64,000 nucleotides of DNA. Source: Allacma fusca. Taxonomy: Eukaryota; Arthropoda; Collembola; Symphypleona; Sminthuridae. Each line of letters starts with the position of its first letter. The stretch's first letter is position 1. Under the pieces are notes generated by a model, which had not been told where the DNA came from, made no database searches, and saw only the letters and a list, made by a program, of their open reading frames with translations. Of this stretch, positions 1-64,000 are shown in pieces. The position numbers and the translations under genes were made by a program. Location of the stretch: the NCBI GenBank assembly GCA_947179485.1, contig OX359248.1, forward strand, positions 2,621,501 to 2,685,500, given 5' to 3'.

Positions 1-311
1 ACCATTGGGGTGACGACGACAACGACGACTGACGACTATATATAGTTAAAGTTGTAATCGCAGTAGATGAATATTTCCGTGATGGTTTATGCTGATAAAA
101 CAAGAGTTAGTGGGAATATAGTTGGTTATGGAATACTAATTATGAAGTGTAAAGAGTGGGGCTGCAGTCACATAGTCAAGTTGGATCAGATGAGATTATA
201 CTTCCTCGAGACCTTCATATTTTTATTCATCTCAGCCCTTGCATCTGGCTTCTTCTCCTCGCCTGAATAATTCTGATATTTTTTCCTGATATGTCAAGTG
301 TGTATACATAC

Positions 312-332
312 ATCTCTCTCTCTCTCTCCCTC
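312..332. repeat. (TC)n microsatellite
   Basis: About eight TC units followed by a C-rich tail. Confidence 0.85.
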
Positions 333-1175
333 TCCACTCTCATAAAGTGACTAGCTCCGAAAATAATAGTAGTACAGTATTGTGATATAAGTACCACGGC
401 TCTACGGATATACTTGTATTTGTGGGATAGTATAATTATATATATATAGATAATAGTCTTTTGTATTTTTAGTATCCACTCCAATTATTTTAGTACTCCC
501 TCATAGCCTCTGATTAGGAGTGCAGTGACAAGAAATAGACTCCAAAGACCTTGTGATTGAATGCCTGAATTTTGTGCAGCACACTTCTTTTTTTTTATAT
601 ATAGTAAGAGCATTCTTTCCCACATTTAATAATTCCATTAATTATTATCATATTGACTTACTCAACTTTGATGCAAAAAAACATGATGTCACTAGTAGAC
701 TAGACTTTAATAATTGAGTAATGTTGGTGGACTGACGACGGCTTCTCCCTTCAAACCTGTACATTATAATGGAACTTGGGGAGAAATTACTTTGTAATCA
801 GAGACTTCGTAGAAGTTGGTGAAAAGGAAACTCAATAACGACTCCAACTCCCATCGTATGCATCATCGTCCTCCTCCGAACTAATTCTCAGTAACAACAT
901 TATTTGTGTATTTATTATTTACATTAATGACGGAGACTTTGGTTGGATTTCCATACCTCCCAGAGAAAGAGAAACACACGCCGCGTCTCCATTCCTTTTT
1001 TAACTCATATCAATGGTGTTTCTAATATCTAATAATAATTAATACTACAGATACGTTCTCTAACTTATGCATATATGATAGCTCACTCATTGTCAGCTCC
1101 CATCTTCATTTTCAGTTTTTATGAGGATGACATGAGTGTGGTTTGGTGTCTGTGTGATGGTTATGTGTGTAGTAA

Positions 1176-1199
1176 GTGTGTGTGTGTGTGTGTGTGTGT
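1176..1199. repeat. (GT)12 microsatellite
   Basis: Uninterrupted GT dinucleotide array. Confidence 0.9.
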
Positions 1200-1835
1200 C
1201 GTCTCTGTGTGCGTATTATGGACGGACGAAGTAGGAGAGCAAGGAGGGAATATTATTATATGTGACCGTGAGTTGTTGTTCCAGGTCTGAGCCAGTCATT
1301 TGTTCCTGGCTAATAAACTACCATCCAGTGTTTTATTATAATTAACAATGTTTACTGTATCGATCAGGGATTGAAATAGTCTGTAATTTTATACCTCACG
1401 AGGAACAAATTGGTCCGCCACTCGTCCATCTAATACCATAAGGTGTTGTCTATGTGTCAGAAGCGTGAAGCTCTCACTATATACTCCGGTCTTAGTGTCA
1501 AGTCGCCGCTGTTTTTTTTTGTAATAACTGACAACAATCATACCTATAAATCATATTTCACATGCAGATTTCCCCAATCTCTTTTTATGAATATATTGTA
1601 CAATATCCGAGATAGAAGACTTGAGCCAATAGCTCATTATTTTTTCCCTTTTTGGTTTTTCTTGGAAAAATTCTATTACGACAAGGGACTAGGGACTAAT
1701 AGTCTCAATCTCAAGGACAGCATCATCAGTGGAAATCAAAGACAAGGAATAATTGCAATTTTTGAACGCTTGAGTCCCTCTTTACCAACAGAGTTGGTAA
1801 TAATAATAATTACGTCTAAGTAATTAATAATTAAT

Positions 1836-1859
1836 ACCCCCTCTCCCCCCCCCCGCCCT
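1836..1859. repeat. Poly-C tract
   Basis: C-rich run interrupted by CT and one G. It lies about 35 bp before the candidate start codon at 1895. Similar C or G runs occur near 36669, 36938 and 59557. Confidence 0.8.
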
Positions 1860-1894
1860 CAAAGGAATAAGACCATCCTGACTTACTCTCAAAT

Positions 1895-1994
1895 ATGTCG
1901 TCCTCATTCTCTTCATCTTCATGTTTCAATTTTTTCGAGTCTGCTTTCACGGGATATGATTTTGGATTCAATTTCGGATCCTTTGAAATGGAAG
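1895..1994 (+). CDS. Candidate alternative first coding exon of RXR (unproven)
   Basis: A short ATG-initiated frame with A at position -3 reads MSSSFSSSSCFNFFESAF, then an aromatic and glycine-rich stretch ending GSFEMEG. It stops at a strong donor, GGAAG|GTAAGG, leaving one base (G). Joined to RXR exon 2 (GT TTG TCA...) this makes GGT, so the product would read ...EMEG-LSLDTN in frame. It lies on the same strand, about 15 kb upstream of the recognised exon 1. Nuclear receptor genes often use alternative 5' exons that change the A/B domain, and a Ser/aromatic/acidic segment would suit that. Against it: phase match alone happens one time in three, the serine run is compositionally simple, and I recognise no homologue. 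It could equally belong to another gene or be chance. Confidence 0.33.
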
Positions 1995-2948
1995 GTAAGG
2001 TAAATTTTTGATATGAACTTTATTTTTATCTACTCCTATCTATGTACAGTAATTGCATATAGGTAGAGAGATACTCTACTCCTAGTACTATTCGTAGTGT
2101 CTACTCAAGTCTCTATATGTATAATACCATTATGAACCATCTTGAGCATACATAATTATATGTATCTACATAATAGCTACGTACACGAGAAAGTTTTCTG
2201 GATGGAATAGTTTTCTTCCCGGCAGGGGTAATAAAGGGAAATTTGAGCAGACTGTGTGTGAGAAAATTTTCACCGGGAACCCTCCCTGCCGCCGTGTGAA
2301 GTTTCATCTAACTCTCTAGAGTTGGGTGGGGTGTAAATGAAACGTCTGTTATTGAGAGGGAAAAATATGTAACCTTGTATTTGAGCAGACAGGAGTTGGG
2401 TTGTGTGCATTAGAGATGGATGTTGTTGGTGTGCCGGTTAGCGGAAGGTGGGTTTTACTTTTAGTAACGGCGGGTATTCCGGTTCAAACTCTCCTCTCAT
2501 CCTTGGGAAATTGTTTATTTTCTCAATGTGTTTGGCATTTGAGGGAGTTGAGCTACAAGGATAGGGAGAGATAGTTCACTTTGATTAGCCAGACGCGTGT
2601 CTATGGTTTTGAGTCTTGGGGATGTATCCATGTATGTATGTAATTATGTATCTACATATGTAGAATAGGCCAACTATGGAAGTGTTACATTATGTGTCTA
2701 TTTGTTCCCCTTTGATACTGGTGGGGTGTAAGCCGCGGCGGATCCCGGGATTGAAATGAGCAAATTACAATCAATTAAGTCAGTTTGTCGACAGTTCAAT
2801 TCTGGGAATGGTAGGGCTTTGAAAGCCCACCTCTCACTCCCCAAAAGTAGAATTTCCTCGATGTAATTGTAATTTACACTTCGTCTGGTAAATATCAATT
2901 CCAATTTGTGCCTCTCAAGTTTCCCAATAACCTTCCTCCCAGGGCTCA

Positions 2949-2984
2949 AACACACATACACACACACACACACAAACACACACA
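2949..2984. repeat. (CA)n microsatellite
   Basis: Imperfect CA array with a few interruptions. Confidence 0.85.
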
Positions 2985-5013
2985 GAGACCTTGGCAATCC
3001 TGTCGTCCGGGTCCGGACACTCTCCGAAGACCAAAAAGAATGTATATCTATGTATCTGTAGTGAAGAGTTCTACAGTGTAAGTAAAAACTGCAAGGACCT
3101 ACATACATATAATTTGTCAGAAACCATTGGGACGGAACTCTGCATCTCTGTAACGTTACTGTGTAACACTTTTACTGGTAACCCTAATGTCTGCCTTTGA
3201 TTCCCCCGTTGGATCTAATTAAGACTAAAGGTTTGAATTCATTTAAGTTTATAGTCCACTGTCCACACGGAACGTGCTCTCGGCCCCTCATTCTGGATTG
3301 TATAGAGTCTGTCTCCATGGGAGGATCTAATATTAAATTAATTTCGCCAATTTGTATTTAAAGCTTTCGCACCATGTGAGAGGAACTCATTGAGTGAGAG
3401 TGCACTCCGGAAAGAAACCATCCCTCAATTTTCTCACAGACGATTATAATTGAGGGGAACAATGATTCCTTCGGAGTGGCAACTGAGCCGAAGTGACACT
3501 GATGGATGTTACTTGAGAGCCTTCTCAAGTGTTTTATTCTCTCCCTCTCTCTCTCTTATACAGTATAGATATTCATGCATGGTTATTTGTATCTATAATA
3601 ATTATTATGACATTTGTGTAGATGTATAGATAATAGCACATACATATAACATGTAAAAGTTGAGCATAGAAATTTTGGGTGGGGATATAAAGGAAAGGGA
3701 AATTCCATACTAGAAGAATCTCACTCACTCTGAAGCCGATGTGGGGAAATGTGTGGAGACAGCTATTCATAATTTTTGGGTAGGATGGAAATACTTTGTG
3801 TGTATATTCTATCTATATAGATATAATTATAAGTATATGTGAAACCACAAGGCTGGATTTTAGTGATGATTGATGCATTCCCTTATAAATTGTACTCCTG
3901 TCTCTGAAGGCTTACGGTGGTGTAGGATCCAGATGAATGAACGGAATTCTCGAGAGGAAAATTTATTACTTTGCTTACTAACATGTAATCTCACCGCGAC
4001 CACATGGAATATCCATGAACTAATCAGGGAGTAGTTGTAGTGTACTCATAGAAATTATTGCGTGTGGTGGTGGTCGTGGGACTTGAACCACATTTGTATA
4101 AAACTAAACAAATTGCTCCTGGAGAGGAAGAGAAAAAAAATCCCATGTAAATCAAATTGGGAAACATGTAAAACTCATCTTGATTTGAAAGACGGTCATA
4201 TTCAAACACAGACGGAAACATGGAAGTGTATTAAAATCGATTCCCTTCCCCTTTACATTTTGTTTCCAAAATGGATGCTAATCATTCTCTACTACTGTAA
4301 TAATTTCTCAAATGCTATCAATAGAGGCTCCACTGTATGTAATTTACGGATATTGGGAGCCGCAAAAAAGAAAACAAAAGAAAAAAAAAACAAAATTAAA
4401 AAACTAAAAATATATCTTGGATAAGTAATCTGACAAATTCAATCTAAAACATGAGGTAGGGATTTACTGTAAGAGCCGAAGACATGATTGAATGATATGA
4501 AATTCAGAGTCAGGTCCCAGTGGTTAGGATTGTGTAGATAGATACATATATATTTTTTTAATGTATCTATGTTACGAAATTCAAGATGCTCCCAAGGAAT
4601 ATATTTGCCTTTCATCCTTCTGCTTATTCCTCCTATCAGTTCTCTTAACTTCCAAGTCTGGGTTTACTATTGCCTATTCAATCCTGTCCAGACAGACACT
4701 CCCGAAAATTCGGTGTTTCTGTCGAGCAATTGGAGCTCCTCTGAATTAATTCTCAGGGCATTTGTCTAGATTAGATGCATATATGTATATCTATGTATAT
4801 ATAATTTATAAGGGAATGTAAGTATTTAGATCCTGTCCCTATCGACTTGAGAATTTATCCCAAGAATTGAATAGAGGTTTCGAAATTGAAAAAACTACCA
4901 AGGTTTCATAATCCCTGACTATACACACTCCTCCCTAGAGTGCCGACATAGTTTCGGGGTCTGCCGAGAAAGGTATAATAATTATTACAATCTACATGGT
5001 TCATTATATGGTA

Positions 5014-5046
<33 letters not shown>

Positions 5047-5047
5047 G
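5014..5047. repeat. Compound (TC)n(TG)n microsatellite
   Basis: About ten TC units run directly into about seven TG units. Confidence 0.9.
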
Positions 5048-5511
5048 AGCAGGAGAGCGATGATGCAAATATAAGTTACAGGATGATTTTGCAAATCTAT
5101 TCATATGACGGCTGAGGAGAGGAAGATGGGACTCATTCAGATATTATACAGCTTCACTTTGAGAGGACATATGTTCCAAGTTCCTACAATAATGGCTAGT
5201 GTCTTAAACACTCTTGGACGTTGGCAGTTTCCAAAGGTAGAAGGCACCACAGACATGGATAAAAGTTATTAAGCGACGGTGAGTAGTGAGTACCAAGTAC
5301 AGATAATGTATGAACCTTGTGAATCTCTACTCGTTCCTAGGAAGAACCATACAGAGAGGCAGGAGTGATGATGATAAAAGATGATAGTACTTAAATAATT
5401 CTAGTTGGGATGGAAAACGCAAGGAAGCGATTACCGCGTGAAAAAACTCCCTCTCCATGGTACCTGCTCATCTCATAATTAAGATGGGGGAATGAGGATT
5501 TTTTATTTAGT

Positions 5512-5514
<3 letters not shown>

Positions 5515-5542
<28 letters not shown>
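5515..5542. repeat. (TC)14 microsatellite
   Basis: Uninterrupted array. It lies just beyond the AATAAA-like signal of the possible minus-strand exon at 5633-5733. Confidence 0.9.
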
Positions 5543-5545
<3 letters not shown>

Positions 5546-5632
5546 TTTTATTATGATTATTTCTGCCATCTGGATACATGCATTGGGAATTATGGATGAG
5601 AGTAAGGAGAGTAAGAGAAGTCCATATGCTTT

Positions 5633-5690
5633 TTAGAGATCTAATCCTGCCATTGTTCCTTCCTTGGAACCTGGAAGCATGAGAGGCTGG

Positions 5691-5725
<35 letters not shown>

Positions 5726-5733
5726 TAATGAGC
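5633..5733 (-). CDS. Possible polyglutamine terminal exon on the minus strand
   Basis: On the minus strand a good acceptor (CCTTTTTCTGCATTGCAG) is followed by an open frame of 32 codons and a TAA. Two bases complete the preceding codon, then the peptide reads SL, eleven Q, and HQPLMLPGSKEGTMAGLDL, then stop. About 85 nt beyond the stop, near 5545-5550, is AATAAA, so the arrangement resembles a last exon with a short 3' UTR. The upstream exon would need to end in phase 1 and lie at higher coordinates. I could not identify one, and I do not recognise the protein. CAG/CTG triplets also occur as plain microsatellites in this region, so the glutamine run alone is weak support. The acceptor quality and the ordinary-looking residues after the repeat are the better evidence. 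Confidence 0.25.
5690..5727. repeat. CTG/TTG trinucleotide repeat
   Basis: Thirteen CTG- or TTG-type triplets, with one GTG, on the + strand. On the minus strand they read as CAG/CAA, the glutamine run of the possible exon at 5633-5733. Confidence 0.85.
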
Positions 5734-5886
5734 CTGCAATGCAGAAAAAGGCAAAACAATACCATTAATGGAACCTTATTACTCTAAGGATATGTAATGT
5801 CCATCTTCATTTTCGGATTTATTTCCCTATGGCTTGTGCAGGCACATACAGAAGACTATCTATATTCTTGTGCTCTTCTATATCTG

Positions 5887-5888
<2 letters not shown>

Positions 5889-5920
<32 letters not shown>
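5889..5920. repeat. (TC)16 microsatellite
   Basis: Uninterrupted 32-bp array. Confidence 0.92.
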
Positions 5921-5923
<3 letters not shown>

Positions 5924-6029
5924 CTCTGTGGAAGCAAGTGATTATTTTGCCCATTGAAATTGCAAGCATGAGCTTGGCGTTGTTCTTTATTGTTGTGGAG
6001 TTACAAAAAACACGGAATTTTTCCTCCTT

Positions 6030-6050
6030 GTGTGTGTGTGTGTGTATGTG
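6030..6050. repeat. (GT)n microsatellite
   Basis: About ten GT units with one A interruption. Confidence 0.85.
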
Positions 6051-6486
6051 TAGGTGTTCAATTGGTCTTGGACTCTTTAAAGAAAGCTTTTTACTTTTAT
6101 TCCACATGCTGTATCTATAGATATGTTGGGGGATGTGGATGTCTCTACATATGTATGTATATATCTAATTACGTATAAGACTACATGTTATACATAGATA
6201 CTCACGCTGGGAGATTCTCTTTTTTATCCTGACTCTCGTGCACTTTTATTTCATTTCATAAGCGTTATTTTTTTTTCCTCCAATTTCTAATACCTACTTA
6301 CTAGATACTTTTGAGCTTTGCAAGCCCTCAAGCATGAATTTCGCTTTCGGCTTTGCATGCTTGGCTTGCATTGTTGTAATAATGGTACAACAGCCTCCAG
6401 CCCAAGATTTTTTTGTCTTGTGCTTGTATTCTCCTTTATATTCTTTCAGAGCTGTCATTCTTTTTAACTCAGTGATTTTTCTTTGC

Positions 6487-6556
6487 CTCTCTCTCTCTCC
6501 CTCTCTCTCTCTCTCTCCCCCTCTCTCTCTCTCTCCCCCTCTCTCTCTCTCTCTCC
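6487..6556. repeat. Interrupted (CT)n microsatellite
   Basis: About 70 bp of CT units broken at intervals by CCC or CCCC. The regular breaks suggest a higher-order unit of roughly 20 bp. Confidence 0.9.
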
Positions 6557-7626
6557 ATTTCCGAGCATCAAAAGAAGAAAGAGAAGGTTCCAGCCGCTGA
6601 TGATTCTAAATATGTATGCATGCCGGGGTTGTTGAAGGAGAGAGAAGAGAAGGCAAAAGCAAAACGAAGCCAAGCGCAAACTTTTCTAATTCACTCTTAT
6701 GCTAAAGAAGGTGTAACTGGGAGACTTATATATGAAGTATATATCTGTAAAAGGAGGGCTCTTGTAAAGAAGATCTACAAGTATCTAGTTGTAGTTTTGG
6801 ATTTTTAAAGTTTCACTAAATGTATCGATTGAGTTCCCCAACTCTTTTGGAGTGAGTGACGTTTTTAGATTATAAGGAAGGAAATATATGTGGGGAATTT
6901 AAACCTCAGACAATTCTGACGGGGAGATGTTATCTTTTTGTCTGGGATGTATAAAAGGAAGGAGAATCTGACATTGTATATAACTGTCTCCATTCCTATG
7001 GGTACAGATGCGTGGATAGGAGAATTTGACTGCATATGCATGTACGTATGTATATATATAATTATTTGTACGTGTGTAATTTTATGCACAACAAATTGTA
7101 GTTCTACACATGGTTATACATGATTACTACTGGGAACCTCGAAGCAGAAAAAAAGGGTTTCAAAAAGTTTCCCCATCAAAATATATGTTTGAGGGAGGAA
7201 TGAGGAATACCAAGATCTTGTAGCTTATGGATGAATGTTAGTAGTTGGTTCGTAGACAAAACCACGAATGTTTTTCCGTTTATATAATTCAGAAAATGAT
7301 CTGGTCACATCGTTACAGATCTTGACTATTATTCGAGAAATGTCCGTGGTTAGCAAGTTCCCCTCAGCATCTCCTCCACAACAAGAGATAGATATCTCTA
7401 CACTTTTGTAATTTAGCTCAGAGCTTATAGATGTATGTTCCCCATGGAATTTCCCTTCATATATAGATAGCTAAATGGTTATTGTGTGGAGCCCAACATA
7501 ATTGTGAGGGATGTCATTGAGACTACATGTTATATTGTTTTAAAAAAAAAATTTAAAACCATTCTGGTTTTTATGTATCTACGGTTTGAATAAATGGGGC
7601 TGTTGCTGTTGTTGGAGCAGTGGCAA

Positions 7627-7648
7627 GATGATGATGATGATGATGATA
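7627..7648. repeat. (GAT)n microsatellite
   Basis: About seven GAT triplets. Confidence 0.85.
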
Positions 7649-8058
7649 CCAGGAAAAAGTTTTAGATGTGGTATTCTGATAAGTGACATTGGTATTGTGA
7701 ACTGAAGCCATGGCTGTGCCTTTGTACTGTCCGCATATGCAGAGATGATATTGGATGAGAATTTTTTCTTGTCTTGATCCGGATTGAATTTACATTTTCG
7801 TCTTTGATGGGTGAAGGTTACGATTTGACGCTCTGTACAGACGCTCCTCAGACTATGAAGGAATTGAGCTAATCTCCATGTTGCTTGCTATCCGTCACCT
7901 CGATACAAATCCGGCATTGGATTGCAAAGAGCAAGGATGTTTGGCTGAGGCTCAATCGGATAGGATAGGAATTGTGGTCTTCGGGACTCGATGGAGGAAG
8001 ATACAATTTTGTTTCTTTTTTTTTTGAGCTGTTTGATATGATAGTGTGTTATATGGAG

Positions 8059-8086
<28 letters not shown>
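8059..8086. repeat. (TC)n microsatellite
   Basis: About fourteen TC units. Confidence 0.9.
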
Positions 8087-8089
<3 letters not shown>

Positions 8090-8376
8090 GGTATAAAAAA
8101 AATACACGTGAGATTCCTTCCAATTTGGGGATGTAACTTGAGAGATAAATCTCTGTATTTACTTGAATTTAAATGGTCTGCTGATAGAAATAGTATTCTT
8201 ATCTCCCCCGGATAGAGCCACATAATTCTCAAATCTAAAGCATGGAGTTGTAATAGCTCTTCTCCTTCGAGCCCTATAGTTACATTTGGATGCTTTGCGG
8301 AATCTCCCACTTATCCCTTTGTAAATAGTTGCGAGACTGAGACAATTGGATTGGAAATTCTAATACGGCAGTAATG

Positions 8377-8416
8377 GTAGTAGTACTAGTAGTAGTAGTA
8401 GTAGTTGTAGTAGTAT
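8377..8416. repeat. (TAG)n microsatellite
   Basis: TAG/GTA triplet array with two or three substitutions. Confidence 0.85.
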
Positions 8417-8774
8417 CAGCAGAATAAGTTGAAATAAAATACTTTTTATATAGATACATAGATAATAGATATCTACAAATTCTAGAATACTACTACAGCT
8501 ACAATGTTACTGAGAGAATAAATGTCGGAGGGCGTCTAGCCTCCTAATCTTTGTTTTCCTTGGGAACGGCTCTGCTCCTGTTGTAGGAATTTAATCGAGT
8601 TTGCTCAGAATACGAAAATTGAAGCTGAAAATACTAAAGTTATACGAGACTACTGAACACGAAAGTAGATATTTATATTATGTAGATTATAGAATTTGTC
8701 AACATATTTACTTACTTTGAAGTAAAATTTGAAAACATTTTAAGATTTGAAATAATTATCTTGGGAGTCATTTG

Positions 8775-8853
8775 ATGATGGAAGGAATTACGCAAGATCG
8801 TTACTGTCGTAATGTGAGGATATTACCTCCTGTGAACGACTTTCTCGACGAGG
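8775..8853 (+). CDS. Candidate alternative first coding exon of RXR (unproven)
   Basis: Two adjacent ATG codons open a frame. The second has A at -3 and G at +4. The frame reads MMEGITQDRYCRN then VRILPPVNDFLDEG, and ends at a strong donor, GAGG|GTGAGT, leaving one base (G). Splicing to RXR exon 2 would give ...DEG-LSLDTN in frame. The peptide has mixed, non-repetitive composition and acidic residues before the junction. Read through the donor, the frame stays open to a TGA at 8934, so it could also be a short unspliced ORF. I do not recognise the peptide. Phase compatibility is a one-in-three event, and other phase-1 donors occur in the window, so this remains a candidate only. Confidence 0.3.
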
Positions 8854-9135
8854 GTGAGTCAGTCGCTAATCATGGAACACGTGCGTTAATTTTGCTCTTC
8901 CTTGAGAGTCTTATTTTAAACCGTTGAGAGAAGTCTGACTGAGTGTAGTGCCGCTAAATACTTTATTATTAATCTGTAAAGTTTACAGGGTTATTTTCGA
9001 AATCCCAAAATGTTATTTACTCTCCTCTCTCTCTCTACCATGATGAATGGAAATTTTGTTGTTTGAACTCCAGCGGGTTAGAAGGAAAGTATGGTAGGAT
9101 TCCAGGAGAGAGTTATCTGCAAAAGTTATTTTTTT

Positions 9136-9139
<4 letters not shown>

Positions 9140-9170
<31 letters not shown>
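9140..9170. repeat. (CT)15 microsatellite
   Basis: Uninterrupted CT array following a T-rich tract. Confidence 0.9.
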
Positions 9171-9171
<1 letters not shown>

Positions 9172-9429
9172 ATGCGGATAATAATTCTCTGGTTATCTGG
9201 TGTCAAATAAAGGGGAAGATGAGGTGTAAGTATTATTGTTCAACGTACCATTAGTACAGGAGAGCTCCTAAGCTGGGTCCTCATTTGTGCTCATACTTGT
9301 CTCATCTTAAAGAAACATATTATACTGTTCCCACTTCTAAAGCGAGTCTCTCACAATATATTTCTGACATTTCGTGGGAGTTCATTAGTCATTACAAGTC
9401 TAATTATTCACCATACCACTACGACCACC

Positions 9430-9458
9430 ACCGCAACAACAACAACAACAACAATAAC
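9430..9458. repeat. (CAA)n microsatellite
   Basis: About eight CAA triplets. Confidence 0.85.
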
Positions 9459-9923
9459 AGATCCACACCAATGGGAAAGGAAGAGTGAAAAAAGAACATG
9501 AGAGAAAAAGAGCTGAGAAAAAATAATATGCAGGGACTTGTAATGTAAAGTCTGTCTGACTGTCTTTTTTACCTTTTAAATATGTAAAAGTGAAGATCTC
9601 GCCAATCATTATTGCAATTAGCTTTCGCCCTCAAGAGAAATAAATGGAATTGGAATGATTTCCAATGTGCCTGGGAATGGGGATTTACTTAGATGCAGCT
9701 TTGGGAGAAAAAAAAATTACAATGAACTACAGGGATTGAGCAACCTCTCCAATGTATATGTTAGAGCTGGCCGTCCAAGTCAGGGCCAAAAATGTAACTT
9801 TAATTTCACGCATTTGTCAAAAGTCAGACTCATATAATATATTATGGTCATTGAGACTATTTTTTTTTTGAGGATATGTAGTTTCATATCCATATGAACA
9901 AATTCAGTCCGTAACCTCACACT

Positions 9924-9956
9924 TGTAATGCAGCGTCCTGAGTCACCTGCATTACA
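9924..9956. other. Short inverted repeat (10-bp stem)
   Basis: TGTAATGCAG at 9924-9933 pairs perfectly with CTGCATTACA at 9947-9956 across a 13-nt loop. No flanking duplication identifies it as a transposon end. Confidence 0.5.
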
Positions 9957-11348
9957 CTCAGTATGTATGGACAGGCATATAGTACATGTAATTACAAGTG
10001 TAATGTTCTTCTAATGTAGATACATATATACATTCCTACCTTGTACAGAATAATACCTTGTACATAATGTCATGCCCAATCAGACGTACATATGTACATA
10101 CATAAGGAGTAGGGATAGGAACGGACATATCTACGTGCAAGGGAATGACTGTAATGCAGCCCTATCTACAATCTAGTAGATACATATATGCGTAATTATG
10201 TACTTACTAGAGAAATCATAAGAAAATGAACAAGGGGATATTATGTGTAATGTGAAACCCAGAAAAAGAGTCCGAGCATGTTTTGAAACGAGGGAATTAA
10301 GAGTAAATTACATAAGCGACTAGTCACAAGTCATGAAACGGGGTAAAGGTTACGACCAAGTGTACTTGATCCAGAAGAATTGGCATGCTCGAAAGTATGT
10401 GTTCGCTTTCTTGTATCCCATCTATTAACGTGCTTGTACATACATAATTCCATCCATACATATATAAGATACGTACTTGTCCTACAACAAGGGTTCAAGA
10501 AAAAAAACGCTCTAAAAGTTTTTTTTTCTCCTCTCTTTTCCTTGCAGAAATAGAATGTTGTTAAAAACGTGAAAGTATATGTACACTTGTATGCATGACA
10601 GGCCATATATAGCCAGAGGGATATTATTTATCTATGGTTGAATATTTACTGTGAGTATCTATGTATGTAGTAAGTATGTACAATTATAAATTGTAGGTAT
10701 ATAATTATATACATGTAGATATATATTTATATATAGACACGATCTTGAGCATTTTGGTTACGACGGGAAGCGAGAAGGAAGAAAGAGTATCCGTGTAATA
10801 AAAATGGATAGGAAAAAAAACTTTTTAAGACAAGAGTGTAAAGGTCTCTAAATATAAATGAAGGAAGCATGTTACTGTAGCACAGAGTCAGAGAAGCACG
10901 ACTCCCTATAGTAGATACAGGATTTGGTAAACATGCCGTGCATATTTTGAACGATCTGAAGCCATTTTAGTTGAACGAATCTTAAGGTTAAAATTTTTTT
11001 TTCTTACTTGAGGACTCATTACTCCTTATATCTATATCCCAACCCTGGAGTATGTAGTATAGTATCTATATCTACTCTCTAACTAAGATATAACATACTT
11101 TTTTGAGATGATACATGATACATGGAAGTACATACAACTTACTGCCTGTTAAAAGAAACATTGGGAACAGGAATTCTGAAGTTTATATAGTACTCAGACC
11201 AGAAGAGAGGGAGAGAGAGAGAGAGATTAAGTGTCGTATCGTGCAAACGACTGGCTTGAATGACGAAAACCAGAGCTGACTAGGAGCATTGGAGGTAGAT
11301 ACATAGATGTAACCACCTTGTTTCCTCCCACATAGAATATTGCCTGTA

Positions 11349-11349
<1 letters not shown>

Positions 11350-11388
<39 letters not shown>

Positions 11389-11394
11389 ACTCTC
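11350..11394. repeat. (TC)n microsatellite with ACTC units
   Basis: Long TC array ending in TCACTCACTCTCT. Confidence 0.9.
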
Positions 11395-11676
11395 TAGGTA
11401 TATATATATGTGTGTGTGTGATAACAATCATTGCGAATGGCCTGAGGAGAAATTCCCTTACAAAATCTCATGTACGAAATCTCAAGGTCAGTTGTGGTGT
11501 GTTTGTACTCTGGGGTGTGCATCATGCTCCATCGCTACCCCGCCGCTACATTAAAAATCCTTATGGAGGTGTACCTACAGTGTACTGTATGTATGTAGAT
11601 ATAATAATTATTACACATGCCTTCCATATGTGTACGGATATGGTACATATTATATCTACAGATACACATATGAGCC

Positions 11677-11678
<2 letters not shown>

Positions 11679-11710
<32 letters not shown>
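11679..11710. repeat. (CT)16 microsatellite
   Basis: Uninterrupted 32-bp array. Confidence 0.9.
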
Positions 11711-11715
<5 letters not shown>

Positions 11716-11952
11716 CATAGATGGAAAGCGATAAACTCTACAAAATTAATCCTCAGCTCAATGGCACAAAGAGCACATGCATGCAGAAAAAAGCTCCTTC
11801 AACTTTTAAAAGGGTTATAACATTGAAAATCCTAGAGCAATGCTTTTAGTATTGACGAATTAACATACATCCACTAGAAACTTGATGTTTTGAAGGTAGC
11901 TTCTCTGTATGTAGTGTTTTTTTTTGCATTTACATTTATCTTTGGGCTTACC

Positions 11953-12020
11953 ATCTCTCTGTCTCTCTCACTGTCTCTCTCTCTCTCTCTCTCTCCCTCT
12001 CTCTCACACACACACACACA
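11953..12020. repeat. Compound (TC)n(AC)n microsatellite
   Basis: Interrupted TC units followed by about eight CA units. Confidence 0.9.
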
Positions 12021-12330
12021 AACTCACCCTGTATTATTACTATGCATAACCTTCTCTCATTTCTGCATCCTACAATTTTGTTATCCTCTCTGATATGTAT
12101 GTATGTACATACATTAGAATTGAAGTTCTCTATCATGAGGTCTCACTTATTATTGGATACTCTGTTTGTTAAAGTTGGTTACTTTATGGAGAGTTTTTAG
12201 TTGTAGTTTTTGAGAATGCATCAATCTTTAGTACGCTTCTGTTATCCATAGTATGCTTTTAGTGTGTCGATAGTAGTTGATACTCCTTGTATGTCCACGA
12301 GCTTTAAATATCTTGTGGGCTTTTAGGTCT

Positions 12331-12360
12331 ATCTCTCTCTCTCTCTCTCTCCCTCTCACT
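12331..12360. repeat. (TC)n microsatellite
   Basis: About ten TC units with a degenerate tail. Confidence 0.85.
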
Positions 12361-12616
12361 CAGTGAGAATGAAAAAGTATTAACATTGAGCGTGTGTATG
12401 CAGTGCACTTGATAAAGGCTTTCCTCATCAATATTTTTTTGAAGGTTCAGCCAACTCTTGGGTTTAGGAAAACACGTCAAGCTGATAGGATATGTGTGAG
12501 TAATGCAAGAGTGAGGGAGAATAATAGTGAGAACATCGGCCTGTGGTCTATATCTCCGCACCATACAGACAAGGGTGAGTGTTATATTATTGCGAATATA
12601 TTGCGAATCAAGAATT

Positions 12617-12652
12617 TAGGTAGATAGGTAGGTAGGTGGATAGGTAGGTAGA
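12617..12652. repeat. (TAGG)n tetranucleotide repeat
   Basis: About eight TAGG-type units with a few substitutions. Confidence 0.85.
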
Positions 12653-12805
12653 GTGGTGCTATGGACATAGAGGCGAGACTTGGTATTACGTGACCACCCT
12701 GTTACTCCCTATAGTAGTATAGTTGTAGATGAGATACAATAAGGTAGATACATGATTGTTGAAGGAACAGATAGATAGCTATGCTTGCTCACTTAGTACA
12801 ACTAT

Positions 12806-12807
<2 letters not shown>

Positions 12808-12836
<29 letters not shown>
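12808..12836. repeat. (CT)n microsatellite
   Basis: About fourteen units. Confidence 0.9.
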
Positions 12837-13019
12837 ATAAAACTAATCCACATTGTACGCTTTTGAACATATTAGTACTGCATTTACATACGTATAAATA
12901 TAAATATATACATATAAACGGAATCAACGACGTGAAGGCTCGCTTTTAAACGTGGAGCTTTTTTTTTTCGTTGAGAAACTATTATAGTAGAGAGTGTGAG
13001 AGGTATGGGTTTGGATTTT

Positions 13020-13073
13020 TACTACTACTACTATTACTACAACGACGACGACGACTACTACTTCAACAACTAC
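13020..13073. repeat. ACT/ACG trinucleotide repeat
   Basis: ACT, ACG and AAC triplets over about 54 bp. A similar triplet-rich stretch lies at about 13548-13612. Confidence 0.8.
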
Positions 13074-13264
13074 ATATGGATATAGATAAACTATAGAGAG
13101 AAAACTACAGACAGTCGCAAACGCGATTTGCGATGAGAAATATTTTTGCCAGGGCATGTGAACTGTGAAGGAGGGTTGAGCGTTTGTTCTCCAGACACGA
13201 GGTTCTTTGGTGGTTGAAAGTCAGTTCCCTCTTGTATAGCCTACAAGTTTGTATTAAGAGAGTG

Positions 13265-13289
13265 TGAGAGAGAGAGAGAGAGAGAGAGT
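13265..13289. repeat. (GA)n microsatellite
   Basis: About twelve GA units on the + strand. Confidence 0.88.
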
Positions 13290-13684
13290 CTTTTGATGAA
13301 ACATAAATATTACACTAGAGTATAGGAACTTTTGTAGTGTAGTAGTAAAGTTTGGGACGCATCCACTGTATACAGCTCGTCTTTTTGAAAAGCATTATTG
13401 TTGGTAGGGTGAGAAGAGAGTGAGAAAAGAAGTTATATTTTCCCGTACGGACTTGTATTTTACATAGGGAGCTTTGTCTTCTTCTCTGTCGTCTTCTTCT
13501 CCTTATTATTCTTGTCGTTGTGGAAGGAAAAAGTTGGCACTCACTGACGCTCTACTACAACTTTGTCTACTACTACTTCCACTACTACTTCTACTACTAC
13601 AAGGGAAGCTCATCGGCGTCATCGTCATCATCGACAGCTCTGCCGGCCCACACTCCTCTCATCATCATAGGACACTCTACTACT

Positions 13685-13687
<3 letters not shown>

Positions 13688-13717
<30 letters not shown>
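13688..13717. repeat. (AT)15 microsatellite
   Basis: Uninterrupted AT array, 33 bp before a long GA array. Confidence 0.9.
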
Positions 13718-13721
<4 letters not shown>

Positions 13722-13747
13722 ATACGGAGGAAATCTACTACTACATG

Positions 13748-13749
<2 letters not shown>

Positions 13750-13793
<44 letters not shown>
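13750..13793. repeat. (GA)22 microsatellite
   Basis: One of the two longest uninterrupted purine arrays here. It accounts for the long open frames across it (ERER/RERE). Confidence 0.93.
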
Positions 13794-13797
<4 letters not shown>

Positions 13798-14588
13798 GTC
13801 CCAATGTTCAGGTTGCTCTAGGTCGTGTATGGTGAAGTTTCATTTGCTAGTCCAACTCTTTGTACAGACACGCTCGCTTCGATTGTAAAACGTGGGCTCC
13901 TGAACTTCGGTTTGACTCGCTCATAGTATATATCCCATTGCTCCTCTCCCTGTACACAGACACACAGTGGACTTGCATAACATTTGTTATTTTTCCACGT
14001 TCTTGTTCCACATTACGTTCTACAATTTAATGTACTCTCCCCCTGAGGGAAGTCTCACATTTGGAGTATCACACTGGATCAAGTTGGTGTAGTTTCAAAC
14101 ACAAATTAGTCTACACCGGACATGTGCTTTTTCATTACTTTTCCCTTCATGGAATTGTGAGAGGAAGGCGAGAGTCTTGAGAATTCTAAGAGGGAAAGCA
14201 AATATAAGAGATTCTTGGAGTTCCCAGTCAAATATAATTACCTATAGTGTTGACAAGATTTTTTAAGTTACAATAATAATTCTTCTGTCCAATTATTGTC
14301 AGCATCAGCGTCACTCACTGCCTTGTGACTGTGACTGTGACTCTATGTGTGTGAAGTTGTGTGGTGTGTATTACATCGAAAGTGAAAGAAAAGTAATCAA
14401 TTGAAATTTAAGATAATTGATCCTTTCTGATAAAACTAAATGTTTTAGACGGACTTGATTGTGAGGGAGATTTATTATTATCCTTGTGAAACATCTCTGG
14501 CTCAAGCTCAACCTCTCCGAAATACTGATAAAGAGCATGAGGTATCCAAATTGAAGTTGTCAACAACTTGTCTATAGCTTGTTGTATC

Positions 14589-14636
14589 CCTCCATCCATC
14601 CATCCATCCATCCATCTATCTATCTCTCTCTCCCTC
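14589..14636. repeat. (TCCA)n / (TCTA)n tetranucleotide repeat
   Basis: About six TCCA units grading into TCTA and then TC. Confidence 0.88.
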
Positions 14637-15023
14637 CCTTCCAGCTTTGGGCTCTTTTTTTTTGTTATCAGCATCCTCGGAACCGCAATGAAACTGTAAA
14701 CCCATTGGCCCTATCAACCCTGGTAATCTTGATTGATTCAGTTGTGCACACAGACAGACCAAAAATAAATAATTATTGTCAACCATAACTCCTCCTAATA
14801 ATTGTGCACTGACGATCTACACATAATTACTTGAAAGCCTAAGGTGGATTTTTCATGTTTATATGAGTTTCCTCGGTGTCTATTGACCTCAGGAGTTGGC
14901 GTCTTTATTTGAATGGACGATATTACTCCCATTGACCTTCTTTTTTTTTGCCTTCATGGAATTGTATCATGTCGTAGGCTCTGAGTCGGGAAACAATTGG
15001 GTTTTGATGTGAGTGAGTGCATA

Positions 15024-15069
15024 ATATATATATATATATATATAATTATATACTTATATATATATATAA
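15024..15069. repeat. AT-rich array
   Basis: Two (TA)n blocks around TTATATACTTATA. The whole block can fold on itself. Confidence 0.85.
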
Positions 15070-15703
15070 GTATAGAGAGAGTATTACACTCTTAACTTTT
15101 GGGTGCTAATGACAATTGAGAATTCTTCTTCTTGTACGTCATCGTTGTGTGAAACTCTTGGAATTTTTTCCTTTTTGTGTGACTTTTAAAAGAAAAGAAA
15201 AAAACTTGTGAAGGATTTGTGAAAGAACTAGTTACTGGTCGGAAATTACACTCCTAAAAGGAATAAAAGGAATTATTACTAATCGGTAGCAATGAAATTG
15301 AAGAAGCTCTCCCTCTTCCCCCCATACTTATGTCATCATCGTATTGATCGATATATCTCTTACCCCAATAATGGTTAATAAATGGATTCTATAGATTTAT
15401 TAACCTCTCGGACTACTACTCTGACTTTGAAACTTCTCTTCCTCAACTGGACCCACGTTCCTGGTATTGTCATGTAGACTTGACAATATATTTTTTTGTC
15501 AATGCAGACCAACGTACCTGATAATTTCAAGAAAATTTTTCTTTGGTCAAAATCAAGTATTTAAATAATTATATCCTTCGATAGATACACGCCTGTACAG
15601 ATTTAACTAAAAATATATCCACTTCAATATCTTCCGTCTGTAAATACCTGTCTGACATTTTGAAGGTACTTCCAAGAGAGATTATTAAAAAAAAAACGTA
15701 TGG

Positions 15704-15748
15704 TGCTACTACTACTACTATAACAACAACTACTACTACTACTACTAC
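15704..15748. repeat. ACT trinucleotide repeat
   Basis: Two blocks of ACT triplets around ATAACAACAAC. Confidence 0.8.
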
Positions 15749-16861
15749 AAAATAAATAATTAAATCTATCTACATCTCGACAGAAGAAGAAAAAATTCAG
15801 TACCCTGATAAAGCTAGCTACAAATATAGATATTTGAATAACAATTACTCCTAGAGCATTGTAACTGAAGGAAATTCCAGAATATAGCCGGGACTTCCAT
15901 CATATAATTATTTATATTTGTAATTATATATGTATAGAGAGAGAGATCCATACCCTGATTTGTGGAAAGGGCGGGATATAACATAGGAACTATAACAGAA
16001 GCCGAAGTCCTTTCCATAAAATTTGACTACAAAAGGATGCAAAATTTGGCTTAACTTGGGCAAGCGAACAGCCGTGTGTAAGTTTTATAATTGTGACTGA
16101 TTACACAAGTTTTATCTCACTGACGGACTCCGGTCAGATATAGACTCCGGAGGACGATAAACAACAACTCTGTCCATATTCTATATATATATAATTAATA
16201 TATCCACACACACAGACAGACGGGGAGAGATTTAATGAGAAATGTGCATGTTCATCCCATGGCACTGTGAATGAAGGAGCGTTATTGTGATTTGTAATTT
16301 TATACGTGAGTAGAACTGAACCTGGGAACTGTAACCATTACTTTGTCTGTGCAATTCCGAGCCAAATTACTAATTACATATATCTACATACATAAATAAA
16401 TACAGAGATACAAAAATAAAAATTTTTGAGTTTACAATTCTCCAGTCCAGAGTAAGTCAGTGGTAACTATCTCATCACTGTATATACCTAGTATCTATAA
16501 TTACCAATATATTATTTAGTCATCCATTGGAAATGTTTGTCATTGGGCAGCCTTAAGCCTCATTGTGCTGAACACTGGAACGTTCAAAAACATTTTATCA
16601 AGAGCCGAGAACAAACTATTGTACTAACTATAATAATAATTATACTACTACTCCTCAAAGATTGTTTTAAAACTAAGGGATATTTTTCTTGCTGTGGAAG
16701 CAAATGATTGTGAAATTGACATAGCTTTAATAGTCGTACATTCTACATACATAATATCCTCTATTGACAGAAATTCTTTGGCTCGAACTCCCCTTTGTAT
16801 CTGACTCCTCGAGCTAATTTTTAGTCTTTGTGAGACTGTGATTATAATATTGTGTGTATGA

Positions 16862-16963
16862 ATGAGTCTCTTCGTGAGCGACAACGAATCACAAATGTAC
16901 CACCAACCAAGTACCTTATTCTCGAAACGAGTACAAGAGTCCACCAGCTCCACGCTCATCAAG
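16862..16963 (+). other. RXR: RXR exon 1 upstream part: 5' leader or N-terminal extension
   Basis: This stretch is in frame with and continuous with the MKKEKP start. An ATG at 16862, directly after an in-frame TGA (16859-16861), would add 34 residues beginning MSLFVSDNESQMYHQP and ending STLIK. An overlapping ATG at 16858 in another frame opens a reading frame that runs past the donor to 17052. If the mRNA starts upstream of 16858, that frame would compete with the RXR start. Either transcription begins downstream of it, a splice acceptor lies inside this stretch, or the upstream frame is regulatory. I prefer the ATG at 16964, because the arthropod block begins there and A is at -3. Confidence 0.45.
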
Positions 16964-17048
16964 ATGAAGAAAGAGAAGCCGATGATGAGCGTGACGGCGA
17001 TCATCCAAGGATCGCAAAATCACTGGAATTCCAGAGCCAGTGTCACTC
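16964..17048 (+). CDS. RXR: Retinoid X receptor / ultraspiracle, exon 1 (N-terminus)
   Basis: RXR/USP is the common heterodimer partner of nuclear receptors and, in arthropods, partners the ecdysone receptor in the nucleus. This exon encodes 28 residues: MKKEKPMMSVTAIIQGSQ, then NHWNSRASVT, plus one base of the next codon. The KKEKPMMSVTAIIQ block is the conserved start of arthropod RXR/USP A/B domains. The donor is ACTC|GTAAGT at 17049. The leftover C joins GT of exon 2 to make CGT (Arg), giving ...ASVT-R-LSLDTN. The start at 16964 has AAG before the ATG. An in-frame ATG at 16862 is an alternative. The neighbouring DNA is non-coding on both sides. Identity is very likely; the exact 5' end is not determinable here. 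Confidence 0.92.
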
Positions 17049-17825
17049 GTAAGTTTAGCATAGAACATATTTTTCATTTTTCAAAAATTCCTTTAAAACT
17101 TCCAACCTCTCCCATACTTTACATTTTTTTTAGTGGTCCTATTCCAGCCGGTGATTCTAATTTACATCTGTAATTATTATTATTTCCATAACTCCTATCT
17201 CTGTCTCTGTAGCTGTACATCTTTGACAGACCGGGGTAGGATTTTAACGTGATTTCACTTAGTCCCCTAGTACTTGATGTGTATCTTCAAAGGATTCTTG
17301 ATTGAAACGGAAAGTTATTAAGAGGGTTGTGATTATACAAAAATTATATTATGTATGTCTAGCTCTGTGTCTCTAGTTATAGTCCCAAGTCCCAGGAAGG
17401 AAACTAATAAGTTGTAAAGTGTGCTATGTTTTGGTTTCCCCTCATCAAGATCTCTCAAGTTCTTGAGCAGGTTAGTCTGCTTATTATTATGGGTTGATTC
17501 GAGACGAAGGTGTGTTACACAAAATCTACAAGTACCTATAGATAGTGTATATAATATAATATAGAGGGACGTGCTCCTTCCATCGTTCAAATGTGACGGT
17601 ATAGAATGTACCTAACCTATAGATAGCTATAAAGCTACTATATATAATTATATGTATATATAAAGTCGGCGCACATAGAACTTGAAATGGAAATAGGGTA
17701 GGAAAATATGTTACAAGTACACGAAAACTTTTTAAAGAATTAATGTGTAGTTGATTCTTTTTTGGCAAGTTGGAAATGAAAATACTATGTTTTTGGCAAG
17801 AAATTCTTGAATGTGCATGAATTGC

Positions 17826-17851
17826 ATCTCTCTCTCTCTCTCTCTCTCTCC
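17826..17851. repeat. (TC)n microsatellite
   Basis: About thirteen units. Confidence 0.9.
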
Positions 17852-18163
17852 TACTCAACCAATCTTTTCTCTCCCTCTCTCTGTCTCTCTCCGTCTACCC
17901 CGTAAATTTATGATGGACTTAAAGTATACAAGGATTCCTGAAATCAGAGATTTTATTGTACAAAAAAAATTATTTTGTTGGTTATAAACTTTAAAGAGTT
18001 TTGTAACCAGTGTTGAGAATTTTTAGGACAGAAAAATGTGACTACAATATAAAATCCGATTGTCGAGTCATCGGGATATAAATACAAGGGAGTATAGCGT
18101 GGATCATTCCTACAGTGTCACTCTGTGTTTATGTGTATAACTCTGTCATTCCCTGAGAGTTGA

Positions 18164-18168
<5 letters not shown>

Positions 18169-18203
<35 letters not shown>
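18169..18203. repeat. (TC)17 microsatellite
   Basis: Uninterrupted 35-bp array. Confidence 0.92.
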
Positions 18204-18206
<3 letters not shown>

Positions 18207-18973
18207 GATAGTTCTATTTATCTCTATGTATTGTAAATGAGGGACGAAGTATAAATTAATTTTAGTAAATGGTCTCGTATACAAAGAGGTTTTGTTCTCC
18301 TGTGGACATGTGTGAGCCCTGAGCGTGTTCTCTCACTTTGTAGTTACAGTTTGGATATGGTGCAGAATGTTGAACCAACTCTGGCAATGGGTTATATATA
18401 AATATACAATATTACAGTTAAGTATCTATCCCTGTATCTACTCAAGGAGATTACATTCTAATAAATGCATGGTTACGTGGAGATGAGATTGACTGTGGAA
18501 CATAAAATTGATAATAGATTTTGAAAAATCAAGTAAACAAAAATGTGAAGGAGTGCAGAAGAGACTACAGATAGATAGATACTTATTAATATAGGCTGGG
18601 GAAGATGTAACATGATGTTATCTATGATTACAATGAATGGTAATTTATACAAAGTGTTTAAGAAAACTTGTCAAGTTTCATATCTCAAGGGTATTCAGGT
18701 CAGGAACCTGTGATGACCAACTTATTGACCTTTGAATTCAAGTTTCATTTTGTTGCTATTTCTGTGTGCATCAATACTATAATAATAATATCCAATGGTT
18801 AATTATATACTTAGCTTTCTATGTACATAGATATGTGTCTCCCTCACGCAACCGACCATGTAGTTTTCTTCTTCTTTTTCTTTTTCTTCCATGAGGAAAT
18901 TCATGCATTCAATTCAAGGTTCTCTTTGCATTTTTCGTTTCAATTCAAAAAGGTATGTATAATTATATTATAT

Positions 18974-19012
18974 ATCTAATTATATATATATATATATATA
19001 TCTATATATAAG
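18974..19012. repeat. (TA)n array
   Basis: TA dinucleotides with one TCTA break. Confidence 0.85.
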
Positions 19013-19360
19013 TATGGGGATGATTCTCTCTAATCTTTGATCCGATCCAAATGCTTGGGCAAAACTTTTAAAAATAATGTCTCAAAATGACATTTGTAAT
19101 TTCCATGTAGAAAAGTTTTGCAAGTTTATGGCCAAGATAGGAACTTTAATAGCAATAGGGCTATCAGTCACTGTACATACAGATACAAAGTTAGGGACGT
19201 TTATGTATGCACGTAGGTAATGTCATGAATCTCAGTCTCCAAAAAGTCCTTTGATCATTTTAATCTTGTAAATAATGACTTCTGCAAGAAGTTTTTTGAT
19301 CCGTTCATCCTAAATACTGTGACTGTATATACTCACATGTATCTATGTATATATAGATAT

Positions 19361-19382
19361 GTATGTGTGTGTGTGTGTGTGT
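19361..19382. repeat. (GT)n microsatellite
   Basis: About eleven GT units. Confidence 0.88.
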
Positions 19383-20726
19383 AATGAAAGTGGGCGAAAA
19401 AATGATAAGATATAATTATTATAGTGTACTCCCCTAAGACATGTATTTGCATATATGTATGAACTATATGGAGCCAGCTCTATGACCACTGGCCAGTTAC
19501 AAAGTTATAAAGAGTAGGGGGATAAATAATACTCAGGATTTCCTTCCTAACTCCTAGTAACATACAGATCTGTTACATATTTAATTACTCCATGTCACAT
19601 ATCCCTGCACTTATGAGATGCTACTAAATCAGATGCAAAATCCCAAACTAGAAGATCCCACCCTCTCCCCTGACTCTCTGTTACATTTGACATTCCCGAG
19701 GAGATTAGACGTTCTACTCAATGTGAATGAATGTCTGATATCGATTGACTCCATAGACTAAACTTGAACTTCCTGACCTCATGAGGCTGAGGAAGCAACT
19801 TGAAACAGTTTATAGCAATCATAAAAAATATTATGTAGGTTAGCAAGATTAGATTGAGTTTCTGTGTATTTCTGGGGAGGGAGGGAGGGGTTGGGCTGAG
19901 TAATGTACACATATGAGATACATCTATATAGTAATATATGTGAGGCTACTCTGAAGGATCTCAACAGCCCATCACCTCTAAATATAAGCACACATATTTA
20001 TGTATCTATATATAAGTATATTGACTTGGAAGTCAAAAGTTTCATTTGTTTACGAAGCACTTCTCATATTATATTTTCTACTTGGTCAGATATTCCGGCC
20101 GATAAAGAATTCTTATATGGTAACGACTTACTTCATTTTAATCCTAGGATTTTGCTGATGATTCCAACCCGTGAGTGTACATAATATAGTATAGTGCAGT
20201 TTCACCAGTTTGTCCATGCTTCTATTTTATTTTAATACTCACTAAAATTTTATGATTTCCTTCCCCCTGTCACTTCCACCAGAGTAATCAAATACTTTTG
20301 GAGAGTTGAAAATAGCAGGACTTTCCAGAGCCCATTAGTACCCACGTGGACTCATATCCTGGGTTATGGGGATGGGTGTGTGAAAGAAAACTCTGAATAA
20401 TTATTATTCCCTTTCTTGAATTTATTATTATTATTTATCCCTTGGTTGTTTTTTTTCCTTTTGTATCTATATCTCCATATGCTAAAATACAAGCATTGCA
20501 AATATGGTGTACATAGGAAACGTTTTAATGTTAATTACTCTTGAAATGGCTTGTCAGCTATCAACGACTTTTGAAAGGAATGACGTGGCAGGGACTACTT
20601 CTGCAATCATGGGAGACAATTGAATGAGAAAAATGAGTTGATGGGATGGATAAAATTTTGAAATTTTGTTTATTGTTGGAATCCATGAAAAATGATGGGG
20701 GAAGGAGATTGAAGGATTTGATTTTT

Positions 20727-20748
20727 TCTCTCTCTCTCTCTCTCTCTA
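20727..20748. repeat. (CT)n microsatellite
   Basis: About eleven units. Confidence 0.88.
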
Positions 20749-21897
20749 ACTGATTACATTGACGGAGGAAGTACATTTGAAGTGGAAGAGGAGCCAGTAG
20801 TGAAGGGAATTAATGGCCCATAAAAGGTTTCAATCCCGGGTAAATATATAGACTCAAATGGGATTTTATTTTGTAGCGACAACATGTCTCTCCTTACTAA
20901 TATAATGCTGAGAGCTGAAATTGTAAGAATGCTCTTTCCCAAAAATTGTGCTCACCAGCACGAGTCTCTGTAGACATTTCTTTAGTGAGTGAAAGATTTG
21001 AAGTTTTCTCAATGTATTCTTATGAGTATGTATCCCAGAGGTCGGTGTGTGCCCTGTCGTACAAGGACATGAAAGTGGAGGATTTTCTGAGTCGGGGATT
21101 AGAATCCCCATCTGTTGATGGTTCTTTTCACATTAGTTGGATACATAGGGAGAGAGTGGCCATATGTATTAATGTGGGCGGGGTGCGGGAACGGGGGGGT
21201 TGTAATAGAAAGATCGGATCTGAACTATTATTGCTGGAGGATTACCACTACCACGGAACATGAGGGAAGAAAGGAGGACAAACAAGAGCCGTCGATGCTC
21301 TCTCTCTCTCTCTTTCGCAAATGCCATGAGCATTAGATGGATGGTTGTCTGTTTACTTTACTCCAGCCACTTCATTTTGACATTTTCGGAGGGTAAAAGG
21401 AGAGAGACTGGGAAATTGGTACGGGAGAGAAAATCAATGTGTATTATGTTACTTTGGTTTCACGTTTTTATTTTCTTTGTCATCAAATTGTGACCTCAAA
21501 GTTTTTTTTCTTGAGGACACTGGGATTTGAAGCATGCTGTCTCTTTTTTTCCCCCTGACTCTGTCATGTCTCCAATTCTGAGATTCTTCCCAGTGCTGTA
21601 TCTCACACTCTCGTCTCTCTTCCCATCACTTTTCCCTTGACTCCCTTGTCAATGACAGGGAAGGATTGCAGTGTGCAAGGCTTTATTACTATTTTAGTGT
21701 CTTGGCCACAGAGCATCCTGAGTTGACTCAATTGAGACTCTCCGTGATTTATTTTAGGAGTGAGGATTAGAGAGCTGTTACAGGCTCAACAAATACATAT
21801 AAATTATACGGCATGGGCTTCATAAATTCCTGGAGGTCAACCCCGGCTCTGTTCCAGCAAGTTCCCTCACTGTAGAGTTTATTGATCTGTGTGAAAA

Positions 21898-21900
<3 letters not shown>

Positions 21901-21933
<33 letters not shown>
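21901..21933. repeat. (GA)16 microsatellite
   Basis: Uninterrupted purine array on the + strand. Confidence 0.92.
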
Positions 21934-21935
<2 letters not shown>

Positions 21936-22458
21936 AATAAATTGGAATTGTCCCTCATAATATTGATGATGACTCTCATGTTTTTTTTTCCTGGAGGAAT
22001 AAAGGTGGAGATTTTAGGATTTTGATATCACTCAGCATAAGTATATAGATACAGAATAATGTAATATAAGAAAATATGAGGACTCCTCCATTTTTAATGG
22101 AGGCAACTATTCCAGTAAATAGTGTAGTAAAATAATCAATTATTTATTCATTGCTGATTCACTCCTACTAGTATCTACTTACTTACTTATCTGTAGATAA
22201 GGAGATGAGGATGAGATTCTGAGATTCCCATTTACGAAAATGATGAGCCTTCTCATCTGTCTGCTCATTTTATAGAAATCTGGTTGGGAATCTACAAGTA
22301 TGGCTGGAGGCTTCATATAGAGAATAATCCTGTTGAAGGCCGGACTATTCTTTGTATGTTTTGGTATGGAAATGAGAGGAGAAGAATGTTGTAATTTCGT
22401 AATAATAAAGCTCTAGTCAAGATTTCCAGTACTCTGGTCAAGAAGAGATCTTATGTAT

Positions 22459-22480
22459 TCACACACACACACACACACAA
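22459..22480. repeat. (CA)n microsatellite
   Basis: About ten CA units. Confidence 0.88.
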
Positions 22481-23207
22481 TGCCTTTGAGACGACGAGAG
22501 GAATTCCAAAAGCTCAGGACATAATTACTTAATGATTTGAATTTTTTTTTCTCTCTCTCTCTTTGACATTTAAATGTTTTGTGTGGCAATCAAGAAGAGT
22601 CAGGGATTTTACAAGTTGTTGGAATCACACACACATACATATATAGTGCATTCAACCAAAAACTTTTACTCTGGGGGAATTTTACTACCCAGGCAGGCAT
22701 AAAATGAGACAGTAAAACAAAATCTTAAAGCATTGTGCTGACGCCAGCTTTCATGTAAAAGTGTTTTACTTTCACGGGTCTAATGATCATCATTCCATAC
22801 TCCGTCTCGGGAGTTAGGAAGTTGTCTCTGTCTCTGTCTTTGGGCATGACAGTATTTACTCTTATAGTAGTGTTAGGACCATTATTTGCATGGGAGGAAT
22901 ATCTATATGTATGTATATATATACAAAATACAACGTGTGGATAGTAGTTCAATAGAGATTTGATTCAGTATGGAACGTCTGTGTGAGTAGTAGAACTACA
23001 AGGCGGGTGCCAAATTAAGCCATTAGGATGACGAATAAAGTTTGAAGTGTAGATGTTTATTCATGGGAGTTGAGGAACTAAGAATATGTACAGAGAGTAG
23101 TAGATGCATAGGACGGAGATGCAAGGTTAAGTGCGGGGACTGGAGACAACTTTTCTGATTTAATGTTTACTTTTTTACTTCATTTGGGTTCAGCTTCACT
23201 TGGTTGA

Positions 23208-23208
<1 letters not shown>

Positions 23209-23239
<31 letters not shown>
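23209..23239. repeat. (TC)n microsatellite
   Basis: About fifteen units. Confidence 0.9.
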
Positions 23240-26200
23240 GCTCGTGAGGGAATTTTTTTTACTTTCTGTCTACGTGCAAGTGGGATATGTATGTTAACGT
23301 GTGTGAGAAACATACAGGGAAGATTCGCTTCTCCAATGGAATTCCTCAAGCTTTTAACTCTAACTCTTAACTTTTTCTCTCTGTAGTAAGTTCCGAGTCT
23401 GGGATATATTTATATGTACAGTATAGCAGTAACTCAAGCTTGGCTCCCTGATGGATGGGTTCTTCCAATTCCAAGTCCATCTGCATGTTAAGTTGTTAAG
23501 TATACGAGTTGTTTTTTTATAAATGCTTCTACTATGAGTTCGTTTATGAGTTACTTGAGCTCTGTCTCTCCATACGTGTGTGTGTGTGTTGGAAATGTGT
23601 TAGGAAAAGCTAATGCTTTCGTGAGAAGACTGAATGGGAGGTAAGGGCCTGAAAAGCATTGTCTATTATCATATTATGCTCTCAAGAAGTGTATGGGCTC
23701 CTTGAAGACTTTGATGGGAACAGGAAGGCTTCGTATTATTGTCGGGAGAAAAGGATTTCGTAACTTTTCTCGTTTTTTTGAAAGTGAGGGAAGCCAGAGG
23801 GACTGAGACTGACTGAGGCTCTCTTCTCATCTTCTTCTGTTTGCAAGAACTTGATTCATTTCAAATATACACAGACGTCTGTCGCGAATCGTGTATTGTA
23901 AGTGTAATGTATGGGGAAGCTGTTCAAATTGATGAATACCAACCAGGGTCGTTGTCAGTTGTACAATTTAGACTTGGCACCCTATCCCACATGCACATGC
24001 ACATATGTACGCCTATCTCCAGAGTTTGGGGATTTTACGAGGAAAATTTGTCGATATAAGTAATTACGTGTATGACAGTTTTTGTATGTATATGTCTGTT
24101 ATTTTTGAGAGGCAAGTTGTTTTTTTATGGATGCCATTCACTTCAGAATGACTGCATGTATACAGATTATGTTGAGTCTGAGTATAATGTCATGTATGGA
24201 CTTGGTCAATTCCTATTTATAATATAGGGGGTACATAAATATGTATAATTATGTAGATACATATGTGTACTTGAGTGCCTGTACTACATATTTTGAGCAT
24301 GACCAAAACCTCTGTACTTACATATAACATGGAATTCTGGTCAAGGAAAGAGCGAGCATAAAAGTTTTGATTTTGTGTGACAAAGTTACCGGAAGTTTCG
24401 TTGGGTTTATTTGCATTTTGTTGTAGGACGACAATGACAATGCAGCAGTTACATTCAAGTATGATGACATTCAGCCCCAGCACTTTCTACCGCTTAGCAT
24501 AAACGTTTACATGGGCATGTGGTTTACGAGGACCTTAAGGTGTGCAAACAGACAAATATGGAGATGTGTACTACTTGCTCAATAAAGCCAAGTTTAAAAG
24601 GTTGTGTAATTCATTTGATAATGACTTGAAGGAAAAGAAAAATAAGAATGAGACATATATATATGTGCTTATAGTGAGATAGTCAGGATTGAGGGAGCCA
24701 GGACAGCCTGAGCTTGAGTGAAGGAAAATGAGAAGGAGAAAAATGTCATGGGACATTTTCATGACCGCGGGATTTACCATAACGAGTTCATTTAGAATTC
24801 AAACGTTGTTTTTTTTTAGCATGCTCTCTTGATGAGGGAGTACTTCTTTCCTTCTCACGTGTCGATGCCCACAAACGAGTCGCCCAGTCATTGTTACGTG
24901 CTGGTGACTAAGTGCTCCTTTTAAAACGTATTGTCAGCCCACAAATTATGAAACATGCAGAGACCATGAGATGTGCATACCTACGTATTGTTAGATTAGT
25001 AGATATATATAGGTACTCATGTGCATGCATGCAGTTTAGTTTTATAGTTGACGTCTGTCTTAGTTAGACTCCATGGATTGTTTAATTTGAGTGGTGTAGA
25101 TATAGCTCTGGGTGCTTAAGGACAAGGTAGTAGTAATAAATGATAAGGGGAATTTAGAGGTAGGAGAGAGTGAGTTTGGTGTAATAGCTGGATATTATGA
25201 CCATTACCATGTGACTTGATGCATGTCTCTTGAGCGGAAATGGCTTTGACTTGAGCACTTTCTTGTGGTAATTACTAACTTGATTTTGCCATAGTTTGGA
25301 CTCCCCTGTGTCAGGGATAATTTTTTTTTCGAGGGGAATAATTAGCACTTCCACAATATTTGATTTACTTTTCTATAATAATTATTATTCCACAAATGTA
25401 AAGGCGTCTGTCTAGGATGTTTAACTCTAGAGAGCATGGACATGTGGACACCTCCTCCAAGTCTGTTTGTGTTTGTGTGCATGTATGTATCTACATATAT
25501 ATGCATGCATGCATATTATGTATGTACTCTTGATTGTGTTTTGTTTGAGCCTGTTCATCTCATCCCTTCCCCGTCACATCATGACATATTACATTGTCAA
25601 CATTGTTCTCTGGTGATAAATTGCACTCAACTTTTTTTTTGCCTTCTTTGAGGGTTTGATTACTATATACTCCCTATACACATAAGAGGAATTCAAGTTT
25701 GGATTGAGAATGGCAGATTGTAAAGGGGCCTATGTATATATCTGCATTTAGCGGACCAGGGACTCGGGATCCATTTACTAGCATCTGTATTCCTGGATTC
25801 GTTGTTTTGTGTATAGCCTTAGCCTTGCTTCAAAAGTCATAACTCATACACCAACCACTATTATCCAAATATTGCATGAGATTTGGTGGCGCCAGTCCTA
25901 AGTTAGAATCTGTGCAGGAGAGGTATGTACATCCACGGATCCACATGTATGCTGAAAGTTGTAAAAAAAAATAGGGAATTATTGCTCGTGTAACAAGATT
26001 ATATTGCCTTGCATTTAGGCACATGTACTAATGGGAAGGAGTCTGAAGGAATGTTACTTGTATCTAAATAAAAAGTAAAAAAAAAACCTGGAAGTATTTT
26101 TTTTTTCTCTCTCTCTCTCTCTCAGATTTGAATTTCTAAATCATAAGCTTCTTTTGTGTAGAGATCTTATATGTAGTTTATATGAAGGGCGTTACTCAGG

Positions 26201-26377
26201 TCCTCGCAATTAAAGGGATCATATAAACATTACGGAGCTCGTTAGGATATATGTGAGTCTCCAGGAGTGGGACGTGTAATTAGTGATGTTGTTGTGTTAA
26301 ATTTGAAAAATTCATGGCAGTCTGAATTGGCTGATAGAGTCGTATTTGTTGTTAAAGATGTCGTAATTACTTTGATT

Positions 26378-26400
26378 ACTCTCTCTCTCTCTCTCTCTGA
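26378..26400. repeat. (CT)n microsatellite
   Basis: About eleven units. Confidence 0.88.
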
Positions 26401-27424
26401 GAAGCTTATGCCCCTTGCATGTAAAGCGCAACAGTAATTTGTTCTGCAAATGTAAATATATTCGAGGTATCTATACATATGTACATAGAGATAGAATTGT
26501 GTAGTATGTATGTTACATGTAGATATCTATAGCGTTGTGGTGAGACATTTATCGTTGTGTTTTAAGCTCCATATATAATAATTACATGTGTAAGTATATT
26601 TGTATGGGTGAGTGTGCGGGAATGGGATGGAGTTTAAAGGGGTAAGCCTTCTTGGTCATTGTTTGTGTCTGAGAATCATAAGGAAAAATAGTTTTGGTGT
26701 GTAAATAGTTTTCCCAGGCAATTAAACCTTATTTTTTTATTTATGACAGTCACAGTGCTGTGTACTTACTTGGATTTCGTCTGACGAACTCTGATAAAAT
26801 ATTGACTCGCCTTTGAGTCTCTAGTTGGGGCATTTGGTAGAACTTTACTTGTGTACAGACGTATGTATGTATGTAATTACATACATTTCCCATATTAGTA
26901 ATACTTACTACTTATGCTCCTCACTCGCGTGTTCCGTTCATTCAACCAACAAGGTTGTTTTCTCCCCTGTGATATCTACTACTAGAGAATTCTAGTCGCG
27001 AGCGCTAATAATAATAGATATAGAGACTATAGTAGTCCTTTCCTATAAGTGTACTCTGCGGCCTGAGTTTTATAGGACGGGCTCTGCGCAAAATTCTATA
27101 TGACACTCAAGAGGAAAATCACGAAATAATAGAATACTAACAAAGTACTAACTACATAATTATATGTATGTAGATTCTTACTATTACTAGATTTTCCTAA
27201 GGAATGGAATATTTTTCTCAGGAGATTAATACATGATCTAATTAAGAGCCTGCTATTGCGGTTCGTATTGATAAAATATGGGCTTCTACATACTACAGAA
27301 CCAATGGGAGTCTGGGTAGGGATTTGGAAGCCGGGTGAGTGAATTATTATTGTGGGACTGCGTGTGTGTGTGTTTGTGTGTAGGACGTTGAAAAGAAAAT
27401 TATTATAATTATTTAGAAATGAAT

Positions 27425-27492
27425 AGGGAATCGAACCTAGACCAAACTCTGTACATATTAAATGTATGTATCTGCCTAACCTCTGTACCATT
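27425..27492 (-). repeat. Possible tRNA-derived (SINE-like) promoter remnant
   Basis: On the minus strand, TGGTACAGAGGTTAGGC (27474-27490) resembles a pol III A box. GGTTCGATTCC (27427-27437) matches a B box exactly. They are 36 nt apart, about the spacing in a tRNA. The D-, anticodon- and T-stems do not pair well, so this is not a functional tRNA. It fits a SINE head or tRNA pseudogene. No poly-A tail or target duplication is clear. Confidence 0.3.
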
Positions 27493-30316
27493 CTTTTTGT
27501 ATGGACTGATTATACATATTTAATTAATTATAGGAGCATAGTTGCTGTAGTTGTGTCTACCAATGTACTTGTCGGGATTGGCTCATCGTATGGGAAATAT
27601 TATTTTTATCACTGGTTATAGTAATGTTTTACCTTATTGTCTTACATTGCTCCTCTTGATTTATATCTCCCTCAAGAATGGATGCTACAATGAGAGGACA
27701 CCAGTTGACATACATGCACGTGGATTAATTTCCCAGTGTAACCCCAGCCAGTGTATGTACATAGGCACCAGTTTCCGCGATCCGTATCTATTCCAGACGT
27801 GATTGTGCTCTATCGGACTTCGTTATAATAATAATGAATTGAACCCAGGAGCCTGTGACCCTCAGTTTGAGAGGGGTAGGTTGTAATTAATTATTTTATG
27901 TATTGAGGGCTCGGGTAATGGAACCAAAGTTAGGGAAAGTCCTGGTTTCCCTTCCCTTTTGAAATCCAGCTATCCATGTATTTTTAAGCACTTTGATGGA
28001 AATTGTAAAACCGATTTGACTGTAATAATTCATTTCAATTACAAGATCATTACGACATCCAGCCTTGTTGACTATGGACAAATAACAAAGCACTAAGTAC
28101 ATTTAAATAAATAGGATTGATTATTTTGTTCAAGAGTCATATCTGTCCCTGTGTGATTATTTCAGGGGAAACGGGATTGAATGTCTACCTCAATGTATGA
28201 TTACTTGAACGGAAGTAATTGTAGGAGTTTTGATGGAAGTTACTTATTATTCATTTGTAGTATAAGCAATTATTTACGTATATATAATAGTTTAGGAAAA
28301 TACGTAGTATGGGTTTTTGTATTTGTTTTTCCCTATTTACTCCCCGGCCTGATTCTGAGGACAATGAGGCATGGAGAAACGGTTGAAATCAAGAGTTGAA
28401 TCCAATTAAAGATGAATGGTTGAGACGTCCATGTACATTTCATTGGAATGGAATTAAACTCCTAAGCATTCCTATTGTATGAATGTCTTGGCTTCTTATA
28501 GGTAATTATGAATACGAGTATACTAGTATACACCATAGAATAATTAATTACATAGGAATACTCCATAATATACATAATGTTTTCCTTGGAAGTATTAAAT
28601 AGTAGTGATATCGTGAGTTGTTAGACGTCTAGAAATTATATGCTCTATTATATTATATGTACATATGTATAGTTTAACAGTGTAGTAGGGTAGGGCTTCG
28701 GGTGAGCCGGTATACATAGATACATACATAGATTGGTAGAGGCTCTTCCACTGCGGAAGTAGTAGTAAATACATAATTGTATATGGGTTTGTGGAGTATG
28801 ACTTTGGACTACTGGTGTGTTTCATACAAGTCAGGAACGTGAAGAATTAAAAGGGAAAGTAGGTTTAAGTTTCATAATTTAATATGGTGACTTTGGCATT
28901 GAAGTCTGGCGCATATCACGAGAGAGGAATGGAAAAGGAATAGTGATCTGTATCTCTGGTGATAGTGAAATGGCAATGCTCGTAATGGTGCAGAACCTTC
29001 AAATGAATATCGCATGACAAACACCTAGTTGCCCGTTACCCTATTTAACTTGCAGTAGTATAAATCTCAAGTTCTGGGTTCAAGCACGACAGACGAAATT
29101 GCATCATTATATCAATCGTCCTATCCCCACATATGCATGTGCAGGGAATGTCATTTTTTCCCTGCACAATATTTACACACACATATGGTGAGAGGGACCA
29201 CATACATAGGAGAGTTGAGGAGAGTAGTAGATCTTATAATCCTGTCGTAGCTCTCTCACTCTCAGCTCTATTATACAGAGATACATAGATACTCCTTAAT
29301 ATGATGTATACTTACATAGTATCTTCTACTCCGCCAGAAGTTCTTGTGAATTGTAAATTGAAGGAGTGGAAGTTGGAAGTAGTGCTAGTGCTATTGGGTT
29401 TAGCTATAGTATAGTAATAGTAACATGGAAGTGGAAGCCTTGGAGCCCATATGGTATGGTGTTGACGACTTGCATAATGTAATGGGATCATTGGTCCATT
29501 TGGAATTCCAAATCAGACATGAGAAGAAACAGTAACATCCCAGAGAGTCAGTCCTCACATATTATTATTGTTATTATTATTTATGATACGTCTGATTCTG
29601 ACTAGGGAATATTGAATGACGAGTACTACTACTACTACACTGGATGGGAACTTAGCAAGTGAGTTCCAATATGTGTAATTATACTAGTATAGGTCTGTGT
29701 AGATATAATAGTCCGAGTCATATCTGTCTCACAGAATTGTATAGAGATGAGATGCATTCTTATTATGCTAGGATCGTCCCTTCGTAGTAACTTAATGCTG
29801 GAGTTTGTAAAGTCTCAGGTCTCAGTCTGCAGTCAGAATGGGAGAACAGCGTGTTTACGTTACATGCCTATATGTAATTATATCTATGTATAAATTATGT
29901 ACATATTGTGTGTGGACATAGGGACGTAATGTAGAAAAACAATATTCCTTTTTCAATGTTAGAACCTGTCTGTGATTTAGTATTTGTTTGCTGTTCACAT
30001 TCACGGAGATGGTCGGCTTAGCATAGGGAGTATCAAACACGGCTGAGAGTGAGGTGAGACAATTTGTACTATGCAAGTTCTTATGAGACTTTTTTTTTGT
30101 TTCGTCGTAATATGCTTGAGATGCATTTGACTTGGGAAGTTCGATTTGTGTGAGCGTTCTTTTTGAGCCGATGTGGTAATAATGCATAGGTTTTGTACGT
30201 TGGTGTGTATCTATGTACATATGTATACCCAGGGATTCTCATTTCATGTTCCCCAACTCATCCTCAAGTCTGAATGTCAGTTAAATTAGGATTAGGCTCA
30301 AATAGGTATATTGTAT

Positions 30317-30337
30317 AGAGAGAGAGAGAGAGAGAGT
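30317..30337. repeat. (GA)n microsatellite
   Basis: About ten GA units on the + strand. Confidence 0.88.
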
Positions 30338-30426
30338 CAAGACCAAAGATGTAATAGAGATGACGGAGGAGATTTAATTTAAAAGGGGATATAGACGTAT
30401 GGAAGAGACGACGTGGCATACAGTTT

Positions 30427-30447
30427 GTATGTGTGTGTGTGTGTGTC
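30427..30447. repeat. (GT)n microsatellite
   Basis: About ten units. Confidence 0.88.
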
Positions 30448-31206
30448 TGCATACTAGATTTGAGTAGTAGTGGAGGGAATGGCTCTTGGGTGTAGTGAGG
30501 GGTGCTGCTCTCCCATTATAGGAGCATAATGTTTTGAGGTTGTGTAAATGTCGTGATTCACAATGTGGAAATGGAGCAGAAAGAGGAAAATGGGTCTCCT
30601 GATTTGAATAGAATCGTTTGAAATGCAATCCTCGACTTGGTAGTCCTCGTCATTCCAATGCTCTCCCATCAATTTCAAGTGAAGAACATTGAGTTGAAAT
30701 GACTTAGTGGGCTTCTTGAAATGTTTTATGGATGACTCTGGGATGGAGAGTTACTTTAGCAATACAGTACTACAGTCGGATCATATACTTGTATGTATGT
30801 ATATGTATAGATATATCTGCCTCCACTTAAGATTCACAAGACCCTGCTCATCCCCAGCTCATGAATGTCGAGTAATAATCTTTCTCTATGGAGAGTATGT
30901 GTTGTTGTTGTAGCCTTCAAAAAGTTAAAGCGATGGAAATCAGGACGACGCTGGTCGGTGGGACTCTTTTATAGGATTGGGAGGAATGGTAAAGACCTTT
31001 TTTAGACTCCTTTGGCATGCCCCCCTGCCATACATATAAAAAGTAAATAGCTCAGATCCGTATAACCTGTATCTACGGAATCCTGTGCAATAGTAAAAAA
31101 AAAAATAAGTAAAATTTTCTTTTCTTTTATACGCTAGTCCCTTGAACTGAGCTCTGGCCGTGAGTAGGAAAGAGCAATATAATTTTTGCTTCAGTTTTAA
31201 CCCGCC

Positions 31207-31231
31207 CCCCCTCCTCCTCCTCCTCCTCCTC
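31207..31231. repeat. (CCT)n trinucleotide repeat
   Basis: About eight CCT triplets after a C run. Confidence 0.88.
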
Positions 31232-31778
31232 TCCTGCAAAATACTTTTAGTGGTTCTTGGGAATTTGTTATAATATGTATCCCTGTATGGTACAGGTTTT
31301 AGAGGGCAAGAGGGGGGGGGAATGAGTGGACTCTGTAATTATGTACATATACAAAATCTCATGTTTTACTCTCATAATGGTTCGGTTCCTGGGTGCAGTT
31401 TTGTGCGATACCTTTTGCCACATATATGTAGATATGTATGTAGGAGGGAAAAAAAACAAATGAGACGGTGCATGCAAGAGGAGGAATCTGATTGCATTAT
31501 TTTATGTATAGTACTTTTGATATGTGTGTGCATAGTGCATACACATACATATGTACATCCATGGTTTATACGAGACTCCAGTCCAGAAGAGTGGAATGAG
31601 GGAAGTAGTGAATTGAGAGATTCCTTGCATGTTTAGCTCTCATATTATATAGAAGGTGAAACTTGGGGCTTCGAGTAGGTCTGTAAAAGCAAGGGTGGAT
31701 ATGTAGATGCGGATTTTGTTATGAGGAGGGAACTGACTGCGAGTGAGCTGACGAGTGTAATAACTATGGTTGGTCTAC

Positions 31779-31803
31779 GATGATGATGATGATGATGATG
31801 ATG
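31779..31803. repeat. (GAT)8 trinucleotide repeat
   Basis: Uninterrupted GAT array. Confidence 0.9.
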
Positions 31804-32073
31804 GAAGATATTTCCCTTAACCTCAAGATGTTTTTGCCATAGGAACTTTTGTCAGATTGCACACGCTAATGGATAGAGCAGGAATCCACGGCAGAGTGTA
31901 CTTACATATATGTATCATCTATCCACGTTCCGTCCAACTTGTATGAAGTCAACTTCGAGCATGGACGTTGAAATTGCCAGGGTGCAGGTATCAAGGAATG
32001 GATTGGAACACAGTAATCATAGTTGTGTGGGGATAGTTGGGTAGTAGATGCAACTCTCCCAGTGCAATGATAC

Positions 32074-32092
32074 CTTCTGTGTGTGTGTGTGT
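32074..32092. repeat. (GT)n microsatellite
   Basis: About nine units, 50 bp before a (TC)n array at 32142-32162. Confidence 0.85.
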
Positions 32093-32141
32093 GTACATAC
32101 ATACATACAGATCTACAGAGATCTGTAGGAGCACTCAAAGT

Positions 32142-32162
32142 GTCTCTCTCTCTCTCTCTCTC
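32142..32162. repeat. (TC)n microsatellite
   Basis: About ten units. Confidence 0.88.
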
Positions 32163-32676
32163 GCTATACTTGTGATTTTTCGATGTATTTACTCTAAAAT
32201 GTGTTTGTAAGTATTTTGTACTTTTAAGCAAGGATTATATATACATGCTGAGGAATCTTCTCCCAGCCTTTGACAATACTGTAGGGTTGGAAATGGAATG
32301 GATACTACTACTGGGACAGAGTACGATGCAAAAGAAGACTATGCACTCATGGATCTCCATGTAGATAGAGATGGGGTTGGATCTCAAGAGAGACCATAGG
32401 AGTTTTTAAATTGTGGAGAAGAGAAAGAGCAAATCGCTAGTTACATAGGTAGTGTTGTTTGGTTATGGATACTCATTGGTTAATGTACTTAAAGGTAGTT
32501 GAGCGGAGTTGAGTGTTGTTGGGACGTTTGCTTTTGCTATGCTATAAGTATTCATGCACACACTCAAGGTCAGAATCGAGGGTTTTTTGCCGGTTCCAAG
32601 GAGAAATCCAAACCCAAAGGCGTGAAGGTGACGTGAATGAAAAAATAGATTAAGAATGGGATTCCTTCGTCTTCAT

Positions 32677-32739
32677 TCTCTCTCTCTCTCTCTCACTCAC
32701 TCACTCACTCTGTTCTCTCTCTCTCTCTCTCTCTCTCTG
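32677..32739. repeat. (TC)n(ACTC)n(TC)n compound repeat
   Basis: Two TC arrays flank about four ACTC units. Confidence 0.9.
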
Positions 32740-32864
32740 TCGTCTCTTCATGTGTACCTAATTCGCTCATGTACCTTTAAGAATATGAGAGTGTATACGT
32801 TAGTTGTACATAGTATTATGCACTAACTCTTAAATAAACCCTCTTCGCATTTTTTCCTTGCCCA

Positions 32865-32899
32865 TCTTCTTCTTCTTCTTCTTCTTCTTCTTCTTCTTG
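32865..32899. repeat. (TTC)n trinucleotide repeat
   Basis: About eleven TTC units: homopyrimidine, mirror-symmetric, of the kind able to form triplex DNA. Confidence 0.9.
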
Positions 32900-33374
32900 A
32901 ATGTGTCTTGTTGAAGGGGATTATGAGAAAGTAGTACTGCGATTATAGGGAGACTTTGAACGTTACCGCGATGCACATTTTTGTCTACTTACTTGTACTT
33001 ATCTGTGAGGCTTGTGTGAGGTATGCACTACACTCACAATCAGCCCTAGTCCTTTTTAACTTATGAGCTTCATTAATGGCTTGGCTTTGACTTCATTGTC
33101 AGTTCATTTGAGATGACGGAGACGCAAGGAAATATGTCGTAACTATACTTATGACTGTGCTTGGAGAGGAGGAAGATTTGTGCCAATCCTGTCTGTGTGG
33201 AGTAGTTAGATGTTCGTACTACAGATACAAAGGCTACATGTTGGAAATACATTCGTGTAATACATACATATGTACATGGGATTTTGGGGATGTGTGTGAA
33301 GTATGAACTTGCTTGCACTTGGGATTCTCGTGACCGTAAATATATAGGTGGTTGAGCTCACTCTTATGTGTTTC

Positions 33375-33430
33375 CCTCTCTCTCTCTCTATCTTTATTTT
33401 TCTCTCTCTCTCTCTCTATTTCTCTCTGCA
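33375..33430. repeat. Interrupted (CT)n microsatellite
   Basis: CT blocks separated by ATCTTTATTTT and TATTT. Confidence 0.85.
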
Positions 33431-34465
33431 TCTCACTCTCTCATTTTTCTGCCCGTATCTAAATTATTATGGGGAAAAAAAGTAGAGTGTAAACGTTTCG
33501 GGAAGGGAATGTACTCCACGTGTTGTGTAGGCCAATTTTTTTTGGCAAACATGGCCCCCTCTGATTACCATGACTTGTTCCTCACTTATAGGTCTCTCGT
33601 CTGTTACTTATTTAACTATTACTTGGTTCAGAGGTTAGGTGTACGGTAGGCTTGGGTAATGAGATCCATCTGGTTCCCTTGTAACCTCTTTGTTTGAATT
33701 ATGATGAACTCTCGGGAAGTTTTCAAGTTGCTTTTTTTTCTTGAAAGGATGATAATCCTATTGCCGACATTCCTCAAAAGAAAAATTTTTATTCGAGGAG
33801 AGCTCTCTTGTTAGTATTTAATGGGATGGGAGATCTCAAGAGGATTCTAAATTGGGGCTCCTTCTTTTTTTTTCTTGTAATATTTAACTTTAAATTTCTT
33901 AACATATTTTTTTTTGAAATCTCTAATAATTGTTCTCTTTTTTTCTGGTTCTTTTTTTAAATTTTATTTTTACTGGATCCATACAATTGACTCCAACACT
34001 TTGGATGGTATGTGTGTTTTTTGTTGGAATATCTACATACATATATAGACATGTGTATAGTGGAGGGGCATATCCTTTGTATTTTTGTTTCCTCATATGT
34101 GTGAGGGTTGAATTCCTTTGACCCCTATTGGCTTTTACAGATAGTGCCAATTTTTTTTTCAGTCAGTATTTCAGGGTTAGATCATGCTCTACCTGCATGG
34201 ATTTTTTCTCATTCTGCGTTGAGGGTATAGAGTGTGGATTGAGCGTATAAGTTTCTTCCGTCTGAGAGAGTGAGTCACTGAGAGTTTGAGGGAAATGGCG
34301 CTACTGTAAATTACCTATAATGAGTATTATTTGCAGATGTATGTAGCTATGTATGTGTAAGGAATAGTATGACTACGTCTGTGGATGCGTACATATGTAG
34401 GTATATGTACATATGTACATATGACCTGGGTACATTAATGATACTCACTTATAGACCGTAGACAC

Positions 34466-34473
34466 ACTACATG
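34466..34473. repeat. Left 8-bp target-site duplication (ACTACATG)
   Basis: Identical to the octamer at 36121-36128 on the other side of the element. Eight-base duplications are characteristic of the hAT superfamily. Confidence 0.88.
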
Positions 34474-34513
34474 TAGTGCTGTAATTTGTTCGTTTTGTTT
34501 TGTTTTGTTCTCT
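34474..34513. repeat. Left terminal inverted repeat of hAT element
   Basis: The first 12 bases match the right end perfectly. Similarity then continues with small gaps through TTGTTCG and the TTTTGTTC repeats. Confidence 0.85.
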
Positions 34514-34584
34514 TCGGAAATGAACAAAAGTAGAACAATTTGAGTTTTGTTTTGTTCACCGAGTTTAGTTTAGTTTTGTTTTTT

Positions 34585-34622
34585 GAACAATCCGTATTGT
34601 TCAAAAAACAATCCGTATTGTT
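34585..34622. repeat. Twin palindromes inside the hAT element
   Basis: GAACAATCCGTATTGTTC (34585-34602) and AACAATCCGTATTGTT (34607-34622) are two copies of one inverted repeat with a CCGT centre, four bases apart. They may be subterminal transposase binding sites or a short tandem duplication. Confidence 0.75.
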
Positions 34623-35344
34623 TTGTTCTACCGATGTAGAAGATGTTAGAAATTTGTGAAATTGATTGGCGGATATGCTTTACAACTCTTATTTAATACA
34701 CTCATTAAACCTTTTGTTGATAGTTTCTAGGAGCGTAAGGCGTAATGTAATTCCATACATCCACAAGACCTGAAATGACCGCGTATATAAATATATCAAC
34801 AAACGATTGTGGTGGGGTTTACCTAGTATTAAGTTCTACCGATACGCATCGTTTGGGTTCGCCCGATGCCTTGATTGAATTAATTACATGTATTGTTTTT
34901 TTTGGTTTGCTTAGGCCTCTTTTATTTCTGTGTCTTCCTGTCAACTTACAGTCAGACTAGTCGAATTTCAGCAGTGGAGGTGACATTTGTCCAACTAACA
35001 ATAAGTACTGGTGTCCAACAGAAATTGCTCTCGTTTGCAATATCCGATGTACTCAAACATTTAATATCAGTACAGGTTATGGTCATAGCAGGTAACAATT
35101 AATTACTCCGTTGACCTCAAGTAGGCATTCTAAGTTTCACGTTGTTCAATAACTTTAGATTGGCCTTATAAATCTGTAAATAGTGCAAAGATTTTGTTGA
35201 CCTTACTTAAGCCCAGCGGTTCACATCATAAATGATGTGTATAGATGTAACTAAAACCGTGCACTTCAATAGCTCCTAATGGTCATTATGATGTTATTTG
35301 AGATTCATTATAGTGTATGTAAGGTCATGGGTCTACTAATAACC

Positions 35345-35915
35345 CGCAAAGGTCAAATTAAGGTCATGGGAATTCTTGTGACCCATCGACAAAATGAGAT
35401 GATGAAACTCCTTGTAGCCCACTGAGGTCAAATTGAGGTCATTGAATTTCTTGTAACCCACCGAGGTCAAATTGAGGTCATGGAATTTCTTGTAGCCCAC
35501 TGAGGTCAAATTGAGGTCATGAAATTTCGTGTAGCCCACTGAGGTCAAATTAAGGTTATGGAATTTCTTGTGACTCACTGAGGTCAATTTGAGGTCATGG
35601 AACTTGTTGTAACTCACTTAGGTCAATTTGAGGTCATGGAACTTGTTGTAACTCACTTAGGTCAATTTGAGGTCATGGAACTTGTTGTAACTCACTGAGG
35701 TTAATTTGAGGCCATAAAAGTTTTTATGACTCACTCAGGTCAATTTGAGGTCATGTTGCTATTTGTGACACTCAGGTCAATTTGAGGTCATGTTGCTATT
35801 TGTGACTCACTCAGGCCAATTTGAGGTCATGTTGCTATTTGTGACTCACTCAGGTCAATTTGAGGTCATGTTGCTATTTGTGACTCAGTCAGGTCAATTT
35901 GAGGTCATGTTACTT
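35345..35915. repeat. 39-bp minisatellite, about 15 units
   Basis: The consensus unit is roughly GAGGTCAAATT, GAGGTCATGG, then a variable AATTTCTTGTAGCCCACT. Units keep a strict 39-bp step from 35425 to 35737 and from 35774 to 35891, with one 37-bp unit between. A degenerate unit lies near 35386. Because 39 is a multiple of three, the minus strand stays open as a 13-residue repeat (KKFHDLNLTSVGY). This is a consequence of the repeat, not evidence of a gene. Confidence 0.95.
35350..35907. promoter_or_regulatory. Array of AGGTCA direct repeats with 5-bp spacing (DR5)
   Basis: Perfect AGGTCA-N5-AGGTCA pairs begin at 35350, 35425, 35464, 35503, 35581, 35620, 35659, 35737, 35774, 35852 and 35891. 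Pairs with one or both half-sites altered begin at 35542, 35698 and 35813. The spacers are AATTA, AATTG or ATTTG. AGGTCA is the half-site of RXR heterodimers and related receptors. DR5 is the classic RAR:RXR element in vertebrates, and arthropod EcR:USP is known to bind direct repeats as well as its preferred inverted repeat. Half-site starts are 11 bp apart, about one helical turn. Whether any receptor binds here is inference. Confidence 0.45.
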
Positions 35916-36075
35916 TTGGGCACTTTTCAAACTCAAAGTTTGAAAAGGTTATTACCCGCTGTTGTGGTGGTTTGTTTGTTATAGTTTTGTTTTATCTTAT
36001 CACGGTTTTGTTTTGTTCTAGTTTTGTTTTTTCGAAAACTGATTTTGTTTGTTTTGTTTTGTTCAAAAAACAAGA

Positions 36076-36120
36076 ACTGAACAAAAGAACAAACAAAACG
36101 CGAACAATATTACAGCACTA
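36076..36120. repeat. Right terminal inverted repeat of hAT element
   Basis: Ends ATTACAGCACTA, the reverse complement of the left terminus. Confidence 0.85.
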
Positions 36121-36128
36121 ACTACATG
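36121..36128. repeat. Right 8-bp target-site duplication (ACTACATG)
   Basis: Matches the left copy base for base, which suggests a fairly recent insertion or good preservation. Confidence 0.88.
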
Positions 36129-36668
36129 GAAATGAAATGGAATGAAAGGAAATTGAGCAGTCTGCTCAGTGTTGTCAGAAGCGTTCTCTCACTCCAGGAG
36201 TAGGAAGGGACAACGTTCTTTTAGTGAGATGTGGCAGTTCTCTCATATAAACACAGACAGGTTTAAGTTTCTTTTTGAGAGACGGTTGCGTAAAAATAGA
36301 AATCTTGTGATATCTCTAGTCGACGTCCTATGAGTATCTATCTACAGTAAGAGTTGGGTTGGGAAAAAGTTGAAACTCATTGGCAACTATCGACGTCTAA
36401 TTTTTACGTATACACGTTTGCCGACAGGCCTGTATGTATATTATTGAGTATAGGTATATCTTACATATGTAATTTATCTAATATGTATTTCTAAACGTTG
36501 GCATTGGGTTCTACTACTCTTGGGTGTATGTAAATACACACAGGAGGGATGCTACATTGGAGCAGGAGCACATTAACACATTACTTATTTATTTGGTAGG
36601 GAATCCTGTTTTATAAATGGAGATATCCAGAGCTAGGTACATGCTGAAAGTCAGTAGACGGATGTTAT

Positions 36669-36693
36669 AGATTTCTTCCCCCCCCCCCTCCCC
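36669..36693. repeat. Poly-C tract
   Basis: Run of about ten C with a CT break. A second similar run lies at 36934-36947. Confidence 0.85.
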
Positions 36694-37700
36694 ATAGGAA
36701 TTATTCCCTATGAGACTAGCCGTATTTGAACAAAAGATAGGAGGTCGAGTGTAACTACTGAGGTATATGTATGTATATCTACTGTATGTAGAATCTTAAG
36801 TCACTATACCATGTACTCACAAGAGGAATGTGACAGTGGTTTGAAGGTGGTAAATGATTGAGAGAAGGAATGATGTCATCCCAGCTAATTTTACTGTGTG
36901 TGACTTTTGTCTTGCCTTGACTTCGTATTATCCCTCCCCCCCCCCTTGTGCAAAAGAAATACGAGTCAAAACTGTCTTATGGTTCTTTGGCATCTCCTTG
37001 GCACCCACAACTCCAAAGTGGAGAAAAACAAGGGTGTATACTCCCAGTAGTGTAATAGGACAACGACAAAAGCCTTCTCTTCGGCTAGATCCTATATATA
37101 AGTATATTTATTTGCCCCAACATCCTGAGAAGACTTGCTCATAAACTGAAAGATTTGTATGTTCAGTATAGTAGGAGTGTGATGTAGGTGATGGTAATAT
37201 ATACATATGTGGCACTATGCATGCTCACTCCTGACAGGGTATTAAATATAGGGAGACAATATGCCGTGTATGGAGGAGGTAGTTTTAGATGATAAGATCT
37301 CTCCTCTATGGTATTGTTTGTGGTGAGTGTGTGTGTATGTGTGTAGTATTGTGGGACGGATGCATAATAAATATATGCTTAAGACATAATATGCAGGAGT
37401 GTGTGTGTGTTTGTGTCTGTCTGTTATGTTAAGGAGTAAAGAGCGGGCGGGAGCTCTAGTTACCAATTATTTAAGAAGGGTAATTTACTATTACTTACTT
37501 TGTTAGGACTGAGTTACTAGTTGTAAGTACTATGTGCTGGTCATAGGAATTATGTAGCTGTGGACACGTTGATGCTGGGCTTGCGTTATTATTTATTGGA
37601 ACGGCTGGCATAGTTTTCCTCAACGTGGTTCTATATTCCCTGTAATATTTGCAATTACAGCAGTGGGTCTTGTATTTTATCCTGTTTTTCCCCACACACT

Positions 37701-37702
<2 letters not shown>

Positions 37703-37732
<30 letters not shown>
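37703..37732. repeat. (CA)15 microsatellite
   Basis: Uninterrupted CA array on the + strand. Confidence 0.92.
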
Positions 37733-37733
<1 letters not shown>

Positions 37734-38226
37734 CCTATAGGGCTAATAAACAAGAGGCTGTCTAAAACAAGCATCTCCTCCTCCATGGTGGAGAGGAGTT
37801 GATTGGAATTCTTTTTCATTGCCAATATATTTATGTATGGGTATGGGTTCCGAGGGATTTTTTATCCTAATGTTAGAATTTACTGGAGAGAGATTATAAC
37901 TAAGGTTGAAGGCGTGCGGAGTCAGTTGCAATTCCTAGTCTCACATAAATCACAAGTGCATACTCAATGACAAGAGAGATTAGTGCATCCTTTTTGCTCT
38001 GTCAGGAATTGTTACAGCTAGAGAGCTCAAATTCAACCGTGAATATGCTTGCTTCAAGGTTTTTTTTTCTCAAAGGGATACGAGAAGATACATAGAATAG
38101 ATATAGACAGCTCTATTACTAGTAGTAGTAGTAGTAGAAGTAGCCCTGGTTATATTTTTTCAGAGCATGGAAAAATGTATATGTAGATTATAATTTTTGT
38201 TCTTCTCATTTGGTTGTAAAACATGT

Positions 38227-38250
38227 GTCCCTTTGTAGATACAAAGGGAC
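38227..38250. other. Perfect 24-nt inverted repeat
   Basis: GTCCCTTTGTA (38227-38237) and TACAAAGGGAC (38240-38250) are perfect reverse complements separated by GA. It is too short for a typical transposon and has no clear flanking duplication. Confidence 0.7.
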
Positions 38251-38673
38251 TTTTTAAAAGGTTGTACTAGTTATTAGATTTTGGTATGAGCGCGAGCCCA
38301 CTGCATTATGTCAGGGATGAGGAGGTGAGAGAGAGAGAGACGTTGAAATGCGAAAATTGTTTGGTTGAGGCTTGAATTTTGATTACACTTTATTACATCT
38401 GGAACAAATGAGGGAAAATGACAATGTTCAAGGTCTTGTTTCTCTCCTATACTTAAAATGACTAGAGAGCATGTCGAGAGGAATGATGCACATATAAATA
38501 GGTACATATGAAGTATTTGCATGCATGTGGCGACCCCGGGCACATTTGTTTGTCAAAATATGCATTCCCTGAGAACCTCACGTTACGAAATCCATGTTCA
38601 TAAAATTGTAATCGCTTTTTAGCTGATAAATCTTTTTGTGAGGTTATGTATAGTAGAGAGGTAGATATGGAGT

Positions 38674-38699
38674 ATGTGTGTGTGTGTGTGTGTGTGTGT
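38674..38699. repeat. (GT)13 microsatellite
   Basis: Uninterrupted GT array. Confidence 0.92.
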
Positions 38700-39435
38700 T
38701 CACAAACAAATTAAACTATCGTATGTCCAATGACCTCAATTCCCAATGTGTGCACTTCAATGACGTGATGCTACCCGCAGTTATTTTCTGTTTCTGCTTC
38801 AATAAGCCAAGTCACACATAGATTCCACACACTATTTTCCAATGATTCCTATATATGGAGGATTTTTAGGAGCTGCTAGGAATTGCATATAATTACTTAT
38901 ATGTGCCGTTCTCTGAATGTAATGTCTCCTGTCCCATGCTATTTTCTGATGAGGGGGTTTTGTGTCCTGCAGGTGCTCATGGAATACTCAAGTAGTTTTA
39001 TATTTCGGAATGTTTCATAATTCAAATCCTATGTTTGAAGATCCCTCCCTCCTAAATACCTCTGCTCTGTTTGTGAATGTGTGTAACTTTAACTGTGTCT
39101 GTATGGTATTGAGTCGTGGCAGGATCTAATTGAAAATTATGAGAAGCGTAATTAGTAGAGTGTCGGAGTCTTCTACAGTTAGATGCAAATTTCCTTATTT
39201 CTTTAGATGCTGCTGAGAAAATTATTGGAATTTATTACTCTTATTTTTACTAGTATTTTTTTTTTCATCTTTATGGATTCTATTGTACCTTCCTTTGGGA
39301 TTAATCCCATGGAACTTTGACTTGTTGATTTCCTATTTTGTTTTTCTTTCAGTTAAGTTCCAGTTACTAGTGGGGAACTTGTAATACAAGGATATGACCC
39401 CTAGAGTTTTGTGGATGCCTCTCCTAAGTTGATTT

Positions 39436-39457
39436 CTCTCTCTCTCTCTCTCTCACT
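39436..39457. repeat. (TC)n microsatellite
   Basis: About ten units. Confidence 0.88.
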
Positions 39458-41410
39458 CCTCATGACTAATGATCCATCCACTTTGGCATCCTTTCCCACG
39501 AGTTGATTCTGGCTGACAATGGATTGGCACAAAGTTTTATTTTCTCGTCATAACCTTTGTATTTTTATGTTCCTCAACTTTGATTTTGTCATGCTCCATA
39601 AATAAATCCAATGACTTGGCGTATGCACGGGACTTCCAATTAGTAATTATATCTATATATATATTTTTTTTATGGGTCTTTCTATCTTGACGGTTTTAAA
39701 TGAAAATAGTGTGGAGGGCCGGGATGAGAATTATTACCAGGGGACTATTTGCTTATAGGTGATTTGACAATAGTTGTTTCCACACTCGCACATACCAAAT
39801 ACCAATAATTATTCTTGTGCGGCGCAGTTATTGTTGTTGTTGATTTTTCTGTTTGGGGGGGATGTGGAAATGCCTAGAATAATTTTTCCAGCACGTGTCA
39901 TCATCATAGTCTTACTCTTACTCATCTGTGGAATTGTACAAGACCCGATGGGGATCTTATCCCATCGGCCAAAGTGAGTTCATTTGTGGAAATCTATCAT
40001 TAGGCTTTTTGTTAATGGGCTCACTCCTATCAGGGAAGGAAAATGATCGGAATTAATTCTAGTGGCGAGGGGACATTGTTCCATTCCTTTAAAAAAAATG
40101 CATATAGGTGCTTTTTATTACACAACGTTCATACCTACATAGATAAGTCAAGTGTGCACATATGTAATTCCCAGTAATGGGATGGGAATTGCTGAGGGTA
40201 AAGTGTCCTGCAACAAGTTATGTTGTAGTGGGACCTCCATAAAAATCCTTGTAATAAATGTGAAGTTGGCTGGTTTTACTAAAAGATAACAAACCATTTA
40301 GAGTGCATGTGTAGATATATTAGAGTTGGAATTGATTGAGGCCTGTAGCTCCGGATTATAGCAGTTTACCTTTTGAGTAGATATAGATACGAGTATACAG
40401 CTGAGGCCTAGCCATTTTAGCTTTTATCAGGGACTGTATCTTTTATCTACTGTGTACATATCTATAGATACATACATATATAAGACTCTAACCTGGAAAA
40501 TTACGTGGTGGATAAAATGATGGAATAGCGTGCTCATTCCCCGTTGCCTTTAAACTTGTCTTGTTTTTGTAGTAATAGTGTACTTGTACTAGAAGCAGTA
40601 CTGCTGTACTGTAGTAGGAGCGGATAATAGGGACTAGCTAACTAGAGTTCCTATGCCAATATATGGGAAGTCGGGCAATGTCTGTCTTCACTACACTACA
40701 CACACAGTAGAAGTTACTCTGGTGTAGTGTATATAGTCATGTGTATAAAACTTGGGTGTATGTATTTATATGGGTTTAGTCCTTATGTACCTAGCTACAT
40801 ATGTAGGCATGAGTCAAGCCACTGACACTCTCCTGTGTGTCTGTTCTGTGCGAGTCTCAACGTTGGCTTTGAAATTAAATGTGGCATGTTGGTGAGGATG
40901 GAGACGCTACTACTACTACTCGGAAGGTGTATATTTGTAAGAATATTCCGCGTTTTTCTACTATTTATGCAAGCGTTCGCTGCTCCCAACCATCCATGCC
41001 TGCAATCAGTGAAGGTCAATTGCTCTCAGCAGAGCATACACACACATACACGTACACACACACACACTCGTATATACACATTCACATTCATTAGAACTAC
41101 TGTCCCCCCCCAAAAAAAAAAGCTAACCTGGTCTTTATCCAGCTCATACTTTTTGTCCATGTCTGAGATTTTCTACGAAGGTAATAAGTTACCTCCAATT
41201 ACACAGAATTACATCCACGAGTCTATTTAAACAAACTACCTTGTACCTTTGGAAGTTGGTATATTTCTCTCATATCAAATCAACAGACTAGTTTTCCTTC
41301 TTTTGTGAGAAGTTGATCTGTTCTTCTGTGTTCTTGTCGTTGTCTGAAAAATTGGAAAAACAGCTTTATTCCTTTTCAAATAGGTAGATCAAGTAGAGTT
41401 GTTAGTTCCG

Positions 41411-41460
41411 CGTGTGTGTGTGTGTGTGTATGTCTGTATGTGTGTGTGTGAGAGTGTGTT
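41411..41460. repeat. (GT)n microsatellite, interrupted
   Basis: GT units with ATGTCTGTAT and GAGA interruptions. Confidence 0.85.
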
Positions 41461-41844
41461 GTATGTTGTGTGTATGGAGTCAAAATCTTCTAGTTGGTGT
41501 TAATAAAATATTTTAGAGGAGTTTTGTTCTTGGAGAGGGGTGAGGAGACTATGTACATGTGAGTGTGTGTGTATAGATACATGTGAGAAGTGAGAGTACT
41601 TATATACCTAATTAATTGTAGTCTAGGGGTATGCTCCTATCCAAGTGTATGGAAGCATCTGTGGACTATTATTATATAGATACCTCTTCTGCGGAACGAG
41701 CAACTCAATGAGGTAATATCTTTTTATGCCAACAACAATTTATATAGTGACTTGGTTCATTGCCTCATTTCACTTTTCCTCAGCTTTTAGTCTAGTCTAT
41801 TGGAACTTGTGTTGAGCTAGTCTCTGCCTATGCACTCAGTGACT

Positions 41845-41846
<2 letters not shown>

Positions 41847-41881
<35 letters not shown>
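41847..41881. repeat. Compound (TC)n(AC)n microsatellite
   Basis: About eight TC units followed by about nine AC units. Confidence 0.9.
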
Positions 41882-42869
41882 ACAGCTACAGCGTTGTTAC
41901 ATTACTTCCTGGTGTGTGGCCTTTGGAAAAGGTCGGCGGAGATTCTTGTTGATATGATGATTTTATGGGGGAGCATTACTGTCCATGTAGATTCATAGTG
42001 TGCTTTTGTGTATAGTATTTTGTTACATTTCTCCTTTGAAGAAATTAAATGCAGGAGGGTGATCTGTCTCCGTCCATGGATGTTTCATCCGTCAATAATA
42101 CTTCCTCTGGGTATGGGCCTCATTATCACGGCCCAAGTCTCTCATCTTAACAGAGACATTGACATCCTTCGGAAAGTGCTAATATATTTCTAAATATTCC
42201 CAGAACAGACTGTATATTGCATGTAGAGACCGAGGTGATGGAAAGGTCGCGAGAGGCGAGCTAAATTCGGCACGTTGTTTATTTTTAGTCACGCGAATCC
42301 GAGTTTTTGCAATTATGATGAAGAATGGAGTTTGGGGGCTGGCGTGACAATGATCGTCACGTACTTATTTGCCACCACATATAATTCTACATCGGAGCTA
42401 CATATTATAGCTCCGGCACTACCGTACTATGCTTTTGCTACCTTCCTTACTACTATTGTGATTGTCATGTAGCCATGTGTGCAATAATTCAGGTGTATGT
42501 AACCACATTGTTGACAATGAGCATTGGGAACCATCACGGGGATGGTGTATGTGTGTAGATATCTATGTATCTGTGTACAATGTAGATTTCCCTTTTTCCT
42601 CCCTGACTGACGGAAGCTCAGAATTCTGAGATACAATGCTGGAGAGATGTGTCACTGGCTTCTTTCAAAGAGTTATATGGGACTAATGGTCTGATTTGTA
42701 TTTTACGTGTGAGCTCTGTTCGTATGTTGATGGTGACATTTGAAAAGAAAAACTCACAGGAGGAAATACATATCCTTCCCCTCCGACAGCCTTGAAGTCT
42801 TGTATTTTTAATCAATATTTTCATATATTTCCTTCACGTTATGAAATGGCTCCTTCAATTTTTATTTCA

Positions 42870-42894
42870 CCCTTCCCTTCCCTTCCCTTCCCTT
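42870..42894. repeat. (CCCTT)5 pentanucleotide repeat
   Basis: Five tandem CCCTT-type units: homopyrimidine on the + strand. Confidence 0.9.
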
Positions 42895-43671
42895 GGTGTT
42901 GGATGTACTAGAGCCGAAAATATTATAATGGGATTCTGAAATGAGTTATAGTTGTAGAAGAGTATGTAATCAGTGAGGCTACTCCTCATAGTATATGATA
43001 TGATAGAACAAAAATTCCCTAATGTTTTATTTATGAAGGAAATCCGTTTAATTGACAGGAACTGATTGAAAAAAAAAACAATAAGGTAATAAAAAAGTCT
43101 GGACTTGAAATCCATTCTTTCAACTTTTCCAAAGTCGGATATGACTCACGTGCTTTGGAAATTTCATAACAATTTGTAGAATCCAATTACTTGCCTTGAA
43201 ATTTCAAAATATTAGTGTGCTATGCATAGGAGTGTTTACTCCGGGATAGTACAAATAAGGAGTTGGGTGTCAGATTTGGGGGCCTCTTTGAAAATATTAT
43301 TATTATTATTATGGGATATTGAAAAAAATCTACCATATTGGAATGCTCCGATCCCTGGAGGCGTTCACGAACTAATAAAATATGTATCTCCCGGTATGTA
43401 TCCTTACTTTCTATAACAACGTGCTGGGATGAATTTGGAGGGGGAAATTGCACTTATCAGATTTTCCCACCGCCTTCTTGATTTTTGAGAAGGTTTAGTT
43501 TAGATATGTACTTATAGTCCCGACAGGAATCCTGTGTCATGACCAGGATCTCTTACGTGAGTCTGATTCTCATTGAGAAGGGAGCGATGAAAAGGAAAGA
43601 TACTTTGACTAATTTATTGGTAGTTAGGAGTGAGCGAATGGTAAAAATGGTGTTGGTAATGATATTTAGTA

Positions 43672-43672
<1 letters not shown>

Positions 43673-43700
<28 letters not shown>
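43673..43700. repeat. (TC)n microsatellite
   Basis: About thirteen units. Confidence 0.9.
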
Positions 43701-43702
<2 letters not shown>

Positions 43703-44813
43703 GTATTTTTTAAAATTTAAATATACTAGTAGGGAGGGATGTGGAAATGTATCCCACGCATTTCTATTCCACACTTACAAAAGACCATAAAGGTATTAAA
43801 GAGCTAAGTGGAGATATTTGGAGAGGGACAGATACATATACAGTATTTATTCCCCTTGTCCTATATCTATCTTATATGACAATTGCATACAGATGGCAAT
43901 ACCCCTATAAAACCTCTGAAGAGTCCGCCTTTTGAAATCCTGGGACCATGTATAATTTAGTTACAAGAGCACTCGGCTCTCATCATCTCTCTCCCTCTCC
44001 CCCATCTGATCATCTCATTGGGAAATGTGCGAAGAATGGAGGAAATTCTGTGTAAAGATCTCCTTGTACATATTTATATAAGTTGGCATTTTGGAAGACA
44101 TGATTAGCATAAAATGCATTGAAGGTTCTGTACATTTGATTGTACGATCCCGGTTCTACAGTAAAGGAGACTGCTACAACTCTTATCTTGTGTTTGTTAG
44201 TTTTTATAGGATCTAGTAGAATATGTGATCATACAAACATTACTCAAATTATGGGATGAATGTGCATCTATTACTGTATTAAGATGTCTGAAGTCATTTT
44301 AATCCCACTCCGATAGGGATGACAGGGATAGGACCTGTATCTATGATCTATTAGATCAATAAACATAGTTCGGGATGTAATCCAATTTGGTTATCAAATT
44401 TTCTTCATCATGTGTTTTTCTTTCTCCGTGTACAGTTTGGAGTTTATTTTATAAGGGACGACATTTTATTACATCGTAATTTTTTGTGTGATTGTTGACT
44501 CTACTCCAACAGAAGTTTGTAGAGTGTATAGAGGCAGCCAGTCAAGCTTTTGTTAGCTATAAGTATGTATAGCAAGTCTCGAGACTGTGGAGACCCTTGT
44601 TTGCTCATAAATTTAATAGAGTCTTGTTAGTTTTTCATTTGCAATCTATAGGGAGACTTCATGGTCAAATTTTGCTATAAGTGAAGAACTACTGTTCCTC
44701 TACTACTGGCATATTGGTCGACTCCTTCTTCATTCTTTAATGGTGTGTGCTGGAGATTGGATCCTCTCACAGAGTCAGTCTTCATGGAGATATGGAAGTC
44801 TGACAGGGTTGCA

Positions 44814-44831
44814 GAGAGAGAGAGAGAGAGA
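44814..44831. repeat. (GA)n microsatellite
   Basis: About nine GA units on the + strand. Confidence 0.86.
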
Positions 44832-47800
44832 CATTTCATGTTATTTTATCCCTCGTATATGTGACTATGTGCACCAAAGGCTTCGGACTCCTTTTGATCC
44901 CCTGCATATATTGTGATATTATTATTGTATGGGGATATCTATTTACTCAATTAGTTTTAAGCGAATCTACCTAAGAGTTTGGTGTCCGGACTCCCTTTGA
45001 ACGACAGTCCCTCTAACAATAATAATTGAGTCTTGCGTGGGTCTTAGCCCTCAATTTGCATTGTTTTTATGATGTTGTCCATTGAAATGAGATAACCCTG
45101 TAACATCTCGTGCCACACAATGTTCTGTAAGTGTCTCTACAGGGTTGGTAGGGTTTTTGAAGCATATTGACAGATTAGGACGCTTGCATACATATACATA
45201 ATTATACATACGAATGTATATAAAGGGCCTGGCTCTGAATTGATAAGTGACTGCATAAACACAATATATAATGTATGAGTATGTACGACATGATATGTAT
45301 TTTATTTCTATATGTTCGGAGCACACGTATAAATATATAATTATATTATGGATTTTTAAAATAAAACATGTGAGAGAGAAGGGCTGGTTGGAGGAATGGC
45401 GTGGAAGAAAATACACTTTTCGAGTTCGTTTTATGGCAATGTTAAGTGGAGTTTGGAGGTAAAGCACCTGCTTAGATTTTCATTTAATATTTAAGTATAT
45501 ACGGAGAACTTCCTCTTTACTCCAACTCCCCTCAACTCATTATTATGACGGACCCATGGCATATGGCTCGTTTTTGTGGTGAGGTGCCTTCTCTCTGTAT
45601 GTACTGTAATGGTGGGAGATGATGAATTCGTCAGAGAATGCTGAGCTGAGCAGAATGGATTTTTACCTTGAGGCCCCATAAATAATGCATGGGATGACTC
45701 CTAGTATGTATCCAGGAGTTGTCTACTCCATGAGCCCAAGGATGAATACACTACTACTTCTACTACTACGTAACTATATAGCAAATTTTTCGAAACAATA
45801 CATTTTTTGAGTTGTAACATGTTATCCAAAGAACGTCATAAGTTTAGAATTTTGTGGGGGTGATGCTTTTGAAGGAATTATTGTAAGTTTGAAATAATAA
45901 TTCTACAATAGGACAGTGCATGCATTCCCTATAGCTGTCTTTTCCTCTTCCCCATAAATTGTTTTGAGTGTGAAATTTTGTCTGAACATTTCTGTAATGA
46001 CCAGGAAAAAAAATAAGAAAAGGAGGGAGGGGGAGGGGGGGTGTTCTAAACATTCCATTAGGACGTGGTGGATTCATTATTAGGATTCTGGTTGTGATCA
46101 CTTCTACTGTGAACATAGTAGTATCCTTGACTGTGAGTACCTCCATTATTCCGCTCTTTGTTAGCCCATATCATAATTATTTGAAATATTCTGGAACCAA
46201 TTCAGTGCTCGTAACCAAAATGATATTTTAGTTTGTACATGGGTCGGACGGGGACGTTCTAGGTATAGTACTAGATACATATAGATATGTACATATTATT
46301 TTCATAAGAAATTATACTTCTAGAGCATTTGTTATTACAGAGCTGGTAATAGTTTTGAACGGACCTGTAAAGGTTGTTCTAGTCAATTGGAATACAGTAC
46401 ATGAGAGAGGTTTGAGAGCCATTGAAATTATCTTTGAGGGCTAGCATTGATAATTTTCTTGTTTTTTTTTTGCTTGCAATCTTTTGTGCAAATAAAAGAT
46501 GTTCCTGTTTTTATCAGGATCACATGAACATGGGAGAGATACATATAATTATAATTATATTTTTTGCAGTTAATGAAAATTTAACAATGTATCATCCCTG
46601 AGATAAATGTACTGGCTTGAACCAGTACTTTTATGTAGATACTCTCGGGACGAGAGAATTTTGTGGATGATGATTTGTGACCGCATATTATCGTAGAAAT
46701 GTGCAATAGTTGTTTGCATAAGTTTTAAGTGTAATGACTTTTAGAGTGTGTGCTTGGCTCGACGGTTTTTGAACACCTTTTTTACATAATAATGTGCTCA
46801 TCTATTTATAATAATTTCTCCTGACTACAGATTTCCATGATGGGACTCGCGCTGATAAGATTATTGAAGTTTGCTAGGGATTGTGTGCTCTTGGAGTTGG
46901 TATTTACGAGGAGCATTATATACGTAATTATGTAATTATACATACACATTTGATAAATACAGATAGATCTTCGACATCATACGGCATGCTCTCTGCAGTG
47001 ACCTCTTCATCTCTGGCGGGGAGAATTGATAGGGGATTTGAATTACGCCTTGGGAGTCATTATTGTTGGGCATGTGTGTGTGTGTGTGTGTTTGTGTTGT
47101 GTGTTCTGCTGGCATTTATTGAGAAGTATTCTGGGAAGGTGTATCACAGTTATTTTTAAAAGTAGATAGATACATAGAGAGTTTACTTCTGTAGATGGTT
47201 CACATTGTGCCGGTCCATGTACATGAATTTCGCTTGTTATGATATCTTGGTCTCTTTATTACATTTTGGGGAGATGGTATGACACCCGAGGATTTTATTT
47301 GGGGTCCGATTGAGTTGATGGGATTTATTTCATTTAGTGTTATTTTCCCCTGACGATAGCTGTCTACTGAATTGCATAGGTAAGGTACATGTCCCAGATT
47401 TATCTTCCTGCACAATATATGTCTCCATCCTCCTCCTTGTTGTGATCATGATGTTAGGAAGGGGACAGGGTTTGATTGGACCCTTCTCAGCTGTTGATAA
47501 ATACTACTGGAGTTTCAATTACTGGGTGTCTAGAAATATTACTACAGGAGGGAATTGCTCACGGATAGGGAAAAGATAGTTTTTCGTGCGTGTCTCTTCT
47601 AGACGAGGCTCAATCCTGATTCTTATATGAAGCCCCTGTATTTGAGATTTGTTGGGAACTATAAATATATATATATGTATAAGTATCTACAGGAGAGGGC
47701 AATTAAATACAGGAGTACGTTGTGGCTCCTAGTTGGGGAAGTATTATGTTGTTATTCACATATATGTATCATGTATGTGTATATAGTAATTACAGGGACA

Positions 47801-47884
47801 TCTTAGCCCTTGCCTCGTCTATTCGACCGCAAAGACATTAAGCTCAACGATAACGCTCACTAGTACAGCTCATCCCTGGAATTA

Positions 47885-47885
<1 letters not shown>

Positions 47886-47919
<34 letters not shown>
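47886..47919. repeat. (TC)17 microsatellite
   Basis: Uninterrupted 34-bp array. Confidence 0.92.
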
Positions 47920-47920
<1 letters not shown>

Positions 47921-50820
47921 GTGCTAAAAGCCTTCATTCCAAACCATTATTTTGTTCCATAAAAGCCAGAAAAATAGTTGGGCGCAATAAGGAATAATAA
48001 TTCACAGCATTGGTGGAGTTTCTTCCGTCTTAGTCTCTGTAGTATCACTACTCAACACTACTTGTCCACCGAGTTTCCTATTTCTTTTCGTGTGTGCTAT
48101 AATGGAAAAACAATTCGGCATTTTAGTCGCACTTTTTAAAGGTAATTTTTGAAAAATATCTTTTGAGGTGAAGCTACAAATAAATAGTTTACAGTAGCAT
48201 GTTGACATTGACTGTTTCTTATCTGTGGGGGAGATTCTTGTGGGGTAAGAGGGGAAATTCTTGGAGTGTAAGCTTGAAACTCTGTTAATTCTATTACTTG
48301 CTGTGTATATGTAGACTATACTATACTATGTACTATAGTACGTACAATGGGAACTGACAACCTTTAACCCTATCTTTGTTATCAACTCATTTCTCATTTT
48401 CTGTCATCTCCTTTGAAAATTCCCTTGGCCCAAGTTTGCAGTCGTTGGAGAAGTTTCCAGACCTTAGGTGTCACTGTCACAGAAGTAGTAGTTGCAGGAT
48501 CTCCCGCTGCTCCCATTACTCTCATGACAAAAACTGTATTCCTCTCTATGTATGTAGAGTATCTCTGATGGTGCACATATGTATATGACAAAATATGGTG
48601 ATATATGACAGGCGAGGGTTATTGTGAACCAGTGCTCAAAGTAGTACACCGGCTCGGGGAATGATGAGATATGTGAGTGCTCGCTATTAATTAATATTCT
48701 GGATAGAATTATTATGCACTTACGAGCATTTAGCCATTATTCGGAATCACAAAGTAAGTTTTTTTCTCATGGATTTTGGTCGTTACAACCAATTAATTCC
48801 CTTTTGTTTGGACGTGAGGGTAATGAAATCTGGGTGGTTATATCTGGGCTGACTTGGAGTGCTCTGTAGTATTGTGGCGGACGGAATTAATTAAAATGTG
48901 GTCCAGGGCTCTATTCTCCTCTCAATGAGTCCTCCCTATTTCCTGCGGTTATGCTTGTTTTGGATTTGCGTCTGGTCAGCCTGGATCCCGACAGTTTATG
49001 AAAGCTAGGCATGATTTCCACATACTGTATGAGGGACTATAAAAGCGAGGTATTGATTTAACTTGTCCCTGGATCTCTGGGGCTTCTTCTCAGATATAAA
49101 GGATTTGCGAATTAGGAACATTATTATGCAAGATGCTCAATGTGTAGTATGTTAGTCCGACGGAGTACAGTAGAGGAGTAGGAGGGTGTTATCTTGACGC
49201 CCTCGGCGGAGAGTTGAGGGAAGCTCCGGAAGAATGACTGTATGAGTGAATTCATTAGATTTTGCAGATGTCTCAAATCCTGGATGTAGGTCAACAACCC
49301 AATTTCATGTGGTGATGTGGAAATGTGCGTGGCAATTAATATACTAAGGAAAGACAGGCCCAAGGCTGGTAGGGACCGACTCTGCCGATGTCGTTGAGGC
49401 TCTGTTGAGAATAGCAAGTGTTGAGACAACTTGCATCTTCTTCTTTTTTGCTGTTAATGATTTGACTTTGCAAATTTTACGATTTTAGTGTTTAAAACTG
49501 TCCTAGATATTTTTCTTGTATATGGCTCTGGCAAGGCTAAGTTATCCGTCACACACTACTCTCTCAAGGGACGTCTATTTGCAGATGTTCCATTTTTTCC
49601 CCTGAGCTCTCCTTCAATGTGGAACTTATGTATGTATGTCCCAGTCATTTTTGCATGACTCTGACGTTTCGCCCTATTCCTTGTACTTTTTTAGATGCTG
49701 CAATAATTTTTGTAGGGCATTGTCGATATACTTACAGCTTGACTGACTGGGCTCGGAGCGTGGGGCTTTTGTAAAGGACTCTGTAGATACTACTTGTGTG
49801 CTCAATGCTAATCCTTAATGACTGTTTGGGTGGAAGTTTGAAGCTCTTATGTGTTTTTCAATGCCGTGGTATGTGTGTGTGTGTGTGTACTATATGGCTC
49901 TCAGGGTATAGGTTTGAGGTTGACAGTAGGGTATGATCATATGGTGAGTGTCTTATAAATCTTAAAGTTACTGTACATACATATATGTACATTGGTCCTT
50001 TCTCTTATGTAACTGTCATCATACAGGCTTCCATCATGTGTATATTCAAATGGGACTCATTACATGTGCCAAGATATACTTGAGGCTATTAAAAAAAGGG
50101 AATTGTTAGTTCTAGGTAAACACAAGTATTTTTCTATGTCCCTGAACGCATACCACACATTGTGTGAGAGCTGTAGTAATGAGTCAATAGAAGAGGAATG
50201 AGCATGTCATGGTTCGCTTTTTTGAAAAGGTCTGGCAAATTATAATTGTAACTTTATTGTTACAGTAATGACTCCATACAAATCGTTGTTTTCATTTTTT
50301 TTTAATCTGTTCCTCTGTTACTGCTCTCTACAGATGGTTGTATATGTATGTACAGTAGGTATTTTTGGAAGGGACGAAGCTCTTGTGAAGTCCGTAGTCT
50401 CATTAATTGTTCACGGTCCATTGGAATTGTCCTGCCAATTATGTCCTGAGCATTGTTGGAAGTTGTCAAGCTTAATTACTATGTTATATATGCATTTGCT
50501 CTAATGGTAACTAAACTTGAGGTCGTCCCCACTCTGCAAACCAAATGCACTCCTAGGATTTAAGTTAGTAAAAATCATTCCTAGTAGGCACATATAATTA
50601 AGTGCATGTATGTATAGTAGTAGTAGTAATTTAGTATATATAGTAAGTTGACGACCGACAGCAGGCAAGGATTTTTTTTATTTATTTTTTAAAATTGCAT
50701 CCCCCATTCAGGTGCTCTGAAGGCTTATTTATAAAATGTGCGAAATCGGTGGGCGGTGGTTGATATTAAATTGAAATAATGGCATGGAACGCGAGTACAT
50801 GGAAAAAAGAGTGAGTGAGC

Positions 50821-50824
<4 letters not shown>

Positions 50825-50868
<44 letters not shown>
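50825..50868. repeat. (GA)22 microsatellite
   Basis: With 13750-13793, the longest uninterrupted purine array in the window. Confidence 0.93.
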
Positions 50869-50870
<2 letters not shown>

Positions 50871-51035
50871 TGAAAATTTTATTATCATTACTCTCGAAGA
50901 TAATAAGCGTAGAGACGCATGTGAACGTGAACTCAACTCAACAATGAAATGTTTGGTTGAATGCCGGACGAACTCCAAAGAGTGAAGTTTTATAAACTGT
51001 AACTAATGTAATGTAATGTAGTATAGTGAGAGTTT

Positions 51036-51039
51036 TTGT

Positions 51040-51072
<33 letters not shown>
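51036..51072. repeat. (TG)n microsatellite
   Basis: About eighteen TG units with one A interruption. Confidence 0.9.
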
Positions 51073-51074
<2 letters not shown>

Positions 51075-52256
51075 CACTCACAGAACACAAGTTATATTCA
51101 GATGGTAATATAATGGGGCTGTGGTGCATTTTCTACCCTCACTCAGATGAATACATATGTATCATTGAATCGCCTGAGTGACTTTGATATTGATGGTGTC
51201 GTAATGTTTGAGGTTGTGATGTTTCTAGCCTTGCTCTTGCTACCTGTCCAAGGGCGTCATTTAATTAATAACCTCAACATTACCTACCTTACCCTTTCTC
51301 TAACGTATTATTCCTTATTATTTTTTTCCACCATCTACCACACGATAAGAGGGTATGGAAAGGTCAGACTTGTTTCTTTTTTCAGTACGATATTTCCCCC
51401 CTGTTTTTATTTTATTTGATATATCAAACATACTACAGTACTCCTAGAGAGCCAAGTGTGGAGTGTATGTATTCATCATGGGATCTTTTCATCTTGATAG
51501 GCACGCTACACTCTGTATCAGTCGGCATTTAGAGAATGTGTTTTGGTATTTTGAAAGCGTTACAATTCTATGTACGGTACGTGGAATGTACTTTAACTGT
51601 TCCATCCCGCCCCAATAGTTCCCAATGCTATATTCTACTCTCTGAGATATCACACTCAGGGATGAAGGAGAATTTTGCTTATTATTATTAATAATAATAA
51701 GCAAATTACTGTTTAGCATCTCGTAGCATTGCTCTTGACATTTCATTGTAATCTCTTGTAATATTTTTTTTGTCTCGCGACAAGCTCCAATATGTTGTCT
51801 GTGGGATGGAGGCGAAGGCTTGATTATGCGTAAGAGGGTCTTGCCCAATCTGTCTTCATTGTCAGCTGTTTTTTTTTCTCTCTCTCTCTCTCATTCATGC
51901 TAGACTGGGAATTGTAATGACTGTATAGAGACGAAGATACTTCCCTCGAATCCATGCTTACATACTTATCCTTTTATATGTATGTATTAATTATTATACT
52001 TTGATGGAAATTTAAATCAAAGTTAATGTCAATTTGGATTTTTTCTTTTCTTGGCAAGGGAGATATTGAACTCAGGCTGTACTAGGAATTAACGATACGT
52101 GAGAGGAAATTCTTTTATTGAGTAATAGCCCTGGTAATTAAATGGAGATTTATTACTGTAAACATATATGGGATACTGGGAAGGGAGCGTTGTAGTTTGG
52201 TTTGGATCCTTGTGTGTAAGTAACATATACATCTACAAATATAATTATACATATAA

Positions 52257-52293
52257 GTATAGGTATCAACATATGTAATATATGTACCTATAC
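52257..52293. other. Short hairpin
   Basis: GTATAGGTA pairs with TACCTATAC and CATAT with ATATG, with a four-base bulge (TCAA) and a five-base loop. Confidence 0.5.
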
Positions 52294-52426
52294 GTAGAGT
52301 CTGCGTTGATGCTCATTAAAAGAAAACATTGACTATTTATACTGCGGTTGTAAATGTTCAAAATAGACCCTCGCATCTCCCCATGGTTTTGTGGGGACTC
52401 TTGTGAGGCAGTCTTTGTATGTATTT

Positions 52427-52480
52427 AGGATTATAGCACTCCGGGATCAGATTGCATCTGGAACCCCGTGCTATGATCTT
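52427..52480. other. Imperfect 54-nt hairpin, possible small-RNA precursor
   Basis: AGGATTATAGCAC (52427-52439) pairs with GTGCTATGATCTT (52468-52480) over 13 positions with two G-T wobbles. A GGG/CCC block and TCAGA/TCTGG follow, closed by loop TTGCA. It is somewhat short for an animal pre-miRNA, and the stem does not extend clearly outward. Confidence 0.4.
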
Positions 52481-52739
52481 ATTTTTATTTAGATTGCATT
52501 CTGATTTAAATAATCCTGAGTGCAGCTCTCTACCCAAGCAGGAAACTACATATGTGTAGAATGGCGGCTATAAATAGGAGCTTAATAATTCACTGGAGGA
52601 ATTCCGTGGCCAAAGGCTTGGTTTATGTTTACGTTGTTGCGCTCAACTCAACTATGCTGAAATATAATGTAGAATGGGACCGCATGGGAGAGTCATGCCA
52701 CGTTTGGATCCATTGCTGGTTTTCGTGACCCCTACGTCA

Positions 52740-52743
<4 letters not shown>

Positions 52744-52774
<31 letters not shown>
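52744..52774. repeat. (CT)15 microsatellite
   Basis: Uninterrupted array. Confidence 0.9.
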
Positions 52775-52778
<4 letters not shown>

Positions 52779-54879
52779 CACTGGATCGTAAACCAGTTTT
52801 TGATGTAACTTTTTTGCGATTTTAGATGCAACTTCGGCGTATTTAGACTCTCAATCTCTTTGGTCTCATCCTCTAAACAGCTTTCCTTTTCTGTCAGAAA
52901 TAATAAAAAGTTAATTGTAAAATGTGGGACGCTTGCCATAGAGGGCTGGCTCTTTACATCTATGAAACTCTTGTTTATGTTTTCTTTCCGAGGGAAGAAC
53001 AGTTTTAGCACATGGTATTTTATGTATCTCCATCTTATCATCCTTCCGAGTCAATTACGTCTTGCAGTGTACTGTCTCGACGTGTGTGGCGTGTTTTAGG
53101 ACTTGCCAAAATAAAATCATCATCATCATATTCCAGGCCATCATTGAAGGTTGACAATTGTCGCGACTAATCAGACAAGAGAAATTAAGTTAAGGATATA
53201 AGTATACATATGAGGGAACGTTTCTTTTGACGATGCTGTAATGGATTTCATGGGAGAGAAGAGCAGAAGGGAATTTGGAGGGTGTTCAAGTGGGCTTCAT
53301 TTGCATCAAGTTACATGACCTTAAATGAAATAATTGAAGTTCCAGTTGAAGAAATTGGGCAGACTCTGATTGTATATACATATGTATGTATCTATGTATG
53401 TATGTGACATACCGCCAAGAACTTCTCCTGAGTCAGAATCAGTGAATAGTTTTTCCTGGCTTAATTTGGATGATGATGAGTTTATTCGTAATTTCATGTT
53501 TCCCATTAGTTTATAAATTCAATTGAATGGAGTCAAATTCAAAGACTTTGGATGCCAAAAGTATTCAAAGAGAAATTAATAAAATTATGTTTAAATGAAT
53601 ATTCTCATTTTATATCTCTTCCTCCATAGTTTGTACTCTAACAGGATAATTTCTATCCCAGGAATTTTAGAATTTTTAGAATTCATCCATTATGCGTCGT
53701 CTCGTCGAGGAATCAGTTGAAAGAATGTGATTTGAAAATAATAATTGCATTGATATTGTTAATCCCGGAGCGTAAGGATGTTTTTCGACAATTTAACGTA
53801 AACACTACAAGTAATTATTTAAATCAGTCTCAGATTATGACCTCACATACCTCAATCAATTGAATCCTGCATTTTATCCAGGAGCTTTCATATTTTGAAC
53901 CTCAAGTGGTTCGTTGATTTGATGCGTTTGGGAATTACGTTTTGAGGATAGGGAAAAAACAAAGTCATAAATGAGGCGCGTCAGATGTGTCCTATCTCTC
54001 AAGTGGTTTTAATTGGGAGATAGGGCTAGATACTAGAGCCCAGTGCCTGCGCTTGCAGCAGAGTTAATGGCAGATAATGATGTGAAATGAATTTGAAAAG
54101 CAGAAATTTAATTGCAAATCCAGCACAATAGGAAGGTCATGTCCATTGGTTTTTTTCCCCTGAGGGTGCTGACTCTTGGACTAGGTTGTTTGTGAGAGCC
54201 TTTTTCCCAACCCTCGCACTTAATTCTAATGGAGGATTTATTTTGTTATTGTCTTCAAAAATGTACTAATCAATTTCCTACACTACATATACTAATTTTG
54301 TTTTCATGAGGGAGTAGGCGTTATGGGAATATTGGGATGGGGTAAAGACCTATTGTGGGTTATCACATCACAAATCCCATACAAAGACGAGCATCACAAT
54401 GGGCTGTTATTATTATTATGGTTTTCCAATAATTATTCTCAAGAATCGTGTTTTTCTTTAAAGATCATCTAGAAAATGGCGCTCCTTGACTCTCTACATA
54501 GTCGGTATCTACTCCAGGGACTCTTAATGAATTGATGGAGATATTGACGTGTCAAAATAAAATTAAGATTCTACGCAGAGCTAGTGTAGATATTTTTATA
54601 AAGGGGAGTGAGAGAGCTCTCCTCAATAAATTCTTGTAGCGAAAGTGAAGGTCAGACACGATGAGGGTTCAGTTATTATGCAAGAGACATTTTACAATGC
54701 ACATGTGGCTTTTGAAGATGAAATTAAATAGTAATGGCTCTATTGTCGGTGTAAGTGCATATTGTTTACCTGGACATGGACCTATGAGAGGAGTTGTGTC
54801 AACTCTTATTTATTAAAGTACATATTGTAGAATAATTGTAAATATGATTGTAACAGTGAGTGCCTGGGCCTGGGCCTGT

Positions 54880-54905
54880 GTGTGTGTGTATGTGTGTGTG
54901 TGTGT
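54880..54905. repeat. (TG)n microsatellite
   Basis: About twelve TG units with an A interruption. Confidence 0.86.
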
Positions 54906-55186
54906 TGGCATGCTTACGTTTGTGAGACAAGCTTCAAGACTTGGATTATTGTAGAGATTGTTATGGCAGAATCGTGAACAAATATATGCATTTATGGAAT
55001 TACCAATCATAATGCAGGATGTGAAGAAATTCACAATGACTTGAAGTTCTCCCACATGTCTTGTCCTAGTCTTTTGTGTTCCCCTTGAAAAGGGATAGAA
55101 AATCCTGGCCCTTACGTTGACAACAGCAATTAAATCTGACAATACATACTATTCCATGAGGTGGCTCGTCAAAATGTCTTGGATAA

Positions 55187-55209
55187 TTGTGTGTGTGTGT
55201 GTGTGTGTA
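55187..55209. repeat. (GT)n microsatellite
   Basis: About eleven units. Confidence 0.88.
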
Positions 55210-55614
55210 GATACTCTTAACAAGTGATATGGCTCTTGGCTTTTGGGAGAATATATTCCTTGGATTTCGTACTAGCGCGACAGAGCAGACACGTCATCCC
55301 AAATACGGGATATGTCTGTAGGGTATTATTCTAAATGAGATTTGTGGCATGGCTCGAGTCAAAAGAAACATTTAAATACCTTGATGATATATAAATGTGA
55401 ATCGCCCATAGCATTTATATGACTCTCTGTTGGGGAAATAAAAAAAAAACAACCCAGCGTCGAGTTGCATTAATGTAGGAAGCATTGAGGTTCTTCAGGT
55501 CCAACTTGACATTGAACTGGTGACTCCAAGACATATCAACAAAAAAAAGCAAGGCGAAAGAAAATGAACGACAACGTTTTACAGTCTCACTTTCGTGTAT
55601 GTGAGAAAATGAAG

Positions 55615-55639
55615 CTCTCTCTCTCTCTCTCTCTCTCTA
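55615..55639. repeat. (CT)n microsatellite
   Basis: About twelve units. Confidence 0.88.
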
Positions 55640-56381
55640 GTCGTTCAAACTTTACATACATACAAATACATAATTACGAATGCAAATCTGCCTACTACAT
55701 GTCACTTATCTGCCCAGTCTCCCAGACCCAGGCTATATGAAGTGTTTACATGGTGATGGCAGAAAAGGCTACGAAACTCTAATGTCTAAAAAAATATGTC
55801 TTCCTTTTTCTTGAACGTAGAAAATAGTATTGTAACATTGTAGTATCTACTGTAGGAAATTCTTTTTGACATTCCAATATGCAATAATAGATAACATGTT
55901 GGAAATATTCATTCAGGGATGAAATTACATATCTATGTATGTGGCAACTCTTTTGATATTACATATCTCTCACGCACGTACCTACCTTAATTATTCTGTT
56001 TTGCAATTAAGTTCAGCAAACTTTGTAAGGTTGTCTAGTCCCATGAAATCAAAACTAATAATTATGGCTTGTGTGTCGAGTCAGCTCTAGTTTAATGGAA
56101 TACAAGTATAATTATACTGGTGTTACTCCTATCCCTTCACATTCTCCAGGTCTCCATGCATACGAGTCCTGTCCTGTGTACTGTGTGGGGAGAGTGTACG
56201 ACGTGTGGATACTTGTAATTATATGTACGGGTTTGAATTAGAGGATACGATATACGGGGAAGGAGTGAAGTATAATTGAAAAATCAAATTATGAGAATCT
56301 ATGAAATTGAATTCGCAACAGTGACTTATAGGAATCCGTGTGGTATGAAATCATTTGTTGTGTGCAATATTACACGGTACA

Positions 56382-56454
56382 ATGAGCGTGGAGCGTTCTT
56401 CCTTCAGGTGTAGCAATGCACAAAGAGTTCAACTGGAATCAAAAGTGTTGAGAG
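56382..56454 (+). CDS. Weak candidate for a proximal alternative first exon of RXR
   Basis: An ATG frame of 24 codons, MSVERSSFRCSN then AQRVQLESKVLR, ends at GAGAG|GTAATT with one base left over. Joined to exon 2 this would read ...VLR-G-LSLD. It lies only about 320 bp upstream of exon 2, the position expected for a downstream promoter. The donor is only moderate (+5 is T, not G), and an internal CTTCAG could equally be an acceptor. I do not recognise the peptide. It may be chance. Confidence 0.2.
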
Positions 56455-56471
56455 GTAATTGCAGTGTTGTT

Positions 56472-56476
<5 letters not shown>

Positions 56477-56504
<28 letters not shown>

Positions 56505-56517
56505 GAGAGAGAGAGAA
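56477..56517. repeat. (GA)n microsatellite
   Basis: About twenty GA units with one GGG break, about 260 bp upstream of RXR exon 2. Confidence 0.9.
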
Positions 56518-56773
56518 TTATAACACCATGGTCATGAACTTTAATACTAACCCTATTGTATGCTCTCACTCACTTCTGGAGAGAATGGGAATCTGTGGTG
56601 AGATTAGATTGACAGGCGTACTTGAAAATATGATCCCTATGGTGCTAGTTTTGTTCTACAATGACAATGTTGAATCATGAATTGATATTGGGATATGACA
56701 TGAAATTGGAAGTTGGAAGAGACATTACTATGAGCTAATTTGTCATTTGTGGGCTCTTTGTTGTTTTGCGTAG

Positions 56774-56933
56774 GTTTGTCACTGGATACCAATTTGCCAA
56801 TGTCCTCCATAGGGCCTACGAGTCCTTTGGATTTGAAACCCGACACGAATAGTCTGCTCTCTTCATCTGGTGCATTTAGCCCTGGAACTGGGGCAGGGCC
56901 AACATCTCCCAGGTACGCTTCTTCCGATGATAG
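56774..56933 (+). CDS. RXR: Retinoid X receptor / ultraspiracle, exon 2 (A/B domain)
   Basis: The exon follows the acceptor TTTTGCGTAG. After GT completes the Arg codon from exon 1, it reads LSLDTNLPMSSIGPTSPLDL, then KPDTNSLLSSSGAF, then SPGTGAGPTSP. The LSLD and SPLDLKPDT blocks are typical of the arthropod RXR/USP A/B domain, a Ser/Pro-rich transactivation region with many SP and TSP possible phosphorylation sites. Two donors are possible. CCCAG|GTACGC ends the exon at 56912, and GATAG|GTAATT ends it at 56933. Both leave AG, so both join exon 3 in frame. The longer form adds seven residues, RYASSDD. The proximal site has the better consensus. The minus-strand open frame across this exon is a shadow. 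Confidence 0.93.
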
Positions 56934-59555
56934 GTAATTAATCCTTACTTTGAAATCTTTTTCTATCCTATACAAACATTATTGTTACTATTATGCTGCT
57001 TTTGCTTTTTCCCCCGTTAATTTTTTTTCTCAGCAGTTTGGAGACAGATGGCTTACAAAAATCTTTTTTTGATGTAGATTACTCCCTTCATAACATTATA
57101 TAATTAACTGTATATGCGGATTGTGTATTTTGAAATGTGCCAACTTTGTATTTATTTTACGAAAATAATTTTTATTTTAAAAGTGTGCTCTTCCAAATTT
57201 GATATTTTTCTCTAACGACGCAGCTTCCCCGTTAGAATCTATGTAAGTATGTAGGTACTAGGTACTTATATCCATAAGTATAATTACATATTCCATATGT
57301 ACTTACTTTGAAAGGGGATTTTATTTAGGAATATAACCGTATGTTTTCCATTCAAATCTAAACCTTGTATATTTTGTTGGTCTCCCTCTACTTGTCCGTA
57401 GTTCACATAACCCTTTTTGGAAAGTACATACTACATACTTCAGAAAATATTGATTTTTCTTCATATCTTATGGGCTCATCATTAACTTGAATACATTAGG
57501 ATGATTTGGAAGGTAAAATGTGGCCAACGGTATTTTATATGTGGTGTATAGTATAAATAGACCTTTCACAATAACTAATTTAAATAAATACAGAAAGCGT
57601 TTTAAAATAACGCCTACTTGTTATTTTTTGTAAGTAATTACATGTAATACCACCACTATCTACATACACGTGAACGTGCTAACATTCGAAAATAGATTTG
57701 AGTGACATTTTTTAATGACTTATTAATTATTTGAAGAGACTGAGGAGTACATATTTTGAACTAACTAAGTATCTGTGAGTTGAGCAGCGTGTGACCATGC
57801 TGTTAAATTCCTTTTTGTTAAGTATACCTACTCCTTCTCCTTGGGGCTAATTAGCGATTCATAGGATTTTACTACTCTTGACTTTACCCTAGTCTATGTC
57901 TGGGTCTCAAGGTGTTGCCTTAATATTAGTGCTAATGAAACTTCTAGCAGAAGTAAAAGTAATAGATTATTTCCCCGTACCTTGAACCATACCTTTATGA
58001 AATGGGACAAAAAAGAAAAAGAAGTGATGATTGTAATAATGTAGGGATGAAGTAAGTACAAGTATAAATAATGAAATGTATTTTTTCGTCTATGTATATC
58101 TAATGGAAGTTTGCCGACACAGGTAGGCTGTAATAAATGTCCTGGAAGAACAACATTTTGAGGAAAACATTCACATTTGATATTCCCAAGAATTTTTGTA
58201 TGAATTCTTTTGTAATCTACTACTGATACTGTACACCTTTTGCAATCAATCTTGATAAACTTTTTCTAACCTTTAATGGAAAAACTTTTTCTCAAAAGGA
58301 GTCTTTCTCCCAGACACATGCTATTATGAGTTGTTTTAAAAGCTTTTGTCAAGTATAATATGGCTATGGGGGAATGATTCCCTGGGAACATATATCTTAC
58401 GCTTTTAAGTGGATCCTGTATAGTCCTCTATGACTCCGTCGTGCAGGTCTGGAATTTAGCAGAAAAAAAGATCAAATTGCGAGTGTCATTTGCGTGAAAC
58501 TAACTTGGGTTAAGGCCAGCCATATTAATATGACATGAGCGTGTGTTTTTTTTTCATTTATACACATTCTTGTTTCCAATAGTAACTGCATACATCCTCA
58601 TGTACTATGTAACTTCAAAATCACATTGTGTGCTCAAGATATGCATTGATTGGGAGAGATGGCTCATGATAGGAACTTACATATATAATTACCTATAGGT
58701 AGGTACGATGATGGTATGTGGAATTGTCTCCCTGTGATTGATAAATTGTAGATAGGATTTTCCCGTATAGTTGGACTGCTGTTAATCATTTTTTTTCGGA
58801 GGGGAAAAACTTTGTTGGGAATGAATAGGAAAAGTTGTGTTCAGTTACTACTAATAAATAGGCATTTTTGACCAACTGGAACGAATATAAGGGAAATGGA
58901 AAAGTATTGAGCAATTTCCGTTTCAACTGTTTTTTTTTTTCTTCTTCTTTTCTTGTCCGTGTACTCACACAAGTCTGTTATGTATGTATGTATGTGAGTA
59001 TATCTATTTTAATGAACTTATGAGATATAGCATGTAGATACATGTATCCATAGTTACGTATTCGGCGGTGACGGTGAACTGAGAACAAGAACTTGTAGCT
59101 AATTTGTCTTTGAATCTTCTATTGAAACACATGAAAGGATTTTTCTCACAAACACACATGACGTCTTCCATTCATTCCCACGGGTTTCCAGTTCAACGAC
59201 TATTACAACCAGACGTGAAGGACACACTTGAGATATATCTATAAGGATGTGAAATCTGAAAATAAACGAAAGAATAAGAGCAAACGATTTTTATTGATTT
59301 AACAAGGTGTTCTTCCGAATTCAAGCATTTCTTCTATATTTGTAAAGAGATAGATACTTGAGCTAATATTTTGCCTTGAGTTTTTACCAGTCACATTTTT
59401 CCCAAGTCAACAATCTTCCTATTTCTAATCCTCCGAGAGTTTGTTTCCATAGATCCTAATGCGAATTTCATGCTCGCTGGATATGGGAAAAGGTCATATC
59501 CCCCATAGTGTATATAGTGTGCATGTGAAATAGGAGTAAGGAGGGTGGATAGAGA

Positions 59556-59567
59556 GGGGGGGGGGGT
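59556..59567. repeat. Poly-G run
   Basis: About eleven G preceded by GAGA. Confidence 0.85.
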
Positions 59568-60491
59568 TAATTTCGCAGAAAAGTCTGGGCTGGAACATGG
59601 CTTGTGGGAATAGTGTTTGTGACAGGGTGGATGAGTCGGCGGGGAAACATGGAATTACTACAGAGGAATAACCTATAACCTTAACCTTCCTCTCAGTAAG
59701 CTTTTTATCAGTCAATGGAGAGAGTATGGGAATGTTATCCCATTGGGAGAAGCACACACGGGATACTCAGCCTGTACTTGTTATGTATGTATATGTAAAT
59801 TTGGCTTAAAATAATGTTTCCCTTCTGTGCGACCCATTTAAGGTCGGACGTAATCTCATGGACTGGAATATTATAGTGGGAATAAATACTGTAGTACAGC
59901 CGGAGAAATGTCATGTGCCACAACTTACGCCCGAAAGTTACTACTCAGCTCAGAATTTGCAATAGAACTTGATACTAGATACAGAATACATACAGATACG
60001 CTGTTCATTGCTACATGGGTCCTGAATTTGTATCATTTTATGATTGTACTATGTATGATATATATAGCATGACCACTCTTGATGAGTTTACTGTTTCAGA
60101 ACAATGCCATATGACCTTTTAGATATGACCATCAGGAGTCAGTACAAGGTTTTCCATATCATGTTTTTTGTCTGCAATTATTACAAATTTTCTGCTGATC
60201 AATCCTCGTTCCAGTGTACTGTAGTATCTAGTCACGTATGTAAATTGGGCTTTGTGGATTGTAATAGTGATTGCTGTATCTAAACAACCTATTGATTTGT
60301 TTTTTTTTTGAGGGGTACACAATGTGTTCGAAGGTTTAGTTTTGTAAAATGACTGTAGACAGATATCAGTAGAGATGCATCAGTATATATGTAGTTAGTA
60401 GAGTAGCTACGGCCCTATTTTTACTCCTGACAGATTTGACATGAAAATTTTTCTCTACCTTATTTTTTTTTACGTAGAATTTACATCTTCA

Positions 60492-60511
60492 TTCTTCTTC
60501 TTCTTCTTCTT
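60492..60511. repeat. (TTC)n trinucleotide repeat
   Basis: About six TTC units. Confidence 0.85.
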
Positions 60512-62563
60512 GTATTCAAAGAGAAAATATAAATCTTGATGTCTATGTACGTGGTTACTCATCCATTGGACGAGCATGACAGTGGAGTTATTGGCTCCAT
60601 TAGTAAACCAGGGTGTGCATGGTTCTCGGAGCTTATGTATTTAAGGTTGTTCTCCGTAGATGAAGCAGGAAATTCACCAGTATTCACTCACCTAAAAAAA
60701 GACATGTGTAATTCGGATAGGAAATGGAAGTAGACGGCTGAGGAAGCACATCTTTTTGGAATGATGGGAGCCATCATTTTTCTGGAAACTATTTCAATTC
60801 AGTAAATTCAGGGCTACAATTGTCCTTGAAACTTTCATAAATCCGTAATTTTTTCTTGCGGATGTTACATAGGAAAGGAATTTTTTTATGCGGTAGGTTT
60901 GAGAGTTTCCAACTTTTCTGATTTTTTCAGCCATATTTTACACACATGTGTAAGCACACAGAAAGTTGTTTTTTCACTGTAGAGCATAGTAATTACTGTA
61001 GTTTTCCATCTAATGTACATATGTACCTCTAACAAGTTGATGTGGAGTACTTTTTGAGCTGAAACTTCAGCTATGGATGCGCTCCTACTATGTTTTACAG
61101 AGAAAGACTGATATTTTGTACTCAATAATAGTTGCGTTAATTACGGGGAGATAATTGGCCCAGTCAAAGGACGGTAATTAATTACTTTAAAGGGAAACTC
61201 AGCGATGCAGTTATTAGAGCTGGAGGTAGGAGTTATGAGGTGGTGTTCCGCTTGAGAGTTAGTCCTGATGAGGAAATTGTTCTCACGGAATCCTGTTTGA
61301 ATACAAATGAGGACCATCTTCCTGGATGAGCTCAATTTTATGAAGTTGTCGAACATTGCCCATATTTGTAAATTACATTGTCTTCTATTTTGAGGGAAAA
61401 CTTGTTGCCGAACCTGAAATTTCTAGGTTTTCGTCTTATTTTACTAGTAGTCATCGACTTTAATACCCCTCTCAACTTGGGAAATTTAGTAACTTGGCAT
61501 ACAAAAAAAATACGTATGCAAAGAATGTATTTGAGAGTTCAGTTCATGTAAGTATTTATGTATGTATGTTGGGAAAAAGGGAATGACTACTGGTAATTTT
61601 TTTGTAAGTAAACTTTTACAACATGAGCGGGAGCTGAAGGACAAATCAATTTAGTCGCTCTGTTTGACATATGCACGTAATGTGTACAAAATCTTTTACT
61701 CCTGATTAGGTATCCTATGGGCAGCCAAATGGTAGTGTAAGTAGTTGAGCTTATGATTACTCACTATGCCTGGTAATCGTCAGGGAAGAAATAGTTTTTT
61801 TTAGCCTAACAAGCGAAATTTTCCGAAGATACAGATGTATGTACATACATGTGTAAGTAAGGTCTAGGCCTATAATATCACCAGCCTATGTGTGTACAAA
61901 AGTAGCCTTTTACAGTACTACTTTTATATTTATGCATCCCTCCTTTGAGGAGTACATATTACTTCGTCGGAAACTTTATGGATTAAAGCACCCCATGCTG
62001 TCCATTTGCGTCATGTAATTTAGATTTGCCTGATTGTGGACTATTCTCTTCTCTCCGGGTACCTGGGCTTCAAGGAGTTTCAGAGTAAACTCAGTCCTCC
62101 TACTCCTGGACTCATATTACTTACCCGGTCAGCTCCCTCTTCCTCCGGGAATGACTCTTGAACCAACTGAATTTGACTTGAATGTAACTGTAATAGTTTA
62201 TTAAATGTTGGAGTTAGGAGAGGGTTATGTCCTCTGTAGACGAACTAATATAAATATAATAGATGCATAGATACATGCATTCAAACATTTTATACAATTC
62301 TGATATTTCATCCGGCATCCGGCACCTTCTCGGAAATCAATATATTTATATTAATGATGTTTCACATGCAAAAGCACACTCTGTTGGAGCCTATTGGTAT
62401 AGTTGTGTCAAAGTGTCAGAGTAAAGCGTGAATTATTGACGTCCGCTTGTTTGTCATGGAGGAAAGTTTCTAAAAAAAACATGTGTAATAAGTAACTATA
62501 CTTTTGGTCATTTATGTTTGGAAATGATTGGGGAGGATATTATTATACAATACTTTTATCCAT

Positions 62564-62586
62564 ACTCTACTCTACTCTACTCTACC
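62564..62586. repeat. (ACTCT)n pentanucleotide repeat
   Basis: Between four and five tandem ACTCT units. Confidence 0.88.
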
Positions 62587-63800
62587 CTTCTACACGATTA
62601 AGTTCAATGCCTTGGCGAAAGTGCGAGCATATACTTGTACTATGCATGAAGCATGGAAAGTATGAGTACATTCAATAGGTCATTATTCCATGATAGAAAT
62701 AGCAAATAGCGTCTGCCATTTATTTGATTAGGGTCGTACTATTCATGAATTAGTAATGGGCCATAATGGTGTAGTAGTTCAGAATTTGCACTCGAAAACT
62801 ATACATTATTCCGATATGCTTTTGATATGTAGGAGCTCTAGATAATTCCAGGGGTGTAAGTTATATATCTGCATTTCTTTCGGTGAACTGGTAATAAATG
62901 AAGTTCGAGGACGGTCGAATATTTTAGTGGCAGATTACTGTGTATATATAAATATTCTCATTTCGCTATTAAAATATGGAAGTGTAACGCTGAGATAAAT
63001 AGTGGTAATGCTATTTGTAGTTTAGTTTATTATGCTCCTCATGATGAGCTAAATTTCAAGTGTAGTGCTACTATTGTGATAGGTAGACTTGGGAGATGGG
63101 GAATGATGCAAATGTCGGTTGGACTCATGCTATATTTAGGGGATACATATGCGAAATACATAATTGATACTAGTTAGTGCTAGTATTTGAGGTTCGTCAA
63201 GGTGTTGACGTAATTGGGCGGTTGTGTGAGACTTGATGGTGTGCTAAGTTGTGTTTGTATTTAGTTCGGGTTAAACAGACGCACTTGACGCGATGCTCCT
63301 ATAAAATAGCATGCAGATGCGTTGAGGAAATCTTACTTGGGCTTCTACCTATTTTTACGATGCTATTGACTCTCTGTCTGGATTTAATGGAGTCACTTGC
63401 TACTGGCAGGATTAGATCGAGGGGAAATGGTTTCTGATTGAATTGAAAGAAATGGTACGATATGGGATTTAGACGAATGTTTATTCTGTATGGTAGTTAG
63501 TAGGGCTCAATCTGGAGAGTACGGGAAAACTCGATTCTGGATTTAACTACTTATAATCCTGCTGTTTATTGATTTACTGCTCCCTGCAAATTCGCTTCTG
63601 CTATCTATGCTTTCTGATAGTTGTACAAATATTTTGTCATTTTTCAGTAATGTTTCGGTATGGGATTTGGTTATGTGGAGACCACTGTACTCTTAACACA
63701 TGACTTACTAACAAATGTATTTGTATATAGTATGGTGGTTTTGAGAGAGGATATTTGTACTGGTGACTCAAAGAAGTATCTTTTTTTTTTGTGGTTACAG

Positions 63801-64000
63801 TTTGCCCCAGTCATCATTCTCCCTGGGATCGGGTTTTCTATCTTCGTCGACGAATGGCACAGGAACAAATGGAGTGTCAAATGGTGGTTCCAATGGAGTC
63901 TCCCCAACCAATGGACAGTTCCCTCCAAACCATCCGCTGAGCGGGTCAAAACATTTATGTAGTATTTGTGGTGATCGGGCTAGTGGGAAACACTATGGAG
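63801..64000 (+). CDS. RXR: Retinoid X receptor / ultraspiracle, exon 3 (linker and start of DNA-binding domain), cut by window end
   Basis: After the acceptor TTACAG, one T completes AGT (Ser), then 66 codons follow and one base of the next. The first part, [16 protein letters not shown], leads into an N/G/S-rich linker ([18 protein letters not shown], then PTNGQF). The sequence [20 protein letters not shown] then marks the A/B to DNA-binding junction shared by RXR/USP. CSIC gives the first two zinc-binding cysteines of finger 1. The P-box helix, second finger and ligand-binding domain lie beyond the window. With exons 1 and 2 the product so far is 141 residues (148 with the distal exon 2 donor). 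The alternative acceptor CCCCAG at 63810 would break the frame. Confidence 0.97.

Follow-up and report, generated by a model that had tools for sequence, protein, structure and literature searches.

Tandem DR5 motifs at the RXR gene of Allacma fusca: probably the internal minisatellite of a young hAT transposon

The dense cluster of AGGTCA direct repeats found at the RXR gene of the springtail Allacma fusca is most likely a minisatellite inside a young, non-autonomous hAT transposon which inserted there recently and by chance. The window, that is, the whole stretch of DNA that was analysed, comprises 64,000 nucleotides. This explanation is carried by the anatomy of the element, its target duplications, its family of copies, the unequal array lengths of copies whose arms are identical and the genome-wide excess of DR5 motifs (two AGGTCA half-sites in the same orientation, with a 5-bp spacer). 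According to the proposed sequence of events, a unit with two AGGTCA half-sites 11 bp apart would have been tandemly amplified inside an ancestral element, the array would then grow and shrink, presumably by slippage or unequal exchange, a hAT transposase would act on the inverted ends and on their TTTTGTTC-rich flanks to move copies, and one copy would have landed, recently and by chance, among the coding exons of RXR or just upstream of them. Each copy could act as a potential docking site for EcR:RXR, or for some other receptor, and would be at most an incidental enhancer or decoy.

The original prediction described eleven perfect AGGTCA-N5-AGGTCA repeats and three degenerate ones within about 560 bp, and a motif scan of the window recovered exactly this set, with perfect copies starting at 35350, 35425, 35464, 35503, 35581, 35620, 35659, 35737, 35774, 35852 and 35891, and degenerate ones at 35542 (one mismatch), 35698 (two) and 35813 (one). 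The array itself is slightly longer than predicted, Tandem Repeats Finder (TRF) delimiting a 39-bp minisatellite of 15.2 copies in which one unit lacks a DR5 (Table 1), and all of the 25 AGGTCA half-sites on the plus strand of the element fall within 35322-35907. Beyond the array, the window contains no DR5 match at zero or one mismatch, and three at two mismatches (42233, 51269 and 51350). When up to three mismatches are allowed, the window as a whole shows no enrichment (53 matches against a shuffle mean of 55.55, with 65 of 100 shuffles reaching 53), so that what deserves attention is the clustering of perfect sites and their regular 39-bp period.

A 93-aa frame built of a 13-residue repeat is open on the minus strand at 35336-35617, presumably because the 39-bp unit is a multiple of three, and a coding role for the array was rejected on this ground. 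An RNA family was likewise discarded as the identity of the feature, since none reached the gathering score in the window.

Transposons of the hAT superfamily have inverted ends and are flanked by 8-bp target duplications. The prediction that the array lies inside such an element was confirmed, since both features delimit it in the window. The inverted ends read TAGTGCTGTAATTTGTTCG and CGAACAATATTACAGCACTA, with TAGTGCTGTAAT at both, and a further element with related ends encodes a hAT dimerisation domain together with a BED finger below threshold. The difference from the superfamily at large is that no transposase was found in the window copy, which spans 1647 bp and holds the array. Perfect 8-bp target duplications flank 11 of the 13 copies examined (7/8 among the eight best copies, L001-L008, and 4/5 among L079-L083). 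In the former group, the duplications differ in sequence from copy to copy and L006 is without a left end by exact pattern, and in the latter the duplication of L080 is imperfect. The right arm is identical in six of the seven copies compared, the exception being L005, the array end of which was not located.

Table 1. Features of the carrier element, its array and the RXR exons, in window coordinates
Feature	Position	Strand	Basis
Non-autonomous hAT element, 1647 bp	34474..36120	+	ends, duplications, genome-wide copies
Left 8-bp target-site duplication, ACTACATG	34466..34473	.	same 8 bp on both flanks
Right 8-bp target-site duplication, ACTACATG	36121..36128	.	same 8 bp on both flanks
Left terminal inverted repeat, TAGTGCTGTAATTTGTTCG	34474..34492	+	290 exact hits across the genome, 1 with the backward-read control
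Right terminal inverted repeat, TAGTGCTGTAATATTGTTCG on the minus strand	36101..36120	-	element-end comparison
Left arm (848 bp), subterminal TTTTGTTC / GAACAAAA motifs at 34503, 34522, 34550, 34621	34474..35321	+	
Right arm (219 bp), starting with the last half-site	35902..36120	+	arm comparison
39-bp minisatellite array, about 15 units	35322..35909	+	TRF
14 DR5 units: 11 perfect, 3 degenerate	35350..35907	+	motif scan
DR5-less (B-type) unit within the array	35387..35424	+	unit reading
Candidate N-terminal coding exon of RXR (MKKEKPMMSVTAIIQG...), donor GTAAGT	16964..17048	+	inference
RXR exon: end of the A/B domain and start of the DNA-binding domain, continuing beyond the window (L009/L021)	63801..64000	+	

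Whole-genome searches gave 417 first-look candidates with the array, 541 with the left arm and 496 with the right arm, 40 of them being scored in each case. Four copies, namely that of the window (L001), L004, L007 and L008, show no difference over 848+219 = 1067 bp of arm sequence, but the array of L001 is 41 bp longer than those of the other three, which by the cut used corresponds to one unit plus one 2-bp variant; these three arrays are equal in length, that of L004 being unlike those of L007 and L008 in its unit make-up. Identical arms combined with unequal arrays indicate that the insertion is recent and that the array changes faster than the arms mutate, in the manner of a minisatellite, and the tandem units and the variable length between copies agree with that class. 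Moreover, units without a DR5 have been amplified as well (8 in L053, 9 in L057, 3 in L078 and 2 in L066), those of L053 and L057 being of the B type present in the window. The original prediction had cautioned that one founder DR5 amplified as a minisatellite would give the same picture, and this caution proved right, since copies that agree in their arms have arrays of unequal length, and DR5-less units are amplified too.

Among the members of the family, L080 (G000:C8:11839144-11845302) spans 6.2 kb and has a DR5 array; its left arm contains about 4.5 kb of additional sequence, in which no reading frame of 120 aa or more was found.

The transposase-bearing element, L079, is 6172 bp long and carries the duplication AGTACACC, its ends being 89% identical to those of the window element over 188 bp and 84.5% over 155 aligned columns. 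Its hAT dimerisation domain (PF05699, E 1.1e-11) lies above the cut-off and its zf-BED match (E 0.0033) below it. Both strands being covered, L079 contains 0 AGGTCA and 0 TGACCT but has, near both ends, the TTTTGTTC motifs common to the window element, so that the transposase can probably do without the DR5 array. That the AGGTCA repeats could themselves be subterminal repeats bound by the transposase, as the repeated subterminal motifs frequent in hAT elements might suggest, is most improbable, and this reading was rejected: the motif is absent from L079, which has TTTTGTTC in its place near both ends, and the array is internal, with 848 bp separating it from the left end and about 210 bp from the right, and so nearer to one end only. 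L079 is regarded as a relative rather than as a proven partner; a transposase of its type would presumably be the mobilising one, an actual helper role being putative. The genome is also rich in hAT transposases, the dimerisation domain giving 860 first-look candidates, of which 150, those above the cut-off, were scored and listed.

Genome-wide, perfect DR5 motifs number 5,321 against 124 for the backward-read control, the corresponding figures for DR4 being 300 and 107. The spacer AAWTTR, which is the type of the window family, accounts for 1,954 of the perfect DR5s and the spacer AATCTG for 1,631, together 3,585/5,321; these two thirds or so were assigned by spacer, location within such elements or arrays having been seen for the 46 loci read. 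The second spacer type characterizes a sister hAT element (L085 with L091 and L092, G000:C1:4957533-4959211), which possesses its own 39-bp DR5 array with the spacer AATCT, has the same terminal TAGTGCTGTAAT and shows the duplication CATGTATA on both sides. Its ends are 75% and 82% identical to those of the window element, a blastn comparison of the sequence between its termini and its array with three elements showed no similarity at E 1e-3, and, by eye, TTTTGTAC stands where the window family has TTTTGTTC. A search with its flank yielded 237 first-look candidates (40 scored). We infer that the unit was amplified before the two families split. That this transposon family could spread response elements, as originally predicted, is borne out at the sequence level by the DR5 arrays that it carries and by the thousands of perfect DR5s, most of them with the spacers of the two families. 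The spreading of the motif by the transposon is real, and the function of the motif so spread is putative.

Other repeats with similar motifs were met during this survey. The sister element contains an inverted degenerate copy of the unit beyond its array, an AATCT DR5 array at G000:C1:24462129-24462487 has a period of 38 bp and not of 39 bp, and at G000:C1:39854605-39888456 the DR4 AGGTCAGGAGAGGTCA occurs about every 2.8 kb in two runs, that is, as a larger tandem repeat with a receptor-like motif. Furthermore, near-complete COX1 copies lie within chromosomes, at L084 (G000:C12:58139742) and at other places on C5, C8 and C12. In the five best COX1 matches, one of which is on the small contig C91, TGA codons are the only stops, so that they are open under the mitochondrial code, and L084 also has, by eye, ND2-, COX2- and ATP6-like frames. 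Either they are mitochondrial DNA that was recently copied into the nucleus or they are artefacts of the assembly.

The half-sites themselves were then compared with the rest of the unit. At the 46 loci used, out of several hundred arrays (L088 gave only a partial unit), 589 units have both half-sites intact, 169 have one and 117 none. In a minimum spanning tree built from unit types with three or more occurrences, 14 of 106 propagated changes fall in the 12 half-site positions, against 12/39 expected, and among its 39 rotations the DR5 mask ranks lowest. Private changes, taken from ungapped units present in one copy only and one step away from a repeated unit of that copy, hit the half-sites in 11 of 26 cases (Fisher p = 0.0017 against the propagated set). 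This private set was weighted most, as the nearest to post-insertion mutation, and was chosen after the results of the other definitions had been seen. Compared with tree edges of at most three differences (10/59), the same private set gives p = 0.027, and with edges of exactly one (6/31) p = 0.083, the mask then ranking 3 or 4 of 39.

The other definitions gave smaller contrasts. For the ungapped units of 36 arrays, singleton changes numbered 23/87 and propagated ones 14/82 (p = 0.19, with 62 of 93 singleton units used). Thresholds of 2, 3 and 4, with singletons of at most three differences, gave 32/137 against 18/115, 32/141 against 10/75 and 32/141 against 9/68 (p = 0.15, 0.11 and 0.14), an edge unit beginning TAGTG being dropped from the propagated types from this analysis onward; the mask ranked 1, 1 and 1 of 39 rotations for propagated changes and 3, 1 and 1 for singleton ones, and singleton changes thus also sit at or close to the bottom of the ranking, which argues against a clear-cut contrast. 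Gapped units, for propagated changes only, gave 62/256, 31/149 and 30/128 (mask ranks 5, 1 and 4). Over the 46 loci, singleton or private changes were 27/112 against 14/106 propagated (p = 0.056, ranks 8 and 1) and, with gapped units included, 37/148 against 41/206 (p = 0.30, ranks 10 and 1). Defining propagated types as those present in at least two copies resulted in 16/105, 12/63, 7/45 and 6/33 for edges of any length, of at most three, of at most two and of one difference (ranks 1, 1, 2 and 4). Equal substitution of half-sites and of the rest of the unit had been named by the original prediction as evidence against it. Private changes indeed do not avoid the half-sites, but propagated ones do, and the contrast depends on the definition, from p = 0.0017 to 0.30.

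This pattern hints at a constraint on propagating lineages rather than on individual insertions. The DR5 core may serve the transposon family itself, with lineages that keep their half-sites leaving more copies and RXR being merely one landing site; receptor binding in the germline or at moulting time could, for example, open chromatin for excision or insertion. Apart from the avoidance of half-sites by propagated but not by private changes, such a constraint is supported by the sister family, where most of the units read (L085 and L086) retain both half-sites despite the diverged ends, and by the consensuses of types A, C and F and of the sister family, which differ at 0/12 half-site positions and at 7-12 of the 22 flanking ones. 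The better preservation of half-sites in propagated types and in a sister family with diverged ends would not be predicted by a purely passive minisatellite. Nevertheless, the contrast weakens under other definitions (p from 0.056 upwards), and the four consensuses were chosen by hand, leaving out type D, type B, which has no DR5, and type E, in which half-sites are changed. Recombination seeded by homology at the 17-bp core, block-like conversion between units or the choice of definitions could also produce the pattern, DR5-less units are amplified too and the transposase-bearing L079 does without the motif. All in all, a service of the core to the family is considered rather unlikely, although it is the most probable of the alternatives weighed. 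A slightly bolder version, and a slightly less probable one, would be that two sister hAT families keep DR5 arrays as receptor binding aids their propagation, tying it to hormones (e.g. ecdysteroid pulses acting through EcR:RXR) and seeding thousands of putative response elements.

Regarding the receptors that could bind, both EcR and RXR are confirmed to be present in the genome, and the receptor set, EcR included, is that of an arthropod. RAR is the usual partner of RXR on DR5 elements; inspection by eye of 30 zf-C4 loci, out of 40 matches, turned up no RAR-like domain, and the knirps-type and other receptor names were also assigned by eye. In a yeast reporter, Drosophila EcR-USP is reported to give strong 20-hydroxyecdysone-induced activation through DR5 and other elements, of which IR0 was the most responsive (PMC5494300). 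Since EcR and RXR occur in the genome and the Drosophila pair is active through DR5 in yeast, binding of DR5 by EcR:RXR would be plausible, by analogy. The original caution was that DR5 is not the preferred EcR:USP element of arthropods; in view of the yeast result, DR5 may nonetheless serve as a target there. As regards other receptors of the genome, two HNF4-like loci (G000:C1:30175510 and G000:C83:65170) have equal scores and the same aligned protein, one of them being on a small contig, and may represent a leftover haplotype; a further HNF4-like gene, so named by eye, lies on C10.

The DNA-binding domain of the 63801 exon finds its best solved matches in USP and RXR chains, and the identification of the gene as RXR is sound. 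The element lies 27.7 kb upstream of this exon. Further upstream there is a candidate first exon, which we take to resemble the N-terminal coding exon of RXR. The predicted location in RXR intron 1 is thus only partly upheld: the order of the features agrees with it, but the candidate exon is of phase 1 and the 63801 acceptor of phase 2, a mismatch which means that either there is an unseen exon between the two or the candidate does not belong to RXR. Flanking sequence on either side of the window, 120 kb in total, contains no further perfect DR5.

That a copy of the element lies near some receptor gene is not surprising. Of 25 zf-C4 exon places, a single one, that of RXR, has a listed element within 30 kb, at a distance of 29.5 kb, the next being at 65 kb; the 25 places were taken as one per gene from the 40 matches, and the 77 listed element places are an incomplete list. 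The expected number of receptor places within 30 kb of an element is 0.29 for 77 places and 0.57-1.91 for 150-500 copies, while for the candidate RXR intron alone it is 0.02-0.06. Since the locus was picked because it is RXR, the numbers covering all receptor places give the fairer comparison. Coincidence is the most likely reason for the position of the element. In this context, the array could still be thought of as an RXR/EcR-responsive enhancer or sink captured by the receptor's own gene, and the eleven perfect sites, the common strand of array and gene, the presence of EcR and the activation by Drosophila EcR-USP through DR5 reported in yeast (PMC5494300) would fit such a role. It is nonetheless highly improbable, given that the insertion is very recent, that the same array is found at many loci, that the coincidence is unsurprising and that the assignment to the intron is incomplete. 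The autoregulation or receptor titration specific to RXR that had been suggested is therefore not supported; far from being confined to RXR or to receptor genes, the array has hundreds of candidate copies elsewhere, and the insertion presumably plays no part tied to this receptor.

The part worth testing is how two hAT families have spread DR5 arrays whose half-sites may be constrained. If even a portion of the arrays bind receptors, a single transposon lineage would have endowed an arthropod genome with thousands of clustered response elements, a natural experiment on whether motifs carried by repeats rewire hormone signalling or dilute it. Should none bind, they would make a clean case of a regulatory-looking array produced by minisatellite growth and transposition. 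Either way, the question is testable with the genome-wide count, the young identical-arm copies with different arrays and the sister family.

To judge from titles and abstract openings, the literature offered no description of the window element or of tandem DR5s in a hAT element, but related systems are known. Alu-borne DR2 retinoic acid response elements, the motif of which arose largely by CpG deamination, have been described, with RAR recruitment reportedly demonstrated by ChIP for several of them (Laperriere 2007, PMC1785376). As in the present case, a transposable element multiplies consensus nuclear-receptor direct repeats through the genome; the difference is that Alu is a retroelement with recruitment of RAR shown by ChIP, while here an arthropod DNA transposon carries tandem arrays of DR5s, putative response elements. 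Non-autonomous DNA transposons with internal tandem repeats include miDNA4 of Xenopus, the DINE/Helitron central repeats and Tetris (reviewed in PMC9659126), and a minisatellite inside a bacterial MITE has also been reported (PMC4596501). All of them share with the window element a tandem array within a mobile non-autonomous element, spread by transposition, whereas the present element is distinguished by its hAT ends with 8-bp duplications and by a unit that holds a perfect nuclear-receptor direct repeat.
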